Below the pieces are notes generated by a model. The model ran no database searches and was not told the DNA's origin. It was given only the letters and a program-made list of their open reading frames with translations. From positions 43,600 to 107,599 of the forward strand of contig CALXBD010000151.1 of assembly GCA_944386445.1 (NCBI GenBank): 64,000 bases of DNA, written 5' to 3'. The DNA comes from an uncultured Clostridia bacterium. Lineage in GTDB: Bacteria > Bacillota > Clostridia > Oscillospirales > Ruminococcaceae. This document shows, in pieces, positions 1-64,000 of this stretch. How positions within the stretch are numbered: position 1 is the first letter of the stretch; every line of letters starts with the position of its first letter. Both the position numbers and the translations under genes were made by a program.

Positions 1-1
1 T

Positions 2-559
2 CACTACATTGGGCAGGAGCTGGCGGTATCTTCATACAAATGGCTGCTGATTCCTTTGGGGATGATTATCGGCTATTTCATTGTAGCTGCAGAACCGGCT
101 GTCCATGTTCTCAATAAGCAGGTCGAGGAGATTTCCGATGGCGCAATCCCACAAAAATCCATGCAGTTGTGTTTGTCCATCGGCGTAGCCGTATCCATAG
201 GGTTAGCAATGCTGCGAATTTTGACGGGGTTGTCCATTTTCTGGTTGTTGATTCCCGGATATGCGTTGTCCATTGGCCTAACATTTTTTGTGCCCAAGAT
301 TTTTACCGGTATCGCATTTGATTCCGGCGGGGTAGCCAGCGGTCCTATGACAGCTACCTTCTTGCTGCCTTTTGCGATGGGAGCCTGTGAGAGCCTGGGA
401 GGGGATATCCTGACAGATGCATTCGGCATCGTTGCGATGGTCGCGATGACACCGTTGATTACCATCCAGCTTTTAGGCCTTGTATATAAATTCCAGCAGA
501 AGAAAGCTGCCCGGCAACCGGCTCTTCCGGCAGCCGAGGAAGAGATCATTGATTTGTAA
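2..559 (+). CDS. DUF1538 family membrane protein, C-terminal part (5' end outside window)
   Basis: The reading frame is open from the first base, so the gene starts upstream; 185 residues are visible. The fragment has several hydrophobic segments and conserved Gly/Pro-rich stretches (FDSGGVASGPMTA, then FAMGACESLGGD) that I recognise as DUF1538, a family of predicted multi-pass inner-membrane transporters of unknown substrate. It ends in a charged cytoplasmic tail. The downstream gene follows after 21 bases and encodes fused PII-like domains, so the pair is probably one operon in which a PII sensor regulates the membrane protein. Family assignment is from motif recognition; the substrate is unknown. 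Confidence 0.8.
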   Translation, partial: HYIGQELAVSSYKWLLIPLGMIIGYFIVAAEPAVHVLNKQVEEISDGAIPQKSMQLCLSIGVAVSIGLAMLRILTGLSIFWLLIPGYALSIGLTFFVPKIFTGIAFDSGGVASGPMTATFLLPFAMGACESLGGDILTDAFGIVAMVAMTPLITIQLLGLVYKFQQKKAARQPALPAAEEEIIDL

Positions 560-580
560 ACTGAGCGGAGGTGTGCGCCT

Positions 581-1255
581 GTGAAAAAGCGGACATTTAA
601 ACTATTGGTGACGATCTTGGACCGGAACCGCGGGGAAAAAGTGGTTTCCATCTGCCGGGATAAGGGAGTCCTGTTTCAGATGGTGTGTCTAGGACATGGT
701 ACAGCCAGTTCGGAAATTTTGGATTGTCTGGGACTTGGCCAGACGGAAAAAGCAGTTGTTTTGAGCTTGGTTCCCGGAGGCGGCGTGCCAGGACTGTTGC
801 AGGCGTTTGCGGAAAAGCTTCAGATTAAGGGCCCGGGTAACGGAATAGCCTTTACGGTACCGCTTTCCAGCTTAGGGTCCACACTGACTGCGGTGAGCGA
901 AAAAATGAGTGATGTCGAAGAGAAGGAGGAAAGAACACAAATGGATATGGAGATTCAGAAAGATTTGATCTTGGCTGCAGTGGAGCCGGGGTATAGCGAC
1001 GAAGTAATGGAAGCAGCCCGTCAGGTAGGTGCTCGCGGTGGTACTGTACTGCATGCCAGAGATGTAGGCACAGAAGATGCAGAGAAATTTTTTGGAATTT
1101 CCATCCATCCTGAGCGGGAAATCGTTGCTATTGTTGTGACCCGTGAGATGCGGCAGCCAGTCATGCAGGCCATCAGCCGTGCGGCAGGTTCACAGACACC
1201 GGCCCGGGGAGTCCTTTTCTCTATCCCAGTGGAGGAAGCCATTGGAATGCGCTGA
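581..1255 (+). CDS. Tandem PII-like (P-II family) signalling protein
   Basis: A 224-residue protein starting at GTG behind GCGGAGGTG. It appears to hold two PII folds in tandem, about residues 1-105 and 118-224: each half has a beta-strand opening (FKLLVTILDRNRGEKV; DLILAAVEPGYSDEVMEAA), a T-loop-like region and a terminal strand-loop (GNGIAFTVPL; ARGVLFSIPV). PII proteins are cytosolic trimers that sense nucleotides and 2-oxoglutarate and gate transporters. The Tyr that is uridylylated in GlnB is not evident. A linker rich in Glu/Lys separates the halves. Adjacency to the DUF1538 gene suggests it controls that transporter; this partner assignment is inference. Confidence 0.8.
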   Translation: MKKRTFKLLVTILDRNRGEKVVSICRDKGVLFQMVCLGHGTASSEILDCLGLGQTEKAVVLSLVPGGGVPGLLQAFAEKLQIKGPGNGIAFTVPLSSLGSTLTAVSEKMSDVEEKEERTQMDMEIQKDLILAAVEPGYSDEVMEAARQVGARGGTVLHARDVGTEDAEKFFGISIHPEREIVAIVVTREMRQPVMQAISRAAGSQTPARGVLFSIPVEEAIGMR

Positions 1256-1290
1256 GTTTGCGATATAATGTTATTTTTAGCAGGGCATAA

Positions 1291-1428
1291 AACCCCTTCG
1301 CATGGGCTATACCACGCGAAGGGGTTCAAAGAATTAAGGTATAAGAAAAGACCCCTTGAAAGGCTGTCACGAGAAAGAAATGCAGTTGGCAAACTCGTTC
1401 GTGACCGCCTTTTAAAGGGGCCTTATAC
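1291..1428. repeat. Two strong hairpins in a convergent intergenic region
   Basis: Hairpin 1 has a perfect 11-bp stem (1291-1301 with 1316-1326, AACCCCTTCGC / GCGAAGGGGTT). Hairpin 2 is a long imperfect inverted repeat, 1339-1373 with 1394-1428: GTATAAG at its base, then matching CCCCTT, AAGGC and GTCACGA blocks separated by small bulges. The genes on either side converge here, so a bidirectional terminator is the simplest role; on both strands short T-rich tracts follow hairpin 2. A small untranslated RNA or an intergenic palindrome family are alternatives. Confidence 0.6.
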
Positions 1429-1457
1429 TTTTTATGAGCTTTGTCCAGTGCCTTGAC

Positions 1458-2255
1458 TTATGTATTGTGCTCCAATGGGAGCCACTTTAACACATCCTGG
1501 ATTTTTTCGTCCCAATATTTCCATTGATGATCGCCGGAGGACTCTGTATAGGTCAAATCATATCCCAAAGATAACAGATGATCCCGCATCTTCAGGTTTG
1601 ACTGATAAAGAAAGTCTTCGGTACCACACCACTGGTACATTTTAGGCAGGGGTTTTCCGGAAGCTTTCAGTTTTTCTGCCAAAGCAAACAGATCATTCTC
1701 ACTGCCGGGGATATCTTCCGCCTTGCCAAAAATGCCTTTCCAAAGGGCGGCACGGCTGGAATCCATTCCACTGGAAACCGTGGAAAAGGGATCCAATCCG
1801 CCGGAAAGAGAAGCTACCGCGGAAAAGGTTTCACTGGCCCGCAATCCCAGCTTGAACGCGCCATAGCCGCCCATGGACAATCCAGCTGCAAAGGTATCCT
1901 CCCGCCGGTGAGACATTCCATTAAAAAACGAACGGCAAATTTCCGGCAATTCATGAGAAATGTATTCCCAATACCGGTATCCATATTGTGTATCCGTATA
2001 CCAGGCAAGATGAGTACAGGGCATTACAACCGCTAAGCCTAAATCGCTGACATACCGTTCAATAGAGGTGCGACGCTGCCAAATAGTATGGTCGTCACTC
2101 ATTCCGTGAAGCAGATACAAAGTGGGATAACAGTCGCTTCCCTTGCCCTCCATACCAATTTGACCGGTTGTCCGCTGGGGAAGAATTACATCCATTTGTA
2201 CGCACATCCCCAAGACATTGGAAAAAAAGTCTACATGTGCCAAAGCCATATTCAT
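1458..2255 (-). CDS. Esterase D-type alpha/beta hydrolase
   Basis: A 265-residue protein of the PF00756 esterase family (tributyrin esterase / S-formylglutathione hydrolase type). The nucleophile elbow GLSMG places Ser127; Asp214 (GTEDF) and His243 (GDHQW) complete a likely triad, and LYLLHG near residue 50 supplies the oxyanion region. There is no signal peptide, so it is probably cytosolic and acts on short acyl esters, including deacetylation of carbohydrates in some relatives. AGGAG lies 5 nt before the chosen ATG; a second in-frame ATG follows two codons later. The gene is divergent from the flavin-reductase/rubredoxin gene. Substrate is not predictable. Confidence 0.85.
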   Translation of the reverse strand: MNMALAHVDFFSNVLGMCVQMDVILPQRTTGQIGMEGKGSDCYPTLYLLHGMSDDHTIWQRRTSIERYVSDLGLAVVMPCTHLAWYTDTQYGYRYWEYISHELPEICRSFFNGMSHRREDTFAAGLSMGGYGAFKLGLRASETFSAVASLSGGLDPFSTVSSGMDSSRAALWKGIFGKAEDIPGSENDLFALAEKLKASGKPLPKMYQWCGTEDFLYQSNLKMRDHLLSLGYDLTYTESSGDHQWKYWDEKIQDVLKWLPLEHNT

Positions 2256-2279
2256 TCACACTCCTGAATCGTTTTCTTC

Positions 2280-2308
2280 AGTATAGCACAAGTCCAAAAT
2301 TTTGTCAC
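2280..2308 (-). promoter_or_regulatory. Sigma-A promoter of the esterase gene
   Basis: On the minus strand GTGACA (2308-2303), a 17-nt spacer and TATACT (2285-2280) lie just upstream of the esterase ribosome binding site. Five of six bases match in each hexamer. Confidence 0.7.
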
Positions 2309-2315
2309 ATGTTTT

Positions 2316-2336
2316 ATTTTAGAAAAATTCTAAAAT
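2316..2336. promoter_or_regulatory. Perfect AT-rich palindrome between divergent promoters (putative operator)
   Basis: The arms ATTTTAGAA (2316-2324) and TTCTAAAAT (2328-2336) form a perfect 9-bp inverted repeat around AAA. It sits between the two divergent -35 elements (2303-2308 and 2340-2345), an ideal place to control both. The spacing and AT content resemble Fur/PerR-family sites but the sequence does not match a consensus I know. Confidence 0.55.
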
Positions 2337-2339
2337 AAC

Positions 2340-2368
2340 TTGACAAAATTTTGTAAATCAGGTATTAT
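2340..2368 (+). promoter_or_regulatory. Sigma-A promoter of the flavin-reductase/rubredoxin gene
   Basis: TTGACA (2340-2345), a 17-nt spacer and TATTAT (2363-2368). The -35 and spacer include the palindrome ACAAAATTTTGT (2343-2354), which mirrors CAAAATTTTGTCA at 2295-2307 on the esterase side. Confidence 0.8.
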
Positions 2369-2445
2369 GGAAAAAAAGACCTGTTGTTTTTTGGAAAAAA
2401 ACAGGAATACTTTAATTGAGAATTTGTTATAAGGAGCGAGAGATT

Positions 2446-3108
2446 ATGGATTTGACAGCACTTTTTAAGGCAAGCTATGGGTTATATGTGGTGTCCAGCA
2501 AAAATGCGGACGGAAAAGAATGCGGATGTGTCATCAATACCTTCACTCAGGTGACAGCGGAACCGGTACAAGCGATCATCGCGATTCATAAGGATAATGT
2601 TACTACGGGTGCGATTCTGGAAAGCGGGCTTTTTGCCGTAACACCTTTTACCCAGCAGGCAGATATGAAACTGATTGGTCGGTTCGGATTCCGCAGCAGC
2701 CGGGATATTGAAAAATTTGACGGTGTCGCCTCCAGTGTGGACCAGAACGGGATCCGGTACCTGACTGAATGCACAGCTGCCTGCTATTCCTGCCGGGTTG
2801 TGAACAAAATTGATGTGGGAACCCATTATCTTTTTGTGGCCAGCATCGAGAATGCGGAAATTCTCAGTTCTGATGAGGTTATGACCTACGCTTATTATCA
2901 TGCAGTGAAAAAAGGCTTGACTCCGCCCAAAGCTTCATCCTACCAGCCCAAGCAGGCCTCAAAACCTGCGGCTCCTGTTGAGGGGAAAAAGAAAACCTTC
3001 CGCTGTGATGTCTGCGGATATACGGTTGAAGCTGACAACCTCCCGGCAGATTATGTCTGTCCTGTCTGCAAAAAGGGCAGAGAACATTTTGTAGAAGTAA
3101 CAGAATAA
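2446..3108 (+). CDS. Flavin reductase domain fused to rubredoxin (high-molecular-weight rubredoxin type)
   Basis: A 220-residue protein. I chose the ATG behind AAGGAG, ten codons inside the longest frame. Residues 1 to about 160 form a flavin-reductase-like FMN-binding split barrel; a Pro/Ala/Lys linker leads to a rubredoxin domain at 185-220 with four Fe ligands Cys187, Cys190, Cys205 and Cys208. In acetogens and clostridia such fusions (Hrb) pass electrons from NAD(P)H to flavodiiron proteins or rubrerythrins to remove O2, peroxide or NO. No partner is adjacent. It is transcribed alone, from a strong promoter with palindromes, and ends at a T-tailed hairpin. A stress-inducible electron carrier role is inferred. 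Confidence 0.88.
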   Translation: MDLTALFKASYGLYVVSSKNADGKECGCVINTFTQVTAEPVQAIIAIHKDNVTTGAILESGLFAVTPFTQQADMKLIGRFGFRSSRDIEKFDGVASSVDQNGIRYLTECTAACYSCRVVNKIDVGTHYLFVASIENAEILSSDEVMTYAYYHAVKKGLTPPKASSYQPKQASKPAAPVEGKKKTFRCDVCGYTVEADNLPADYVCPVCKKGREHFVEVTE

Positions 3109-3114
3109 AAATAA

Positions 3115-3150
3115 AACGTGCCTTTCCCAGACGGGGGGCACGTTGTTTTT
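3115..3150 (+). terminator. Intrinsic terminator after the flavin-reductase/rubredoxin gene
   Basis: Stem AACGTGCC (3115-3122) with GGCACGTT (3137-3144), followed by GTTTTT. It also lies just past the end of the convergent ytaF gene. Confidence 0.8.
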
Positions 3151-3769
3151 ATATCAATCGGACAAAGGCCAGAATAATCAGGAGGACACCTCCAAGGGAA
3201 GAGAATCCCTCCGGAAGCTTGCCGGCCGCCTTTCCACCTAGGAAGCGACCAAGTAATACTGCCACTGGATGCAGCAAAAGGGATAAGATACAGAGTAACC
3301 CTAATCGATGCGGTGCCAATCCGCTGCCGAAACCGATGCCAAAGGAGTCCAAGGAGAGAACCAGCCCTAACACAGCTGCTTCCTTTGGCGACAGGGTTCT
3401 GGAGCAGTCTGCATCCGCACGGGTTTCGTCCAGATAGACCGTTATGGCAAAGGAGATCCCAGCCCAACGGAAATGCAATTTTCTGGCGGAATCTGTACAC
3501 CGGGCTAAGGCAGATTTTACCGCATTTTGGAATACCGAGCAAAAACCTAATCCGAATACGATAATAAAACTCAAGGTACTGCAAACGCCGTTCGGCAGGA
3601 ATTGAGCCAGTTGAGCGGAAAGTGTCATGGATAACACCAGTATGCCGGTTCCCATGCAGCCAATTACGACGGCTGACAGCCATGGAATTTGGATCCTTTG
3701 CGTTCCATACGCAAAACAGGCGATAAACGCATCGATTACTAAAGCTAATACCAACAGCAGTTCTTCCAA
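3149..3769 (-). CDS. ytaF: YtaF-like sporulation membrane protein (MntP/LysE-type fold)
   Basis: About 206 residues from a TTG start preceded by GGGGGA; the longer frame has no ribosome binding site. The protein is almost wholly hydrophobic, with about six membrane segments and repeated Asp-bearing helices (ALVIDAFIACFAYG near the N-terminus; GLVLSLDSFGIGFG in the second half). These duplicated D-x-F-x-x-x-x-x-G helices typify the MntP manganese-exporter / YtaF family; YtaF is a Bacillus sporulation membrane protein. It may share a transcript with the MFS gene 61 bases upstream. YtaF versus MntP cannot be settled without an alignment. Confidence 0.75.
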   Translation of the reverse strand: MEELLLVLALVIDAFIACFAYGTQRIQIPWLSAVVIGCMGTGILVLSMTLSAQLAQFLPNGVCSTLSFIIVFGLGFCSVFQNAVKSALARCTDSARKLHFRWAGISFAITVYLDETRADADCSRTLSPKEAAVLGLVLSLDSFGIGFGSGLAPHRLGLLCILSLLLHPVAVLLGRFLGGKAAGKLPEGFSSLGGVLLIILAFVRLI

Positions 3770-3830
3770 ATAACATCCCCCGTTTCCTTCTCTGACAGAA
3801 TATGCTAAAAATGAAAACGGGGTGCGAATT

Positions 3831-5072
3831 TTATGAAAGATCAGTTTCTGAAGAGCAGGCAAGAACTGCGTTTACCTGATGCCGTCTGCGAAAAACTGTC
3901 AGCCAGCACACAGCGATACAAGTTGCTCCACAGAGAGTCATACAAACAGGATAGGGCATTACCTCTCCCAAAGCGCCGATCACAAGGGAGAGAACACTTG
4001 CCGTCCCGGTATAAAGCATGGTTTCAAAGGCATTTACTCGAGCCCGGAGTCTATCTGGTATGTATTTTTGCACTGCTGCTTGGCGGATTGTTGCACTGTT
4101 AATCCCTAGGAAACCACAAATTGCCCGGTTTACTAGCATCAGGGGATAGGGGAGCCATAAAAGGCAGGTATCCATCACTTCATAAACCTGATAAACGCCG
4201 AACAGGAATCCGAATCGCCGCTTTTCCGGTACGCTGTACCGATAACGCAGGACACCTCCCAGAGAGCGGCCTGCAAATTCCGCCACCGAAAAGAACGAGT
4301 ACATTGCAGTCGTGAAACCCGGCGCTGTCCGGAAAAATGCTACCAACAGCGGCAAATAACCCGACGCCATCCCGTTGGTTACTGCCATATACTGATAAAG
4401 ACCAAGAAGCCCCCGCTCCTTTTTCAGATAACGTATAGCCTCACAGATATCGCCCCACCACATTTTGATAGACATGGCACTGCCTTCCATTCTGGATTCT
4501 TCCTTGATTTTGATCCCGTTTTCCACCAAGACAGCTAAAATAGAAAGTCCTGCCTGCAGCAGAAGAAGCTTGGCAACTCCCAGCCATTCAAATAAAACTG
4601 CGGCAACCGGCATCATCAAAACCTTTAAAACAGGGTAGAGCATGGCAGATACAGTGTAAGCTTTTTCCTCCATTCCCTTAGGCAGGAGTCGGGGATAAAG
4701 ACTGTTGAAAGCCAGTTCGTCAAAAGCACTCAGGCAAGCCAGCAGCAGTGAAAAGCCAAGGTATCCCGCATAGGAGAAATCAAAATAAAGCAGATACAAC
4801 CCCATCACCGCATACATGATTCCGTTTACCAGATCACCCCCAACCAAGAAGGGCTTTCGAGGAAGCCTGTCCATTATTGGCCCGAAAAGTAGGGGCAGCA
4901 ACAGCGAGGGTACAAATTGTATCGCTACAATCAGCGCAGAAGCTAAGGTGCTGCCGGTTTCGTCAAAGACCAGAAAGGACAGTGCGAAGCTGCTGGTTAT
5001 TGCCCCGACAGCTCCAAGGGCACTGGCACCTGTAATCCGAATAAAATTTTTTGTCCAAAGAGTTTTCCTCAC
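3831..5072 (-). CDS. MFS transporter
   Basis: A 413-residue major facilitator with about 12 hydrophobic segments. The MFS signature loop after helix 2 is visible (GPIMDRLPRKPFLVGGD), and the N-terminal half resembles the EntS/MFS_3 drug-exporter branch. Translation starts at GTG behind AGAGGTG. A minus-strand TATAAT with an upstream TG at 5092-5097 gives it its own extended -10 promoter, and a terminator separates it from the XRE-TPR gene upstream. Likely proton-driven efflux across the cytoplasmic membrane; the substrate is unknown. Its position next to a regulator and ribosome-protection genes is compatible with drug export but does not prove it. Confidence 0.8.
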   Translation of the reverse strand: MRKTLWTKNFIRITGASALGAVGAITSSFALSFLVFDETGSTLASALIVAIQFVPSLLLPLLFGPIMDRLPRKPFLVGGDLVNGIMYAVMGLYLLYFDFSYAGYLGFSLLLACLSAFDELAFNSLYPRLLPKGMEEKAYTVSAMLYPVLKVLMMPVAAVLFEWLGVAKLLLLQAGLSILAVLVENGIKIKEESRMEGSAMSIKMWWGDICEAIRYLKKERGLLGLYQYMAVTNGMASGYLPLLVAFFRTAPGFTTAMYSFFSVAEFAGRSLGGVLRYRYSVPEKRRFGFLFGVYQVYEVMDTCLLWLPYPLMLVNRAICGFLGINSATIRQAAVQKYIPDRLRARVNAFETMLYTGTASVLSLVIGALGEVMPYPVCMTLCGATCIAVCWLTVFRRRHQVNAVLACSSETDLS

Positions 5073-5091
5073 AAAGTATCACCTCTCTTTT

Positions 5092-5100
5092 ATTATAGCA
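5092..5100 (-). promoter_or_regulatory. Extended -10 promoter for the MFS gene
   Basis: Minus-strand TGC followed by TATAAT; only a T-rich tract stands at the -35 position. It lies between the upstream terminator and the MFS ribosome binding site. Confidence 0.5.
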
Positions 5101-5121
5101 TCCGGAATAAAGCAGAAAAAT

Positions 5122-5158
5122 CCCCTTGTTTTGGGAAAATAAATCTCAAAACAAGGGG
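5122..5158 (-). terminator. Intrinsic terminator after the hflX / XRE-TPR operon
   Basis: Perfect 12-bp stem CCCCTTGTTTTG (5122-5133) with CAAAACAAGGGG (5147-5158); on the minus strand it is followed by ATTTTT. Confidence 0.85.
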
Positions 5159-5169
5159 AAAAAATGATT

Positions 5170-6312
5170 TTATTCTATTTTTTCTGGAAAATTATCTAAA
5201 AGGGCACACGCCTGCCGGTATTGGCGGTTGGCTTTATACCATTCCATCACCCAGGGCATGTGAAACATGGCATAGCCGATGGGGAGCTTTTCCTTTAACT
5301 CCTGAAAACATTGAAGCAGCATTGTTCCATAACATGAGTCCTTCAGGTAATCCGGATGTTCCAGCCGGTATCGCACCAGATCCAGCATCATATGAGCCAA
5401 AGCCGGCTCCCAGGCATCATCTGGAATTCGTTTCTCCGCCGCGTCCAATGCAGTAAACGCTTCATCAGGTTTACCCAGCTTTTCGCAGCAGATCGCCAAC
5501 TTATGGAATCCCATAGCGGAAAGATTGTCCTTCTGAGAAAAATAACGGTAGGCCTCTTCCGTCCTACCGCATTCCAGATTTGTGGCTGCGATGTTGTATT
5601 CCAGTACCTCAACAACGGTTTCCTGCTTCAGTGCTCTAGCCAGCCGTTCCGCTATCGTATAATGCTGCAGCATCCGGGGAATATCACGCATATTAGCGCA
5701 GCAGTTTCCCATATAGCTTTGACTATCCAGCATAAGAAAAGGATAACCTTCTTCTGCTGCGGTATCATAGGCTTGCCGCAGGACTTCCAGCGCAGCAATA
5801 TACTGTCCCTGGTTATGGTGGTACTCTCCGCAGGCCAGCAGCATCCAGGGAATTGGCCACAAGGCGACAGCTTCATTAAAACGCCGCTGCAGGGTTCGCT
5901 GCAATGCTAACTGGTGTTGATCCATAAGGCATTCCAGTTCTTCATCCAGCGGAGCAGGCTCTTCTTTCGCAAAAGCATCCAGCAGCAAGATATCCACCAT
6001 AAAAGGACTGCACTGCAGGTTTTCACCCAGATAATCCAGCTGTTGCTTTTCCTCCTGAAAAGCTGCCTTATTCCCGGATAAAAGCGCTTCCAGGCATCGT
6101 TTGATCTGTTCTTCCAGTCCGGGTTTCCCGGTATTTTCCCAGTGTATACCCAATCGCGAAAACAGCGCCTCCAGTATTTCATCGGACGGGACAATTTTTC
6201 CCTGTTCAATCTTCGAAAGGTAGGAAACTGCACAAATTCCTTTGCACAGTCCCTCCTGGCTCCAATCCCTGCGGAGACGTTCCTTCCGGATCAACAATCC
6301 CGCCAAATTCAT
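5170..6312 (-). CDS. XRE-family HTH regulator with TPR-like C-terminal domain
   Basis: A 380-residue protein. Residues 6-57 form a Cro/C1-type helix-turn-helix (RRDWSQEGLCKGICAVSYLSKIEQGK). The rest is alpha-helical and fits tetratricopeptide-like repeats (for example ALEVLRQAYDTAAEEGYPF, and AGxEALTALDAAEKR-like blocks). This architecture is that of RRNPP-type regulators, which bind short peptides through the TPR part. No candidate pheromone gene is visible downstream before the terminator. Its ATG overlaps the hflX stop by 4 bases, so the two are translationally coupled. Target genes are unknown. Confidence 0.8.
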   Translation of the reverse strand: MNLAGLLIRKERLRRDWSQEGLCKGICAVSYLSKIEQGKIVPSDEILEALFSRLGIHWENTGKPGLEEQIKRCLEALLSGNKAAFQEEKQQLDYLGENLQCSPFMVDILLLDAFAKEEPAPLDEELECLMDQHQLALQRTLQRRFNEAVALWPIPWMLLACGEYHHNQGQYIAALEVLRQAYDTAAEEGYPFLMLDSQSYMGNCCANMRDIPRMLQHYTIAERLARALKQETVVEVLEYNIAATNLECGRTEEAYRYFSQKDNLSAMGFHKLAICCEKLGKPDEAFTALDAAEKRIPDDAWEPALAHMMLDLVRYRLEHPDYLKDSCYGTMLLQCFQELKEKLPIGYAMFHMPWVMEWYKANRQYRQACALLDNFPEKIE

Positions 6313-7571
6313 ACAGATGCTCCCTCAGCATCGCACCGGTAGGGCAGCAGAGCTTTTAAAAGCTTTCTGTCAATGTTAACGTCTACCCGGACCCGATCTT
6401 CTAAAAATTCCTCTTGAAAGACATGGCCACGCTCTCGAAGTTGGCTGAGCAATTCTCCCCGGTTATAAGGAATTTCCAGCATAACCCGGCACATCTGTGC
6501 AGACAAAGCCTGCTCTATCGTGCGAAGCAGAATGTCGATATTCCATTGTTTCAAGCCAGAAATAAACACAGTCCGATCGCTGCCGGTTAGCGTTTCCGGA
6601 TTTGGACAGCAGTCAATCTTATTGTAGACCGTAATTGTTGGGATTCCTCCGCATCCTAAGTCATCCAGCAGTTTGCGAGTGACCTCCAGCTGATTTTCCA
6701 CAGCAGGATTGGAATAGTCGCAAACGTTTAAAATCAGGTCAGCACTGGCTGCTTCCTCCAAAGTGGAGTGAAAAGCCTCCACCAGGTGATGCGGCAGCCG
6801 CTGGATAAAGCCTACCGTATCAACCAGGATCACCCGCTGACCATTGGGCAGCACCAGTTCCCGGGCAGTGGGGTCCAGAGTCGCAAAGAGCTGGTCCTGA
6901 ACATAAGCTTCCGCTGAGGTCAACAGATTCAGCAGCGTCGATTTTCCAACGTTGGTATACCCGACAATAGCTACCGTAGTCGCACCATTTTTGGCACGCC
7001 TCTCCCTGACACGGGCCCGGTTCTCCTCCAGGGAAGCCAACTCCTCTTCCAAAGCGTTAATGCGGCGGCGGATATGTCTGCGATCACTTTCAAGCTTGGT
7101 TTCGCCGGGGCCGCGGGTACCGATGCCGCCTCCTTGACGAGAAAGCTGTGTTCCCAAACCGGTCAGCCGGGGCAGTCGATATTTTTGCTGAGCCAACTCT
7201 ACCTGAATCCTGCCTTCCCGCGAGCGGGCCCTTCCGGCAAAAATGTCCAGGATCAAAGTTGTACGGTCAATTGCGTGAACGCCTGTTATTTCCTCAATGT
7301 TCCTGATTTGAGAGCCGCTGAGTTCATCATCCAGAATCAGAAGATCCGCTTTCTGTTCCTCACAGAAGTCCCGGATTTCCCGCAGTTTTCCTTCTCCCAA
7401 ATAAGTGGCATTATCAGGCGCGTCTCGATTTTGGATAAATTGTCCTAAAACCTCGGCGCCGGCAGTATCTGCCAGCTCCGCCAGTTCGTCCAGAGATGCC
7501 TGAACATCAAACGCGCCAGTATTGACACAGGCCAGAACGGCTTTTTCTTTTGGTTGTTGATTTTCGTACAT
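6309..7571 (-). CDS. hflX: GTPase HflX
   Basis: A 420-residue GTPase. The N-terminal HflX domain holds the Gly-rich segment RQGGGIGTRGPGETKLE (about 145-161), a coiled coil follows, and the G domain has G1 GYTNVGKST (204-212), G2 TLDPT (231-235), G3 DTVGF (251-255) and G4 NKID (317-320). HflX binds the 50S subunit, splits stalled 70S ribosomes after stress and confers macrolide/lincosamide tolerance in some Firmicutes. It has its own promoter (7631-7659), and its stop overlaps the start of the XRE-TPR regulator gene. The Tet(M)-like ribosome-protection gene lies directly upstream on the same strand. Confidence 0.95.
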   Translation of the reverse strand: MYENQQPKEKAVLACVNTGAFDVQASLDELAELADTAGAEVLGQFIQNRDAPDNATYLGEGKLREIRDFCEEQKADLLILDDELSGSQIRNIEEITGVHAIDRTTLILDIFAGRARSREGRIQVELAQQKYRLPRLTGLGTQLSRQGGGIGTRGPGETKLESDRRHIRRRINALEEELASLEENRARVRERRAKNGATTVAIVGYTNVGKSTLLNLLTSAEAYVQDQLFATLDPTARELVLPNGQRVILVDTVGFIQRLPHHLVEAFHSTLEEAASADLILNVCDYSNPAVENQLEVTRKLLDDLGCGGIPTITVYNKIDCCPNPETLTGSDRTVFISGLKQWNIDILLRTIEQALSAQMCRVMLEIPYNRGELLSQLRERGHVFQEEFLEDRVRVDVNIDRKLLKALLPYRCDAEGASV

Positions 7572-7630
7572 AATGGCCTCCCATCAAACTCAAAACTTTA
7601 CCGGAGGCTGGGGCGACGGTTCGCAAAGCA

Positions 7631-7659
7631 AGTATACCACGAAACGTCTTTAAATGCAA
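7631..7659 (-). promoter_or_regulatory. Sigma-A promoter of hflX
   Basis: On the minus strand TTGCAT (7659-7654), 17-nt spacer, TATACT (7636-7631). The -35 overlaps the end of the Tet(M)-like gene. Confidence 0.7.
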
Positions 7660-7661
7660 GG

Positions 7662-9641
7662 TCACTGAAGTGCATTCCGTGCCCAGAGAATCCACTTAGA
7701 GCGATCCAAGGGATTGATTCCTCTGCGTTTAGCGGTTGCACCCAATTCCAGCGGGCATTCCTGATATCCCGCAAACCGTGAAGAAAATATGCCCTTTCCG
7801 GAGGTCATGGAACGGAATGTAATTGGATAATCCAGAGAAGTCGCCGCAGGAAGTTGTGCTTCCAATGTAAACACTCCCTCAGAGATGACCGGGCTGTCAA
7901 ATTTCCCGCGCATGGCAAGAATATCTCCCAGTATCCGGCCCAACAAGCTTTCATCTGCAGAAAGACGTACAGTCAGCATCGGTTCCAGCAAAATAGAGCC
8001 GCAGTTGGTCAACCCGTCCATCAAAGCTATGGGAGTTGCTACGAAGAAGTCCAGCGGATGGGTATGAACGGTATGATGTTCCCCTCCGATCAGGGTGATT
8101 TTGGCATCCGTGACCTCCCAGCCGTATATACCTTGCTTTAAATTCTGAAACACACTGGTACGAACGTGGTTTTGATAGCGATAGAAGAGTTCCTTTTCCT
8201 TGATTGCTGATGAGTAGACAATTCCGCTGCCCCTGGGCAGGGGTTCAATTGCCAGCTTTACGACAGCCCAACAAGGTTTTGGCATGGTGTAGGCTTCGAA
8301 TCCAATCCCGGCATGAGCGGGTGTTTCTTTGTAAATGACGGATGGTTTTGAAAAAGTGGCTGTTAACCCATAACGTTCCTGGATCATCTCTGTAAGGATT
8401 TCCAACTGAATGACTCCAGTGATTTTCAAATGAAGTTCTCGTTCGTCCGGAAGCCAAAGGAGATCCAGCAGAGGATCCTCCTCAGAAAGCTCTCTCAATG
8501 CCGCCGTTAAAGCTGGCAGCTGCTCCTCTTTTTCCGGAAAAGCCTGTACCTGCAGCAGAGGAACCGCCAAATGACAAGCCCGATCTAATGGTTGTTTACC
8601 AACGATATCTCCGGTTCTCACAGAAGAAAGCCCATAGACTGCACCAATATCACCGCTGCGGATTTCTCCCACATCCTGCGCCTTTGCACCATAAAAACGA
8701 CGAATCTGAGTTGCCTTTTCCGGCTCAGAGGCGGAGCCACTCTCTTCGGCTAACGGATTATAAATGGGGACGGCATCTCGGTTTTTCAGCATACCGCCAA
8801 ATAGTCGGATGTGAGCAGCCTTCCCCATGACAGGATCGTGATCCACTTTAAAAATAACCCCGGATAACGGAGCTTCCGGCGATGGTTTTGCCGGAGGAAG
8901 ATAATCCATGACCGCTGCTAAAAGCTCCCTGCATCCGGCGCCGCTTTTTGCACAAACCATAAAGACAGGGCTGACTTCTCCCGAGCGGCTTTTTTCGGTC
9001 AGATTGTTCTTTAGTTCCGCCGAAGAAATATATCGTTCTTCCAATAGGGCATTTTCCATTTCTGGATCGATTTCCGCTAAAGTCAGCAAAACCTCCTCTC
9101 GGAAATCTTCGTCTTCCCATGAACATTGCACAATCTTACAATCGTCCTCACCTTCGTTTGCGATTCGGGTGATTGGAAGAAATGTCCCATCCAACTCCTT
9201 TTGAGCCTGGGATAAAACTTTTTGAACATCGCTTCCGATCCTATCCGTCTTGTTAATCACCAGAAGCGCCGGAATTTTCATGTTTCGAAGGGCTTCCCAG
9301 TATTGGCGTGACTGAGCTTGAACGCCTTCTACAGCGGAAAGCAATAGTATCGCACAGTCCAAGGCTGCTAGACTTCTTTCAACCTCTCCGGCAAAGTCCA
9401 CATGTCCGGGTGTATCAATAATATTGATAACTGCATCCCTATAATGAAGCCGTGATGACGCTGCACGGACAGAAATTCCCCGGCGGCGTTCTACCTCCAG
9501 CCAATCAGTCTGAGCTGTTCCGTCATCTACGCGACCTGCCCGTCGTAATGCTCCGGCCTCATACAGAAGCTGCTCTGTCAATGTTGTTTTACCCGCGTCC
9601 ACATGGGCCAGAATCCCCAAATTATAGATTGCCTGTCCCAG
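7662..9641 (-). CDS. Tet(M)-like ribosomal protection / EF-G-like translational GTPase
   Basis: About 659 residues. The G domain has AHVDAGKTT (P-loop), DTPGH and NKTD, and the remaining EF-G-like domains match the Tet(M)/Tet(O)/Tet(W) group, including a YGWEVTDAKI segment equivalent to the domain IV region of Tet(M). Such proteins bind the A site and release tetracycline, or act on stalled ribosomes. The longest frame begins at a TTG that is really the -35 element; I place the start at CTG 9641, 8 nt after GGAAGGGG, giving a Tet(M)-like N-terminus (a TTG at 9659 is the alternative). With no mobile-element context it may be intrinsic; resistance is not established. Confidence 0.85.
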   Translation of the reverse strand: MGQAIYNLGILAHVDAGKTTLTEQLLYEAGALRRAGRVDDGTAQTDWLEVERRRGISVRAASSRLHYRDAVINIIDTPGHVDFAGEVERSLAALDCAILLLSAVEGVQAQSRQYWEALRNMKIPALLVINKTDRIGSDVQKVLSQAQKELDGTFLPITRIANEGEDDCKIVQCSWEDEDFREEVLLTLAEIDPEMENALLEERYISSAELKNNLTEKSRSGEVSPVFMVCAKSGAGCRELLAAVMDYLPPAKPSPEAPLSGVIFKVDHDPVMGKAAHIRLFGGMLKNRDAVPIYNPLAEESGSASEPEKATQIRRFYGAKAQDVGEIRSGDIGAVYGLSSVRTGDIVGKQPLDRACHLAVPLLQVQAFPEKEEQLPALTAALRELSEEDPLLDLLWLPDERELHLKITGVIQLEILTEMIQERYGLTATFSKPSVIYKETPAHAGIGFEAYTMPKPCWAVVKLAIEPLPRGSGIVYSSAIKEKELFYRYQNHVRTSVFQNLKQGIYGWEVTDAKITLIGGEHHTVHTHPLDFFVATPIALMDGLTNCGSILLEPMLTVRLSADESLLGRILGDILAMRGKFDSPVISEGVFTLEAQLPAATSLDYPITFRSMTSGKGIFSSRFAGYQECPLELGATAKRRGINPLDRSKWILWARNALQ

Positions 9642-9675
9642 AAAAAGCGCCCCTTCCAACCATATCTTTCTTTTG

Positions 9676-9704
9676 ATTATACCGAATTCTTTCAACTCAT
9701 GCAA
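9676..9704 (-). promoter_or_regulatory. Promoter of the Tet(M)-like gene
   Basis: Minus-strand TTGCAT (9704-9699), 17-nt spacer and perfect TATAAT (9681-9676). It overlaps the 5' end of the longest frame and so argues for a downstream translation start. The -35 equals that of hflX. Confidence 0.6.
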
Positions 9705-9754
9705 GGAAAAGAAAACTTTTTTGCAAAAAAGGGTTTTTTTCTGAAGAAAAACTT

Positions 9755-9762
9755 GCTATAAT
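9755..9762 (+). promoter_or_regulatory. Extended -10 promoter of the lactonase / MBL operon
   Basis: TG-C-TATAAT at 9754-9762, 36 bases before the lactonase ATG; only a T-run occupies the -35 position. It is divergent from the Tet(M)-like promoter. Confidence 0.5.
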
Positions 9763-9798
9763 AACCATAAAAGCAATCAGGAAAGGGGGTGTTTTTCA

Positions 9799-10815
9799 AT
9801 GAATTTGCTTATTTCGGGTTATGGCGTTTCTGCACCGCGATCTACTGCTTTGATTCAAACTGACGGGAAAATTTCCAGAACCGTTTGGGAAGACAACATC
9901 GATGCAGCCTCCTATGCTGCGTTTTCGGATGGCCTTCTATTTGTAATCAGTGAGTGGGAGCAGGGCAGTGCGATTCGTCTGCTGAAATGGGAAAGTGGTG
10001 CATTTCATTTTCGGGATGAAATCCGGGTTCCGGGAGGTAGTCTCTGTCATATTACATATTTGCCCGGACAGAAAGTTTTACTTGGAGCCTGTTATGGCAG
10101 CGGAGAAGTTTTCTCCATTGCGGTAGACCCTGAGGCGGTTGTCTTTGGGAAAATTCTTACCTATCAAAAACAGGGTAGGGGAGAGGAATGCTCCTTAGGA
10201 AATACCCGCGCACATATGATTCGAGCCAACGCTCAGGAGTCAATGGCTATTGCTACCAATATTGCTTTGGACAGGCTTTACCTTTACAGTATTAACAAAG
10301 GAAAACTAGAAGATGAATCGTATTTTCAGCTGCCAAAGGGGATCGGACCTCGTCATTTTGTTTGGCGGGAAGATATAAACAAAATTTACGTGGTAACAGA
10401 GTATTCTAATGAGATTATTCTGTTAAATATAGAAAATTCAGAGATTTCATTTGTGAAAAGGTATTCGACTTTACAGAACAATTTTGAAGGGAACAGCTAT
10501 GGCTCGACGTTGGTGTTTTCTGCTGATGGCAAAGAACTCTATGCCGGTAACCGTGGTGAGGATACAATTGTGCACTTTCATGTGTCATCGGATGGCAGCC
10601 TTTCCAAGGCAGGCTCCTATTCCTGTGGAGGATGTTGGCCAAGGGACTTAGCTTTGGTAGATCATGATCAATTTCTGGCGGTGGCCAATCAAAAGACCAA
10701 TACCGTTCAATTGTTACCGCGGAATTCTTATACCGGCGCTTTGGGAACATCAGCAATGACGATTCCTTTGGCTGGAGCTTCTTTTGTATCCGAAATTAAT
10801 GCTCAGGAGGAATAA
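9799..10815 (+). CDS. Beta-propeller lactonase family protein (6-phosphogluconolactonase-like)
   Basis: A 338-residue protein of the PF10282 lactonase family (YbhE/Pgl-like seven-bladed propeller). Recognisable blades include the LGNTRAHMIRAN and GIGPRHFVWRED segments, which correspond to the conserved H-x-x-x-x-P/G-RH regions, and FSADGKELYAGNRGEDTIVHF near 235-255. Family members hydrolyse 6-phosphogluconolactone or related sugar lactones in the cytosol, but many have unknown substrates. The start is behind AAAGGGGG. The MBL hydrolase gene follows after 2 bases, so the two are one operon, which suggests successive steps on a sugar or phosphonate-type ester; this is inference. Confidence 0.75.
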   Translation: MNLLISGYGVSAPRSTALIQTDGKISRTVWEDNIDAASYAAFSDGLLFVISEWEQGSAIRLLKWESGAFHFRDEIRVPGGSLCHITYLPGQKVLLGACYGSGEVFSIAVDPEAVVFGKILTYQKQGRGEECSLGNTRAHMIRANAQESMAIATNIALDRLYLYSINKGKLEDESYFQLPKGIGPRHFVWREDINKIYVVTEYSNEIILLNIENSEISFVKRYSTLQNNFEGNSYGSTLVFSADGKELYAGNRGEDTIVHFHVSSDGSLSKAGSYSCGGCWPRDLALVDHDQFLAVANQKTNTVQLLPRNSYTGALGTSAMTIPLAGASFVSEINAQEE

Positions 10816-10817
10816 AA

Positions 10818-11657
10818 ATGAAAATTCAGTATTTGGGCACAGCCGCTGCTGAAGGATGGCCAGCAGTTTTCTGCCATTGTCCCGCCTGCGAAGAGGCACG
10901 CCGCCGTGGCGGTCGAGATATTCGTACCCGCTCTCAGGCTTTGGTGAACGACGATCTTTTGATCGACTTTCCGCCGGATACTTACTGGCATAGCATCGCT
11001 CATGGGGTTGATCTGTCCGCCATTCGCTGCCAATTGCTGACCCATTCGCATATGGATCATATGTTCCCTCAGGAATTTGTTCTTCGCGGTGGCTGCTATG
11101 CCCATGATATGCGTGTAAATGACTTGGATATTATCGGGACTCAGTACACAAAAAACACCTTTGATAAAATCAGCAGTGAAGAAATGGAAAGCGGCATTGC
11201 CGCACTTCAGCATTGGAGAATTGCAGAGCCTTATGTTACAATTGAGTCCGCAGGCTATCGGATTACGGCACTTCCGGCAAAGCATATGCTGGGAAAAGGA
11301 GCTGTCAACTATTTGATTCAACGGGATGGAAAGGCGTTGCTTTATCTTCATGACACCGGCATCCCTTATGATGAGGTTTTTGAATTTCTGGCTCATAAGG
11401 GCACTCACTTGGATTTGGTGAGCTTAGACTGCACCAGTGGCCCCAGGGAAGAAGGAGAACAGGGCGGCCATATGGGTATTCCGGACGGCAGAAAAGTAAA
11501 AGGCCGTCTAGAGGATGCAGGAATCAGCACCGACCAGACAACCTATGTAATCAATCATTTTTCCCACAACTGCAAAATGCTGTATGATGACCTGTGCGAG
11601 GAGGTCCGCAAAGATGGTTTTTTAGTATCCTTTGACGGACGAGTCGTAGAGTTTTAA
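10818..11657 (+). CDS. MBL-fold metallo-hydrolase, PhnP-like
   Basis: A 279-residue protein starting MKIQYLGTAAAEGWPAVFC. It has the Cys-containing zinc-finger-like insert CHCPACEEARRRGG near the N-terminus found in PhnP-type enzymes and the metallo-beta-lactamase motif THSHMDH near residue 75. Further ligands are likely in KHML (about 155), LHDTG (about 175) and the C-terminal NHFSHN. PhnP relatives are phosphodiesterases acting on cyclic ribose phosphates. The ribosome binding site GAGGAGG is inside the end of the lactonase gene. The 3' end overlaps the convergent pentapeptide-repeat gene by 4 bases. The precise substrate is unknown. Confidence 0.82.
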   Translation: MKIQYLGTAAAEGWPAVFCHCPACEEARRRGGRDIRTRSQALVNDDLLIDFPPDTYWHSIAHGVDLSAIRCQLLTHSHMDHMFPQEFVLRGGCYAHDMRVNDLDIIGTQYTKNTFDKISSEEMESGIAALQHWRIAEPYVTIESAGYRITALPAKHMLGKGAVNYLIQRDGKALLYLHDTGIPYDEVFEFLAHKGTHLDLVSLDCTSGPREEGEQGGHMGIPDGRKVKGRLEDAGISTDQTTYVINHFSHNCKMLYDDLCEEVRKDGFLVSFDGRVVEF

Positions 11658-12256
11658 GGCTCGTAAACAGCGCCTAGCGCACCGGCCAGCAAAACTGCCT
11701 GTTCCAAATCGATTTTTGTACCTTTCAAGTCCATTTCCAGCAGATTTGTACCAGTGATGCTGCTTCCTCGGAGGTCGGCTTCCCGAAAACTGGCACCAGT
11801 TAAATTGGCACCATTAAAATTGCATCGGCGAAGAACGGATTTATCAAATTTGGAACCATGAAGATCTGCCTGTTCGAAGCGGATATCTTCCAGTACAGTC
11901 CTGCACAGCTCCAATTCCGGAATCAGGGTATAGGACCAGTCTCCCCCCTGAATTCGAAGAGCTGTGCAGTTGCTTTCTTCAAAGGTAGTTCCAGTCATTT
12001 TGCATCCGTCAAAAAAAGTGCCGAAACAGTTGGCATACAAAAAACGGCAGTTTAAAAAAGCACTTTCCTGCACAGTGACCCCATTAAAAGATGCCGCTGT
12101 AAAATCGCACTGTTCAAACCGGCAACGAATCAAAGTCATTCCGGAAAAATCCGCAGATCGGAACCGGCAGCGGTTGAAAGTTTTACCCTCCCAGCTGTCC
12201 TCAGAAAATTCCGCTTCTGTAAAATCAGCTTCTTCATAATAACAGGATATATCCAT
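11654..12256 (-). CDS. Pentapeptide repeat protein
   Basis: A 200-residue protein built almost wholly of A(D/N)LXX-type pentapeptides (for example ADFSG, CDFTA, ANLTG, ADLRG), predicted to fold as a right-handed quadrilateral beta helix. It resembles the McbG/Qnr group, some of which mimic DNA and protect gyrase, but most chromosomal members have no known role. Its ATG directly follows the TAG of the Fur-family gene, so it is the third gene of the metal permease operon. Function in that context is unknown. Confidence 0.88.
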   Translation of the reverse strand: MDISCYYEEADFTEAEFSEDSWEGKTFNRCRFRSADFSGMTLIRCRFEQCDFTAASFNGVTVQESAFLNCRFLYANCFGTFFDGCKMTGTTFEESNCTALRIQGGDWSYTLIPELELCRTVLEDIRFEQADLHGSKFDKSVLRRCNFNGANLTGASFREADLRGSSITGTNLLEMDLKGTKIDLEQAVLLAGALGAVYEP

Positions 12257-12712
12257 CTATCGGCCCTCCGATTCCTCTTTGGATAAACGCTTTTGACATT
12301 CCGGACAAATCCCAAACACCTCAAACGAATGTCCGGTCACCTGGAACCCCTGTTTCTTTCCCACCTCTTCCAGAAATTCTTCCGCCGGGCACTCGTCCAA
12401 CAAAATCGTTTTGCGGCAGCGGACACAGGTCAATTGATGCCGATGTCCGCCATGCGTCAGGCTGAAACACTGACTTGTATCACCAGGCAATTCTGTTCGC
12501 TCCAATATTTGATGGTCTGCGAGAGAAGATAGGGTTCGATAAATAGTAGACAGTCCCAGGTCTTCTCCCTGTTCCCGAAGCTTCAGATATAAATCGTCTG
12601 CGGTCAATCGGGCGTCTGTCTGAACAAAAATCTCTAGAATCCTTTCTCGTTGCCGGGTAATCTTCAGACCTGCCTCCCGCAGCAGATTTCGTGCTTGTTC
12701 GATCGGTTCCAT
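12257..12712 (-). CDS. Fur-family metalloregulator (Fur/Zur type)
   Basis: A 151-residue regulator. The winged-helix DNA-binding half (TRQRERILEIF ... GLSTIYRTLSSL, recognition helix about 53-65) is followed by the HGGHRHQ metal site and two structural zinc pairs, CVRC (about 96-99) and CPEC near the C-terminus. Fur-family dimers repress at inverted-repeat boxes when metal is bound. It lies between a membrane permease and a pentapeptide gene, and a Fur-type box overlaps the operon promoter, so autoregulation is likely. Whether it senses iron, zinc or another metal cannot be decided from sequence. Confidence 0.9.
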   Translation of the reverse strand: MEPIEQARNLLREAGLKITRQRERILEIFVQTDARLTADDLYLKLREQGEDLGLSTIYRTLSSLADHQILERTELPGDTSQCFSLTHGGHRHQLTCVRCRKTILLDECPAEEFLEEVGKKQGFQVTGHSFEVFGICPECQKRLSKEESEGR

Positions 12713-12724
12713 GATTTATCCCCT

Positions 12725-13594
12725 TTATGCCAAGAGTTGGATGATAATCCCCGCTACTGTGGCACAGACGTAAGTCCACACAATAATTTTTACAGCTTCA
12801 CGGCGATCTTTGCAGCCGCGGAACAGTACCAGATAACCGAATCCGGCACCGGTAGACAAACCGGCCACTGCTGAACCAAAGCTGATACTTCCGCTCAAAA
12901 ATAACTCTGTCAGAAGCACCGAAGTCGCACAGCCCGGAATCAATCCGATCAGCGCTGTAATTGCCGGTTGCAGCACGCTTCCGGTAAGCAGCACTGTCTG
13001 AAGCCTGTCTTCACCGACCCAATGGACAACCAAATTGATTATCAGCATTACAACGGCAATAAAAAGTGTAATCTGAACGGTATGCTTTACAGCACAGATA
13101 CAGATACGCCCCAGTTTGCCGCCTTCCCCCTGATGGGAGTGGTCGCAACAACCGCAGCCGTCTACTTCTACGGTTTTGACCGGACTCGAATCCGATACTT
13201 TGGCTTTCCGGAAAACTGTATATTTCAGAAGGTATCCGAAAAAGACAGCCAATACCAATTTGCTGGCAAGCAACAGAAGAATGGGTTTCCAGCCGGATAC
13301 ATTCGCGAGCATAATTGGAATAGCTTCGTCAGAGGTTGCCAGAAAAACAGCAATCAGGGTGCTTGCGGAAAGAATCCGCTCATTATAAAGCGACGCGGCT
13401 GCAGCAGAAAATCCACATTGCGGCACGCATCCGGCAAGTGCACCGAAAATAGGGCCGAATTTCTCCAGCTTTCCTCCGAAAATCCGCGCAGTATTTACCT
13501 TTGCTTCCAAATACTCGATAATCAGGTATACTACAAACAAGATCGGAACAGATTTCAATGTGTCAATAAGGGTGTGATGCAAAATTTCCAGCAT
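12725..13594 (-). CDS. Putative heavy-metal/arsenic-type permease (ArsP_2-like)
   Basis: About 289 residues from the ATG behind AGGAGCG. There are roughly eight to ten hydrophobic segments, with repeated conserved patches (FGALAGCVPQCGFSAAAASLY; LIGLIPGCATSVLLTELF) containing Cys and Pro in membrane helices, typical of the PF11449 putative 10-TM heavy-metal exporter family. A central cytosolic loop, GCGCCDHSHQGEGG, looks like a metal-binding site. It is the first gene of an operon with a Fur-family regulator, under a Fur-type box. Direction of transport and metal are unknown; import is as compatible with Fur control as export. Confidence 0.75.
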   Translation of the reverse strand: MLEILHHTLIDTLKSVPILFVVYLIIEYLEAKVNTARIFGGKLEKFGPIFGALAGCVPQCGFSAAAASLYNERILSASTLIAVFLATSDEAIPIMLANVSGWKPILLLLASKLVLAVFFGYLLKYTVFRKAKVSDSSPVKTVEVDGCGCCDHSHQGEGGKLGRICICAVKHTVQITLFIAVVMLIINLVVHWVGEDRLQTVLLTGSVLQPAITALIGLIPGCATSVLLTELFLSGSISFGSAVAGLSTGAGFGYLVLFRGCKDRREAVKIIVWTYVCATVAGIIIQLLA

Positions 13595-13613
13595 AATATT
13601 CGCTCCTGTGTCC

Positions 13614-13634
13614 AAATGGGAATGATTCTCATTT
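13614..13634. promoter_or_regulatory. Fur-family operator
   Basis: Plus-strand arms AAATGGGAAT (13614-13623) and ATTCTCATTT (13625-13634) around a central G; the core is a 7-1-7 site, TGGGAAT-G-ATTCTCA, close to the Bacillus Fur box TGATAAT-N-ATTATCA. It covers the expected transcription start of the minus-strand promoter, as in classical repression. Confidence 0.75.
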
Positions 13635-13637
13635 GCA

Positions 13638-13666
13638 ATTATATTCCCGCTTTAAATTTTTGTCAA
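13638..13666 (-). promoter_or_regulatory. Sigma-A promoter of the metal permease operon
   Basis: Perfect minus-strand TTGACA (13666-13661), 17-nt spacer and TATAAT (13643-13638), directly followed by the Fur-type operator. Confidence 0.85.
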
Positions 13667-13713
13667 GGATTTTTTCGATTTTCCGAAAAAATTCAAAAGG
13701 CCGTCACATTCCT

Positions 13714-13723
13714 ATGCTATACT
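13714..13723 (+). promoter_or_regulatory. Extended -10 promoter of the two-component operon
   Basis: TG-C-TATACT about 40 bases before the response-regulator ATG, with no good -35. Confidence 0.45.
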
Positions 13724-13761
13724 GATAAATATTAGATTCAAAATGAAAGGACGGTAGCTGC

Positions 13762-14436
13762 ATGTATCATATATTGGTTGTCGATGATGAGGAACAAATC
13801 CGTAAACTCATCAAAAAATACGCGACGTTTGAAGGATATCAGGTTACAGAAGCTTCAGACGGGATGGAGGCTGTGGAAATCTGTCAAAAGCAGCGGTTCG
13901 ATTTGATTGTTATGGATGTCATGATGCCGGAACTGGACGGTTTTTCTTCCTGCCGAGAAATCCGTAAACACGCAGACACTCCAGTGATCATGCTGTCAGC
14001 TCGCGGCGAAGAATATGATCGGATCCACGGATTCGAAATCGGCGTTGACGATTATGTGGTAAAACCGTTCTCTCCCAAAGAATTGATGATGCGGATCCAG
14101 GCAATTTTAAAACGAAGCCAGACTGTTCCTTCGGAAAACGGGAAGGAGATCTTTCAAGTTGAGGGTCTGACAGTAGATTTTACCGCTCGTATCGTCACCA
14201 TAGACGGGAAGAAAGCAGAACTTTCTCCCAAGGAATATGACCTTCTATTCTATTTGGTTCGCAACCGCAATATTGCTCTTTCCAGAGAGACGCTGATTAG
14301 TAATGTCTGGGGCTACGATTTTTACGGGGATGACCGAACCTTGGATACTCATATTAAGCTCCTGCGGAAGAGTTTGGGACCATATAGTAAATTCATCGTA
14401 ACATTACGGGGAGTGGGGTATCGCTTTGAAGCATAA
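13762..14436 (+). CDS. OmpR/PhoB-family response regulator
   Basis: A 224-residue regulator. The receiver domain (1 to about 118) shows the acidic pocket VVDDEE, phospho-acceptor Asp52 (IVMDVMMPELDG), the switch Ser in IMLSARGE and the Lys of DYVVKPF. The C-terminal winged helix (about 128-224) has the OmpR-type recognition segment DRTLDTHIKLLRKSLG and ends LRGVGYRFE. It is directly followed by, and overlaps, its histidine kinase gene. The regulated genes are not evident; the neighbouring Fur operon is divergent. Confidence 0.93.
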   Translation: MYHILVVDDEEQIRKLIKKYATFEGYQVTEASDGMEAVEICQKQRFDLIVMDVMMPELDGFSSCREIRKHADTPVIMLSARGEEYDRIHGFEIGVDDYVVKPFSPKELMMRIQAILKRSQTVPSENGKEIFQVEGLTVDFTARIVTIDGKKAELSPKEYDLLFYLVRNRNIALSRETLISNVWGYDFYGDDRTLDTHIKLLRKSLGPYSKFIVTLRGVGYRFEA

Positions 14437-15910
14437 AGCGAAAGAAAAAGCCGGAGCGCCAATGAAATGGAAACTGCTGGCCACGTTTGTAGGCTTTACG
14501 GCAGTTATGCTGGCGCTGCTCTGGCTGTTTCAGGTAGTGTTTCTGGGGCGCTTTTATAAGGCAATTAAAACCTTGGATATTGAAAGCGCGGCAGAATCGA
14601 TTGTGAGGAATATTAACAGCAGCGATTTACAAACCTTGACTGACAATCTAGCTTCCAGAAATGATCTGTGTATTCTGATTTTGGACAGCAGCTGCCAGCA
14701 GATTGCATCTGCGGATACCTTGCCCGGCTGCCGCATCCATAATATGCGTTATCAGGATTTGCTGCGGCTTTATATCCTGACCCAGGAAAATGGCGGAACT
14801 TATGCGGAGCGTGTGACAGAACGTGCGTTCCAGTTCACTCCCACCTGGGAGATCCGGCCGGCTGAAGACGATCAAAAAGAAATCTTGATTTTGTCCCGAG
14901 TGATAACGCTTCCTACTGGAGAAGAACGGATCATTCTGCTGAATTCTACAATTTCTCCGGTAGATGCAACTGTACGAACGCTGAGAGTGCAGCTGTCTAT
15001 GGTAACAGTATTGATGATTCTGCTGGCGTTGTGCATCTCCCTGATTCTGTCCCGCCACTTGGCCAAACCGATCGTCAAGGTCAATGAGACTGCCAAGGAA
15101 TTGGCCAGAGGAAAATATGATATCGTTTTTGACGGAGGCGGCTACCGGGAAATTTCGGAATTAAACCAGACGCTGAATTATACAGCCGGGGAGCTTTCCA
15201 AAGTGGAAGGTCTGCGGCGGGAACTGCTTGCTAATATTTCTCATGACTTGAGAACTCCCCTGACAATGATTACCGGTTACGCGGAAATGATGCGGGATAT
15301 TCCGGGAGAAAACACACCTGAAAATGTTCAGACGATTATTGACGAGGCTTCCCGGTTGACCAGACTGGTCAATGACCTCCTGGATCTTTCCAAGCTGCAG
15401 GCGGGTGTCCAAAAGCTGACGGTATCTACCTTCGGATTGACTCAGATGATCCGAGACACCATCGGACGATATGCCAGAATGACAGGGATCGACGGTTATC
15501 AAATCCATTTTGAAAGCGATCAGGAAGTTTCTGTTCAAGCAGATGAAATGAAAATATCTCAAGTCCTTTATAACCTTATCAATAACGCCATTAATTATAC
15601 TGGGCCGGATAAATCAGTCACGGTCCGGCAGACAGTTGAGGATGGTTGGGTAAAAATTGAGGTCATCGATACAGGGGAAGGAATTCCTGCTGATAAGCTT
15701 CCTTATGTCTGGGAGCGGTACTACAAGCTGGACAAAACGCATAAGCGGGCAGCTGTCGGGACAGGACTAGGCCTTTCTATTGTAAAAAATGTGCTGGAGC
15801 TTCATCAGGCCCGTTATGGTGTCAACAGCACAGTGGGGCAGGGGAGTGTTTTTTGGTTTGCGCTACCGATTGTCCCGCAAGAGGAGCCTCCACTCTTGCC
15901 GGAAAAATAA
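14426..15910 (+). CDS. Sensor histidine kinase
   Basis: About 494 residues if translation begins at the TTG overlapping the response-regulator stop; ATG 14462 behind GGAG is an alternative that loses 12 residues. Two membrane segments (about 14-40 and 190-212) frame an extracytoplasmic sensor domain of about 150 residues; a HAMP domain follows (SRHLAKPIVKVNETAKELARG). The HisKA box is ISHDLRTPLTMI with His273, and the ATPase domain shows N (NLINNAINYT), G1 (DTGEGI) and G2 (GTGLGLSIVK) boxes. It phosphorylates the upstream regulator. The signal is unknown. The gene ends at a strong terminator. Confidence 0.93.
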   Translation: MKHKAKEKAGAPMKWKLLATFVGFTAVMLALLWLFQVVFLGRFYKAIKTLDIESAAESIVRNINSSDLQTLTDNLASRNDLCILILDSSCQQIASADTLPGCRIHNMRYQDLLRLYILTQENGGTYAERVTERAFQFTPTWEIRPAEDDQKEILILSRVITLPTGEERIILLNSTISPVDATVRTLRVQLSMVTVLMILLALCISLILSRHLAKPIVKVNETAKELARGKYDIVFDGGGYREISELNQTLNYTAGELSKVEGLRRELLANISHDLRTPLTMITGYAEMMRDIPGENTPENVQTIIDEASRLTRLVNDLLDLSKLQAGVQKLTVSTFGLTQMIRDTIGRYARMTGIDGYQIHFESDQEVSVQADEMKISQVLYNLINNAINYTGPDKSVTVRQTVEDGWVKIEVIDTGEGIPADKLPYVWERYYKLDKTHKRAAVGTGLGLSIVKNVLELHQARYGVNSTVGQGSVFWFALPIVPQEEPPLLPEK

Positions 15911-15918
15911 CCCGATAC

Positions 15919-15963
15919 AAAAACCGTCTGTCACAGGAGCATTTCCTGCAACAGACGGTTTTT
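15919..15963. terminator. Bidirectional intrinsic terminator
   Basis: A 13-bp stem AAAAACCGTCTGT (15919-15931) with ACAGACGGTTTTT (15951-15963), extended inside by CAGGA/TCCTG. It serves the histidine kinase on the plus strand and the acetyltransferase on the minus strand. Confidence 0.88.
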
Positions 15964-15987
15964 CAGTCAGACCGATTACATATTCAA

Positions 15988-16518
15988 TCATGTTCGATAA
16001 TATCTGTAATATTTAAAATCATGACGCTCATTGGTAACATGAACCTGCAAGGAACGATTACTCAAAAATTGATATTCACAGCGCTCTAAAACCTGTTGGG
16101 ACTTGATATTGTCTATAGCAACTGTACCAATTATATATGGAATGTCGTAGTTTTCCAATGCCCACCTGGTTACGGCTTTTACCGCCTCTGTGGCAAATCC
16201 ATATCCCCGATATTCAGGTAGCAAATAATAGAATATTTCTGGTTCATGTAAATCGTCATGTTTCCCTGCACCTACAGTACCCAATAATTTTTGGGTACGC
16301 TTATTGAACATACCAAAAGAAATTAGTCCGTTTATGATATCCATGGTAGCGTATTGTGAAATCAACCAACTCAGAAAGCCTTCTCCGCTGCCGAAATAGT
16401 TCTTTTGAGCCTCGTTTAGCGTTCGTTCAAATTGGGGATAATCCAATTCGCATAATTCACGAATGATGAGCCGTTCGGTTGAAATTCTTATAAAATATAC
16501 CCCCTTTTTGTTTTCCAC
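15988..16518 (-). CDS. GNAT family N-acetyltransferase (RimJ/RimL type)
   Basis: About 176 residues. The GNAT core is clear: RISTERLIIRELCELDYPQFERTL opens the fold, the acetyl-CoA loop reads LLPEYRGYGFATEAVKAVTRWA, and IGTVAIDNIKSQQVLERCEYQF is the typical C-terminal strand-helix. It transfers acetyl groups to an unknown protein N-terminus or small amine. The start is uncertain: GTG 16518 lies 4 nt after the glycosyltransferase stop and is used here; ATG 16542 overlaps that gene, and a GGGGG tract stands 8 nt before an in-frame ATA (16491). Translational coupling to the glycosyltransferase is likely. Confidence 0.8.
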   Translation of the reverse strand: MENKKGVYFIRISTERLIIRELCELDYPQFERTLNEAQKNYFGSGEGFLSWLISQYATMDIINGLISFGMFNKRTQKLLGTVGAGKHDDLHEPEIFYYLLPEYRGYGFATEAVKAVTRWALENYDIPYIIGTVAIDNIKSQQVLERCEYQFLSNRSLQVHVTNERHDFKYYRYYRT

Positions 16519-16522
16519 AAAC

Positions 16523-17710
16523 CTATTTTTCAGAAGGTCCATCAATATTCTGGTATGCCTGTCGGTAGACCGTAAGAAGGTAATTAGCCAGGTTTTCCGA
16601 ACCAGCCTGTTTAACGGACTCCCGGACAGAATTCTGTAGGATTTTTTTCTCCTCAGCCGGTTTGTCACGATAAGCGATCAGCTCTTGGTACATTCCTTGT
16701 GCATCATAATAAATATATCCGTTAACACCGCTGCGGACCTGTCCCTCATTGAGCTTGTCAAAACGATGGAGTACTGGCAGGCCGGTCGCCATCGCCTCCA
16801 GCATGGAAATAGAATTAGTGTCGGACAGGGACGCAGTGATATAAAGGTCGCAGCTGGCATAGTAGGGTGGCAGCTCATCGTTGGGAACAGCTCCTGTAAA
16901 GATCACCATGTCCTGAATGCCAAGGCGGTTAGCTTGGTCTACCAGTTCCTGATAGCAAGGACCATTTCCAATAATCAGTAACTTCATATTATCGGTAGGC
17001 TTAACCGTTTCAGCCCAATAGTCCAGAAGAACGTCAATGCTCTTTTCTTTTCCAATGCGGCCGCAGAAGCAAACTAGCATTTCATCATCCCGAATGTGGT
17101 ACTTCTGCCGGAAGGCATGCTTTTTCTCATCGTCGATATTATGGGGCAGGAACTTGTCCAGCTCCACAGGATTAGGGATAACACTGACGTCCTTATTAAT
17201 GCCGCAGTCCCTTTTGACATATTCATCGCATTTTTTGGAAGGTCCAGTAATCGCATTTGCCTTTTTCGCAAACTGTCCGAAATAATGATGAGAGATCCTG
17301 GTTACCATTGGAATCAACTGCTTAGGCGCTACATAATAAATGTAGTCGTCATACATTGTATGCAGCGTATATACCAACGGAATGTGAAGAATTTTGGCAA
17401 TATGCATCCCAGAAAGACCAATTCCAAACTCATTATGGACATGGATAATATCAGGGTTAAATTCCTCAATCAACTTTACCCGACGGTGGGAATATGGCAA
17501 AGCAACGCCATAATCATAAAAACGTTTAAATCTTGCGCCTGGGCAGTGCAAAACATGATTTTCAATGTAATGATGCCGTGCATGCGGATCAGCAGTTACA
17601 ATCAAGACTTCGTGACCGAGTTTTTCAAGCCCTTCCTTCAAAAGTTTTACATGAGTCACGACTCCATTAATATACGGCAGATATGTTTCAGTAAACATGG
17701 CAATACGCAT
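16523..17710 (-). CDS. GT4 family glycosyltransferase
   Basis: A 395-residue GT-B enzyme. The N-terminus MRIAMFTETYLPYINGVVTHVKLL and HVHNEFGIG segment are typical of the GT4 branch that includes alpha-monoglucosyldiacylglycerol synthases and PimB-like mannosyltransferases. The C-terminal donor-binding half has CFCGRIGKEKSIDVLL and the E-x7-E-like SLSDTNSISMLEAMATGLPV, where Glu binds the nucleotide sugar. No membrane helix is present; such enzymes are peripheral on the inner membrane. It probably glycosylates a lipid acceptor (glycolipid or lipoteichoic acid anchor), but donor and acceptor are inferred only from family resemblance. Confidence 0.85.
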   Translation of the reverse strand: MRIAMFTETYLPYINGVVTHVKLLKEGLEKLGHEVLIVTADPHARHHYIENHVLHCPGARFKRFYDYGVALPYSHRRVKLIEEFNPDIIHVHNEFGIGLSGMHIAKILHIPLVYTLHTMYDDYIYYVAPKQLIPMVTRISHHYFGQFAKKANAITGPSKKCDEYVKRDCGINKDVSVIPNPVELDKFLPHNIDDEKKHAFRQKYHIRDDEMLVCFCGRIGKEKSIDVLLDYWAETVKPTDNMKLLIIGNGPCYQELVDQANRLGIQDMVIFTGAVPNDELPPYYASCDLYITASLSDTNSISMLEAMATGLPVLHRFDKLNEGQVRSGVNGYIYYDAQGMYQELIAYRDKPAEEKKILQNSVRESVKQAGSENLANYLLTVYRQAYQNIDGPSEK

Positions 17711-18078
17711 AAATGGTCTCCCATCCTCTAAGAGATGGTTTCCTCCTTTTTGTTTGAAAAAGTCCGTTGGATTTGTACAGAAAACGAACTTGAAATCGTT
17801 TTTCCCTCAGAATTTCCAGCCAATTTTAATTTTTTTATGACCAATCTGTAAAAAAGCCTGGAATATTGTCTTTATTATATCGTCATTCCTACAAAAAGTA
17901 AAGCTTTATTTGGAAATCATTTTGTCAAAATCCAAAACTTATGCCACAAAATAAAAAAGCGGGAAATTTTTCTACCTGTTTTTTGAATTTTGTGGTATAA
18001 TATTGTTTGTATATTAGAATTGTAGTACTCAATATTGATAGAAAGTAATAGATTTATTCAAGAGTTGAGGTGGTTTGG
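17711..18078. other. Divergent intergenic region, 368 bases
   Basis: Very AT-rich and without a credible ORF. On the plus strand TATAAT (17996-18001), preceded by TGTGG, is a likely -10 for the tannase-family gene, but no good -35 is seen at 17 nt; a second AT-rich run (TATATT) follows. The TSS would leave an untranslated leader of about 70 nt with no recognisable riboswitch. No clear promoter was found for the glycosyltransferase on the minus strand. Confidence 0.5.
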
Positions 18079-19506
18079 ATGGAACAAAATGAAATCATCT
18101 TACGTCTCAAAAACGCGCAACTTCCGTTTACCGATGTAATATCTGCAACTTACGAGTGTTCGGATCATTACGATCAAAATGCGAAAAAAATAAATTTTTA
18201 TTGTGTTTACTGTAAAAGCAGCTATGAATCCGGATCATTGGTGTATACCCAAATATGGTTGCCTGAAAACTGGAACGGCAAATTGATTGCCTTGGGCAAC
18301 GGAGGCATGGCAGATTCAATACATGTCCGAGAACTGTTAAACTATTCAGTTTTGGGATATGCAGCGGTTCAAACCGATATGGGAACCTCCGGAGGAAGAG
18401 AGCGGGGCATTAACAATCAGGCAGTGTGGCGTGACTTCGGATGGCGCGCAACTCATGGCATGGCTGTATTGGGAAAACAGTTGTCGGAGATTTGCTATGG
18501 AAAAAAGCCAGAGTACTCCTATTTTGTAGGAGCATCAACCGGCGGACAGCAGGCATTTTCTGAGGCTCAAAGATTCCCGGAGGATTTTAATGGAATAATA
18601 GCAGGAGTACCCGCGAATAACCGAGTCGCTTTGCATACATACTTTCTATGGAACCATAACCATTTAAGACGTCCTGATGGAAAAGTGATGTTCACGGACA
18701 AAGAAATACAAAATATTACCCATCTTGCGGTAAGTTTTTTCCAAAGTAGGAAAGATGGCGCGGAAGGGGATAATTTTGTAACATATCCGACAAGAGACGA
18801 TCACACGATTACAGAATTCATCGCATATCTCGCGAAAAACGGAATGGACCGTGAACAATGCGATGCGTTGACGGCGGTGTATACAGGTCCGAAGGATCCA
18901 AAATCAGGTAAAAGGATTTACAATGGTATGCCGATCGGTTCAGAAATCTATGGGTGTGGCATAAAGGACTGTCAGCAAGCGGAAAGCCCTCATTTTTATC
19001 CCTTTATATGGTGCTTTGGCGCGGATTATAATGGATACAATTTCAATTTTTCGGATGATTATAAAAAGATCAGAGATACCTTGTCGGCAGACCTGGATGC
19101 CAATCGTGATGATCTCTCGGGATTTAATGAACGCGGCGGGAAAATGATCGTTTATTCCGGAAGTGCGGACCCTTGTGTTCCATATCCGGATGCCGAAGGA
19201 TATTGCAACCGTCTTTTTGACAGGTTTGGCGGCTATGAAAAGACCTCAGAGTTTTTCAGGTACTTTTTGCTTCCTGGCAGAGATCACGGAAGTTCCGGAA
19301 ACGGTACAAACTGTGAATGGGCAACTCCTGAAGGTGGCAGCCTGCTCGACTTGCTAAGAGCATGGTGCGAGAATAACACTGCACCTAATAGCATAACAGC
19401 AGCAAGAGTGGAAAATGGTAGTCGGATTTTCACAAGAGAAATATATCCGTATGGCTCTAAAAAAAATCTGCGTGTAGCTGATGTCAATCTATGTGAAATA
19501 TTTTGA
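18079..19506 (+). CDS. Tannase/feruloyl esterase family alpha/beta hydrolase
   Basis: About 475 residues from ATG behind GAGGTGG. The sequence matches the PF07519 tannase/feruloyl esterase family: LPENWNGKLIALGNGG near residue 65, the Ser nucleophile in FVGASTGGQQA (about 150-160), and C-terminal Asp and His candidates in YSGSADPCVPYPDA and LPGRDHGSSGN. The paired Cys residues before Ser and near His that form the tannase CS-D-HC motif are not evident at both places, so the fold is supported more strongly than the activity. There is no signal peptide, implying intracellular de-esterification of plant phenolic esters taken up by the cell. It is transcribed alone. Confidence 0.78.
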   Translation: MEQNEIILRLKNAQLPFTDVISATYECSDHYDQNAKKINFYCVYCKSSYESGSLVYTQIWLPENWNGKLIALGNGGMADSIHVRELLNYSVLGYAAVQTDMGTSGGRERGINNQAVWRDFGWRATHGMAVLGKQLSEICYGKKPEYSYFVGASTGGQQAFSEAQRFPEDFNGIIAGVPANNRVALHTYFLWNHNHLRRPDGKVMFTDKEIQNITHLAVSFFQSRKDGAEGDNFVTYPTRDDHTITEFIAYLAKNGMDREQCDALTAVYTGPKDPKSGKRIYNGMPIGSEIYGCGIKDCQQAESPHFYPFIWCFGADYNGYNFNFSDDYKKIRDTLSADLDANRDDLSGFNERGGKMIVYSGSADPCVPYPDAEGYCNRLFDRFGGYEKTSEFFRYFLLPGRDHGSSGNGTNCEWATPEGGSLLDLLRAWCENNTAPNSITAARVENGSRIFTREIYPYGSKKNLRVADVNLCEIF

Positions 19507-21543
<2,037 letters not shown>

Positions 21544-21571
21544 CAAATTTATTTTACGGAGGAACGTAATT

Positions 21572-21841
21572 ATGAATATTGACATCCGGCACCTGGCCAA
21601 GCTGTCCAGGCTGAATTTCTCTCCTGAAGAAGAAGCTAAGTTCTCCGGAGAGATGGAAAAAATCGTCGAACTGGTTGAGAAACTGCCGAATCTCGACGCC
21701 AGCGGCCCTTTGATTGATCCTTCCAATCCCATGACTCTGCGTCCGGATCGGGTGGAAAATAAGCCCAACCGCAATGAACTTTTGCAGAATGCTCCGGAAA
21801 CCCAGGCCGGCTGTATCGTCGTGCCGAAAGTCGTGGAATAA
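21572..21841 (+). CDS. gatC: Asp-tRNA(Asn)/Glu-tRNA(Gln) amidotransferase subunit C
   Basis: An 89-residue protein with the GatC pattern IRHLAKLSRLNFSPEEEAKFSGEMEKIVELVEKL and a C-terminal LRPDRVE ... PETQAGCIVVPKVVE. GatC wraps around GatA and GatB and stabilises the complex. It starts at ATG behind GGAGG and is followed by gatA after 18 bases. Confidence 0.95.
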   Translation: MNIDIRHLAKLSRLNFSPEEEAKFSGEMEKIVELVEKLPNLDASGPLIDPSNPMTLRPDRVENKPNRNELLQNAPETQAGCIVVPKVVE

Positions 21842-21859
21842 AGAAAGGAGACCCCACCT

Positions 21860-23323
21860 ATGGAATTATATCAGCTGACTGCGGAGAAACTCTCCGCAAT
21901 GCTTGCCAATAAAGAGTGCACCAGTGAGGAACTGACGCAATCCGTTCTTCGCCGGATCGAGGCAAAAGAACCGGAAATCAAAGCTTATTTGACTGTTTGC
22001 GCCGAAGAGGCATTAAAAAAGGCGAAAGAAGTCGACCAGAAACGTGCTGCCGGTGAGAAGCTTCATCCTCTGGCCGGTATTCCTATGGGAATTAAGGACA
22101 ATATCTGTACCCGGGGAATTAAGACTACTTGCGCTTCCCGGATCCTTGAAAATTTTGTTCCCCCTTATGATGCCTTTGTAATGGAAAAACTCCATGCTGC
22201 CGATGCTGTCATCTTGGGAAAACTAAATATGGACGAGTTCGCCATGGGTTCTTCCACCGAAAATTCCTATTTTCAAAAGACCCGCAACCCCTGGAACACT
22301 GAATATGTTCCGGGTGGCTCTTCCGGCGGAAGTGCTGCTTCTGTAGCAGCAGGAGAGGCTGTGGTCAGCCTTGGTTCTGATACTGGTGGATCAATTCGTC
22401 AGCCCTCCGCTTATTGCGGAATCGTGGGCCTGAAGCCTACCTATAGTTCTGTGTCCCGTTACGGCCTGGTCGCTTACGCGTCTTCATTGGATCAGATCGG
22501 AGCGTTAGGACGCAGCGTAAAAGACGTGGCAATGGTGTATTCCGCTATTTGCGGCAGGGATCCTCATGATGCCACCTCCGCTGTCCGGGAATATCCAGAT
22601 TTTGCGGCCGGTATTACCGGAAACGTAAAAGGGCTCCGGATCGGAATCCCGAAAGAATACTTCGGAGAAGGTGTGGCGGCAGATGTCAAGGAGGCCGTCT
22701 GGAAAGCTGCCAAGGCCTTGGAAAGCGCTGGGGCAACTTTGGTGGAGGTTTCGCTGCCCAGCACTGATTACGCACTGTCTGCCTATTACATTATCGCTTC
22801 TGCGGAGGCCTCCTCCAACCTGGCCCGGTTCGACGGTGTTAAATACGGCTACCGGACCCAGAATTTCTCCAACCTGACAGAAATGTATGAAAATACCCGC
22901 AGCGAAGGCTTCGGCGCAGAAGTAAAACGCCGTATTATGTTGGGCACTTACGTTCTCAGCTCCGGCTATTACGATGCTTACTATAAAAAAGCGAAGTTTA
23001 CACAGCTTCGTATCCAGGATGAGTTTAATAAGGCCTTCGAAGCCTGTGACTTGCTGCTGACTCCCACTGCCCCGGATACCGCCTTCCGCATCGGTGAGCA
23101 GGTGGACGATCAGGTTAAGATGTACATGAATGATATCCTCACAGTCACCGTCAATATTGCCGGGTTGCCAGGTCTGAGTATGCCCTGTGGCTTCGATGGA
23201 AAGGGTCTGCCGGTAGGCTGTCAGCTGATAGGACCAAAATTCAGCGAACAAGTGCTGTTTGATGTCGCCTCCTGCTGGGAACAGCAAAATGGCGGATTTG
23301 ATCTTGCAGCAACCTTGGCATGA
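21860..23323 (+). CDS. gatA: Asp/Glu-tRNA amidotransferase subunit A
   Basis: A 487-residue amidase-signature enzyme that hydrolyses glutamine and channels ammonia to GatB. The catalytic triad is visible: Lys79 (PMGIKDN), Ser154 (GGSSGGSAAS, cis-Ser region) and Ser178 (GSDTGGSIRQP). With GatB and GatC it converts Glu-tRNA(Gln) to Gln-tRNA(Gln), and possibly Asp-tRNA(Asn) to Asn-tRNA(Asn). The gene lies between gatC and gatB in the common order. Confidence 0.97.
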   Translation: MELYQLTAEKLSAMLANKECTSEELTQSVLRRIEAKEPEIKAYLTVCAEEALKKAKEVDQKRAAGEKLHPLAGIPMGIKDNICTRGIKTTCASRILENFVPPYDAFVMEKLHAADAVILGKLNMDEFAMGSSTENSYFQKTRNPWNTEYVPGGSSGGSAASVAAGEAVVSLGSDTGGSIRQPSAYCGIVGLKPTYSSVSRYGLVAYASSLDQIGALGRSVKDVAMVYSAICGRDPHDATSAVREYPDFAAGITGNVKGLRIGIPKEYFGEGVAADVKEAVWKAAKALESAGATLVEVSLPSTDYALSAYYIIASAEASSNLARFDGVKYGYRTQNFSNLTEMYENTRSEGFGAEVKRRIMLGTYVLSSGYYDAYYKKAKFTQLRIQDEFNKAFEACDLLLTPTAPDTAFRIGEQVDDQVKMYMNDILTVTVNIAGLPGLSMPCGFDGKGLPVGCQLIGPKFSEQVLFDVASCWEQQNGGFDLAATLA

Positions 23324-23340
23324 GAAGGGAAGGGGATACC

Positions 23341-24780
23341 ATGGATCTGAAAAACTATGAACTGGTTGTGGGCCTGGAGGTTCACGCCGAATTGAATACG
23401 GAATCTAAGATTTACTGCGGCTGCCGCAATGCTTTCGGCATGGAAGTCAATACCGAATGCTGCCCAATTTGCATGGGAATGCCCGGCACACTGCCTACAT
23501 TGAACGAAAAGGTCGTGGAATATGCCGCTAAAATGGGATATGCGTTGAACTGTACGGTAAATCCTGTCAGCAAGCAGGACCGTAAGAATTATTTCTATCC
23601 TGACCTGCCAAAGGCGTATCAGATTTCTCAGTTCGATATCCCGCTGTGCGAACATGGGTGGCTGGATATCTGGGTCAATGGTCAGGAACGCCGGATTGGT
23701 ATTACCAGAATCCACATCGAAGAGGATGCTGGTAAGCTGATTCACGATGATAGCTTTACAGGCACATTGGTGGACTTCAATCGTTGCGGCGTCCCGCTGA
23801 TCGAGATCGTATCCGAGCCGGATCTGCACAGTTCCGCAGAAGCAAAGGCATATCTGGATACAATCAAATCCATTCTGGAATACATCAATATTTCGGACTG
23901 CAAAATGCAGGAAGGTTCTATCCGTTGCGATATCAACGTTTCTGTCCATAAGCCCGGTGAGCCTTTCGGCACGCGGGTGGAGATGAAGAATGTCAATACT
24001 TTCAGCGGCGCTGTCCGGGCAATTGAATATGAAGCTGCCCGCCAGATTGATGTGCTGGAGGACGGTGGAACAGTTGCTCAGGAGACCCGCCGTTGGGATG
24101 ATATCAAAGGTCAGAACTTTGTACTGCGCAGTAAAGAGGATGCGCAGGATTACCGTTATTTCCCGGAGCCGGATCTGCTGACGATCGTTTTGGACGAAGA
24201 CAAACTGGCGACGATTAAAGCATCTATTCCGGAACTTCCTAACAAGAAAAAGGTTCGCTATATTCAGGAGTTGGGTCTACCGGAAGCCGATGCAGTCCTT
24301 TTGGTAGAAACCAAGGAGAAATCCGATTTCTTTGAAGCAATTCTGGCAGCGGCTCCCATTAAAGCAAAAAATGCTGCTAACTGGGTGTTGGGTGACGTTT
24401 CCCGACTGATGAATGAGCAGAATCGCTCTATCGACGATTTGGGAATCAATCCTGCGCAACTGGCTGAGATTATTTCTTTGATTGAGGCGGGAAAAATTTC
24501 CAGTTCTGCTGGTAAACAGGTTTTTGACGAGATGCTTCAGACCGGAAAGGCGCCTGCTGAAATCGTTAAGGAAAAAGGGTTGGAACAGGTTTCTGATACC
24601 TCCGCACTTCAGGCAATTGTCGTTGAAGTTATGGCCAATAATCAAAAATCTATTGACGACTACAAAAACGGCAAGACAAATGCGCTGGGATTTTTGGTAG
24701 GGCAGTGCATGAAGGCCTCCAAAGGAAAGGGAAATCCTGCTTTGATGAAGGAAATGCTCCTGAAATATCTGGAGGGCTGA
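23341..24780 (+). CDS. gatB: Asp/Glu-tRNA amidotransferase subunit B
   Basis: A 479-residue subunit starting at ATG behind AAGGGG; the longer frame overlapping gatA is rejected. The N-terminal cradle has YELVVGLEVHAEL and the zinc site CGC ... CPICMG; the kinase-like catalytic region is followed by the helical and YqeY-like tail domains (INPAQLAEIISLIEAGKISSSAGKQVFDEML). GatB activates the misacylated tRNA with ATP before amidation. The NUDIX gene begins 1 base after the stop. Confidence 0.97.
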   Translation: MDLKNYELVVGLEVHAELNTESKIYCGCRNAFGMEVNTECCPICMGMPGTLPTLNEKVVEYAAKMGYALNCTVNPVSKQDRKNYFYPDLPKAYQISQFDIPLCEHGWLDIWVNGQERRIGITRIHIEEDAGKLIHDDSFTGTLVDFNRCGVPLIEIVSEPDLHSSAEAKAYLDTIKSILEYINISDCKMQEGSIRCDINVSVHKPGEPFGTRVEMKNVNTFSGAVRAIEYEAARQIDVLEDGGTVAQETRRWDDIKGQNFVLRSKEDAQDYRYFPEPDLLTIVLDEDKLATIKASIPELPNKKKVRYIQELGLPEADAVLLVETKEKSDFFEAILAAAPIKAKNAANWVLGDVSRLMNEQNRSIDDLGINPAQLAEIISLIEAGKISSSAGKQVFDEMLQTGKAPAEIVKEKGLEQVSDTSALQAIVVEVMANNQKSIDDYKNGKTNALGFLVGQCMKASKGKGNPALMKEMLLKYLEG

Positions 24781-24781
24781 A

Positions 24782-25249
24782 ATGCCGCAGGTTGAAATTA
24801 CAAATATGTGTATGATTCTGGATCCGGCTACCCAACGGGTAGTCGTCCAGAATCGGCAAAAATACTGGACTGGATTGGCCTTTCCCGGCGGACATTTGGA
24901 GAAAGGCGAAAGCTTGGTCGATTCCGCGATCCGCGAAGTTCGGGAAGAAACTGGACTGATTATTTCTGCACTGCAACATTGCGGTATCATTCACTGGGCT
25001 CGCACTGACGCTGATGAGCATTATTTTGTACATCTTTACCGGACAGAAACCTTTCATGGACAGTTGTTGACAGAAACTGATGAAGGGACCGTACAATGGA
25101 TGCCTTTGAAAGAATTGCTGACACAGTCTTCCACACGCTTAGCTCCGCATTTTCGGGAGTATTTGCGGCTGTTTTTGGATGATACGGTCTTTGAAGCATA
25201 TATTCCTTGGTCAAAAGTCGATAACACACAGGAGTTCTTTTATTATTGA
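24782..25249 (+). CDS. NUDIX hydrolase (8-oxo-dGTPase-like)
   Basis: A 155-residue protein with a complete NUDIX box at about 40-62, GGHLEKGESLVDSAIREVREETGL, where the REXXEE glutamates bind Mg2+. It opens with EITNMCMILD, a strand found in the YtkD/MutT-like 8-oxo-dGTP diphosphatases of Firmicutes. It probably cleaves nucleoside triphosphates or related diphosphates. It is directly downstream of gatB and is followed by a second, related NUDIX gene. Confidence 0.85.
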   Translation: MPQVEITNMCMILDPATQRVVVQNRQKYWTGLAFPGGHLEKGESLVDSAIREVREETGLIISALQHCGIIHWARTDADEHYFVHLYRTETFHGQLLTETDEGTVQWMPLKELLTQSSTRLAPHFREYLRLFLDDTVFEAYIPWSKVDNTQEFFYY

Positions 25250-25288
25250 TTCATGATTTGTTCATATTTGTTTGAAAGGACATAATTT

Positions 25289-25744
25289 ATGGACGTAGAA
25301 CTGACCAATATGTGTATGATATATGATCGAGCAAATGATCGTTTGCTGGCCGAGCGCCGTGAAAAAGGCTGGCCTGGCGTTTGTTTTCCGGGAGGACATG
25401 TGGATCCGGGCGAAAGCTTCTGCGCTTCTGCCATTCGTGAAGTATGGGAAGAAACTGGACTGACAGTTTCTAACTTGAAATTTTGCGGGATCGTACATTG
25501 GGATAACTTAAATACTGGAGATCAATATATCGTTTACCTATACCGGACGGAAACCTTTTCCGGAACGCTGCTGGAGCGCTCTGAAGAAGGTGAAGTGTTT
25601 TGGGTGGATCGGAAGGATTTTCTGGATCTTGATCTGGCTGAGAATTTTGCCGAACAGTACCAGATGTTTTGGCGAGATGAAATTGGTGAGATGTATATCC
25701 CACACGGAAATCAAATTCCAACATTCCAGTATAAAATTTTTTAG
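25289..25744 (+). CDS. NUDIX hydrolase, tandem paralogue
   Basis: A 151-residue protein colinear with the preceding NUDIX protein (ELTNMCMIYD, GGHVDPGESFCASAIREVWEETGL, FCGIVHWDNL). The NUDIX residues are all kept. The pair therefore arose by tandem duplication and has diverged, which suggests different substrates. A ribosome binding site GAAAGGA precedes the ATG. It is the last gene of the ligA-gatCAB run before a hairpin. Confidence 0.85.
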   Translation: MDVELTNMCMIYDRANDRLLAERREKGWPGVCFPGGHVDPGESFCASAIREVWEETGLTVSNLKFCGIVHWDNLNTGDQYIVYLYRTETFSGTLLERSEEGEVFWVDRKDFLDLDLAENFAEQYQMFWRDEIGEMYIPHGNQIPTFQYKIF

Positions 25745-25758
25745 CAGCACTTTAAAAG

Positions 25759-25790
25759 ACGCCAAGCCTTTAGGGGAAGGCGTTCTTTTC
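25759..25790 (+). terminator. Probable terminator after the NUDIX genes
   Basis: Stem GCCTT (25766-25770) with AAGGC (25777-25781), or alternatively ACGCC with GGCGT, then GTTCTTTTC. The stem is short. Confidence 0.45.
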
Positions 25791-25800
25791 TGGGACCAAT

Positions 25801-25830
25801 AATTTCGCAAAATATAAATTTAGCGAAATT
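25801..25830. other. dif-like palindromic site upstream of the Xer recombinase gene
   Basis: AATTTCGC (25801-25808) and GCGAAATT (25823-25830) are inverted. The inner 28 bp divide into an 11-bp left arm ATTTCGCAAAA, a 6-bp centre TATAAA and an 11-bp right arm TTTAGCGAAAT, the 11-6-11 geometry of dif sites. Its near-perfect symmetry recalls the difH site of single-recombinase XerH systems more than the classical XerC/XerD dif. It lies 8 nt before the ribosome binding site, so binding could also repress the gene; the central TATAAA could serve as a -10. Confidence 0.55.
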
Positions 25831-25847
25831 AAGAGGAGGAAAAAACC

Positions 25848-26846
25848 ATGTCATATACTCCCAGCGACTATTCAGAGTGCCCGGGATTCCTGCGGGATTA
25901 CCTTTATTATCTGCTGACAATTAAAGGACGTTCCAAGCTGACGGTGGAAGGTTATTTTATAGATCTGCGGACTTATCTGCGATTTTTAAAACATTATAAA
26001 GGTTTGGTTTCTAAGGAAACTCCTTTAGACGAAATTTTAATTCAGGATGTACCACTTAGTCTGGTGGCGGAAGCAACCCTTTCTGATGTGTACGAGTTTC
26101 TCAATTACACCTTTTCGGAAAAATCGAACAATGCCCGCACGCGCGCTCGAAAGGTTTCTTCATTGCGAGGGTTCTATAAATATCTGACAACCAATGTGGC
26201 ATTGATTTCTTCCAACCCAGTTGAAAATTTGGAACTGCCTACGGCTAAAAAAGCACTTCCTTCCTATTTAAGTTTGGAGCAATGCTATGACCTTCTAAGA
26301 GCCTTTGATCAATCTGACCCGTATTATCCTAGAGATTTCTGTATGGTTACTTTGTTCTTAAATTGTGGGATGCGGTTGTCAGAAATGTCTGGACTGAATC
26401 TTACAAGCTTTCGCGATAATACATTGCGTGTTTTGGGAAAAGGAAATAAAGAAAGGATGCTGTACCTTAATAACGCCTGTATGAATGCTTTGAAGGAATA
26501 TCTGGCTTTTCGAGAGCAGCAAAAACCCATTTTGGATAAGGATGCATTGTTTTTAAACCGTAGCGGACGGCGTCTTGGTCAACGTCGAATTCAGCAGATC
26601 ATTACCGAACATCTGGAACGTGCTGGTCTGTCTCATATGGGATTTTCGACCCATAAGCTACGGCATACGGCGGCAACTATGATGTACCAATACGGCGATG
26701 TAGATGTCAAAGTGCTTCAGGAGATCCTCGGCCATGCCAATCTCAGTACAACTGAAATTTACACCCATGTTTCCAACCGCCAGCAGGAAGCTGCTTTGGC
26801 AAGCAATCCTCTCGCCAACTATAAAGAAAAGAAAAAAGAATCGTAA
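25848..26846 (+). CDS. Xer-like tyrosine recombinase
   Basis: A 332-residue tyrosine recombinase. An N-terminal SAM-like core-binding domain (about 10-115, RDYLYYLLTIKGRSKLTVEGYFIDLRTYLRF) precedes the catalytic domain (about 135-318) with all conserved residues: Arg176 (GMRLSE), Lys198 (GKGNKER), His269 and Arg272 (HKLRH), His296 (LGHANLSTTEIYTH) and nucleophile Tyr305. It is some 30 residues longer than typical XerC/XerD, mostly in an inserted stretch near 50-75. There is no phage context, an adjacent dif-like site precedes it and a copy of one arm follows it, so a chromosome-dimer resolvase or its autoregulated relative is more likely than an integrase. Confidence 0.85.
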   Translation: MSYTPSDYSECPGFLRDYLYYLLTIKGRSKLTVEGYFIDLRTYLRFLKHYKGLVSKETPLDEILIQDVPLSLVAEATLSDVYEFLNYTFSEKSNNARTRARKVSSLRGFYKYLTTNVALISSNPVENLELPTAKKALPSYLSLEQCYDLLRAFDQSDPYYPRDFCMVTLFLNCGMRLSEMSGLNLTSFRDNTLRVLGKGNKERMLYLNNACMNALKEYLAFREQQKPILDKDALFLNRSGRRLGQRRIQQIITEHLERAGLSHMGFSTHKLRHTAATMMYQYGDVDVKVLQEILGHANLSTTEIYTHVSNRQQEAALASNPLANYKEKKKES

Positions 26847-26888
26847 AAAGCACCCATGCAGACAGAGTTGTCCTGTATGGGTGCTTTT
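26846..26888. terminator. Bidirectional terminator between the Xer gene and glpK
   Basis: Perfect 12-bp stem AAAAGCACCCAT (26846-26857) with ATGGGTGCTTTT (26877-26888), with T-tracts on both strands. Confidence 0.9.
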
Positions 26889-26902
26889 AATTTCGCTAAA
26901 TT
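26889..26902. repeat. Inverted 14-bp copy of the dif-like right arm
   Basis: AATTTCGCTAAATT is the exact reverse complement of AATTTAGCGAAATT at 25817-25830. It follows the terminator and touches the glpK stop codon. A loosely matching GAAATT lies 16 bases further on, within glpK, so only one arm is well conserved. Confidence 0.7.
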
Positions 26903-28404
26903 CAATCTTCTTCTGAAATTGCCCAGTTTTTGGCGCGCTCAACTGCTCTGTGCCAGCCCCGAAGCAACCGACTGCGTTCTGATTCTTCCATTTTCGGGAG
27001 ATAAGTCTTTTCAATATGTCCCAATTCCTTTAATTCTTCTTGACTACTCCAGAACTGTACGGCAAGCCCCGCAAGGTAGGCTGCACCTAAAGCGGTCGTT
27101 TCCCGAATGACTGGACGACAAACCGGCTTTCCGATGATATCTGCCTGAAACTGCATTAAAAAATCGTTGGCAGAAGCGCCGCCGTCTACCCGAAGTTCAG
27201 GAAATTCCACACCCGCATCTTTAGAAATTGCATCTAACAGATCTTTAGATTGATAAGCAATTGCTTCCAAACACGCGCGGATGATATGGGAACGTTTAGT
27301 CCCACGGGTAATTCCGATAAGCATGCCTCTGGCAAACATATCCCAATGTGGTGCACCTAATCCGGTAAAAGCAGGTACCATATAAACTCCGCCGGAATCC
27401 TTTACTTTAGTTGCGTAATAATCGGAATCTGCCGCATCTGTTATAAACCGCATTTCATCTCGAAGCCACTGTACAACTGCTCCTGCAGTAAAAACGCTGC
27501 CTTCCAAAGCATACTGCACTTCCCCACCGGTACTGGCTGCCAATGTCGTTAGCATACCGGATTGGCTGTTCACTGCCTGATTACCGGTATTCATCAACAG
27601 AAAACAGCCTGTACCATAGGTGTTCTTTGCTTCGCCTTTTGTAAAGCATGTCTGCCCAAACAGAGCTGCCTGCTGATCGCCGGCAACACCAGCGATGGGA
27701 ATCGGGTATCCATTGATCTGAGCCATACCGAAAATACCGCTGGAAGGCCGTACTTCAGGCAGCATACAGCGAGGGATATCCAGAATTTTCAAGATTTCAT
27801 CATCCCATTGAAGGGTATGGATGTTAAACAGCATGGTTCTGGAAGCATTGGTATAATCCGTAACGTGAACCAATCCGCCGGTCAACTTCCAGATAAGCCA
27901 GGTATCTACCGTACCAAAGAGCAACTCTCCTGCTTCCGCTTTTTCACGAGCGCCGGAAACATTATCCAGGATCCATTTGATCTTTGTAGCACTAAAGTAG
28001 GCATCCGGCAATAGTCCTGTATGTTCCTGAATCAGTTGGCTGTAACCGTCTTCCTTCAGTTTTTCACAGAGAGCAGCCGTCCTGCGACATTGCCAGACAA
28101 TAGCGTTGTAGATGGGCCTGCCATCTTTTTTATCCCAAACGATCGTGGTTTCCCGTTGATTTGTTACCCCAATGGCAGCAATTTCTTCTGTCCGGATTCC
28201 GCTCATCAGCAGCGCGTCGATCAATACGCCATATTGAGAAGCATAAATTTCCAGGGGATCATGCTCTACCCATCCTTCTTTGGGGTAGTACTGTGTGTAC
28301 TCACGTTGAGCGACTCCTGCAATTGCCTGATTCCTGTCAAAAATGACTGCTCTTGAACTGGTTGTTCCCTGATCCAGAGCTACTACATACTTTTTCAAGC
28401 TCAT
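26902..28404 (-). CDS. glpK: Glycerol kinase
   Basis: A 500-residue FGGY kinase starting at ATG behind GGGGGA, six codons inside the longest frame. It has the N-terminal phosphate loop [16 protein letters not shown], a [13 protein letters not shown] segment, the FGGY-type signature and the C-terminal ATP site with [18 protein letters not shown]. It makes sn-glycerol 3-phosphate from glycerol. No glpF or glpD is adjacent. It lies 29 bases after the TPM-domain gene with no terminator between them, so read-through from the SPFH operon is likely. Confidence 0.96.
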
Positions 28405-28433
28405 AGCTGTCCCCCATTTCAAAATTATCTCCG

Positions 28434-29279
28434 TCAGAACCGACCGCCGCCGCCACCATGAGACCGTCCGCTGGAACTGGTATGTACAGAACTGCCTCTG
28501 CTTCTGCCGCCTCCCGAGCTATGATTGTCATGATCAATACGTACCCTGCTAGTAGTCGAACGTAAAAAGCGATCATTTCGCCTCGTTATATTAACTGTTC
28601 CCTGCTCCAAGTATTTTGCCGCCTCTGCACCTTTATGGGCAGTTTTATTGGCGGCTGCCATTGCGGCCACAGAAATTCCTGCAGCCACACCAGCAATTAA
28701 CAAGTAGATAGGTATGCGTGCAGCGGTTTTATCCCAAACAGTTTCTGGAGTGTAGTCTAAATCCTCAAGATTATCCGTTTCATGAAGATAGCTATCAGGT
28801 TCTTCACCTGCAATCAAATTCTGCTCAGATTCTTCCAAAAAAATTTCGGCAGCTTCGGCATAGTTTCCATCAGACAGTTTCGAAACTGTATCCTCAACTA
28901 ACATTTCTATCCGGCGGTCACTGAAAATCAGCTGACAGCTTCCGGTAGTGGAAAACCAAACTTCACCATAATCCATATTGATGAGCATTAGGATTCCATC
29001 ATCAGAAAAACCATTGTAATCATAAAAATCATCGGCATAGTCCATGGATGACAGCCCTTCATCGTCGTCGATTGTGACAATTACCAGGTCGATTCCCTGT
29101 TCATTTCCAATCCGATTTGCCTCTTCTGACAATGCAGATGCTTCTTCGGCAGAAAAAAGCCGTGCAAAGTCATATACCTTTACACTTGTATCCACTCCGG
29201 CTTCTATCGCTGCAGCGGGAAATGCAAACAGAAATGCCAGCCATAAGACAATCATGCCGGCCCAAAGTTTCCTTTTCAA
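28434..29279 (-). CDS. TPM-domain membrane protein (YdjH/YgcG-like)
   Basis: About 281 residues from a TTG that overlaps the upstream stop as TTGA, behind AGGG; the longer frame lacks a ribosome binding site. A signal peptide (about 1-25, ending FPAAAIEA) is followed by a TPM domain (about 30-160, [37 protein letters not shown]), a membrane helix near 195-215 and a basic/Gly-Ser tail ending SHGGGGGRF. The last pattern is characteristic of YgcG/TPM proteins. In Bacillus subtilis YdjH has this architecture and works with YdjG and YdjI in membrane stress; the equivalent neighbours are present here. Confidence 0.82.
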
Positions 29280-30331
29280 AACAGCATCCCTCCGAAAAAC
29301 AGCAGCAAAAATACGGCAGCAAGAATACCCCCAAACCATGCGACTGCCCTTGGAACAGAGATCGGCAAATTCCCGATCATTTTTCCGGTTTGACCATTCA
29401 TGGCAAAAAGATAATCCTTTCCCTTATATTTGCTCATAAGCATCCACACGGGAAGCAATACATTTTGGGTATTCTGGCGTTGAAGCTGCAGGTCATTATC
29501 GAGGATCTGTACACTGCTATAACCGGCAATCGTATTTCTGAGTACATTTTCCACTGTGCTGCGTATTCTGGAAGACGCTCTGGGAAACATTTTCTCGTCA
29601 TCCAAATCATATCTTTCCGCCAAAAAACCGGAAAGATATGCTGGTGAAAAATCCACCATCTTTTCAAAATCAAACGGTTCAATAGAATCCATCAGACTAT
29701 CTTCCATTTTTGAAGATCCGTCCGCTGGAACCCGCTCAAAATCCATCGTCCCACCGCGCTCGATATGGTAATAGTCCGTCTTAGTATAGCGATATTTCCG
29801 GTCGCTCCATGTACGGATACGCTGAGCACTGGCTGTCATATAAGCATTGGCAGCGCAATCATAAAGCCAAAAGGGCACATAAACACCTGTAATTTTTTCA
29901 ATACGATCCGGCGCATAGAAATCTTTAGGAAGCAGCGGTTTCCTGTGGCACAGGCGTTTGAAGGCTGCTTGCGCATCTTCTTTTTTGACTTGAAAAGGAA
30001 GAATTTTTTCAGGTCGAAATGCCCCCGATAGTTGTTCCGGAAAAATCGTCGCATTTTGGCAGAACACACAAAATGTCGCAGCAGTTGTTGCGTCAGTAAC
30101 GATATGTGCGCCACATTGAGGGCAGGTGTACTCTCGGATATCTTCTGATTTATCTTGTGGCGGATTATCAGAAACATCTTCCCCGGTAGCTGATTCCTTT
30201 TGAGCCTGCTCCTTTTCTAATGTTTCCAAGTCAAACGAGCCGAGACAGTACTTACAATCCCAATGCTGCGTTGCCTCGTTAAATGTCAGTGGCGCCCCAC
30301 ATTGAGGGCATTGATAGGTTAATACATCCAT
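29276..30331 (-). CDS. Zinc-ribbon membrane protein (YdjG-like)
   Basis: About 351 residues from ATG behind AGAGG. Two N-terminal zinc ribbons are seen: CPQCGAPLTF ... CKYC, and CPQCGAHI ... CVFC. A large beta-rich domain follows (IEKITGVYVPFWLYDC, ENVLRNTIAGYSSVQIL) and one C-terminal membrane helix ends FFGGMLF. Its annotation in databases is often an RNA-polymerase-like zinc-ribbon protein, but the membrane helix and operon fit Bacillus YdjG, which connects YdjI to the membrane. It is translationally coupled to the TPM gene. Confidence 0.75.
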   Translation of the reverse strand: MDVLTYQCPQCGAPLTFNEATQHWDCKYCLGSFDLETLEKEQAQKESATGEDVSDNPPQDKSEDIREYTCPQCGAHIVTDATTAATFCVFCQNATIFPEQLSGAFRPEKILPFQVKKEDAQAAFKRLCHRKPLLPKDFYAPDRIEKITGVYVPFWLYDCAANAYMTASAQRIRTWSDRKYRYTKTDYYHIERGGTMDFERVPADGSSKMEDSLMDSIEPFDFEKMVDFSPAYLSGFLAERYDLDDEKMFPRASSRIRSTVENVLRNTIAGYSSVQILDNDLQLQRQNTQNVLLPVWMLMSKYKGKDYLFAMNGQTGKMIGNLPISVPRAVAWFGGILAAVFLLLFFGGMLF

Positions 30332-30348
30332 TTGAAACCTCTTTTGAG

Positions 30349-31620
30349 TCAAGAAAGTTTGGTCCCGCATTCCGGGCAGAATTTAGCAATTTCTTTTGAA
30401 GTCCAACCGCATTTAGGGCAAACACTTCCCTCCGGGCGAGGACTGCCGCAATTAGAGCAAAACTTACCTGTGTTCTCCTGACCACAACTGCATTTCCAGC
30501 TGCCCTCTGCTGCTGGCTTGGGTTTTCCGCAGTTCGAGCAGAATTTTCCGATGTTTTCCTGCCCGCAGCTGCACTTCCAGGAATTTTCTTTGCTCTGCTG
30601 GGAAGCTGCCTGTGCAGCCATCTGAGCCTGATTGGATTGACTGGCCGATGCCATGAAATTCCCGCCGGACTGCATTCCCATTCCCATTCCAACGCCCATA
30701 AAGCCGGCCATAGAACCGTTTTTATTAGAACCAGCTGCTTCAATTCCCCGGGCGATTGCACCTTGAACATAGCCTTCCCGAACGGCGGCATCCGAAAGCA
30801 TTGCGCCTTGATTACGCATGTTGATGAGCTTCTTGGACTCCTCATCATAGGAAATACTTTGGATTCCCACCGAAACAATTTCCATGCCGCGCAGCTGCTT
30901 CCAGTCAGTATCCAGAGCATCAGAAAGATACTGGGCGACCTTCATCCCCTGAGATGTCACATGAGAGATACGGATATTATCCACAGACATCTGGTTTATT
31001 GCTGTCTGCAAGCCATTCAGAAACTCTGAAAGATAGAGTTTCTGCAAATCGGAAATCTCCATTCGGTCTGCGTTGCGCGGCACGGCTTCCGCATAAAATT
31101 TCAGCGGATCAGAAATGCGAACGGAATAATAACCATGTGCGCGGAGAAACAATTCCGCATTATAGAAATTATCAAAATAATTAATCGGATTAACAGTTCC
31201 GAAAGCGATATTCTTGATTTCTTGAAGGTTAATGAAGTATACCTTCTGCTGATAAGGCGTTGCGCCGCCAAAGCGAATTCGATCAAAAGTATCCTTCAAC
31301 GCATCTCCAAAGTCGCCGCTGAACAAGGAAGGAGCAGCGGTATTATCCACTTTATAGTAGCCGGGCTCTGCTGTAAAGTCAATCACCTTACCACCGTCAA
31401 CAAGAAGCATAAACTGATTCTGCCCCACATGGACAACAGAACCATTGGAAATGACATCCTCTGTACCCTTTCGGTTAGAGTTGCGTCGATCGTTCTTTCG
31501 AACAGGAACACCGGCACAAAACAGTGTGGAATCACTCATTTCATCTGCTTCAATAGTTTCCAGCCACTGATCTGCTAAACTGCCGCCGATTGCTCCAGTA
31601 ACAGCTTTGATAATTCCCAT
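30349..31620 (-). CDS. SPFH-domain protein with C-terminal zinc ribbons (YdjI-like)
   Basis: A 423-residue protein. The N-terminus MGIIKAVTGAIGGSLADQWLETIEADEM opens an SPFH (virion core protein-like) domain running to about 290; a Gly/Met/Gln-rich linker follows, and the C-terminus carries three zinc ribbons: CSCGQENIGKFCSNCG, CSCGQENTGKFCSNCG and CPKCGW ... FCPECG. The first two are near-identical internal repeats. This is the architecture of Bacillus YdjI, which localises with YdjG, YdjH and the phage-shock protein PspA. It is the first gene of the operon, with its own sigma-A promoter. Confidence 0.85.
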   Translation of the reverse strand: MGIIKAVTGAIGGSLADQWLETIEADEMSDSTLFCAGVPVRKNDRRNSNRKGTEDVISNGSVVHVGQNQFMLLVDGGKVIDFTAEPGYYKVDNTAAPSLFSGDFGDALKDTFDRIRFGGATPYQQKVYFINLQEIKNIAFGTVNPINYFDNFYNAELFLRAHGYYSVRISDPLKFYAEAVPRNADRMEISDLQKLYLSEFLNGLQTAINQMSVDNIRISHVTSQGMKVAQYLSDALDTDWKQLRGMEIVSVGIQSISYDEESKKLINMRNQGAMLSDAAVREGYVQGAIARGIEAAGSNKNGSMAGFMGVGMGMGMQSGGNFMASASQSNQAQMAAQAASQQSKENSWKCSCGQENIGKFCSNCGKPKPAAEGSWKCSCGQENTGKFCSNCGSPRPEGSVCPKCGWTSKEIAKFCPECGTKLS

Positions 31621-31655
31621 AAAAACGAACTCCCTTTCCCAGACAATTTATAACT

Positions 31656-31684
31656 AGTATACCATAATCCGCACAGAACCACAA
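31656..31684 (-). promoter_or_regulatory. Promoter of the SPFH operon
   Basis: Minus-strand TTGTGG (31684-31679), 17-nt spacer, TATACT (31661-31656). It is 36 bases before the SPFH start and divergent from the azlC promoter. Confidence 0.65.
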
Positions 31685-31752
31685 GATTTTATAGCAGCAA
31701 AACTGATTTTTTACAATGATTTTCAGAAATAGACTTTTTTCTGCATCAAACC

Positions 31753-31781
31753 TTGCCTGACACAGCGGAAGATGCTATAAT
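31753..31781 (+). promoter_or_regulatory. Promoter of azlCD
   Basis: TTGCCT (31753-31758), 17-nt spacer, perfect TATAAT (31776-31781). Because it lies inside the longest open frame, translation must start downstream. Confidence 0.7.
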
Positions 31782-31815
31782 GATACATATGTGCACTTCT
31801 GATGGGGATGATGAT

Positions 31816-32553
31816 ATGTATACGGATACTGCCGGTCCAGCACTGTCCTTTCGCAAGGGTCTGCGGGACGGGCTGCCGATTTGTTTGGGATATCTTTCGG
31901 TTTCCTTTGCATATGGAATGATGGCCGTGGAGGGTGGACTTCCTGTATGGGCAGCTGTCCTTATTTCTATGACAAACCTAACCTCCTCGGGTCAGGTCGC
32001 CGGGACTTCGTTGATTTTTGCTGGTGGCTCACTGCTGGAAATCGGAATTACAACATTTGTGATCAATATTCGATATATGCTGATGTCGCTGTCACTTTCG
32101 CAAAAAATTGAAACCGGTATGTCGACATTGGCAAGAAGTATCCTCTCTTTTGGAAATACGGATGAGGTATTTGCAGTTGCGATGCAGCAGCGGGGGCGGA
32201 TTCCCTGTCAATACCTGGCGGGATTGATTCTGACGCCCTATTTTGGATGGGCAGTTGGAACGCTGTTGGGGGCTGCTTGCACTGGAATTTTACCGGCTTC
32301 TGTGCGGAGTGCGCTTGGAATCGCAATATATGGAATGTTTATTGCAATTATCATTCCGCCTGCACGGAAATCCAGCGCGATTCTGATAACGGTCATACTT
32401 GCTACTGGCATCAGCTGTGTATTTACATTTACGCCAGTGCTAAAACAGCTGTCCAGCGGATGGGTTATTATCATTTGCGCGGTATTGGCAGCAGGATTTG
32501 CCGCCTACAGGTTTCCGATCGATGTAGAACCTCTTGAGGAGGAGCAGTTATGA
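31816..32553 (+). CDS. azlC: AzlC family branched-chain amino acid exporter, large subunit
   Basis: About 245 residues from the ATG behind GGGG; upstream in-frame codons lie over the promoter. The AzlC family is recognised from RKGLRDGLPICLGYLSVSFAYGMMAVEGGLPVWAAVLISMTNLTSSGQVAG and about seven membrane helices. With the small AzlD partner it exports branched-chain amino acids or analogues (as in Bacillus azaleucine resistance; BrnFE type). The stop overlaps the azlD ATG by 4 bases. Confidence 0.9.
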   Translation: MYTDTAGPALSFRKGLRDGLPICLGYLSVSFAYGMMAVEGGLPVWAAVLISMTNLTSSGQVAGTSLIFAGGSLLEIGITTFVINIRYMLMSLSLSQKIETGMSTLARSILSFGNTDEVFAVAMQQRGRIPCQYLAGLILTPYFGWAVGTLLGAACTGILPASVRSALGIAIYGMFIAIIIPPARKSSAILITVILATGISCVFTFTPVLKQLSSGWVIIICAVLAAGFAAYRFPIDVEPLEEEQL

Positions 32554-32873
32554 CAATCAGTCTTCCCTATTTTTTTTCTGCAGTGGCTGTTATGGCTTTG
32601 GTCACTTATCTTCCCAGAATGCTGCCTCTGGTGATCTTTAAAAAGAAAATATCTAACCGATATATCCGTTCTTTTCTGAATTATGTGCCGTATGCTGTGC
32701 TGGCAGCCATGACATTTCCGGGAATTTTCTCATCGACAGCTACACCAGTTTCTGCACTGGTCGGATTAGCTGCTGCACTCGTCCTCTCTTATTTGGGAAA
32801 GGGGCTTCTAACAGTGGCCCTTTCAGCAACGGCCGCCGTCTTTTTGACAGAGTGCTTGATGAAAATATTTTAA
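32550..32873 (+). CDS. azlD: AzlD domain small transporter subunit
   Basis: A 107-residue protein with four hydrophobic segments and the AzlD pattern TYLPRMLPLVIF ... IRSFLNYVPYAVLAAMTFPGIF. Its ATGA overlap with azlC shows translational coupling and complex formation. No Lrp-type regulator gene (azlB) is adjacent. Confidence 0.9.
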   Translation: MTISLPYFFSAVAVMALVTYLPRMLPLVIFKKKISNRYIRSFLNYVPYAVLAAMTFPGIFSSTATPVSALVGLAAALVLSYLGKGLLTVALSATAAVFLTECLMKIF

Positions 32874-32952
32874 GAGGGGTTTCTTTTTTGGGTAAACTGT
32901 GTTATGATATGCTTGATATTGCGGGATATCCGCGGATAGGGAGGAATTATAC

Positions 32953-33930
32953 ATGATTCATGTTGCACTTTTAAGCAAATGGCATGTACATGCTGAAGGT
33001 TATGGTCAACAGTTTTCTAAAATTCCGGATGTAAAAATTACAGTCGTGTGGGATGAGGATCCTGTGAGGGGAAAAGCTTGGGCAGAAGAGCTGGGATGCG
33101 ACTTTGAACCGGATTTGGAGAAGGCCGTAAATCGGCCTGATGTGGATGCAGTGTCTGTAGGGTCTCCAACTTCCATGCATAAGGAAGTGATTTGTGCTGC
33201 TGCCAAGGCCGGCAAGGCTATTTTTACGGAAAAAGTTTTGGCAATTACCACTGCCGATGCAAAAGAAATTGCGGCTGCGGTAGATGCCGCAAAAGTTCCG
33301 TTTCTGATTTCCTTCCGGCGTCGGACGGATGCTGTGATCCTGGAAGCAAAGCATCTGGTGGAATCCGGTGCTATCGGAAAAGTTACACATCTTCGGGTAC
33401 GGGATGCTCATGACGGAGTTTCTTCTGGATGGTTACCGGATTCCTTCTTCGATAAAGCTCAATGTGGCGGCGGCGCTATGATGGACTTGGGTGCGCATCC
33501 TATGTATCTCTGCCTCTACTTCTTGGGTGAGCCTGTGTCTGTTTCATCTGTATTTACCGAAAGCGGTGGAAAAGGCGTAGATGATAACTGTGTTAGTGTC
33601 CTGCGGTATGCAGATGGCGCAATTGCTGTATCTGAAACCGCGTTTTTATCCAAACACTGCCCCTTTTCGTTGGAAATCAATGGGACCAAAGGAAGTATCT
33701 GTGTTGGTGGCGCATTGGAAGACGGTGTACTGTTAAATACGGATGATGGGAAAAAGCTGATTTCTTCAGCTGAAATTCCTTATAGTTCTCCTGCTCCTGT
33801 TCCGCTTTTTGTGGAGTGTGTACGGGAGGGCAAACCTTCTCCTTTCGGCACTTCAGATGCAGTTGCCTTAACACGTCTCATGGAGGCCGCTTATCGCTCT
33901 GCGGAATCCGGTAAAGAAGAGGCTTATTGA
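32953..33930 (+). CDS. Gfo/Idh/MocA family oxidoreductase
   Basis: A 325-residue dehydrogenase. A Rossmann domain (1 to about 120) contains AEELGCDFEPDLEKAVNRPDVDAVSVGSPTSMHKEV and the family signature EKVLAITTADAKEI, where Lys corresponds to the catalytic Lys of EKP. The C-terminal alpha/beta domain has GGGAMMDLGAHPMYLCLYFLG, with the His that contacts the substrate. It uses NAD(P) to oxidise or reduce a sugar or inositol; which one is not predictable. It is monocistronic, with GGGAGG before the ATG and a strong terminator. Confidence 0.85.
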   Translation: MIHVALLSKWHVHAEGYGQQFSKIPDVKITVVWDEDPVRGKAWAEELGCDFEPDLEKAVNRPDVDAVSVGSPTSMHKEVICAAAKAGKAIFTEKVLAITTADAKEIAAAVDAAKVPFLISFRRRTDAVILEAKHLVESGAIGKVTHLRVRDAHDGVSSGWLPDSFFDKAQCGGGAMMDLGAHPMYLCLYFLGEPVSVSSVFTESGGKGVDDNCVSVLRYADGAIAVSETAFLSKHCPFSLEINGTKGSICVGGALEDGVLLNTDDGKKLISSAEIPYSSPAPVPLFVECVREGKPSPFGTSDAVALTRLMEAAYRSAESGKEEAY

Positions 33931-33964
33931 TTTTTTATACTCCCCTTTGATTACTTAGACTGGT

Positions 33965-33998
33965 AACCCCCATAACTTCAAGGTTATGGGGGTTTTCT
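33965..33998 (+). terminator. Intrinsic terminator after the Gfo/Idh gene
   Basis: Perfect 12-bp stem AACCCCCATAAC (33965-33976) with GTTATGGGGGTT (33983-33994), a 6-nt loop and a TTCT tail. Confidence 0.9.
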
Positions 33999-34082
33999 AT
34001 GTAAAAAGATTTCAAATGAGATTGCCTATTTTGTCACATAGGACAGACAAATTCTCCTTTTTTTTCCATATATATTTTAAGG

Positions 34083-34093
34083 GCATACAAAAT
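34083..34093 (+). promoter_or_regulatory. Candidate sigma-E-type -10 element of sigK
   Basis: GCATACAAAAT resembles the sigma-E/sigma-K -10 (CATACA), about 25 bases before the sigK ATG. The -35 is not convincing. Sigma-E control of sigK is known in Bacillus. Confidence 0.35.
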
Positions 34094-34112
34094 AAAAGGG
34101 AGCTGAGTCATT

Positions 34113-34805
34113 ATGTGGACAGAATTGATATCATTTATAACCTCGCACTTATTGTATCTGGCACTGCATTTAGAACAATGCAATACTTTCCCAAAACCGT
34201 TGACTGCCGCTCAAGAGCAAGAATGCTTTACAAGAATGGAAAATGGTGATGCCAAGGCACGTCAGGAATTAATCGAACACAATCTGCGTCTGGTCGCCCA
34301 TATTGCAAAGAAATATACTGGCGGCCAAACAGATTCAGACGATTTGCTATCGATTGGCACCATCGGGCTTATCAAGGCCGTTTCCAGCTTTTCGTTCAGA
34401 AAAGGGACCCGTTTTGCAACATATGCTGCTAAATGTATAGAAAATGAAATCCTAATGTATTTTCGCAGCTTGAAAAAGACAGCCGGTGATGTGTATATTA
34501 ACGATCCGATTGAATCAGATAAAGACGGAAATCCTTTAACGTTGTTGGATGTAGTTGCAGACGAAAGCAATATTGCAGATATGATAGACTTGAAAATTGA
34601 ATCAGAAAAGCTGCGGCAGCTGATTTATGAATGCCTGGAACCTAGAGAACGTATCATTGTTCAGCTGCGGTATGGGCTTACCGGCGACGCTCCATTAACG
34701 CAGAGAGAAATTGCAAGGAAACTGCGCATCTCCAGATCTTATGTATCACGTCTTGAAAAACGGGCCTTGGACATATTGAAACAAGGACTGGACGGAAACA
34801 AATAG
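34113..34805 (+). CDS. sigK: Sporulation sigma factor sigma-K
   Basis: A 230-residue sigma factor. Region 2 is HNLRLVAHIAKKY ... DDLLSIGTIGLIKAVSSFSFRKGTRFATYAAKCIENEILMYFR; region 4 holds the helix-turn-helix LTQREIARKLRISRSYVSRLEKRALDIL. The N-terminal hydrophobic stretch (about 1-20, MWTELISFITSHLLYLALHLE) resembles the pro-sequence removed in the mother cell during late sporulation. The gene is uninterrupted: there is no skin-type element. GGGAG precedes the ATG. It directs late mother-cell (coat and cortex) genes and marks this organism as a spore former. Confidence 0.93.
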   Translation: MWTELISFITSHLLYLALHLEQCNTFPKPLTAAQEQECFTRMENGDAKARQELIEHNLRLVAHIAKKYTGGQTDSDDLLSIGTIGLIKAVSSFSFRKGTRFATYAAKCIENEILMYFRSLKKTAGDVYINDPIESDKDGNPLTLLDVVADESNIADMIDLKIESEKLRQLIYECLEPRERIIVQLRYGLTGDAPLTQREIARKLRISRSYVSRLEKRALDILKQGLDGNK

Positions 34806-34882
34806 TCATCATAATACCTGGGAAAATAAAGAAATAATTTGTATATTTCAGTCTTAAAAAACGACAATTTGTGCGAAACAAA

Positions 34883-34910
34883 TTGACATCCTGACAGATT
34901 ATGTTATACT
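34883..34910 (+). promoter_or_regulatory. Sigma-A promoter of the flotillin gene
   Basis: Perfect TTGACA (34883-34888), 16-nt spacer, TATACT (34905-34910), 32 bases before the ATG. Confidence 0.8.
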
Positions 34911-34942
34911 ATAATTAATTCATAATTAAGGAGGATTTGCTT

Positions 34943-36385
34943 ATGCCATTTTCAGAAAATACGACTCTTTGGATCATCATAGGGATTGTTGTAGCAGCAA
35001 TTCTTTTGCTGATCCTTCTGTGTTGGAAACGTGTCCCGGCAGATAAAGCAATGGTTATTACCGGTTTGAAAAAACGGGTGCTGGTAGGCCGAGGCGGTGT
35101 ACAGGTGCCATTTTTGGAAACTTCCTGTACAATCTCTTTGGAATCAGTTTCAATGACAACGGATATTACAGAAGCTCCCTCCAAACAGGGAATTTTTGTA
35201 GATATTGCAGGTACAGCCGTCGTTAAAGTTGATAATCATCCGGATATGATCCTGCTGGCCGTGGAACAGTTCTGCAATGGAAATACGGAAAGAACTACCC
35301 AAAACATCCGCACGGTTGTGGAACAGATTTTGGAAGGCAAATTGAGAGGAATCGTCTCTACATTAACGGTAGAGCAAATCAACGAGGATCGTGTTGCTTT
35401 TGAGACTTCTATTGAAGAAAGTATCACCAGTGAACTGAAGGCAATGGGTCTGCGTTTGATGTCATATACGGTATTGAAGATCGCGACTCAGGGCGGCTAT
35501 TTGGAAAACCGTGCAATTCCCCAGATCGCTCAGTCTAAGGCGGATGCGGATATTGCTTCCGCAGAACGGAAACGGGATACAGAAGTTAAAACTGCCGAAG
35601 CAATTCGTGAAGGTGAAAAAGCAAAACTCAGCGCACAGGCTGAAATCGCTCAAAGCCAACGCGATAAGACAATTCGTACAGAGCAATATCGTGCAGAACA
35701 AGATAGAGCAAAAGCAGATGCTGACGTAGCATATAAACTGCAGGAAATTGAAAATAATAAAACTGTGGCAGATCGTCAGGCAGAGCTTGCTCAAAAAGAA
35801 GCAAATGTTGTGGAAGAACGTCTGGTTGCCAGTGTGAAAAAGCCTGCTGACGCTGAAAAGTATAAAACAGAGGTCGAAGCAGAGGCAAACAAAGTTAAGG
35901 CAATTAAAGAAGCTGAAGCACGTTCTGAGACAATTAAATTGGAAGCCCAGGCAAAAGCAGAGGCTCGCAGAGTAGAAGCCCAGGCTGAAGCAGATGCAAT
36001 TCGTGCCCGTGGTGAAGCGGAAGCGGAAGCTATCAAAGCGAAAGGTATTGCTGACGCGGAGGCTAAAGACCGGTTGGCAGAAGCAATGCAGAAGTACGGC
36101 GATGCTGCAGTTGTAGAAATGATTATTCAGCAGCTGCCTGAAATTATGGGTGCCGTTTCCAAGCCTATGGAACAAATCGACCATATTACTGTAATTGACA
36201 ATGGCGGTTCAGAAGGAGCTTCCAAGGTGGCTAAAACGGTTTCTGATGTAACGGCAAATGGCTTTTCCGTTCTGAAAGACCTGACCGGCATTGATTTAGC
36301 ACAAATTATGAGAAACTTTGCCGCCAAATCCGGCGGAGTATCAGAGAATGATGGTGAATCTTCTGCACCAAAAGACCTAGCCTAA
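34943..36385 (+). CDS. floT: Flotillin-like SPFH protein
   Basis: About 480 residues from ATG behind AAGGAGG. One N-terminal membrane helix (about 8-30) is followed by an SPFH domain (about 30-200, VPADKAMVITGLKKRVLVGRGGVQVPFLE) and a long Ala/Glu/Lys-rich coiled coil (about 200-390) with the flotillin EA-type repeats (for example EAQAKAEARRVEAQAEADAIRARGEAEAEAI), then a conserved tail. Bacterial flotillins scaffold membrane microdomains and influence fluidity, secretion and sporulation. It is monocistronic with no NfeD partner nearby. The symbol rests on domain architecture. Confidence 0.88.
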   Translation: MPFSENTTLWIIIGIVVAAILLLILLCWKRVPADKAMVITGLKKRVLVGRGGVQVPFLETSCTISLESVSMTTDITEAPSKQGIFVDIAGTAVVKVDNHPDMILLAVEQFCNGNTERTTQNIRTVVEQILEGKLRGIVSTLTVEQINEDRVAFETSIEESITSELKAMGLRLMSYTVLKIATQGGYLENRAIPQIAQSKADADIASAERKRDTEVKTAEAIREGEKAKLSAQAEIAQSQRDKTIRTEQYRAEQDRAKADADVAYKLQEIENNKTVADRQAELAQKEANVVEERLVASVKKPADAEKYKTEVEAEANKVKAIKEAEARSETIKLEAQAKAEARRVEAQAEADAIRARGEAEAEAIKAKGIADAEAKDRLAEAMQKYGDAAVVEMIIQQLPEIMGAVSKPMEQIDHITVIDNGGSEGASKVAKTVSDVTANGFSVLKDLTGIDLAQIMRNFAAKSGGVSENDGESSAPKDLA

Positions 36386-36422
36386 ATCGCCTATTTCAGA
36401 GTAAATATTCAATAAATACTGT

Positions 36423-36474
36423 GCCCCCACGTACCATTCGGTATGATCAACTGAATGGTACGTGGGGGCTTTTA
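36423..36474 (+). terminator. Long intrinsic terminator after the flotillin gene
   Basis: A perfect 17-bp stem, GCCCCCACGTACCATTC (36423-36439) with its complement at 36453-36469, and TTTTAT after it. It also lies beyond the cinA stop on the minus strand, where the T-tract is poor. Confidence 0.9.
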
Positions 36475-36499
36475 TACTAATAAATGTTGATGAAGTTTC

Positions 36500-37759
36500 T
36501 CAAGCGCGTTTTGCGGCTTCAATTACTTGATATAAAGCATTTGATGAGGCAATATAACGAATGTACTCCCGTGCATCGTCGTCAGTCCGCCGAATTTCCA
36601 ACGGAATTACATTTGTATAATTCTTGCTGCTGATGCCGACATATACCAATCCGACTGGTTTCCCTTCGGAAGCCCCGGGGCCGGCATTTCCGGTGACAGA
36701 AACCCCGATATCCGCTCCGGACAAGCGGCGGACTCCCTCTGCCATCTCTGCAGCAATTTCTTTTGAAACAGCTCCATAACGCTGTAAAGTTAACTCATTT
36801 ACATGCAAGACTTGCTGCTTGATTCTGTTGGAATACGCTGTTATTCCGCACTCAAAGACCTCTGATGCACCACTTACCTCTGTAATACGTTTTGCCACTA
36901 ATCCGCCGGTACAGCTTTCTGCAGCTGCGGCATGAAGCCCTTTGCGTTTCAAAATTCTTACTGCTGCTGTCTGAAGGTTGTCTACATCGATTCCGTACAG
37001 ATATTGGCCTGCTTCTTCGTTGATTCGTTTCAGGACAGGTTCCATCAAGGCCTCGGCTTCTTCCGGCTTCTGAACCTTTGCTGTAACCCGAAGCATGACT
37101 TCCCCTGTTTTAGCATAAGGGGCAACTGTAGGATTTAATGAATTTACCATCAAATCTTTCAGTCGGCTTTCCAGAGCAGATTCCCCGATTCCGAAAAAGT
37201 ATAGATTCTTTGACACCAGAGTCGCGTCGCTGTCCTTTAGCAAGATCGGAATTGCCCAATGATCAAACATGGGCTTCATTTCCCTGGGAGGACCAGGCAG
37301 CATAATCAATGTTTTTCCGTCCTGTTCGATACAGCATCCAGGAGCTGTACCATTGGGATTTTCTAAAACCGTACAATGTTCCGGCATATAGGCCTGTTTT
37401 TTGTTATTATCCGTCATAATGCGGCCGGTACGTGCAAAATACTCACAGAGACGGTCATAGGACGGTTGGTGCAGCTGAAGAGTCTGTCCAAAGTATTCTG
37501 CAATTGTTTCCTTGGTCAGATCATCATAGGTAGGCCCTAACCCACCAGTCGTAATCACGGTATCCACCCGCGAAAAAGCCAATTCCAGACTTTCTTTCAA
37601 CCGTTTGGGGTTATCCCCTACTACAGACTGATAATATAGATTGATACCCAATACTGCCATTTCTTTAGCAATATAGGCAGCATTTGTATTTACAATGTCA
37701 CCCATTAGCAGCTCAGTGCCAATACAGAGAATTTCTGCACTATGGACCTTTTGTGCCAT
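36500..37759 (-). CDS. cinA: Competence/damage-inducible protein A
   Basis: A 419-residue protein. The N-terminal MoaB/MogA-like domain (1 to about 170) has AEILCIGTELLMGDIVNTNAAYIAKEM, TTGGLGPTYDDLTKE and LPGPPREM; the C-terminal nicotinamide-mononucleotide deamidase-type domain (about 255-419) has AAAESCTGGLVAKRITEVSGAS and VTGNAGPGASEGKPVGLVYVG. Family members hydrolyse ADP-ribose or recycle NMN. It is the last gene of the tetrapyrrole operon, 46 bases after hemL, a position without an obvious metabolic link. Confidence 0.93.
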   Translation of the reverse strand: MAQKVHSAEILCIGTELLMGDIVNTNAAYIAKEMAVLGINLYYQSVVGDNPKRLKESLELAFSRVDTVITTGGLGPTYDDLTKETIAEYFGQTLQLHQPSYDRLCEYFARTGRIMTDNNKKQAYMPEHCTVLENPNGTAPGCCIEQDGKTLIMLPGPPREMKPMFDHWAIPILLKDSDATLVSKNLYFFGIGESALESRLKDLMVNSLNPTVAPYAKTGEVMLRVTAKVQKPEEAEALMEPVLKRINEEAGQYLYGIDVDNLQTAAVRILKRKGLHAAAAESCTGGLVAKRITEVSGASEVFECGITAYSNRIKQQVLHVNELTLQRYGAVSKEIAAEMAEGVRRLSGADIGVSVTGNAGPGASEGKPVGLVYVGISSKNYTNVIPLEIRRTDDDAREYIRYIASSNALYQVIEAAKRA

Positions 37760-37805
37760 ATAAAATCAGGACCTTTCTTTTGCAAATTCCGTAGTCTGAA
37801 ATGGA

Positions 37806-39095
37806 TCACTGCTCTTTCCAGAACGCTTCCGCTGCTGCGGCAGTCGCTTTGATGTCTTCTTCTGTGTGAGCTGTAGAAAGGAAGATCGCTTCAAACTGAG
37901 AAGGAGCAAAGTAAAAACCATGATCCAGCATATACAGAAAATACTTGGCAAATGCAGCTGTATCAGACTTCTTAGCGTCTGTATAATTTCGGACCGGACC
38001 GGCAGTGAAATAAACACAAGACAGCGAACCTACCCCCGTAATTGACACAGGGGTTCCCGTATGCTCAGCAGTCTTTTTCATACTATTCCGGAACAAATCG
38101 CCTAATTCATTGACTTTACTGTATATCTGCGGGTGATCCTGAAGAATTTTCAACTGTGTATACCCTGCAGCCATAGCCACAGGATTTCCGCTGAGGGTCC
38201 CTGCCTGATAAACGCTGCCTTTCGGCGAAATCATGGACATGACATCTCGTCTGCCGCCGTAAGCACCTACAGGCATACCTGCTCCAATGATCTTACCATA
38301 GGTAACCAGGTCAGCACGAACACCATAATACTCCTGGGCGCCGCCTAAAGCGAGACGGAATCCGGTAATAACTTCATCAAAAATCAAGAGTGCCCCGTTT
38401 TGATCACAAAGTGTCCGCAGTCCTTCCAAAAATCCCGGCTCTGGCGGAACTACTCCCATATTAGCCGCCACCGGCTCCACAATAACAGCAGCGACTGCAC
38501 CTTTATTCTGGTCAAAAAGAGCGGCAACACTATCCAAATCGTTGTAAACGGCTGTCAGTGTGTCCTTCGCGCAGCCTTCAGGGACACCGGCGCTGTCTGG
38601 AATTCCACTGGTCATAACTCCGGAACCTGCCTTCACCAACATGGAATCGCTGTGTCCGTGATAGCATCCAGCAAATTTAATGATCCGATCTCTTCCAGTA
38701 AAGCCTCTGGCAGCCCTAACAGCACTCATAACAGCTTCTGTTCCGGAATTGACCATCCGAATCATTTCGACGTTAGGTACCATGGAGCAAATCAGTTTTG
38801 CAACCTGAACCTCCAGTTCTGTCGCTGCTCCGAAGCTGAGCCCATTGGAAGCAGCTTCGATTACCGCCCTGCGGATCGCAGGGTGATTATGTCCCAAAAT
38901 CATGGGTCCCCAAGAACAGACATAATCTATATATTCCCGCCCATCGATGTCAAAAATTTTTGCACCATCGGCTCTGGAAATCATCCGCGGCGTACTTCCG
39001 ACAGATTGAAATGCCCGAACGGGACTGTTTACTCCTCCCGGAATATAATTCTGCGCTTCCGCAAAAATCTGCTCTGAACGTGTCACCTTAACCAA
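37806..39095 (-). CDS. hemL: Glutamate-1-semialdehyde 2,1-aminomutase
   Basis: A 429-residue fold-type I PLP enzyme making 5-aminolevulinate from glutamate-1-semialdehyde. The PLP lysine lies in VTYGKIIGAGMPVGAYGGRRDVM, preceded by LIFDEVITGFR; MVNSGTEAVMSAVRAARGFTGRDRIIKFAGCYHG is also diagnostic. It overlaps the end of hemB by 8 bases. Together with hemA it supplies the C5 pathway of tetrapyrrole synthesis. Confidence 0.97.
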   Translation of the reverse strand: MVKVTRSEQIFAEAQNYIPGGVNSPVRAFQSVGSTPRMISRADGAKIFDIDGREYIDYVCSWGPMILGHNHPAIRRAVIEAASNGLSFGAATELEVQVAKLICSMVPNVEMIRMVNSGTEAVMSAVRAARGFTGRDRIIKFAGCYHGHSDSMLVKAGSGVMTSGIPDSAGVPEGCAKDTLTAVYNDLDSVAALFDQNKGAVAAVIVEPVAANMGVVPPEPGFLEGLRTLCDQNGALLIFDEVITGFRLALGGAQEYYGVRADLVTYGKIIGAGMPVGAYGGRRDVMSMISPKGSVYQAGTLSGNPVAMAAGYTQLKILQDHPQIYSKVNELGDLFRNSMKKTAEHTGTPVSITGVGSLSCVYFTAGPVRNYTDAKKSDTAAFAKYFLYMLDHGFYFAPSQFEAIFLSTAHTEEDIKATAAAAEAFWKEQ

Positions 39096-40080
39096 TCCTT
39101 CCTTCGTCTATCCAACGGGCCAATTCCTTTGCATAATAAGTCAGCAGGATACTGGCTCCGGCCCGGAAAACCCCTGTCGCTGCTTCACAGACTACCGCTG
39201 CTTCATCGATCAGCCCTGCCTTTGCAGCTGACTTGATCATAGCATATTCTCCACTGACGCTGTATGCTGCTACCGGCAGATTAAAATTGTCCGCGACTTC
39301 TCTGACAATATCCAAGTAGCTCATAGCCGGCTTGACCATCAGAATATCTGCGCCTTCCTGAACGTCCAGTGCAGCCTCTTTGAGGGCTTCCTTCCGGTTA
39401 TGGAAGTCCATCTGATACCCTTTCCGGTCTCCAAAAGCGGGAGCAGAGCCTGCCGCTTCCCGGAACGGGCCATAAAATGCCGACGCATACTTCACCGCAT
39501 AAGACAGAATGGGTGTATCGATATATCCATGCTGGTCCAGTTCCTGGCGGATGGCCAGAATGCGGCCGTCCATCATATCGGAAGGCGCCACCATATCCGC
39601 ACCAGCCTGTACATGGGACAGGGCAGTTTTTGCAATCAACGGAAGGGTCTTATCATTATCGACCTTTTGTCCGCACAAAACGCCGCAGTGGCCGTGGGAG
39701 GTATACTCGCACATGCAAACGTCCGTGATGTAGTAAAGTTCCGGATAGCGTTCCTTTGCCCAACGAAGCGCTCTTTGAACCACTCCGTCCTCTGCGTAAG
39801 CCTGGTTGCCGACCTCATCTTTATGATCCGGCAGGCCGAAAAACATGACGCTGGAAACGCCTGCCTTCGCCACATCTTCAAGAATATCCCCGAGCCTGTC
39901 TACCGAGCAGCGCAGCTGCCCATCCAAAGAAGGGATCGGTTCCAGGATATTCTCTCCGTCCCGTACAAACAGAGGATAAATAAGGGAAGCTTTGGAAACC
40001 CGTGTCTCCCGGACCATTCCCCGAATCAGAGGATTCCCCCGCAGTCGACGAGGACGTGTAAGCATTTGTGAAACATCCAT
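39088..40080 (-). CDS. hemB: Porphobilinogen synthase (delta-aminolevulinate dehydratase)
   Basis: A 330-residue enzyme that condenses two 5-aminolevulinates. The zinc-type Cys cluster is visible in DVCMCEYTSHGHCGVLC, and the two active-site lysines in SYAVKYASAFYGPF and ILMVKPAMSYLDIV. It follows the hemC-cobA-hemD gene without a gap (start codon directly after its stop). Confidence 0.97.
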   Translation of the reverse strand: MDVSQMLTRPRRLRGNPLIRGMVRETRVSKASLIYPLFVRDGENILEPIPSLDGQLRCSVDRLGDILEDVAKAGVSSVMFFGLPDHKDEVGNQAYAEDGVVQRALRWAKERYPELYYITDVCMCEYTSHGHCGVLCGQKVDNDKTLPLIAKTALSHVQAGADMVAPSDMMDGRILAIRQELDQHGYIDTPILSYAVKYASAFYGPFREAAGSAPAFGDRKGYQMDFHNRKEALKEAALDVQEGADILMVKPAMSYLDIVREVADNFNLPVAAYSVSGEYAMIKSAAKAGLIDEAAVVCEAATGVFRAGASILLTYYAKELARWIDEGRIG

Positions 40081-42459
40081 TTAAAAAACCTCTTTTCCAA
40101 CATCAGACTCAACATATTCCAGCAGTTTCTCCACCATTGCATCCATGGAGGCCCGATTGGCCACCAGCACCTGCATACCGGCTTCTCTGGCTTTTTTGGC
40201 AGTTTGTTCCCCGATGCATAACGCTTTTACCTTGGAGACATCCATACCTTCTGCCCGGCGGAGAAATCCTTCCACTGTGGAGGCACTGGTAAAGGCGGCG
40301 AAATCCATTTTTCCGGTCAGGAACTCTTCCGGTGAAAGAACACCGTCCCCACGGAAGACAGTCCGATAAACCGGAATCTCTTCAAATACTTTTCCCGCAG
40401 CCCTTAGGGTATCCGGCAACCCCGGTGAACCTGTTTCTGCCCGAACCAGAAGAATTTTTCCATTTTCCTGAGCCAAAGCCTGCCCCAGATGGACACCATC
40501 ATAGGTTGATGGGGCTAAATCCGTCCGCAATCCATGCTTTTGAAGCTCAGCAGCCGTAGCAGCACCCACAGCTGCGATCTTGACCTGACTTAGGTCTCTG
40601 GCATCCAAGCCCATCGCGAATAGCTCCTCAAAAAAGCGGCGCACCCCTGCTGGACTGGTCAGTACCAGCCAGGAAAAGTCTGAAATTCGTTCCAATGCTT
40701 CCCGCAAAGGCAGAGGATTTTCTACAGGGACCGTTTCGATGGACGGCAGCTCAACGACTTCCGCTCCCAAAGCGGACAGCTTCTCTGTCAGCAATGAAGC
40801 CGATTCCGCAGGACGTGTCACCAAAACGCGGACGCCGCCCAAAGGACGCTGCCCGGCCCAGGCGAATTTCTCCGCTAGGCTGCAAACTTCTCCCACGACA
40901 ATGATTGCCGGGGATTCAATATTTACTTTTCTGGTATCCGCTTCAATTTTTTCCAAAGTGGACACTACTTTCCGCTGATGAGCGGTTGTTCCCTTTTCCA
41001 ATACTGCTGCCGGAGTTTTCGGATTCATTCCCGCATCTATAAGCCCGGACACAATCTCTCCAAGAGAAGAAAGTCCCATTAGAAAGATCAGCGTTCCGTT
41101 GAGGGCGGTTAGAGCCTCAAAGTCAATGGAGGGTCCCTGTCCTTTTCGGGTATGGCCGGTTATCACATGAAAAGAGGAACAAAAATCTCGGTGGGTAACC
41201 GGAATTCCATTATAGGCTGGTACCGCTACAGCAGATGTGATCCCCGGCACCACCTCAAAGGGAATCCCACAGGCACAAAGTAGTTCCAGTTCTTCCCCGC
41301 CGCGGCCAAATACAAAGGGGTCTCCTCCCTTAAGGCGAACTACCCGTTTCCCTTCCAGTGCTTTTTCCAGAAGAATCTCGTTAATACGTGACTGGGGTAC
41401 CGGATGCTCTCCGGAACGCTTTCCTACATCAATGGCTTCTGCGCAACCGGGAATTTGTGAAAGAATCCCAGGGCCGACTAGCCGGTCATAAACGACAACC
41501 TGGGCTTTTGTCAGCAGCGACTGTCCTTTTACGGTCAGCAAACCCGGATTCCCCGGGCCTGCTCCCACCAACCAGACCTTTCCAAGCCGTCCGGCCATCT
41601 TTTTAGCCAAGGCAGTTCCCAGTTGCTCCGGATGGTGTAAATCTCCGTAAATCGTTTCCTTCCGGGCATACTCACCTTCCGGGAAAAAGCCGGTCAAAGT
41701 CAGCGCCTCCCCGCAAACCTCTGCAAAAGCAGCTACCGGAGAACTGCAGCCTCCGTCTAACTCCCGGACAAAAGCCCTCTCCGCCAATGCGCAGCAACGG
41801 GCTTCCGGGTCATCGGCAGCGTCCAAAAAGGGATAATCCTCCCCTTTTCTCCCTTGAACCGCCAAAATTCCCTGTCCTGCCGCAGGAATCATTTCCTCCG
41901 TAGAAAAATACCTACTAACGCGTCCGGAAAGCTCCATCCGTTCCAATCCCGCAGCCGCCAAAACCAACGCATCATACTCTCCAGCGTCCAGCTTGGAAAG
42001 ACGTGTCAGAATATTTCCTCTGACCGGTTTTATCTGGCATTGCGGATACAACTTTTTAAGCTGCAGTGTTCTACGGGCGCTGGCGCAGCCAATAACGCTT
42101 CCGGGAGCCAATTCTTCCATGCCCTTTCTCAAGATTAAAGCATCTCTAGGGTCCCCACGTCGTGAGAAAGCAAGCAGTGGAATATCTTCGGGAACCTCCA
42201 TAGGCATATCTTTCAAGCTGTGAACAGTCAAGTCTACAGTTCCGTCCCGCAAAGCCCGATCCAGTTCCTTTACAAACAGTCCCTTTCCGCCGACCTGATC
42301 CAAGGTGCGATCCAGAATTTTATCGCCGGTGGTTTTCATTGTCACCAATTCAAATTCAACTTCCGGGTATCGTTCCCGAATCCGGTTCAATACCAGCCAG
42401 GTCTGCGCCACTGCCAATGCACTTTCACGGCTACCTACTCTGATATGCTGTTTTTCCAT
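40081..42459 (-). CDS. HemC-CobA-HemD trifunctional fusion
   Basis: A 792-residue protein of three enzymes in series. Residues 1 to about 290 are hydroxymethylbilane synthase (IRVGSRESALAVAQ; the dipyrromethane cofactor Cys228 in DGGCSSPVAA). Residues about 293-525 are uroporphyrinogen-III C-methyltransferase (VWLVGAGPGNPGLLTVKG, YDRLV, RLKGGDPFVFGRGGEE, VVPGITSA). Residues about 533-792 are uroporphyrinogen-III synthase (VRVLVTRP, VLTSPAGVRRFF, FTSASTVEGF). The product is precorrin-2 from porphobilinogen in one polypeptide. CobA-HemD fusions are known in clostridia; the added HemC makes this unusual. No frameshift or stop separates the parts. Confidence 0.95.
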   Translation of the reverse strand: MEKQHIRVGSRESALAVAQTWLVLNRIRERYPEVEFELVTMKTTGDKILDRTLDQVGGKGLFVKELDRALRDGTVDLTVHSLKDMPMEVPEDIPLLAFSRRGDPRDALILRKGMEELAPGSVIGCASARRTLQLKKLYPQCQIKPVRGNILTRLSKLDAGEYDALVLAAAGLERMELSGRVSRYFSTEEMIPAAGQGILAVQGRKGEDYPFLDAADDPEARCCALAERAFVRELDGGCSSPVAAFAEVCGEALTLTGFFPEGEYARKETIYGDLHHPEQLGTALAKKMAGRLGKVWLVGAGPGNPGLLTVKGQSLLTKAQVVVYDRLVGPGILSQIPGCAEAIDVGKRSGEHPVPQSRINEILLEKALEGKRVVRLKGGDPFVFGRGGEELELLCACGIPFEVVPGITSAVAVPAYNGIPVTHRDFCSSFHVITGHTRKGQGPSIDFEALTALNGTLIFLMGLSSLGEIVSGLIDAGMNPKTPAAVLEKGTTAHQRKVVSTLEKIEADTRKVNIESPAIIVVGEVCSLAEKFAWAGQRPLGGVRVLVTRPAESASLLTEKLSALGAEVVELPSIETVPVENPLPLREALERISDFSWLVLTSPAGVRRFFEELFAMGLDARDLSQVKIAAVGAATAAELQKHGLRTDLAPSTYDGVHLGQALAQENGKILLVRAETGSPGLPDTLRAAGKVFEEIPVYRTVFRGDGVLSPEEFLTGKMDFAAFTSASTVEGFLRRAEGMDVSKVKALCIGEQTAKKAREAGMQVLVANRASMDAMVEKLLEYVESDVGKEVF

Positions 42460-42492
42460 GATGCTCCCCGCCTTTTATGCATACTTCCTATA

Positions 42493-43707
42493 TTATACCT
42501 GATTCAGTGCCGTAAGGCAAGCCTGAAGCAGTTCCGGCGAAAGCGTTTCACGCAATCCGAACAAAAGATGGGCCACCGTTTTTTCCGCATGGTGATCGAT
42601 CTGTTCCTGCAGCTGCTCCTTTTGCTCTGCTGCCAATGGGAGCGTATGCATCGTTTTCTCCATTCGTTTCAGCATGTCTTCCGCTGCCCGGCGACTGATT
42701 TGCCGGATCAGAGGGACTGCATCTCTGAAATAATACCAGCTGCGATATTCCTCCAAATACTCCTTCAGAATAGCTTCCGCACGTTCCGCAGCAGCGGTGT
42801 TATCCGCATCTGGCCCAGCGGCTCCCAGTTGGTCGATGTCCCATACTCTCGCCCCGGAAACCTTTGCCACTTCCGGATCAATATCCCTGGGAACAGCGAG
42901 GTCAATGAAAATTCGCGGTCTTTCCGAAAGTCCTGCTGCCATTTCACCACGGACTGTAAAGTGAGGGCTTGCAGTCGCGCTGACAATTACGTCAGCACCA
43001 TCCATATATCTTGCCCGCTCTTCATAATGGATCGCGATACAGCCTTCTGGAACAGTCGCTCCACCGTATTTGTACTGGCGGAGCGTCATAAACACCCTCA
43101 TTCCGGCAGAAAGAAGCGTTTGGGCAGCAAGGTTTCCCATAGCGCCATTACCAATTACTAAAGCTGTTTTTTCCTTCAACGGCGAAAGTTCTTTTTGTAG
43201 CAATTCCAGGGTGCTTTCAGCTGCAGAACGGCGAACGGCTGTTAAACGCACTTCCGTTTTGACCTTTTTAGCAGCTGTAACCGCAGTGCGGAACAGAGTA
43301 TCCAAAGCTGTATCACTACCACCACAGCCGCGTGCAAAATCGCCTGCCTCTCCCACCTGGGTGATAATCTGATCTTCGCCGAAAAGCTGTGAATTCATCC
43401 CGCAGGCAGTACGAAACAGGTGCCTGACTGCTTCTTCGTCTTTTCGTACAGTAAGATACTTCTGATACGCTTCGGGCTCCAATCCTTTCAGATTACAGAG
43501 AAGAGAAGCTGGGTTAACCTCCTCCGATGCCCCGCTGAGCCAAAATTCGGTACGATTACAAGTGGAAAGGATAACGCAGCCTTGAGCAATATGATTCTGC
43601 CGTAGCTGATTCATTGCTGCTTCAGCGGCCGTCTTGGTAAAGGAAAAACGTTCTCGGGTATCAATCCCTGCCGCAGCATGATCGATCCCAGCCATAATTA
43701 TATTCAA
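42493..43707 (-). CDS. hemA: Glutamyl-tRNA reductase
   Basis: About 404 residues from a TTG behind GGGAGG, giving the family-typical start NIIMAGIDHAAAGIDTRERF; the longer frame runs into the upstream gene. The nucleophilic Cys lies in GCVILSTCNRTEFW, and the NADPH domain has LVIGNGAMGNLAAQTLLSAG. It reduces Glu-tRNA to glutamate-1-semialdehyde, the committed step of the C5 pathway. It sits in the cobalamin operon, so tetrapyrrole input is B12-controlled here. Confidence 0.95.
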   Translation of the reverse strand: MNIIMAGIDHAAAGIDTRERFSFTKTAAEAAMNQLRQNHIAQGCVILSTCNRTEFWLSGASEEVNPASLLCNLKGLEPEAYQKYLTVRKDEEAVRHLFRTACGMNSQLFGEDQIITQVGEAGDFARGCGGSDTALDTLFRTAVTAAKKVKTEVRLTAVRRSAAESTLELLQKELSPLKEKTALVIGNGAMGNLAAQTLLSAGMRVFMTLRQYKYGGATVPEGCIAIHYEERARYMDGADVIVSATASPHFTVRGEMAAGLSERPRIFIDLAVPRDIDPEVAKVSGARVWDIDQLGAAGPDADNTAAAERAEAILKEYLEEYRSWYYFRDAVPLIRQISRRAAEDMLKRMEKTMHTLPLAAEQKEQLQEQIDHHAEKTVAHLLFGLRETLSPELLQACLTALNQV

Positions 43708-43721
43708 AGGAAGGCCTCCCA

Positions 43722-44945
43722 TTATTGCAGTTCTTCCGGATGCATCCATCCGCTGATCAGATAGACCGGATTTTGGCCCATCATCAGGTGATACCTTCCG
43801 GCTTCTTTAGCCCGAGCCGCTGTAATTTGAGAGATTTCCATCTCTGTCAGTGGAAATTTGGCAAAACAGTCAACGGCTTCTGCCAAAGTTTCCAGAGTAA
43901 TCGCACTGACAACAACACGGGCAGCAGGATTCTTTTGCTGAATAGTTTTGAAAATCCCCTGCATGTTCCCGGAACTTCCTCCAATAAACACAGCGTCCGG
44001 CGGCGGTAGCTCTTCCAAAGCTTCCGGGGCAGTTCCTTCTACGGGAATCAGGTTCCATGCCCCGAATTTTTCCCGATTCCGGCAGATAAGCTCCACCGCT
44101 TCCGGCTTCTGTTCTACTGCCCAGATTGTCCCGCCGGGATTTGACAAAGCAGCTTCCACTGAAACGGAACCGGTGCCGGCGCCTACGTCCCAAACGGTTC
44201 CTCCAGCAGGTACCCGCAGCAGAGAAACTGCTGTACAACGTACCTCAAATTTAGTCATAGGCACCTTTTCCCGTAGAAACGCTTCATCAGGGATACCATG
44301 AGTGCTATGTTCCGGCTCCATCGGACGAGGATTCTCCACCAGCATAACTGCTAGCGAAGAAAATAGTTTCTTGGAAAATTCTGCTGCCGTCCCCGAAAGA
44401 ATCTGCTCATCGGGGTAGGATAGATTTTCTCCCGTGTACACCATCAGATCTCCCAGTCCGGCATCGGTAAGCTCCCGGCAAAGAGCCTGTACCGGACGGT
44501 CACCGCCTGTCAGAAGAAAGGTTTTCCGGCAGGTGCGGACAGTGGGCAGGATCGGTTCTGCCCGGCCATGGGCGCTGACCCACCGGACGTCATCCCAACT
44601 CACTCCCAGGCGGGCACAGAAATAAACCAGGGAACTAATCCCCGGAATCAGTCTGACATCCCAACCATCTAGTTTGGGAATAAGCTTTTTGGTTCCGCTG
44701 AAAAATCCAACATCTCCCGACATCAATATGGAAATTTTTTCAAATTCCGGATGTTCGCTGGCAATGCGACATATTTCTTCCGGCAAAATTGCAGCAAAAC
44801 AGGGCTTTCCTAATTGCAGAAATGGTTCCAGCATCCGGGATGCTCCAATCAGTGCATCAGCATTTTCAATGGCTTTTTGCGCTTCAACCGTCATGGTGTC
44901 TGGATTTCCCATTCCGATCCCAACGATACGGATTGTTCGTTTCAA
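43722..44945 (-). CDS. cbiET: CbiE-CbiT fusion: precorrin-6Y C5,15-methyltransferase (decarboxylating)
   Basis: A 407-residue fusion equivalent to CobL. Residues 1 to about 200 are a tetrapyrrole methylase (RIVGIGMGNPDTMTVEAQKAI, ILMSGDVGFFSG, LIPGISSLVYFCARLG); residues about 215-400 are the CbiT methyltransferase/decarboxylase (TKFEVRCTAVSLLRVPAGGTVWDVGAGTGSVSVEAA). It adds the C5 and C15 methyl groups and removes the C12 acetate carboxyl. It overlaps cbiD by 4 bases. Confidence 0.94.
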   Translation of the reverse strand: MKRTIRIVGIGMGNPDTMTVEAQKAIENADALIGASRMLEPFLQLGKPCFAAILPEEICRIASEHPEFEKISILMSGDVGFFSGTKKLIPKLDGWDVRLIPGISSLVYFCARLGVSWDDVRWVSAHGRAEPILPTVRTCRKTFLLTGGDRPVQALCRELTDAGLGDLMVYTGENLSYPDEQILSGTAAEFSKKLFSSLAVMLVENPRPMEPEHSTHGIPDEAFLREKVPMTKFEVRCTAVSLLRVPAGGTVWDVGAGTGSVSVEAALSNPGGTIWAVEQKPEAVELICRNREKFGAWNLIPVEGTAPEALEELPPPDAVFIGGSSGNMQGIFKTIQQKNPAARVVVSAITLETLAEAVDCFAKFPLTEMEISQITAARAKEAGRYHLMMGQNPVYLISGWMHPEELQ

Positions 44946-46090
44946 ATCAAAAAACCTCCCTCGCCTGATGGGAACAGCGTTTCTGCTCCTTCTGTTTTTC
45001 CAAGTAAGCCATGCCGGTTGGAAAAGACAACCGCTCCTACCTCATAGTCCCCGTGAGAGCGGGCCTTCAAATGAAATTCAATCTTTTTCATAACAGATTT
45101 CAATACCGCTTCCCGAAGGCCGGCCTGTTCCAGTAAATCCAATGCATCGTCTGTGGTGATACACTCCATCAGTCTGGATGCAGTCTTACTATCCGCTCCG
45201 CAAAGCGCTGCGTGAGCAGTGAGAATTTCCATCCGGCCATCGGCATACCGGGAATGGGTATTCATAATCCCCGCAGCTAACTTGACGAATTTCCCGATGT
45301 GGCCAATTAGCAGCACCTTCCGGAATCCAAGTTCTGCTGCCATATCCAGGGTTTCCCCTACAAAATTGCTGCACTTAACCGTTTCAGGCCAGGGCTTCCC
45401 CAAAAGGTCTTTGAGAAAATCTTCCCCATAATTACCAGGGGTCACGATCAGTTCCCTGCGGCCTGCCGCAGCCAAAATTTTCATTTCCGCACGGATGGAT
45501 TCCACCAGAGCAGCTTCGCTCATAGGCTCCACAATACCGCTGGTTCCCAGCACTGACAATCCTCCTACGATTCCCAGTCGGGGATTAAATGTTCGCTGTG
45601 CTAAGCGCTCCCCTTCCGGAATCGAAATTGTTACCAATACGCCGGCGGAGACTCCTGCTTCTTGCTGCATAGCGGAAACTGCTGCGGTAATCATCTCCCG
45701 AGGAACCCGGTTGATAGCAGGAGCGCCTACCGGGCATTCCAAGCCCGGACGGGTAACTCTTCCGACACCTTGTCCGCCTTCCAGCCGGATTCCCTCGCCG
45801 TCGGAGAACTCTACACGGACATAAATAAGAATTCCATTGGTGATATCCGGATCATCCCCACTGTCTTTCCGTATTGCGCAGGAGACCCATCCATCTCCCC
45901 GGGTCACGTCCTCCACCGTCAGCTCCAACAGGATTCCTTTGGGGGTCATTAGCTGTACGGAAGAAATTGCATTCCCTTCAAAAAGCATCCCTGCGGCAGC
46001 TTTGGCGGCGGCGGCTGCGCAGGACCCAGTTGTATATCCCATCCGCAGCTGTTTGCCATCTTTCCGGCAGAATTCCTCCAGCTTAGCCAC
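44942..46090 (-). CDS. cbiD: Cobalt-precorrin-5B C1-methyltransferase
   Basis: A 382-residue protein with the CbiD N-terminus RMGYTTGSCAAAAAKAAAGMLF and the conserved VPREMI, LGIVGGLSVLGTSGIVEPMSEAAL and RKVLLIGHIGKFVKLAAGIMNTHSRYADGR segments. CbiD marks the anaerobic (early cobalt insertion) route. It overlaps cbiH by 8 bases and cbiET by 4. Confidence 0.96.
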   Translation of the reverse strand: MAKLEEFCRKDGKQLRMGYTTGSCAAAAAKAAAGMLFEGNAISSVQLMTPKGILLELTVEDVTRGDGWVSCAIRKDSGDDPDITNGILIYVRVEFSDGEGIRLEGGQGVGRVTRPGLECPVGAPAINRVPREMITAAVSAMQQEAGVSAGVLVTISIPEGERLAQRTFNPRLGIVGGLSVLGTSGIVEPMSEAALVESIRAEMKILAAAGRRELIVTPGNYGEDFLKDLLGKPWPETVKCSNFVGETLDMAAELGFRKVLLIGHIGKFVKLAAGIMNTHSRYADGRMEILTAHAALCGADSKTASRLMECITTDDALDLLEQAGLREAVLKSVMKKIEFHLKARSHGDYEVGAVVFSNRHGLLGKTEGAETLFPSGEGGFLI

Positions 46091-46844
46091 GGCGGTTTTC
46101 CCCCGTCATTTTTCGCTCGTACCCTCTGGGAGTAATCAGTCGCCCGTCTGCAATACGGGTAGAACAATTTCCTACAAAGACAGTGGTAAACATATCTACC
46201 TTTTCGTTGCGAAGTTCCGCCAAGGTTAAGACTTTTGCTTCCTGGCCTTCCCGGCCGATATTCCGAACCCATCCGCAAGCATTCTCCGGCTTTCTGCTTT
46301 CCAAAAGGATATCACATGCCCGGGCCAGATAGTCTGCCCGTTTCTTGCTGGAAGGATTATAAATGCAGATTGCAAAATCCGCTTCCCCGGCAGCACGAAG
46401 CCGCTTTTCAATGGTCTCCCATGGGGTAAGCAGGTCACTGAGAGAGATCACAGCAAAATCGTGGATCAGCGGTGCTCCTAGCACTGCGGCTCCGCTTAAA
46501 GCGGCGGTAATTCCGGGTACAATGACGATTTCCAAAGGGGATTTTTCCCCTGCAATTTCATAAATCAGTCCGGCCATGCCATAGACGCCGGCATCGCCGC
46601 TGCACACCATTGCCACTGTCCGTCCGGCCAGAGCCGCCTCCACAGCCATCCGGCACCGGTCAATTTCCTGGGTCATAGGCGTGGTAAGGACTTCCTTATC
46701 CGGATAATCCGCACGGATCAGGTCTATATAAACAGTATATCCGCAAAGCAGGTCCGCGTCCAACAGCGCCTCCTGCGCCTGAACGGTCATGTATTCCCGT
46801 CCGCCGGGGCCCAGCCCGACAACATACAGTTTCCCCATGGTCAT
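46083..46844 (-). CDS. cbiH: Cobalt-precorrin-3 C17-methyltransferase
   Basis: A 253-residue tetrapyrrole methylase with YVVGLGPGGREYMTVQAQEALLDADLLCGYTVYIDLI, VCSGDAGVYGMAGLIYEI, VPGITAALSGAAVLGAPL and FAICIYNPSSKKR, the last typical of CobJ/CbiH. It contracts the ring while methylating C17. cbiG, the partner that opens the lactone, is directly upstream. Confidence 0.94.
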   Translation of the reverse strand: MTMGKLYVVGLGPGGREYMTVQAQEALLDADLLCGYTVYIDLIRADYPDKEVLTTPMTQEIDRCRMAVEAALAGRTVAMVCSGDAGVYGMAGLIYEIAGEKSPLEIVIVPGITAALSGAAVLGAPLIHDFAVISLSDLLTPWETIEKRLRAAGEADFAICIYNPSSKKRADYLARACDILLESRKPENACGWVRNIGREGQEAKVLTLAELRNEKVDMFTTVFVGNCSTRIADGRLITPRGYERKMTGENRRG

Positions 46845-46857
46845 ATTCCTTTCAAAG

Positions 46858-47856
46858 TTAGAATTTCAGCTGGATATCACCGATAGCAACGGCCATGGTG
46901 ACCCCATTTCCGGCTCGTTTAGGTATGAGAATCCTGCCATTGCTGCCCCAGACAGCGCTGCGTTCGCAGACATTCTCCACACCTGTTACGCTTTTTACAA
47001 AGGCTGACGCTGAAAAAGTTCCCGGGACTGCGGCCAGTTGCTGCGACGAGGCTGTGACAAAGGGAAGTTTGTGGCTTTGACAGAATGTGACCAGCCCCGG
47101 TTCCCCTGCTTTCAAATCTATACTGCACACCTTGACAAAAGCATGGGCGGAAAGACATTCCTCATTCAGCAACAGGGAGAATGCCTCTTCCAGGGCCTGC
47201 ACGGAAATTCCCTTCCGGCAGCCGACCCCTAACACCAAGATCGGTGGCACAATCCATAATGCATTCTCATTGGGGCGCCGGACAGAAACAGCTGCTTGCG
47301 AAGATTCATTTGCCCTGAAAAAACCTTTGGGCAATTCTCCGCAAATTTCAAATTCTGTCTGCAGCCCAATGAGATTTCCATCCAGCAAATGACCGCTGAC
47401 CATTTTGATTTTTTCGGGGTTTTCGATGAAAAAGCCATGTTCTGCCGCCCAGGTGTCGATCGCAAACAACTTATGACCGTCGGTGGCTGTGGTGATGACC
47501 GGTTCCGCGCCTGTCAGGGCGCTAATCCGTCTGGCCAGACGGTTGGCGCCCCCCACGTGGCCGGAAAGAAGGGAAATCACATATTTTCCCTGATCGTCGA
47601 TGACCAATACTGCCGGGTCGCTGAGCTTAGAAGTCAGATGGGGAGCAATACTCCGGACGGCAATGCCGCAAGCACCCACAAAAATCAGCGCATCCGCTTT
47701 TGGAAAACACTCGGCTACCCAATCGGCCGCTTTAACGCCATTGATTCCTCGGCCGGGACAAAAGCGGGCTTCAAAGCCTTCCGCCTGCAGCAACACACTG
47801 AGATGTTCCGCCAAAGCGCACCCGTCGGCGGTATAAGCTGTCAATTCGATCCGCAT
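46858..47856 (-). CDS. cbiG: Cobalt-precorrin-5A hydrolase
   Basis: A 332-residue protein with an N-terminal CbiG domain (FVGACGIAVRSIAPHLTSKLSDPAVLVIDDQGKYVISLLSGHVGGANRLARRISALTGAEPVITTATD) and a C-terminal domain (LGVGCRKGISVQALEEAF). It removes the acetaldehyde fragment after ring contraction and occurs only in the anaerobic pathway. It overlaps cbiF by 16 bases. Confidence 0.95.
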   Translation of the reverse strand: MRIELTAYTADGCALAEHLSVLLQAEGFEARFCPGRGINGVKAADWVAECFPKADALIFVGACGIAVRSIAPHLTSKLSDPAVLVIDDQGKYVISLLSGHVGGANRLARRISALTGAEPVITTATDGHKLFAIDTWAAEHGFFIENPEKIKMVSGHLLDGNLIGLQTEFEICGELPKGFFRANESSQAAVSVRRPNENALWIVPPILVLGVGCRKGISVQALEEAFSLLLNEECLSAHAFVKVCSIDLKAGEPGLVTFCQSHKLPFVTASSQQLAAVPGTFSASAFVKSVTGVENVCERSAVWGSNGRILIPKRAGNGVTMAVAIGDIQLKF

Positions 47857-48611
47857 TGGTCCGTTCCCTGTCGGAATTCCGTAGAAAATCCGGGATCATA
47901 GAGCTTAGAACGTTCTTTGGTTCCATTGAGGAAATCTCCCACCAGAATCAAGGCCGTCTTGGTGATTTGGTTGTCCGCAGCCGCTGCGGCAAGGGTTTCA
48001 ACTGTGCAGAAAACTTTCTTTTCATCAGGCCAGCTGGCTTTATAGACAATTGCAGCCGGCGTTTGAGGAGGATACCCCCCTGCAATCAGCTCCTGTGAAA
48101 GCCCTTCCAGAAGCCCTGTACTCAAAAAGACCACCATGGTACTCTGATGGGCTGCTAGGCTGCGAATTTTTTCTCGTTCCGGTACCGGAGTACGTCCTTC
48201 CATTCGGGTAATTATAACGGTCTGGCTGACTCCCGGAAGGGTATACTCCGCATTGATGGCAGCGGCAGCTCCGCAGAAGCTGGAGACACCCGGTACAACT
48301 TCATAAGAAATTCCTGCTTGATCGAGTCCGTCCATCTGCTCCCGAATCGCCCCATACAGGCAAGGATCCCCCGTATGCAGTCGGACAACGGATTTTCCTG
48401 CCTGCTCCGCATCAATCATGATCTCCAGCACTTCTTCCAAGGTCATTTTAGCGCTGTTCCAAACCTGACAGCCTTCCTTGCGACTATCCAGTAAAGCAGG
48501 ATTTACCAAGCTGCCGGCGTAGATAATTACATCGGCTTCCGCAAGTTTTCTGGCTCCTCTTAGCGTAATCAGATCCGGAGCGCCGCTGCCTGCTCCTACA
48601 AATGTTACCAT
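47841..48611 (-). CDS. cbiF: Cobalt-precorrin-4 C11-methyltransferase
   Basis: A 256-residue tetrapyrrole methylase: VTFVGAGSGAPDLITLRGARKLAEADVIIYAGSLV, VRLHTGDPCLYGAIREQMDGLDQ, VPGVSSFCGAAAAINAEYTLPGVSQTVIITRMEGRTPVP, which identify CobM/CbiF. The overlap with cbiG indicates coupled translation. Confidence 0.95.
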   Translation of the reverse strand: MVTFVGAGSGAPDLITLRGARKLAEADVIIYAGSLVNPALLDSRKEGCQVWNSAKMTLEEVLEIMIDAEQAGKSVVRLHTGDPCLYGAIREQMDGLDQAGISYEVVPGVSSFCGAAAAINAEYTLPGVSQTVIITRMEGRTPVPEREKIRSLAAHQSTMVVFLSTGLLEGLSQELIAGGYPPQTPAAIVYKASWPDEKKVFCTVETLAAAAADNQITKTALILVGDFLNGTKERSKLYDPGFSTEFRQGTDQCGSN

Positions 48612-48623
48612 TAGCTTCCCTCC

Positions 48624-49313
48624 TTATGCCTTGACCAGGATCGTCGTAAAATACCCGGTTTCATCACCGGATTCCTCCAACTTCTCAAAGACCTTTTGAT
48701 TCGGAAGCCCGCAATTCTGCACCATAGAAGCTTTTTCCAAAAGTCCTGCATCTTTCAAGGCTTGCCGAACGGCAGGCAGTGCTTTCCCGCTCTTCATCAG
48801 CACTTTGCTGCCTGGAAACGCCAGGCTTTCTGCTAATCCCTCATGACTGGCGGGAATGATGTGCAACTGCTTTCCCATCTCTGTCAATCCCGTATTCAAC
48901 TCCGCTGCTACAGCGCAAAAGCTAGGCACACCCGGAATTACTACTGTTTCATATCCCCGCTGCCGAAGAATATCATGGATATAACTAAAGGTCGAATAAA
49001 TGGACACATCTCCGAGATTCAGCATCCCGACATCCTCTCCGTTGTCCAGATAGACCGCAATGGAGTCCGCCACTTCTTCATGGCTCTTCCGAAGTGCTTC
49101 CGGATCCCGGGTCATAAGAAAGTTCAGTGGAAGAATCGTCTTCCCAGTCAAGTCCACTGCTGCTTCGGCAATGCGCAGAGCCAGCATATTTTCCCCCTTG
49201 GTCTGAGGAGTTGCCAATACTTGGCAGTCCCGAATACGTTCTACGGCCTTGATCGTAAGTAGCTGAGGATCTCCGGGGCCTACGCTGATCCCATAAAAAG
49301 TTCCTTTTTTCAT
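48624..49313 (-). CDS. cbiL: Cobalt-precorrin-2 C20-methyltransferase
   Basis: A 229-residue tetrapyrrole methylase: FYGISVGPGDPQLLTIKAVERIRDCQVLATPQT, LNLGDVSIYSTFSYIHDILRQRGYETVVIPGVPSFCAVAAEL. The GDVSIYST segment is typical of CobI/CbiL. Its ATG overlaps the cbiK stop by 4 bases. Confidence 0.94.
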   Translation of the reverse strand: MKKGTFYGISVGPGDPQLLTIKAVERIRDCQVLATPQTKGENMLALRIAEAAVDLTGKTILPLNFLMTRDPEALRKSHEEVADSIAVYLDNGEDVGMLNLGDVSIYSTFSYIHDILRQRGYETVVIPGVPSFCAVAAELNTGLTEMGKQLHIIPASHEGLAESLAFPGSKVLMKSGKALPAVRQALKDAGLLEKASMVQNCGLPNQKVFEKLEESGDETGYFTTILVKA

Positions 49314-50101
49314 ACCTTGTCCTCTCCTTCTCCGATGGCCTCCCTGATATGTCTCAGATATAACTTCTGAATCTCCGGATACTCTCCCAACCCCCGTAGA
49401 ACGGTCTTTACCTGATACCCATCAGCAAGCAGCAGTGATTTCCAGCTATCTTTCCCGTCACCATTCATGTCATTGATTGCATGGTCACCAGCTACCAGCA
49501 TCATAGGAGTTACTATAACTCTTTTGACTCCCAGCTGCTTTAATTCTTTCCGAATTACTTCAATATCCGGATATCCCTCCACTGTGCCAATGAGGATTCG
49601 TTCCATCCCCATTTCCTTCAAAAGGTAATTCATCGCCGGATAGACCGCATTGGCAAAATGGGGCGTCCCGTGTCCCATCAGCACCAAAGCAGCATCTGAA
49701 TCCCTAGGAAATTCCCGATCATAAAACCGACATACCTCCCGCATATCCTCAGTGGATGCCAGCAGTGGTTTTCCTATGGAGAAATTCTTAAAATACTGAC
49801 GGTACGGCTCCGCTAAGCCCCGTAATTTATCATATTCCTCACCACAGATCAGATGGGAAGGCTGAACAATCACATCGGTAAACTCTTCTGTGAGAAGATC
49901 TTCCAAGGCTTCGGGAACGGATGCAATTGTAATTCCCTGATTCTTCAGGATCCGCAGAATCATTCCGCTTGTAAAAGCTCTTCGCATCTCCCAACCCGGG
50001 AAAGCGGCCTGCGCTTCCTTTTCTACTGCCAGGATATTTTTTTGGAGGGTATCCAGGTGGCTGGTCCCAAAATGTGTCAGCAGGATTGCCTTTTTTTCCA
50101 T
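49310..50101 (-). CDS. cbiK: Sirohydrochlorin cobaltochelatase
   Basis: A 263-residue type II chelatase: KKAILLTHFGTSHLDTLQKNILAVEKEAQAAFPGWEMRRAFTSGMILRIL, with metal-site histidines in LMGHGTPHFANAVYPAMNYLL and MLVAGDHAINDMNGD. It inserts Co2+ into sirohydrochlorin before the C20 methylation. It is the first gene of the operon, 36 bases after the riboswitch-controlled terminator, with GGAAGGAAGG before the ATG. Confidence 0.95.
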   Translation of the reverse strand: MEKKAILLTHFGTSHLDTLQKNILAVEKEAQAAFPGWEMRRAFTSGMILRILKNQGITIASVPEALEDLLTEEFTDVIVQPSHLICGEEYDKLRGLAEPYRQYFKNFSIGKPLLASTEDMREVCRFYDREFPRDSDAALVLMGHGTPHFANAVYPAMNYLLKEMGMERILIGTVEGYPDIEVIRKELKQLGVKRVIVTPMMLVAGDHAINDMNGDGKDSWKSLLLADGYQVKTVLRGLGEYPEIQKLYLRHIREAIGEGEDKV

Positions 50102-50136
50102 CCGTTGTTCCTTCCTTCCCAGGAGCTTTCAGCCAT

Positions 50137-50168
50137 AAAAAAGCGCCCTCTTCCTATGAAGAAAGCGC
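50137..50168 (-). terminator. Riboswitch-controlled terminator in the cobalamin leader
   Basis: On the minus strand GCGC-CTTC / GAAG-GCGC stems (50168-50143) with TTTTTT at 50142-50137, between the cobalamin aptamer and cbiK; the expression platform. Confidence 0.85.
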
Positions 50169-50231
50169 AGCAGACACAATTACACCTAATTCAGGCCATA
50201 AGCTCCGCTGCACCTGCCAAATTGTCCGTCA

Positions 50232-50410
50232 GCTTGTGCAACCTCATCTTCCGGCAGGTCTTCTGGCTCCAGAATCGATGCAAACTCCGGCCTTCCCATA
50301 GCATTACCACAGTGGCTTTTTAAGGAGCTGCTCCTCTGTTACAGCGGCGGTCCCGCGTAGGATTTTCACCTATCTTCCCTATTCTCACCGGCTTTCCCGG
50401 TGCACCGCAG
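50232..50410 (-). ncRNA. Cobalamin riboswitch
   Basis: The minus-strand leader carries the B12 box GCCAGAAGACCTGCC (50267-50253), the AGCCACTG element (50317-50310) and the 5' GCGGTGCACCGGGAAAGCCGGTGAGAA-type P3 region, with P1 pairing GTGCA (50404-50400) to TGCAC (50240-50236). Adenosylcobalamin binding would favour the downstream terminator and switch off the cbi-hem operon. Confidence 0.93.
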
Positions 50411-50423
50411 ATGTGTCATATTT

Positions 50424-50452
50424 ATTGTAAACAAATCACATTCAAATTGCAA
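50424..50452 (-). promoter_or_regulatory. Promoter of the cobalamin/haem operon
   Basis: Minus-strand TTGCAA (50452-50447), 17-nt spacer, TACAAT (50429-50424), placing the start of transcription just before the riboswitch. Confidence 0.7.
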
Positions 50453-50502
50453 GAGGGTTTGTCTGTTTTTTCTCTCTACAGTCCAATTTCTGAAAATTTT
50501 TA

Positions 50503-50537
50503 AAAAATTGGGCAGCCGGTAAATCAACGGCCGCCCA
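50503..50537 (-). terminator. Intrinsic terminator after the GH106-like gene
   Basis: A 9-bp stem containing one G-U pair (50537-50529 with 50519-50511), followed on the minus strand by AATTTTTT. Confidence 0.85.
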
Positions 50538-50544
50538 AAAGCAA

Positions 50545-53500
50545 CTAATCCATTTTGCGAATGATAGGAGAAGACAGAATGCCGGTCGTGAAAAGCCGAT
50601 AGCTGTCAGACCATTGATCCCCAGTTGTACGCCAGCTGTCAGGTCCCAACCAGTTATTGCGCTCATCGATCCTATGCAAAGCGCCAAAGCTGTTGGCACG
50701 GTTTCCAAAAAGTGTAATATCCAGAATTCCGTCCTTCGGGGCGCTTATTACAGCGGTATATGGCGCAAATACAATCTTCTTTTGTTCTCCCTCTGAAGAT
50801 ACTTTAACCAGTGCGCCTCTGTAATGCGGAATATGTACTTCCAGCTGACCTGAGGTTTCCCCTGTCGGGACTTTGTAATGGACATTTCCGCCATAGAATG
50901 GCAATCCTTGCCCCGTAATGTCTCCAAATCCCAATTCCCGAACTGGTTCTGTAACAACTGCTTCTCTGCCGCGAACTCTTACCCCAAAATCTCCAAGAAC
51001 GTAGCACCATTCCAAGTTGGCTCGTTTTCCGAAAGGAACTTCCAGTTCCAATACATTGGATCCTTTCCGGATCTTCCCAATCGAAACAGTCTTAATTGAT
51101 TTGTCTACATACCATCCGGTAAGAACAGAAGGAATTTTCTCGCCGTTAAAGACAATTTTAACGCGTTCCGCATCCTCCAAAGCAAGCTGAACCGGTTCCG
51201 TTTCCACAAGGCTTTCAAAGGTCATCTTGAGTTTGGCAGTATGCTCAAAAGGCTCTTCAGGGATTGTCCAGGGCTGTGCAACGGCATCTTGGCGACTGGG
51301 ATATCCCAACATCTTACGTAGATGGTTATCCGCTCGAAGAATTTCCTCTGCTGGAGCGTATTCTCCGTCGTCCAAGGCATATTCTGCCTGATCCAGCAGC
51401 AAAACATTTGGCTCTTCCAACGTAATCGGCACGACTTTAGGCAAAGTCAGCGGAGCAGAAACATGATGGCATTCCGTCGCACCGATGAAAACAGATTTTG
51501 GTGTTGTCAACTGGAGCAGAAGGCTGTCATGATTATGGAACACACACTTCAAAACTGTTTTATTTTCGCGAAATGTGACAGCTAAAGGAGCGGTTTTCCC
51601 TGTTAAAGTATCATAACGGGTTACAGACCAGTTGCCGGCCAGCGTGATTTGGATTTCTTGAGGCATATCGTTGTCTTTAAACCGAGGCTCCTTGCCATGA
51701 GCGATGAATAGCCATCGGCAATTCTGATCTTGTCGCAGCTGATAGATCAAATCATCATTCAAAGCCCCATTATTTTCACGAAATTCCACTTCCCGGACAT
51801 TTTCCAAAGCCTTCAGCAAAGCCGCTCTGGAAAACGGAAGCTGTTCTGATTTTTCATAAAGTTCACCGGGCTTTTCGCTTTCTACCGCATCCATATAAGC
51901 AGGTGCTTTTCCGAGAAAGATCAGCCTGCCCCCCTGTTTGCGGAACTTTTTCAGCCGCTTAACAGTTGTTGAACGCAAAGTCTCGCACCCAGGAACAACG
52001 ACCACGTCATATTCCATTTCCCCCACTTTTAGCGGTACAGATGCTTCCTCGCATTGTTCCGGCAGCAGGGATTCACAAATGTAGTCAAAATCTATTCCGC
52101 CAAAGAGCAGCCACTGGGCAACGTTATGGAAGTTGGTGTCCAGTTCGTCCCGTACTGCTAAGGTCTGCTGGGAAGGTCCCCAATGCAGCCAGTAACTTTC
52201 GATGGGATGGATCACACCTACTCGAACCACCGGTTTTCCTCTGGTAAGGGCAGTATTGACACGGGCAAAATGATCTTCAATGTAAGAATATTCTCTGAAC
52301 CACGGTGATTGATAGTTGATAGAGGCTGGATAATCACGTTTCGCTTCACCGCCCATGGAAACCCATGACAGATGCGGTACCCGAAGTGTCACTCCCAGTG
52401 CAGCCTGCCAGTCACCCTGCATTTTATGCCCCCGGAAGTCAAATTGCCATCCGGTAACGCCATACAACTCCGACATGACGCCTTCTCTTCCAAACTGATG
52501 GGCAGCAGACTGAGCCTGTTTGGCGGTTGTATATTCGTAGTTATTGCAAAGCATATCGATTCCAGGCAACTGGAACGAACGATAAGCGCGCATCGCTTCT
52601 CCTACGCTTGCAGTCTGGCTGTATAAACTTTCCTCTGCCAACACATGTCCGGTCAGCATCAAATGGTGTTCCGCGCACCAGTTTCCGCAGTTATCTGCAA
52701 AAGCTTCCGTAAATCGTTCTGTAACATGATCATGATAATGGTACCGGATAACAGAAACTTTTCCATCCGGCAGTTCCCAAAACAGCTGCGGAAGATTTTC
52801 CAGCAGATTCTCCCCGTAAGTCTCCTGAAATGTTTCCGCCAAATCGTCTGTCCATGGCAACATAATTGTCTGTTTTTCTTCCGGATATGATAGAGTTCCC
52901 TTCCAGGAAAATTGAGGTTCATCGGTAAAAATGGAAGGAGCCGTTTTACCGAATTCCTCTCCGATGGATTCCCGATAGGTTTCATATGTAACCTGAATAA
53001 ACTGGTCAATTGCCTTTTTATTCAGAGTGTCCACATACGTCTCATTGTTATACCATGGACTTTCATCCATTGTTTTCAAACTTGCGAACCATTTCACTCC
53101 GGCTGCTGCCTGCTCTGCGGAGATCATTTTGTATTTTTTCAGACACCCGTTTTCGTCTAGCTCAATATCATAACAGCCCAGCAGAACTTCATGTTCAGCC
53201 ATCTCATGGGCTTCCGGCGTGAAATTAAGATATCTCTGGCGGTATTCTGGATTCTTTGTTACCAATCCGCCCGCTGCTCCGGAAGGCCAACGATCCTCAT
53301 CATACAAATAAGAGTACATCTGTTCCTGTCGTGCTTTATCCACACAGGCGCGTACTAATTGCATATGTTCAGGAGATAAATAGGTAGTTGCAAAACCGGT
53401 CCTGGGATGCATATGGAATCCGCCAAATCCCATCTCTTTCAGGACCTCGATCTGTTCTGTCAGCAATTCCCGTGTCAATTTGCAATTCCAGGCCCAGAAT

Positions 53501-53580
53501 GGGGCGCCGCGATATTCCGAAGAGGGGTTCTCAAAAAGTGAAGGCTGCAATTCTTTTGTCCGGCTTTTGTCGTAAAGCAT
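50545..53580 (-). CDS. GH106-like glycoside hydrolase (alpha-L-rhamnosidase type)
   Basis: About 1011 residues from ATG behind AAGGAGAG. The N-terminal half resembles the GH106 family: PSSEYRGAPFWAWNCKLTRELLTEQIEVLKEMGFGGFHMHPRTGF, SYLYDEDRWPSGAAGGLVTKNPEYR and SIFTDEPQF, where the acidic residues could be catalytic. The C-terminal half contains beta-sandwich regions and a galactose-binding-like module. GH106 enzymes release alpha-L-rhamnose from plant polysaccharides or flavonoids. No signal peptide is present, so it should act on imported oligosaccharides or glycosides. It is monocistronic, with no transporter or regulator beside it. Specificity is inferred from family only. Confidence 0.8.
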   Translation of the reverse strand: MLYDKSRTKELQPSLFENPSSEYRGAPFWAWNCKLTRELLTEQIEVLKEMGFGGFHMHPRTGFATTYLSPEHMQLVRACVDKARQEQMYSYLYDEDRWPSGAAGGLVTKNPEYRQRYLNFTPEAHEMAEHEVLLGCYDIELDENGCLKKYKMISAEQAAAGVKWFASLKTMDESPWYNNETYVDTLNKKAIDQFIQVTYETYRESIGEEFGKTAPSIFTDEPQFSWKGTLSYPEEKQTIMLPWTDDLAETFQETYGENLLENLPQLFWELPDGKVSVIRYHYHDHVTERFTEAFADNCGNWCAEHHLMLTGHVLAEESLYSQTASVGEAMRAYRSFQLPGIDMLCNNYEYTTAKQAQSAAHQFGREGVMSELYGVTGWQFDFRGHKMQGDWQAALGVTLRVPHLSWVSMGGEAKRDYPASINYQSPWFREYSYIEDHFARVNTALTRGKPVVRVGVIHPIESYWLHWGPSQQTLAVRDELDTNFHNVAQWLLFGGIDFDYICESLLPEQCEEASVPLKVGEMEYDVVVVPGCETLRSTTVKRLKKFRKQGGRLIFLGKAPAYMDAVESEKPGELYEKSEQLPFSRAALLKALENVREVEFRENNGALNDDLIYQLRQDQNCRWLFIAHGKEPRFKDNDMPQEIQITLAGNWSVTRYDTLTGKTAPLAVTFRENKTVLKCVFHNHDSLLLQLTTPKSVFIGATECHHVSAPLTLPKVVPITLEEPNVLLLDQAEYALDDGEYAPAEEILRADNHLRKMLGYPSRQDAVAQPWTIPEEPFEHTAKLKMTFESLVETEPVQLALEDAERVKIVFNGEKIPSVLTGWYVDKSIKTVSIGKIRKGSNVLELEVPFGKRANLEWCYVLGDFGVRVRGREAVVTEPVRELGFGDITGQGLPFYGGNVHYKVPTGETSGQLEVHIPHYRGALVKVSSEGEQKKIVFAPYTAVISAPKDGILDITLFGNRANSFGALHRIDERNNWLGPDSWRTTGDQWSDSYRLFTTGILSSPIIRKMD

Positions 53581-53656
53581 ATCATCTCTCCTTTTACGCA
53601 AGGTTCCGTTCTCCTAGGGGCGCACATTTATGTTAAAACCTGCGTCCTTCAGCTAT

Positions 53657-53685
53657 ATTATATTGTGAAAAATGCTCTGCGTCAA
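53657..53685 (-). promoter_or_regulatory. Sigma-A promoter of the GH106-like gene
   Basis: Minus-strand TTGACG (53685-53680), 17-nt spacer, perfect TATAAT (53662-53657), about 75 bases before the start codon. Confidence 0.8.
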
Positions 53686-53793
53686 GAAGATTTTTAAAAA
53701 TTCATTTGTCTTTCAAATTTTGGTGTCATTTTCAAGATTTTTCCGGAATATTAGGCAAATACGGTCGTTTTTTTTTGCAAAGCAAGACAACAA

Positions 53794-53820
53794 AGCCCTC
53801 CGGAAATTTTCCGGAGGGCT
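53794..53820 (-). terminator. Terminator after the acyl-CoA synthetase gene
   Basis: Near-perfect palindrome: AGCCCTCCGGAAA (53794-53806) pairs with TTTCCGGAGGGCT (53808-53820); the minus strand continues TTTGTTGTCTT. Confidence 0.75.
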
Positions 53821-53830
53821 CATGAACGGT

Positions 53831-55504
53831 TTATTGCTGATTCTTAGCTTTTTCCCGATCTCGCTGAGCGATCTCGACCCGGCGGATCTTACCGCTGATC
53901 GTTTTAGGAAGAGAATCCACAAATTCCACCACACGGGGATACTTGTAAGGTGCGGTTGTCTTTTTCACGAAATTCTGGATTTCTTTTTTCAGTTCTTCCG
54001 AAGGCATATACTTACTGGTCAGAACAATGGTTGCCTTAACCACCTGTCCGCGGATGGGATCTGGAGTGCCAGTTACAGCACATTCCAAAACAGCCGGATG
54101 CTCCATCAGAACGCTTTCTACCTCAAACGGCCCGATCCGGTAGCCACTGGACTTGATGATATCGTCGGTACGGCCCACATACCAGAAATAGCCGTCCTCA
54201 TCCCGATAAGCGGTATCTCCGGTATGATAATAACCGCCTCTCCAGGCATTGGCAGTGTTTTCCTCATCCCGATAATAGCAGAGGAACATACCAGGATGAT
54301 GGTCTTCCCGACGGCTGCGAACAATGATTTCACCCACCTCGCCATCGCCGACGGTATTTCCGTCCTCATCCACGAGATCCACATCATACAGCGGCGAAGG
54401 ACGGCCCATAGAACCGGGCTTTACCTGACTTCCATGGAGATTGGCGATTGTCAAAGTAGTCTCTGTTTGACCGAAGCCCTCCATCAGAGAAAGGCCTGTG
54501 ATATCTTTGAATTTTTTGAATACTTCTTCGTTCAAAGCTTCTCCGGCAATTGTTACATAATGGAGAGAAGAAAGATCATAATTGGAGATACCCTCTTTGA
54601 TGAAGAAACGGAAGATAGTAGGCGGTGCGCAGAAGGTTGTAATCCGATATTTCTCGATCATATGAAGAACGTCGGTAGGAACGAATTTATCGAAGTCATA
54701 AACAAAGACGCAGGTACCAGCCAGCCACTGTCCGTAAAGTTTTCCCCAAACAGCCTTACCCCAGCCGGTTTCCGCCAATGTCAGGTGGATTCCATCCGGT
54801 TCCACATTATGCCAGTGAACCGCAGTGATGATATGTGCCAACGGATACTGATAGCCGTGCAGCACCATCTTGGGCTGTCCGGTTGTACCTGAGGTAAAGT
54901 ACATCAGCATTCCATCAGTGTTCAATACCGGAACACGTTCCATTGTAGCGGGCTGTTTTTCGATCTCTTCATCGAAATTGATATATCCATCAAAATGACC
55001 CATAGCAGAGAATTTGATCAGATTAACACCCAAAGCCTTCTCAGCTTCGTCGATGTAAGCGTGGACATTGCACTGACAGGTGCAAACGATTGCCTTAATG
55101 GAAGCAGATTTGATACGATAGATAAGGTCCTTTGTCGTCAGCAGATTGGTAGCCGGAACAGTAATGGCGCCCAGCTTATGCAGTCCCAAAATGGAGAACC
55201 AAAATTGATAATTCCGTTTCAGAATCAACAGTACAGTATCGCCCTTTTTAATTCCCTGGGAAGCGAAAAGATTTGCAGCCTTGGTGGAGTAATCGCTGAT
55301 ATCCTTGAAAGTAAAGACTTTCTCCTCGCCATGTTCGTTTGTCCAGATCATCGCACGGCGATTTGGCTCCATTTCTGCAATTTTATCTACAACATCATAA
55401 GCAAAGTTGAAGTCCGGTGAAGCAGTAACCCGAAAATGGTTCAGGATCCCGTTTTCATCGAATCCTTCTTCACAAAACTGTTTATAAAAATCCTTGATCT
55501 CCAT
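53831..55504 (-). CDS. AMP-forming acyl-CoA synthetase (medium-chain type)
   Basis: A 557-residue ANL-family enzyme. The P-loop YFTSGTTGQPKM (about 205-216), the acyl-pocket motif EGFGQTETT, the ribose-binding Asp in YHTGDTAYRDEDGYFWYVGRTDDIIKSSGYRIGP and the C-terminal lysine of LPKTISGKIRR are all present. The length and sequence suit the MACS branch, which activates short- to medium-chain carboxylic acids with CoA. It overlaps ruvX by 1 base, so it lies at the end of the pyrKD-ruvX operon, though no metabolic link is evident. Substrate unknown. Confidence 0.88.
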   Translation of the reverse strand: MEIKDFYKQFCEEGFDENGILNHFRVTASPDFNFAYDVVDKIAEMEPNRRAMIWTNEHGEEKVFTFKDISDYSTKAANLFASQGIKKGDTVLLILKRNYQFWFSILGLHKLGAITVPATNLLTTKDLIYRIKSASIKAIVCTCQCNVHAYIDEAEKALGVNLIKFSAMGHFDGYINFDEEIEKQPATMERVPVLNTDGMLMYFTSGTTGQPKMVLHGYQYPLAHIITAVHWHNVEPDGIHLTLAETGWGKAVWGKLYGQWLAGTCVFVYDFDKFVPTDVLHMIEKYRITTFCAPPTIFRFFIKEGISNYDLSSLHYVTIAGEALNEEVFKKFKDITGLSLMEGFGQTETTLTIANLHGSQVKPGSMGRPSPLYDVDLVDEDGNTVGDGEVGEIIVRSRREDHHPGMFLCYYRDEENTANAWRGGYYHTGDTAYRDEDGYFWYVGRTDDIIKSSGYRIGPFEVESVLMEHPAVLECAVTGTPDPIRGQVVKATIVLTSKYMPSEELKKEIQNFVKKTTAPYKYPRVVEFVDSLPKTISGKIRRVEIAQRDREKAKNQQ

Positions 55505-55944
55505 TAGGAATTCTCTCCTTTTTCTTCTTTCTGATTTCTGCGATAAGCCAGATAACTTTCTAAAATAATGGTAGCAGCGACCTCATCAATTACTTGTTTC
55601 CGCTTTTTTCCGCGAGTATTAGTATCATTCAAGTAATTGTGCGCCTGAACGGTTGTAGCGCGTTCGTCCCATAATTCCACCGGAATAGGAACTAACTCTT
55701 GAAGCCGGCGAGCAAATTCCGCACACTTTTCCGCACGTTCTCCGGCAGTTCCATTCATATTTCTTGGATATCCCACCACGATCATCTGAACGGCATATTC
55801 CTGAGCGGCATAAACCACTTTTTGAATTGTACGGTCGAAATTTCTTTCTTCAATCACGCCGAGCGGGGATGCCAGAAACTCCGTACGGTCGCAAGCTGCC
55901 AAACCTGTACGTGCATCTCCGAAGTCTACTGCCATAATTTTCAT
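55504..55944 (-). CDS. ruvX: Putative pre-16S rRNA nuclease / Holliday junction resolvase YqgF
   Basis: About 146 residues from the ATG opening MKIMAVDFGDARTGLAACD; an ATG 11 codons earlier abuts the pyrD stop and is possible. RNase H-like fold: catalytic Asp in VDFGDARTG, Glu/Asp in VGYPRNMNGT and LWDERATTVQAHNYLN, and the C-terminal KKRKQVIDEVAATIILESYL. YqgF trims the 5' end of 16S rRNA and is essential in many bacteria. Confidence 0.92.
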   Translation of the reverse strand: MKIMAVDFGDARTGLAACDRTEFLASPLGVIEERNFDRTIQKVVYAAQEYAVQMIVVGYPRNMNGTAGERAEKCAEFARRLQELVPIPVELWDERATTVQAHNYLNDTNTRGKKRKQVIDEVAATIILESYLAYRRNQKEEKGENS

Positions 55945-55977
55945 AATATTCTCATAAATCCTTTCGGAATCATTCAT

Positions 55978-56889
55978 TTACCAAGGCTGCACTGTGCCCA
56001 CAATATCTTTGACAGAAGCAATTCCTTTGCAATCCAGCCAACTGCTAATTCCATCAATAATTTTTACAGGCGCATACGGATCTGTAAAAATTGCGGCTCC
56101 AACCTGTACAGCGGAAGCACCAGCCATCATCATTTCAATGGCGTCCTCAGCCGAAGAAATTCCGCCCATACCCACGACTGGGATCTGAACCGCGTTAGCC
56201 ACTTGCCAAACCATCCTGACAGCAATAGGAAATACTGCGGGACCGGACATTCCGCCTACATTATTCTTTAAAACCGGGCGGCGACTGTTAATGTCAATCC
56301 GCATTCCCAACAGTGTGTTAATCAGCGAAACCGCATCTGCGCCCTCAGATTCCACCGCTTTTGCGATTGCGGTGATATCCGTCACATTAGGACTCAACTT
56401 GACCATCAAAGGCTTTGTTGTTGCTTTTCTCACAGCAGCGGTGATACCTGCAGCAGATTCGCAGCTGGTTCCAAAGGCTGCTCCCCCCTGCTTCACATTG
56501 GGGCAAGAGATATTCAATTCGATCATATCCACTGCGCTGCCTTCGATTTTTTTCACCATGGTAACGCAGTCTTCCACTGTACTTCCTGCCACATTTGCAA
56601 TGATTCTGGTTTCCTTCCCTGCCAAATACGGCAGTTCTTTTTCCAGAAAATAATCGATACCGGGGTTTTGCAATCCCACAGAATTCAGCATTCCCATTGG
56701 CGTTTCCGCAATTCTGGGTGGTGGATTTCCGTCTTTTTGATTCAGAGTCATCCCTTTTACAGAAATTCCGCCGAGCTTGGACAGAGGATACAGTTTCTCA
56801 TATTCATGTCCGAATCCGAAGGCGCCGGACGCAGGAATAACCGGATTTTTAAAGGAGACACCGGCAATTTCTACCCGCAAATCAGCCAT
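55978..56889 (-). CDS. pyrD: Dihydroorotate dehydrogenase B, catalytic subunit
   Basis: A 303-residue FMN enzyme: GISVKGMTLNQKDGNPPPRIAETPMGMLNSVGLQNPG, IELNISCPNVKQGGAAFGT with the catalytic Cys, LMVKLSPNVTDI, and VVGMGGISSAEDAIEMMMAGASAVQVGAAIFTDP for phosphate binding. A Cys base (class 1B) agrees with the adjacent pyrK. It oxidises dihydroorotate in pyrimidine synthesis. Its ATG overlaps the pyrK stop. Confidence 0.96.
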   Translation of the reverse strand: MADLRVEIAGVSFKNPVIPASGAFGFGHEYEKLYPLSKLGGISVKGMTLNQKDGNPPPRIAETPMGMLNSVGLQNPGIDYFLEKELPYLAGKETRIIANVAGSTVEDCVTMVKKIEGSAVDMIELNISCPNVKQGGAAFGTSCESAAGITAAVRKATTKPLMVKLSPNVTDITAIAKAVESEGADAVSLINTLLGMRIDINSRRPVLKNNVGGMSGPAVFPIAVRMVWQVANAVQIPVVGMGGISSAEDAIEMMMAGASAVQVGAAIFTDPYAPVKIIDGISSWLDCKGIASVKDIVGTVQPW

Positions 56890-57659
56890 TAAAACACGAC
56901 CTCCTCACTGTAGAACACCGGTCCGTCCTTGCATACATGAAGGTATTGCTCCTTACCTTCCCTGCGAATTTGAACCGCACAGCCTAAGCATGCGCCTACG
57001 CCGCAGGCCATACGTTCCTCCAGCGAAACCTGGCAGGGAATCGAATGTGCCGCTGCGATTTCAGCGACTTTTTTCAACATAACCAAAGGGCCGCAGGCAC
57101 AGATACAGTCGGGGCACTCCGACAACAGGAGCTGTTCCAACGCATTGGTGACAAAACCCTTCTGCCCCAAAGTACCGTCATCCGTACAAAGGATCGTCTT
57201 GGCGCCAGCTTTTTCAAAATCTTTCTCGAGAATCGCGGCCTGTGCGCTGCGGAAGCCGAGGATCGCCGTAGCGTTTGCACCGAAGTGTTCTGCTACCGGC
57301 AACAAAGGCGGGACACCGATACCGCCGCCTACAACGACGCATCTGCGTTCCCTTTCAGGAAGTATATAACCATTTCCAAGGGGCCCCAGGATATCGATCA
57401 TGTCTCCTGCCTTCAAGTCGGCCAAAATTTGTGTACCCTCGCCGCGAATCTCGTAAATAATTCGTATTGTTCCCTTTATGGCATCAAACCCGGCAATCGA
57501 AATCGGTCGCCGCAGAATGTGCCCAGGAACCCGGATATGCACAAACTGTCCGGGTTTTGTATTCGCTGCAATTTCGGGGCACAAAATGGTTAAATCAAAA
57601 ATATTCTTAGCCAGATTCGCCTTGGAAATCACAGGAAACTGTCCCTGCTGATAAGACAT
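56889..57659 (-). CDS. pyrK: Dihydroorotate dehydrogenase B, electron-transfer subunit
   Basis: About 256 residues from ATG behind AAGGAGG. A ferredoxin-reductase fold binds FAD (HILRRPISIAGFD) and NAD (RCVVVGGGIGVPPLLPVAEH), and the C-terminal [2Fe-2S] site is seen in ERMACGVGACLGCAVQIRR with a distal Cys in YLHVCKDGPVF. It passes electrons from PyrD to NAD+. First gene of the operon, with a sigma-A-like promoter 55 bases upstream. Confidence 0.95.
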   Translation of the reverse strand: MSYQQGQFPVISKANLAKNIFDLTILCPEIAANTKPGQFVHIRVPGHILRRPISIAGFDAIKGTIRIIYEIRGEGTQILADLKAGDMIDILGPLGNGYILPERERRCVVVGGGIGVPPLLPVAEHFGANATAILGFRSAQAAILEKDFEKAGAKTILCTDDGTLGQKGFVTNALEQLLLSECPDCICACGPLVMLKKVAEIAAAHSIPCQVSLEERMACGVGACLGCAVQIRREGKEQYLHVCKDGPVFYSEEVVF

Positions 57660-57713
57660 CCCAGATCCTCCTTCTAACATTGCATCAATAGATGATTGAT
57701 ACTTTTAAACTAT

Positions 57714-57742
57714 ATTTTACCATACCGCTTATAGAAAAGCAA
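57714..57742 (-). promoter_or_regulatory. Promoter of the pyrK operon
   Basis: Minus-strand TTGCTT (57742-57737), 17-nt spacer, TAAAAT (57719-57714). The leader contains ATCAAT / ATTGAT (57684-57700), a short inverted repeat. No PyrR attenuator is evident. Confidence 0.5.
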
Positions 57743-57800
57743 CGTAAATTTTTCAACGAATTCCGTCTTATTGAGAGATGTTTTTAGTAAATTTATACAG

Positions 57801-57838
57801 CAAAAGCAAAAAAGAGCTGCATTTTCAGCAGCTCTTTT
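57801..57838 (-). terminator. Terminator after lysC
   Basis: Perfect 11-bp stem AAAAGAGCTGC (57810-57820) with GCAGCTCTTTT (57828-57838), followed on the minus strand by T-rich sequence. Confidence 0.88.
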
Positions 57839-57854
57839 AAAATAAATCCGCATA

Positions 57855-59060
57855 TTATTTAATAAATGCTTCGGAAACCGCATTCATTGCTTTAATACCA
57901 AGTTCTTTCTGAATCAAGACCGAAATTTTGATTTCAGAAGTCGAAATCATTTGGATATTAATGTCGGCTTCATACAGTGCTTCAAACATTTTAGCTGCTA
58001 CACCAGGATTTGACTGCATTCCTGCACCTACGATTGACACTTTTGTGACATCCTCATCTACTTCAATCCGATGCGCTCCTAAGTTCTCCATCAAATCATT
58101 CAGAGCTTCTACGGCCGCATCACGGCTGTCGGTGGGCACCGTAAAGCTGATATCTTTGGTTCCATCGCGGCCGACCGACTGTAAAATGATATCCACATTA
58201 ATCTTTTTAGATGCCAACACGGAGAAAATCCGAAAAGCAATTCCGGGTTTATCAGGCAACCCCACTACGGAGATTCGAACCACATCATCGTCCTTGGCCA
58301 CACCTTTAATCAGCATTTTTTCCATTTTTGTCACCTCTTTGACTTTTGTTCCGGGAACATCCTGCAGACTGGAAAGAACCTCCAGATTGACGTTATATTT
58401 TTTTGCCATTTCCACTGAACGATTATGAAGGACCTGCGCTCCACAGGACGCCAATTCAAGCATCTCATCAAAAGATATTTCATCCAGTTTTTTGGCGGAC
58501 TTTACAATACGAGGATCCGCGGTATAAACACCATCCACATCGGTATAAATCTGGCACAGATCCGCTTTAAGCTCCGCCGCAAGCGCCACCGCACTGGTAT
58601 CAGAACCGCCGCGTCCCAACGTCGTAATGTCATCATACCGATTCATTCCCTGGAAGCCTGCGACCACCACGATTTTCCGCTGATCCAGTTCTTTTTCCAG
58701 ACGTTCTGTATCGACTTTTTTGATTCGTGCCTTGGAATGATTGGAATCCGTCAGAAAACCGGCCTGCCGGCCAGTCAGTGAGATGACCGGATATCCCAAC
58801 TTAGAAATTGCCATGGCCAATAAGGCGATGGAAATCTGTTCTCCTGTCGAAAGCAGCATATCCATCTCACGTTTGCTGGGATTCAGGTCAATTTCGTGAG
58901 CTTTGGCGATAAGGTCATCCGTAGTATCCCCTTGCGCGGAAACCACGACCACCACATTATACCCTTTCTTGTAAGTATCCGTCACGATTCGAGCGACATT
59001 AAAAATCCGTTCTGTATTTGCAACAGATGTGCCGCCGAATTTCTGCACAACAAGTTTCAT
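57855..59060 (-). CDS. lysC: Aspartate kinase
   Basis: A 401-residue monofunctional aspartokinase: kinase motif VVQKFGGTSVANTERI, TTLGRGGSDTSAVALAAELKADLCQIYTDVDGVYTADPRIV, and two C-terminal ACT domains (about 265-335 and 340-401) that bind lysine and/or threonine for feedback control. It phosphorylates aspartate for lysine, methionine and threonine. Last gene of pheB-hom-lysC. Confidence 0.96.
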   Translation of the reverse strand: MKLVVQKFGGTSVANTERIFNVARIVTDTYKKGYNVVVVVSAQGDTTDDLIAKAHEIDLNPSKREMDMLLSTGEQISIALLAMAISKLGYPVISLTGRQAGFLTDSNHSKARIKKVDTERLEKELDQRKIVVVAGFQGMNRYDDITTLGRGGSDTSAVALAAELKADLCQIYTDVDGVYTADPRIVKSAKKLDEISFDEMLELASCGAQVLHNRSVEMAKKYNVNLEVLSSLQDVPGTKVKEVTKMEKMLIKGVAKDDDVVRISVVGLPDKPGIAFRIFSVLASKKINVDIILQSVGRDGTKDISFTVPTDSRDAAVEALNDLMENLGAHRIEVDEDVTKVSIVGAGMQSNPGVAAKMFEALYEADINIQMISTSEIKISVLIQKELGIKAMNAVSEAFIK

Positions 59061-59093
59061 AAAAGCCTCCGTTTCTGATCCTATTGCCAGATA

Positions 59094-60338
59094 TCAATAA
59101 TCGAGAACCCTGATCTTTCCAAGGATACTGTCGTTATTGTCTAAAACTTCTTTTAATACTTTTTCCAACTGATAATCATCCATAGCAGGTGTTACCACTG
59201 CCAGTTCCTCCTGGGGCTGCTGACGCCGGGATAGAAACACAGAATCCAGCATAGCAGCATGGATTTTTTTCTCAAGCTGTTCCGGGTTGTCAGACCGGAT
59301 GCGCAGGTAAAACGGGTAAGCGATTGTTCTGTAATCTGCCACCTGATTTTCAGTACTGTCCTCCCAATTAAGCGACTTACTAGTCGTATTGGCCTTAGCA
59401 GCATCGATCATATCTGCCACAACCGCACTCGCTGTTGGAAATTTTCCGGCGCCTCTGCCGTAAAAGACTACATCTCCGGTTGCATCCCCGCGAATCAAAA
59501 TTCCGTTAAATACGTCATCAATATTGGCGAGTTGGCTATGTTTCCCTATAAAAGCCGGAAATACCGTCACCGTCAATTTACCTTCATCCAGGCGCTTGGC
59601 ACGGCCTATCAATTTGATGACACCGCCCCAATCCTCGGCATATGCCACATCTTCCAAAGTTAGATTTGTAATTCCCTCTGTATAAACATTATTTGGATAG
59701 ACATGTTTTCCGTAAGCTAGGGAAGCAAGAATACAAATTTTCCGGCACGTATCCTGACCTTCCACATCAGCTGCAGGATTCCGTTCTGCATATCCCAGTT
59801 GCTGAGCCAGTTCCAAGGCCTCATCGAAGTCCATTTGCTCCTGTATCATTTTGGTAAGGATAAAGTTTGTCGTTCCGTTCAGGATTCCCGCCACTTCACT
59901 AATCTGGTTTGCAGCCAGGCACTGATGCATTGGCCGGATAATTGGAATTCCGCCTCCCACGCTGGCTTCAAAGAAAAAGTTCACATTATGTTCCCGGGCA
60001 ATCCTCAGCAACTCTGCCCCTTTGGCAGCCACCAATTCTTTATTAGACGTGACCACGCTTTTTCCTTTTTCCAGCAGGGATTTGACATATTCAAAAGCCG
60101 GAGAAAGTCCCCCCATTACTTCGGCCACAACGGAAACTTCCTCATCATTCAGGATCTGATTAAAATCTTTGGTAAACTTATCACTGTATGGAAGGTCCGG
60201 AAAATCCCGGATATCCAAAATATATTTCACTTCCATTGGCTGTCCAGCCTTAGCTTCTATACTATTCCGATTCTTTTCAAACAGTTCCACCACGCCGGAA
60301 CCCACGACACCATGTCCCAGCACTGCCACTTTTGCCAT
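59094..60338 (-). CDS. hom: Homoserine dehydrogenase
   Basis: A 414-residue enzyme: NAD(P) site VLGHGVVGSGVVELF, VVTSNKELVAAKG with the catalytic Lys, FFEASVGGGIPIIRPMHQCL, GILNGTTNFILTKM and GYAERNPAADVEGQDTCRKICILASLAYG, then a C-terminal ACT domain (about 335-414). It reduces aspartate semialdehyde to homoserine. It lies 25 bases after pheB. Confidence 0.96.
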   Translation of the reverse strand: MAKVAVLGHGVVGSGVVELFEKNRNSIEAKAGQPMEVKYILDIRDFPDLPYSDKFTKDFNQILNDEEVSVVAEVMGGLSPAFEYVKSLLEKGKSVVTSNKELVAAKGAELLRIAREHNVNFFFEASVGGGIPIIRPMHQCLAANQISEVAGILNGTTNFILTKMIQEQMDFDEALELAQQLGYAERNPAADVEGQDTCRKICILASLAYGKHVYPNNVYTEGITNLTLEDVAYAEDWGGVIKLIGRAKRLDEGKLTVTVFPAFIGKHSQLANIDDVFNGILIRGDATGDVVFYGRGAGKFPTASAVVADMIDAAKANTTSKSLNWEDSTENQVADYRTIAYPFYLRIRSDNPEQLEKKIHAAMLDSVFLSRRQQPQEELAVVTPAMDDYQLEKVLKEVLDNNDSILGKIRVLDY

Positions 60339-60362
60339 TCCCGTTTCACCATCGCTTTCTTA

Positions 60363-60797
60363 TTATATTCTTTTCACAGAGACAACGCCATTGATCGCCA
60401 GCAAATTTTTAATAATCTCGTCCGGATCCACCTTATCGCGATTGATCCGAACGCTAATTGTCACGACTGCTACGCTGTCTACGGGAATGTTCTGATTGAC
60501 CGTTAAAATATTCGCGCCCAATTCATAAAGTTTCTGCAGCACACGTGACAACACGCCCGGCTCGTCCGACAGTTTAAAATAAAGGGTGCCCAGTTGGCCA
60601 TCCCCTTTTTCCTCATAAACCTGAACATTATCTTTATATTTGTAATAGGCGCTGCGGGAAATCCCTACGATCCGGCAGGCATCTGATGAATTCTTTGCCT
60701 GTGCTTTGGAGAGAAGCTGTTTTGCCTCGATCACCTTTGTAAAAACATCCGGCAAAACATCCGCATTGACAATCAGGTATTGTGGCTTTTCGCTCAT
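60363..60797 (-). CDS. pheB: ACT-domain regulator PheB
   Basis: A 144-residue UPF0735/PheB protein: an N-terminal helical segment with a helix-turn-helix look (AKQLLSKAQAKNSSDACRIVGISRSAYYKYKD, about 22-55) and a C-terminal ACT domain (about 68-144, LYFKLSDEPGVLSRVLQKLYELGANILTVNQN). It probably senses an amino acid and regulates hom/lysC or aromatic synthesis; in Bacillus pheB accompanies pheA. Here it leads the aspartate-family operon. Confidence 0.88.
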   Translation of the reverse strand: MSEKPQYLIVNADVLPDVFTKVIEAKQLLSKAQAKNSSDACRIVGISRSAYYKYKDNVQVYEEKGDGQLGTLYFKLSDEPGVLSRVLQKLYELGANILTVNQNIPVDSVAVVTISVRINRDKVDPDEIIKNLLAINGVVSVKRI

Positions 60798-60844
60798 GGA
60801 AACTCCTCCCTAGCAGACAGATCAAGTATCCGCTGCAAAAATAC

Positions 60845-60869
60845 AGTTGTAAACTAACCGTGTACAACT
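60845..60869. promoter_or_regulatory. Inverted repeat overlapping the pheB promoter (putative operator)
   Basis: AGTTGTA (60845-60851) and TACAACT (60863-60869) form a 7-bp dyad that covers the -10 and the start of transcription; PheB itself is a plausible ligand-dependent repressor. Confidence 0.45.
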
Positions 60870-60895
60870 ATATCACGTTCTAAGAGATTCCACAA
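60867..60895 (-). promoter_or_regulatory. Promoter of pheB-hom-lysC
   Basis: Minus-strand TTGTGG (60895-60890), 17-nt spacer, TATAGT (60872-60867). The -35 is the same as that of the SPFH operon. Confidence 0.6.
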
Positions 60896-61012
60896 TTTTC
60901 AAAATTTGTGGTTTTTATGCTATATTTCAAAACATTCACATTTTTCTTTGATTTTCTCATGATTTCTTTGATTTTCTGCAAATATCAAAAATATATGTGC
61001 AAATTGCCTATT

Positions 61013-62371
61013 TTATAGATTCTGATTACCGCTATTTTTGTTTCCAAAGTAGCGCGCTGTCTCCCCAGAAACTTCATTTGTCAAAATCAGCACTGCTGCC
61101 ACATTAGGAATTGCCATCAACAAGTTCAGAAAATCAGAAATTCCCCACACGGCTTCCAACGAAACAAAGGCTCCGACAAAAACAGCGCAAAGGTATATTC
61201 TTCTGTACCAACAGCGGCACCGAATTGATGGAGACAGATATTCCAGCGCTTTTTCCCCGTAATAACTCCAGCCCAAGATGCTGGCTCCTGCGAAAAAAAG
61301 AATAGATATCGCTACAAAGCTGCCGGCCCATGTACCCAGCCCTGTGCTGAAAGCAGCAGCTGTTAATGCAGCGCCATTCATTCCGGCCGGAATTTCTCCT
61401 GCCACCAAAATGACCAATGCCGTTACTGTACACATAACCGTGGTATCTAAAAAGACTTCCACAACGCCCCAAAATCCTTGGCGGACAGCAGAATCTGTTC
61501 GGGCGGCTCCATGGACGATAGGAGCAGACCCCATACCTGCCTCATTGGAAAAGACGCCTCTGGATAGCCCTAGCCTGACTGCTCTGGAAGTAATAAATCC
61601 CAGTATTCCTCCTGCTGCGGCTGAAGGCTGGAACGCTTCCTGGAGCATCACCTCAAAAACTTCCGGCAAGCACTCCCATTTTTTAAAAAGGACAGCCCCT
61701 GCAGCCAAAAGATATACCGCAGCCATGATTGGTACAACTCGTTCGGTCAACTTCGCGATTCTTTGAATACCGCCGCAAAGCGTCAGGCCGATAAGACCCG
61801 CCAACACAGCGCCGGATACTGCCTTTGGGATCCCAAAGGCAGCCTTCATTGCACCTGCCACAGCGTTTGACTGTGCCAGATTTCCAATTCCGAAGGATGC
61901 TGCTGTACACAGTACCGCAAACAGGACTGCCAACCACCGGCAGCCCATTCCTTTTTCGATATAATACATTGGCCCGCCAACCAATTCTCCCGCCGCATTT
62001 TTCCGGCGGTACCGGACAGCCAGTACAATTTCGGCGAATTTCAGCGCCATGCTGAAAATGGAGCTAATCACCATCCAAACCACAGCGCCCGGCCCGCCTC
62101 CGACCAATGCAGTTGCTACTCCTGCAATATTTCCGGTCCCCATAGTCCCGGCCAAGGCAGTAGCCGCTGCCTGAAATGGTGAAATGGCCTCTTTCCCCGA
62201 AGTCTTCTCTTTCCTTGAAAACATCCGCCCAAAGGTTTCTTTCCAAATCGTAGGGAACCGCAATAGTTGGAAAAACTTTAAACGGATACTAAACCAGACT
62301 CCGGCCCCTGCCAAAACAAGTAAAAATGCCGGACCGGTTATTGCTTCCAATCGTTCCCAAAACGACGGCAC
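61013..62371 (-). CDS. AGCS family alanine/glycine:cation symporter
   Basis: About 452 residues from GTG 62371, preceded by AAAGGTG; this gives the family-typical start PSFWERLEAITGPAFLLVLAGAG, whereas the upstream in-frame TTG has no ribosome binding site. About ten membrane helices and the AGCS signature (ALAGTMGTGNIAGVATALVGGGPGAVVWMV; FSNEAGMGSAPIVHGAARTDSAVRQGFWGVVEVFLDT) are present. It imports Ala or Gly with Na+. It may be read through from hisE, 57 bases upstream. Its start region is held in a hairpin (62366-62415). Confidence 0.9.
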   Translation of the reverse strand: MPSFWERLEAITGPAFLLVLAGAGVWFSIRLKFFQLLRFPTIWKETFGRMFSRKEKTSGKEAISPFQAAATALAGTMGTGNIAGVATALVGGGPGAVVWMVISSIFSMALKFAEIVLAVRYRRKNAAGELVGGPMYYIEKGMGCRWLAVLFAVLCTAASFGIGNLAQSNAVAGAMKAAFGIPKAVSGAVLAGLIGLTLCGGIQRIAKLTERVVPIMAAVYLLAAGAVLFKKWECLPEVFEVMLQEAFQPSAAAGGILGFITSRAVRLGLSRGVFSNEAGMGSAPIVHGAARTDSAVRQGFWGVVEVFLDTTVMCTVTALVILVAGEIPAGMNGAALTAAAFSTGLGTWAGSFVAISILFFAGASILGWSYYGEKALEYLSPSIRCRCWYRRIYLCAVFVGAFVSLEAVWGISDFLNLLMAIPNVAAVLILTNEVSGETARYFGNKNSGNQNL

Positions 62372-62415
62372 GGACCTCACACCTTTCGATGAAAATTCTT
62401 TCAACGTCCGTGCCG
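62366..62415 (-). promoter_or_regulatory. RNA hairpin enclosing the AGCS ribosome binding site and start codon
   Basis: CGGCACGGAC (plus 62366-62375) and GTCCGTGCCG (62406-62415) are a perfect 10-bp inverted repeat. In the minus-strand transcript the loop holds AAAGGTGTGAG and the 3' arm contains the GTG start codon, so folding should block initiation. Confidence 0.5.
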
Positions 62416-62427
62416 CAAAGGCTTTTG

Positions 62428-62754
62428 TTAGGAATTCTTATCTGTCTGATGGAAGGTTTTCAGATTGCCGATTTTCTGACGGCGCTGCTCAAGGATATCA
62501 CCGATATCAGAAAGCTCGACACCCTGCTCCACCATCAGAACCATCATATGATAAATCAAGTCGCACATTTCATTGGACAGTTCCTCTTTATCTTGATTTT
62601 TTGCGGCAATAATCATTTCAGCACATTCTTCGCCGCACTTTTTCAAAATTTTGTCCAACCCTTTATCAAACAAATAGCAGGTATAAGATCCTTCTTGAAA
62701 CTGCTCTTTACGCTGCTTTACCACCTGATAAAGTCCTTCCAATGTTTCATTCAT
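62428..62754 (-). CDS. hisE: Phosphoribosyl-ATP diphosphatase
   Basis: About 108 residues from ATG behind GGAGGG, overlapping the end of hisI by 8 bases. The MazG-like all-helical fold shows [52 protein letters not shown], with the E-x-x-E and D metal ligands. It catalyses the second step of histidine synthesis. Only hisI and hisE are here, separate from the rest of the pathway. Confidence 0.95.
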
Positions 62755-63076
62755 CCTGATCCCTCCAGATTTCTTTAAAAAAGCAGCTGTAATTGCCTGT
62801 GTGGCATGCCACTCCTGTTTGATCCACATAGACTAGCAGCGTATCATCATCACAGTCTGCAACGATCCGTTTCACCTTTTGCAGATGCCCGCTGGTAGCA
62901 CCTTTATTCCAAAGCTCCTGCCTGGAACGGCTGTAAAACCAAGTGTATCCTGTTTCCATCGTTTTCCGAAGGCTCTCCCGGTTCATGTAGGCAAGCATCA
63001 ATACCTCGCCGTTTTTCTCCTCCACCACGATGGCCGGGATCAAATCAGCTTTGGCAAAGTAACGTTCCAAATCCAT
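62747..63076 (-). CDS. hisI: Phosphoribosyl-AMP cyclohydrolase
   Basis: A 109-residue zinc enzyme: [74 protein letters not shown], including the DCDDDT Mg site and the Cys/His zinc ligands. It opens the purine ring of PR-AMP (third step). It begins 12 bases after trpS. Confidence 0.95.
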
Positions 63077-63088
63077 AATATGCCTCCG

Positions 63089-64000
63089 TCAGCCGTTATA
63101 TTTCCCTGCTTGGGACTGAATCAGTTCCAGATCTTCAAAATAATTGATCCGCATAGCGCGTTTCACTTCAGAAAGGGTCTGAGCAGCCGTTTCTCTGGCA
63201 GTATCGCTGCCCTTGCGGAGAATTTCGTAGATGCCGGGAATATCCTTTTCGTATTCTTTCCGGCGCTTCTGGATTGGCTCCAGTTCCTCCATCAGCACGT
63301 TATACAGGAACTTCTTCACCTTGACATCGCCCAGACCTCCCCGCTGATAGTGCGCTTTCAGTTCATCCAGACAGGCGTAATCCGGCAGGTAACGGGCAAA
63401 ATGCCCATCTGTGCAGAACGCGTCCAGATAAGTAAAGACCGTATTGCCTTCGATCTTACCGGGATCCTTCACCGCGATATGGTCAGGATCAGTATACATG
63501 CTCATTACTTTTGCGCGGATTTCATCAGGAGAATCAGCAAGATAGATGCAATTGCCTAGAGATTTGCTCATTTTGGCCTTGCCGTCGATGCCAGGCAGCC
63601 GGAGACAAGCGCTGTTCTGTGGGATCAACGCCTCTGGTTCTACCAAGACCTCGGCATAGATAGAGTTAAATTTCCGCACGATTTCCCGGGTCTGTTCAAT
63701 CATCGGCAGCTGATCCTCGCCTACCGGAACAGTGGTTGCCTTAAAAGCGGTAATATCCGAAGCTTGGGAAATGGGGTAGGTGAAAAAACCTACCGGGATA
63801 CTGGCTTCAAAGTTCCGCATCTGGATCTCGGATTTAACAGTCGGGTTCCGCTGCAGCCGGGAAACCGTAACCAAATCCATATAGTAAAAGGTCAGTTCGC
63901 AGAGTTCTGAAATCTGGGACTGGATAAACAGGGAGGATTTTGTCGGATCCAAGCCGCAAGAAAGATATGCCAGCGCCACTTCAATAATATTCTGCCGAAC
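63089..64000 (-). CDS. trpS: Tryptophanyl-tRNA synthetase, C-terminal part (5' end outside window)
   Basis: The frame is open to the last base of the window; 303 residues are visible and the N-terminal HIGH-type motif is missing. VRQNIIEVALAYLSCGLDPTKSSLFIQSQISELCELTFYYMDLVT, GFFTYPISQASDITAF, VPVGEDQLPMIEQTREI and the KMSKS motif (GIDGKAKMSKSLGN) identify a class Ic TrpRS. It charges tRNA(Trp). It precedes hisI by 12 bases. Confidence 0.95.
   Translation of the reverse strand, partial: VRQNIIEVALAYLSCGLDPTKSSLFIQSQISELCELTFYYMDLVTVSRLQRNPTVKSEIQMRNFEASIPVGFFTYPISQASDITAFKATTVPVGEDQLPMIEQTREIVRKFNSIYAEVLVEPEALIPQNSACLRLPGIDGKAKMSKSLGNCIYLADSPDEIRAKVMSMYTDPDHIAVKDPGKIEGNTVFTYLDAFCTDGHFARYLPDYACLDELKAHYQRGGLGDVKVKKFLYNVLMEELEPIQKRRKEYEKDIPGIYEILRKGSDTARETAAQTLSEVKRAMRINYFEDLELIQSQAGKYNG

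Follow-up and report, generated by a model that had tools for sequence, protein, structure and literature searches.

A candidate single-recombinase Xer/dif locus with a gene-linked, symmetric site at the replication terminus of Clostridia

Xer systems that use a single recombinase are described in several groups. XerS/difSL of streptococci and lactococci has one recombinase and a gene-linked site opposite the origin, and it depends on FtsK (PMC5357621, PMC3025954). XerH/difH of Helicobacter and Campylobacter likewise has one recombinase, with a site near its gene at the terminus (PMC5357621, PMC2731167); XerH is 354-362 aa long (PMC5357621), and the system shows only partial dyad symmetry, XerS/difSL likewise being symmetric only in part (PMC9765430). 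In the XerL/dif system of Legionellales, one recombinase, uninterrupted inverted-repeat arms and a dif-mimicking mobile element are reported, together with a plasmid-borne xer in Coxiella and a distance of more than 400 kb between dif and the XerL gene in L. pneumophila (PMC9765430). Archaeal XerA/dif combines a single recombinase with a 28-bp site and is described as FtsK-independent (PMC5357621). Gokushoviruses in E. coli were found to carry XerCD-binding motifs (PMC7062461). Of 100 Firmicutes, 97 were given a predicted classical dif by Kono et al.; C. perfringens and C. beijerinckii were left without one (PMC3025954).

In this study, we analysed a window of 64,000 nucleotides from an uncultured Clostridia bacterium, in which a dif-like site precedes a single Xer-type recombinase gene. 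The locus is similar to XerS/difSL in its one recombinase and in a gene-linked site opposite the origin. However, difSL is an atypical 31-bp site whereas the window site has 28 bp with symmetric arms, and the window protein reaches 130 bits on the XerS equivalog model against a cut-off of 267. With XerH/difH it shares the single recombinase, the gene-near site and the terminus, but its protein has 332 aa and XerH is not its closest solved relative. As in XerL/dif, there are one recombinase, symmetric arms, a mobile element at the site and a plasmid-borne xer; the gene linkage of the clostridial site and the different taxon set it apart. The 28-bp 11-6-11 layout, the terminus and the Xer catalytic domain are shared with XerCD/dif (E. 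coli; CodV/RipX of B. subtilis), as is the use by small phages, gokushoviruses there and a microvirus at the clostridial site. XerCD/dif, however, has two recombinases and unequal arms, whereas the window locus has one protein and near-equal arms. XerA/dif also joins a single recombinase to a 28-bp site, but the window protein scores 175 bits against the XerA cut-off of 220, and the archaeal system is described as FtsK-independent. The clostridial module combines symmetric arms, as in XerL, with gene linkage, as in XerS and XerH. No description of a clostridial single-recombinase Xer system was found in the titles and abstract openings of the open-access literature searched.

The locus consists of the following features.

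25802..25812, + strand: left arm of the dif-like site, ATTTCGCAAAA; relatives carry this arm or ATTTCGCTAAA
25813..25818: 6-bp centre TATAAA, read from the sequence, where strand exchange would be expected
25819..25829, + strand: right arm of the dif-like site, TTTAGCGAAAT, read from the sequence as an inverted repeat with the left arm
25833..25839, + strand: likely ribosome-binding site GAGGAGG, read from the sequence
25848..26846, + strand: single Xer-type tyrosine recombinase, 332 aa (open reading frame, Pfam, NCBIfam, alignment to E. coli XerD)
26846..26888, + strand: terminator-like hairpin after the gene, with 16-nt arms 26846-26861 and 26873-26888 (inverted-repeat search)
26889..26902, + strand: lone inverted copy of the right arm (half-site), AATTTCGCTAAATT, read from the sequence; probably a relic

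The two arms of the 28-bp site form an inverted repeat with 10 of 11 pairs symmetric, and the 18-bp spacer (25830-25847) between the site and the ATG at 25848 contains GAGGAGG. This confirms the original prediction of a 28-bp, 11-6-11 near-palindrome 18 bp 5' of the recombinase ATG. That prediction named many genomic copies as an argument against itself; a pattern search of the 2.77-Mb draft source genome placed the 28-bp site at one position only. The neighbours of the gene, named by eye as gatB, Nudix and glpK, look like housekeeping genes. Two tandem Nudix-like genes (by eye; 24782-25744) precede the site.

Pfam assigned a Phage_integrase and an N-terminal SAM-like domain to the 332-aa protein. 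Residues R176, K198, H269, R272, H296 and Y305, positioned by alignment to E. coli XerD, were invariant in 25 aligned sequences. They correspond to the R-K-H-R-H-Y catalytic set of tyrosine recombinases, the class to which the window protein belongs by these residues. The protein scored 218.6 bits on the XerC model (TIGR02224, cut-off 335.15) and 199 bits on the XerD model (TIGR02225, cut-off 329.6), with XerA (175 bits) and XerS (130 bits) lower; it lies below both the XerC and XerD equivalog cut-offs, which are strict as judged from control genomes. Among solved structures, phmmer ranked E. coli XerD (98 bits) above XerA (81 bits) and XerH (70 bits), a ranking that leaves out the top row, 9i5v_14, which carries an unrelated molecule name. 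In a tree of 68 rows (46 family members, 20 clostridial XerD, and E. coli XerC and XerD), a branch with a long stem and 100/100 support separated the family from the clostridial XerD rows and from both E. coli proteins. The bootstrap of this tree is unsettled, XerS, XerH, XerL and XerA are absent from it, XerC is represented by E. coli only, and one row (XerD_G282, branch length 10) is probably a wrong-frame cut and should be ignored. The tree thus places the recombinase family in a clade of its own.

We searched 41 genomes, including the source genome, with the family-level pattern (ATTTCGC-type) ATTTCGCTAAAT-N-TAAATTTAGCGAAAT, allowing up to 3 mismatches. The pattern matched 15 of the 41 genomes at one place in each, mostly on both strands because it is palindromic. 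The match started within 260 bp upstream of the family gene in 12 of the 15; the site lay 1.9 kb from the gene in G005, 10.7 kb away in G017 and on another contig in G008. The question of whether the site is unique and always beside the gene can be answered in two parts, as it was unique in all 15 pattern-bearing genomes and gene-adjacent in 12. Other lineages had the same geometry with other arms, among them ATTATACAAAA, ATTGAACAAAA, ATTGCACAAAA, ATTGCGTAAAA and ACGCAACAAAA.

An initial scan, which accepted 11/11 palindromes whatever their core, gave 47 of 106 loci versus 7 of 2120 controls. The main scan required the core AAT-N4-ATT and at least 9/11 symmetric pairs within 500 nt upstream, at loci with at least 150 nt of upstream sequence. 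An adjacent upstream site was present in 98 of 186 loci versus 8 of 1860 resampled Markov controls, the 186 loci including near relatives and not being independent. Full symmetry was found in 69 of the 98 sites, which had been preselected at 9/11 or better, so that symmetry was a selection criterion. These 98 loci carried 73 distinct sites with 33 distinct left arms; the fixed centre ends were set by the search motif and hence carry no information. The median distance from the end of the site to the matched gene start was about 60 bp. Four of 190 loci (L009, L097, L120, L124) were dropped for too little upstream DNA, and two distant loci, L126 (37% identity) and L127 (32% identity), were retained. 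These results demonstrate that the site adjoins many orthologues, whereas a lack of conservation beside orthologues had been named as a reason to doubt it.

The remaining 88 of the 186 loci had no such symmetric site within 500 bp upstream. G161, G210, G302 and G032 have their gene at the skew switch, yet no site of at least 10/11 pairs adjoined it or was present in the sampled flanks; the sampled flanks of G211 and G127, which exclude the gene-adjacent DNA, also gave none. Both arms of one type occurred in XerD-containing genomes as well. The prediction that an adjacent symmetric site marks XerD-less genomes was refuted, as such a site was present at 27 of 40 loci with XerD and 21 of 40 without. 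Arm covariation by shuffling (95% match versus 55% when shuffled) was not used as evidence because the sites had been chosen for symmetry, which makes the comparison circular, and the resampled control was relied on instead. In G254 the family gene has a perfect site, ATTAGACAAAATAATAATTTTGTCTAAT (L315:19760), 15.7 kb upstream, and an insertion may have come between the two.

GC skew changed from plus to minus at the family gene in 15 of 16 genomes tested, the source contig among them, and the remaining one (G014) gave no clear call. On the source contig (107.6 kb), mean skew was +0.065 to the left of the site and -0.104 to the right, with one 8-kb stretch left of the site being negative. In G010, where the gene lies at 82 kb, the sampled skew turned from plus to minus within the interval from 20 to 160 kb, and one stretch at 640 kb broke the pattern; the same change was observed at the gene in G032, G019 and G023. 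Among 22 single-contig class genomes bearing the family, 10 were tested (8 with XerD and 2 without), and the 15-70 kb flanks were plus on the left and minus on the right of the gene in 10/10, wherever the record starts. Such a switch would be expected to be rare for a random gene, since by a rough estimate a stretch of this size makes up a few percent of a genome. The skew switch at the gene therefore indicates that the gene marks the replication terminus. It had been asked whether the site falls at the GC-skew switch; it does, and the window carries a single-copy dif-like site at the terminus.

An orthologue at E <= 1e-77 was found in 35 of the 41 genomes (source included), one in each. We also examined a class sample of 293 genomes, made up of genomes of at least 95% completeness plus the source genome. 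The family was present in 187 of the 293 and XerD in 159 (both at E <= 1e-70): 105 had both, 82 the family only, 54 XerD only and 52 neither. XerD thus co-occurs in 105 of 187 family-bearing genomes, and its gene immediately adjoins the family gene in G032 and G258; no convincing hybrid dif was found within 10 kb of the xer-xerD pair of G032. No gene in the 293 genomes exceeded the XerC cut-off, a strict one that only 2 of 5 control genomes with a match at E <= 1e-76 pass; those XerC-model rows at E <= 1e-76 that were compared by eye sit at XerD coordinates. In the source genome the sole strong XerD-model match was the window gene, and no strong XerD was found there or in the genus-mates G002, G004 and G005, the absence in the source being uncertain because it is a draft of 154 contigs and 86% complete. 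An XerC/XerD pair with a classical dif elsewhere had been named as counter-evidence: the source draft showed one strong Xer-type match and no XerC/XerD pair, while XerD coexists with the family in other class genomes. A loose-pattern search for the classical Firmicutes dif in 22 genomes was uninformative among the matches listed, because reversed-pattern controls gave similar numbers in most genomes. An FtsK gamma domain is encoded in the source genome (E 1e-30).

Mobile elements were found at such sites. In G017, of the same family, a 10.7-kb stretch (L257:3510-14223) separates the full site from the xer gene; it is bordered by two copies of the left half of the site and encodes a Zot-type protein, a Rep_trans replication initiator and MucBP-domain proteins. 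It ends about 65 bp before the gene in the second copy of the left half-site and its left flank, and by gene content it is an inovirus-like prophage at the dif-like site. In the viral record L284, presumably an isolate genome from the form of its identifier, a microvirus (capsid Phage_F, E 1e-172; replication protein) is flanked by a full site (153-180) and by a hybrid site (5378-5405) in which the right arm is retained; a radA-like host gene lies outside this interval. There was no second family gene in the G017 insert and no family gene in L284. Four pattern scans of viral contigs gave 47 loci, of which 41 had a site of at least 9/11 symmetry and 3 the family gene (E <= 1e-126); no such site was present in L285, L286, L288, L290, L291 and L292 (6 of 47). 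As a control, one palindrome was scrambled: it then matched 0 viral contigs, whereas the unscrambled palindrome matched 13. A terminase or portal gene was the next gene or the one after the site in 14 of 18 viral contigs examined, some of them near-copies; the other four had a helicase, an FtsK/SpoIIIE-like protein and, in two, no match. Phage_integrase was present in 5 of 20 viral records, many of which are fragments, and the claim that the tailed phages lack integrases was dropped on that account.

The family gene was also present on seven plasmid records (E <= 1e-40). The 420,706-bp megaplasmid pRUMAL01 of R. albus 7 has its own xer, whose perfect site is at -47; the corresponding sites are 10/11 at -86 on Pusillibacter pMM59_01 and 8/11 at -71 on a Monoglobus plasmid. 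No convincing site was found by the family gene of the Aneurinibacillus and Geobacillus plasmids or of one of two Finegoldia plasmids.

Downstream of the gene, the 19 nt of 26884-26902 pair with 25817-25835 at 95% complementarity and include AATTTCGCTAAATT. The window has exact copies of this 14-mer at two places only, and at up to 1 mismatch the 2.77-Mb draft source genome also has two copies only. With up to 2 mismatches there were 5 matches in the window (three places, both strands) versus 1.27 expected, a number reached by 1 of 100 shuffles. The original prediction of a 14-bp exact inverted copy of the right arm after the terminator, improbable by chance, holds up, with the qualification that it is one arm and not a complete second site. 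The bases beyond it are the end of an opposite-strand open frame (glpK by eye), so that this single arm does not form a recombination partner in its present state. Near the gene, a further exact 12-nt arm was found in 6 of 98 loci versus 9 of 1828 for foreign arms, and four of the six are in the genus of the window, its own locus included. In L006, L007 and G005 the half-arm is upstream and overlaps the position where a Nudix-like frame stops; L008 likewise has its half-arm upstream, where no frame was called, and in the window it is downstream. The downstream half-arm is probably a relic of an old integration, insertion or rearrangement at the site.

The original prediction had proposed a compact single-recombinase Xer/dif locus in a clostridium, and this is well supported by the recurrence, single copy and terminus position of the site. 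We regard the locus as very probably a compact dimer-resolution module at the replication terminus. The recombinase, which we label XerX, would bind both near-identical 11-bp arms beside its own gene. A chromosome dimer would carry the site twice, once in each half; FtsK, acting by way of its gamma domain, would most likely pair the two copies at division, and strands would be exchanged across the 6-bp centre to give two monomers. One protein, two near-equal arms, the terminus and the FtsK gamma domain fit FtsK-guided dimer resolution by a single recombinase. The site might also mediate autoregulation of the gene.

Alternatively, the protein could be a divergent XerC that acts with XerD at a classical dif, with the adjacent palindrome being secondary. 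Its nearest NCBIfam models are XerC and XerD, three plasmid records name relatives XerC, and XerD is present in 105 of the 187 family-bearing genomes, adjoining the gene in two. However, the protein falls below both equivalog cut-offs, both arms are of one type even where XerD is present, and the source genome and three genus-mates have no strong XerD. The family also lies beyond a 100/100 branch with a long stem, in a tree whose XerC is that of E. coli only, and we consider a divergent XerC unlikely. The palindrome might instead be an operator for control of the gene, by the recombinase itself or by some other regulator, and not a crossover site. Its position 18 bp before the ATG in the window, and a median of about 60 bp before the gene elsewhere, would suit this. 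Sites 1.9 kb (G005), 10.7 kb (G017) and, for a perfect one, 15.7 kb (G254) from the gene argue against it, as do the absence of the family gene from most site-bearing viral loci, the prophages at the site and the terminus position, which together make an operator quite improbable.

We consider it very improbable that the gene is a mobile-element integrase with the palindrome as its attachment site. The gene does occur on seven plasmid records and elements are found at the site, but 35 of 41 genomes carry exactly one orthologue, its position coincides with the skew switch in 15 of the 16 genomes tested, its window neighbours look like housekeeping genes (names by eye), and the G017 insert and L284 bring no family gene of their own. 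The original prediction also raised inversion of the gene between the upstream site and the downstream arm. The 14-bp exact inverted copy at just two places in the genome would fit an invertible switch. However, the downstream element is one arm with the second absent, and the half-arm is on the other side of the gene in the same-genus relatives L006, L007, L008 and G005, so that a switch of this kind is extremely improbable.

For the dimer-resolution module, a broader proposal can be made, to which we give somewhat less than even credence. Across Clostridia, a gene-linked symmetric dif and this single-recombinase family, and not XerCD, would resolve dimers. XerC proper would be missing, and the XerD of about half of the sampled genomes would either be an orphan that serves a different role or constitute a second, independent terminus system. 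The dif predictions published for clostridia would often mark the wrong sequence, megaplasmids would have a copy of the module to themselves, and it would be exploited by microviruses, inovirus-like phages and tailed phages. If the dimer-resolution reading is right, the family (found in 187 of 293 sampled genomes) provides much of a large bacterial class with a module for this task that is absent from the titles and abstract openings searched, and whose site is easy to recognise. It would also raise the question of why XerD persists beside the family in many genomes. The module would mark the terminus in draft genomes, provide small clostridial phages with an attachment site and possibly yield a marker-excision tool for clostridia. 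In one report, a predicted classical dif of C. acetobutylicum excised a selected marker at 36% versus 37% for a random repeat (PMC10312008), a comparison in which selection may hide a difference.

Diverse tailed phages have a host-type symmetric site by the terminase or portal gene (L229, L230, L231, L232, L233, L237, L242, L246), as do further tailed-phage contigs (L248, L252, L254, L255, L282, L283, L293). In the f35 loci L188, L191, L200, L206 and L217, a second AT-rich palindrome with TTATGTnAA arms is present downstream of the recombinase gene, within about 25 bp 3' of it in 5 of 6 loci checked. These arms resemble the XerD arm of the classical dif. The second palindrome may possibly represent one of two dif-type sites flanking a single gene, or a terminator.
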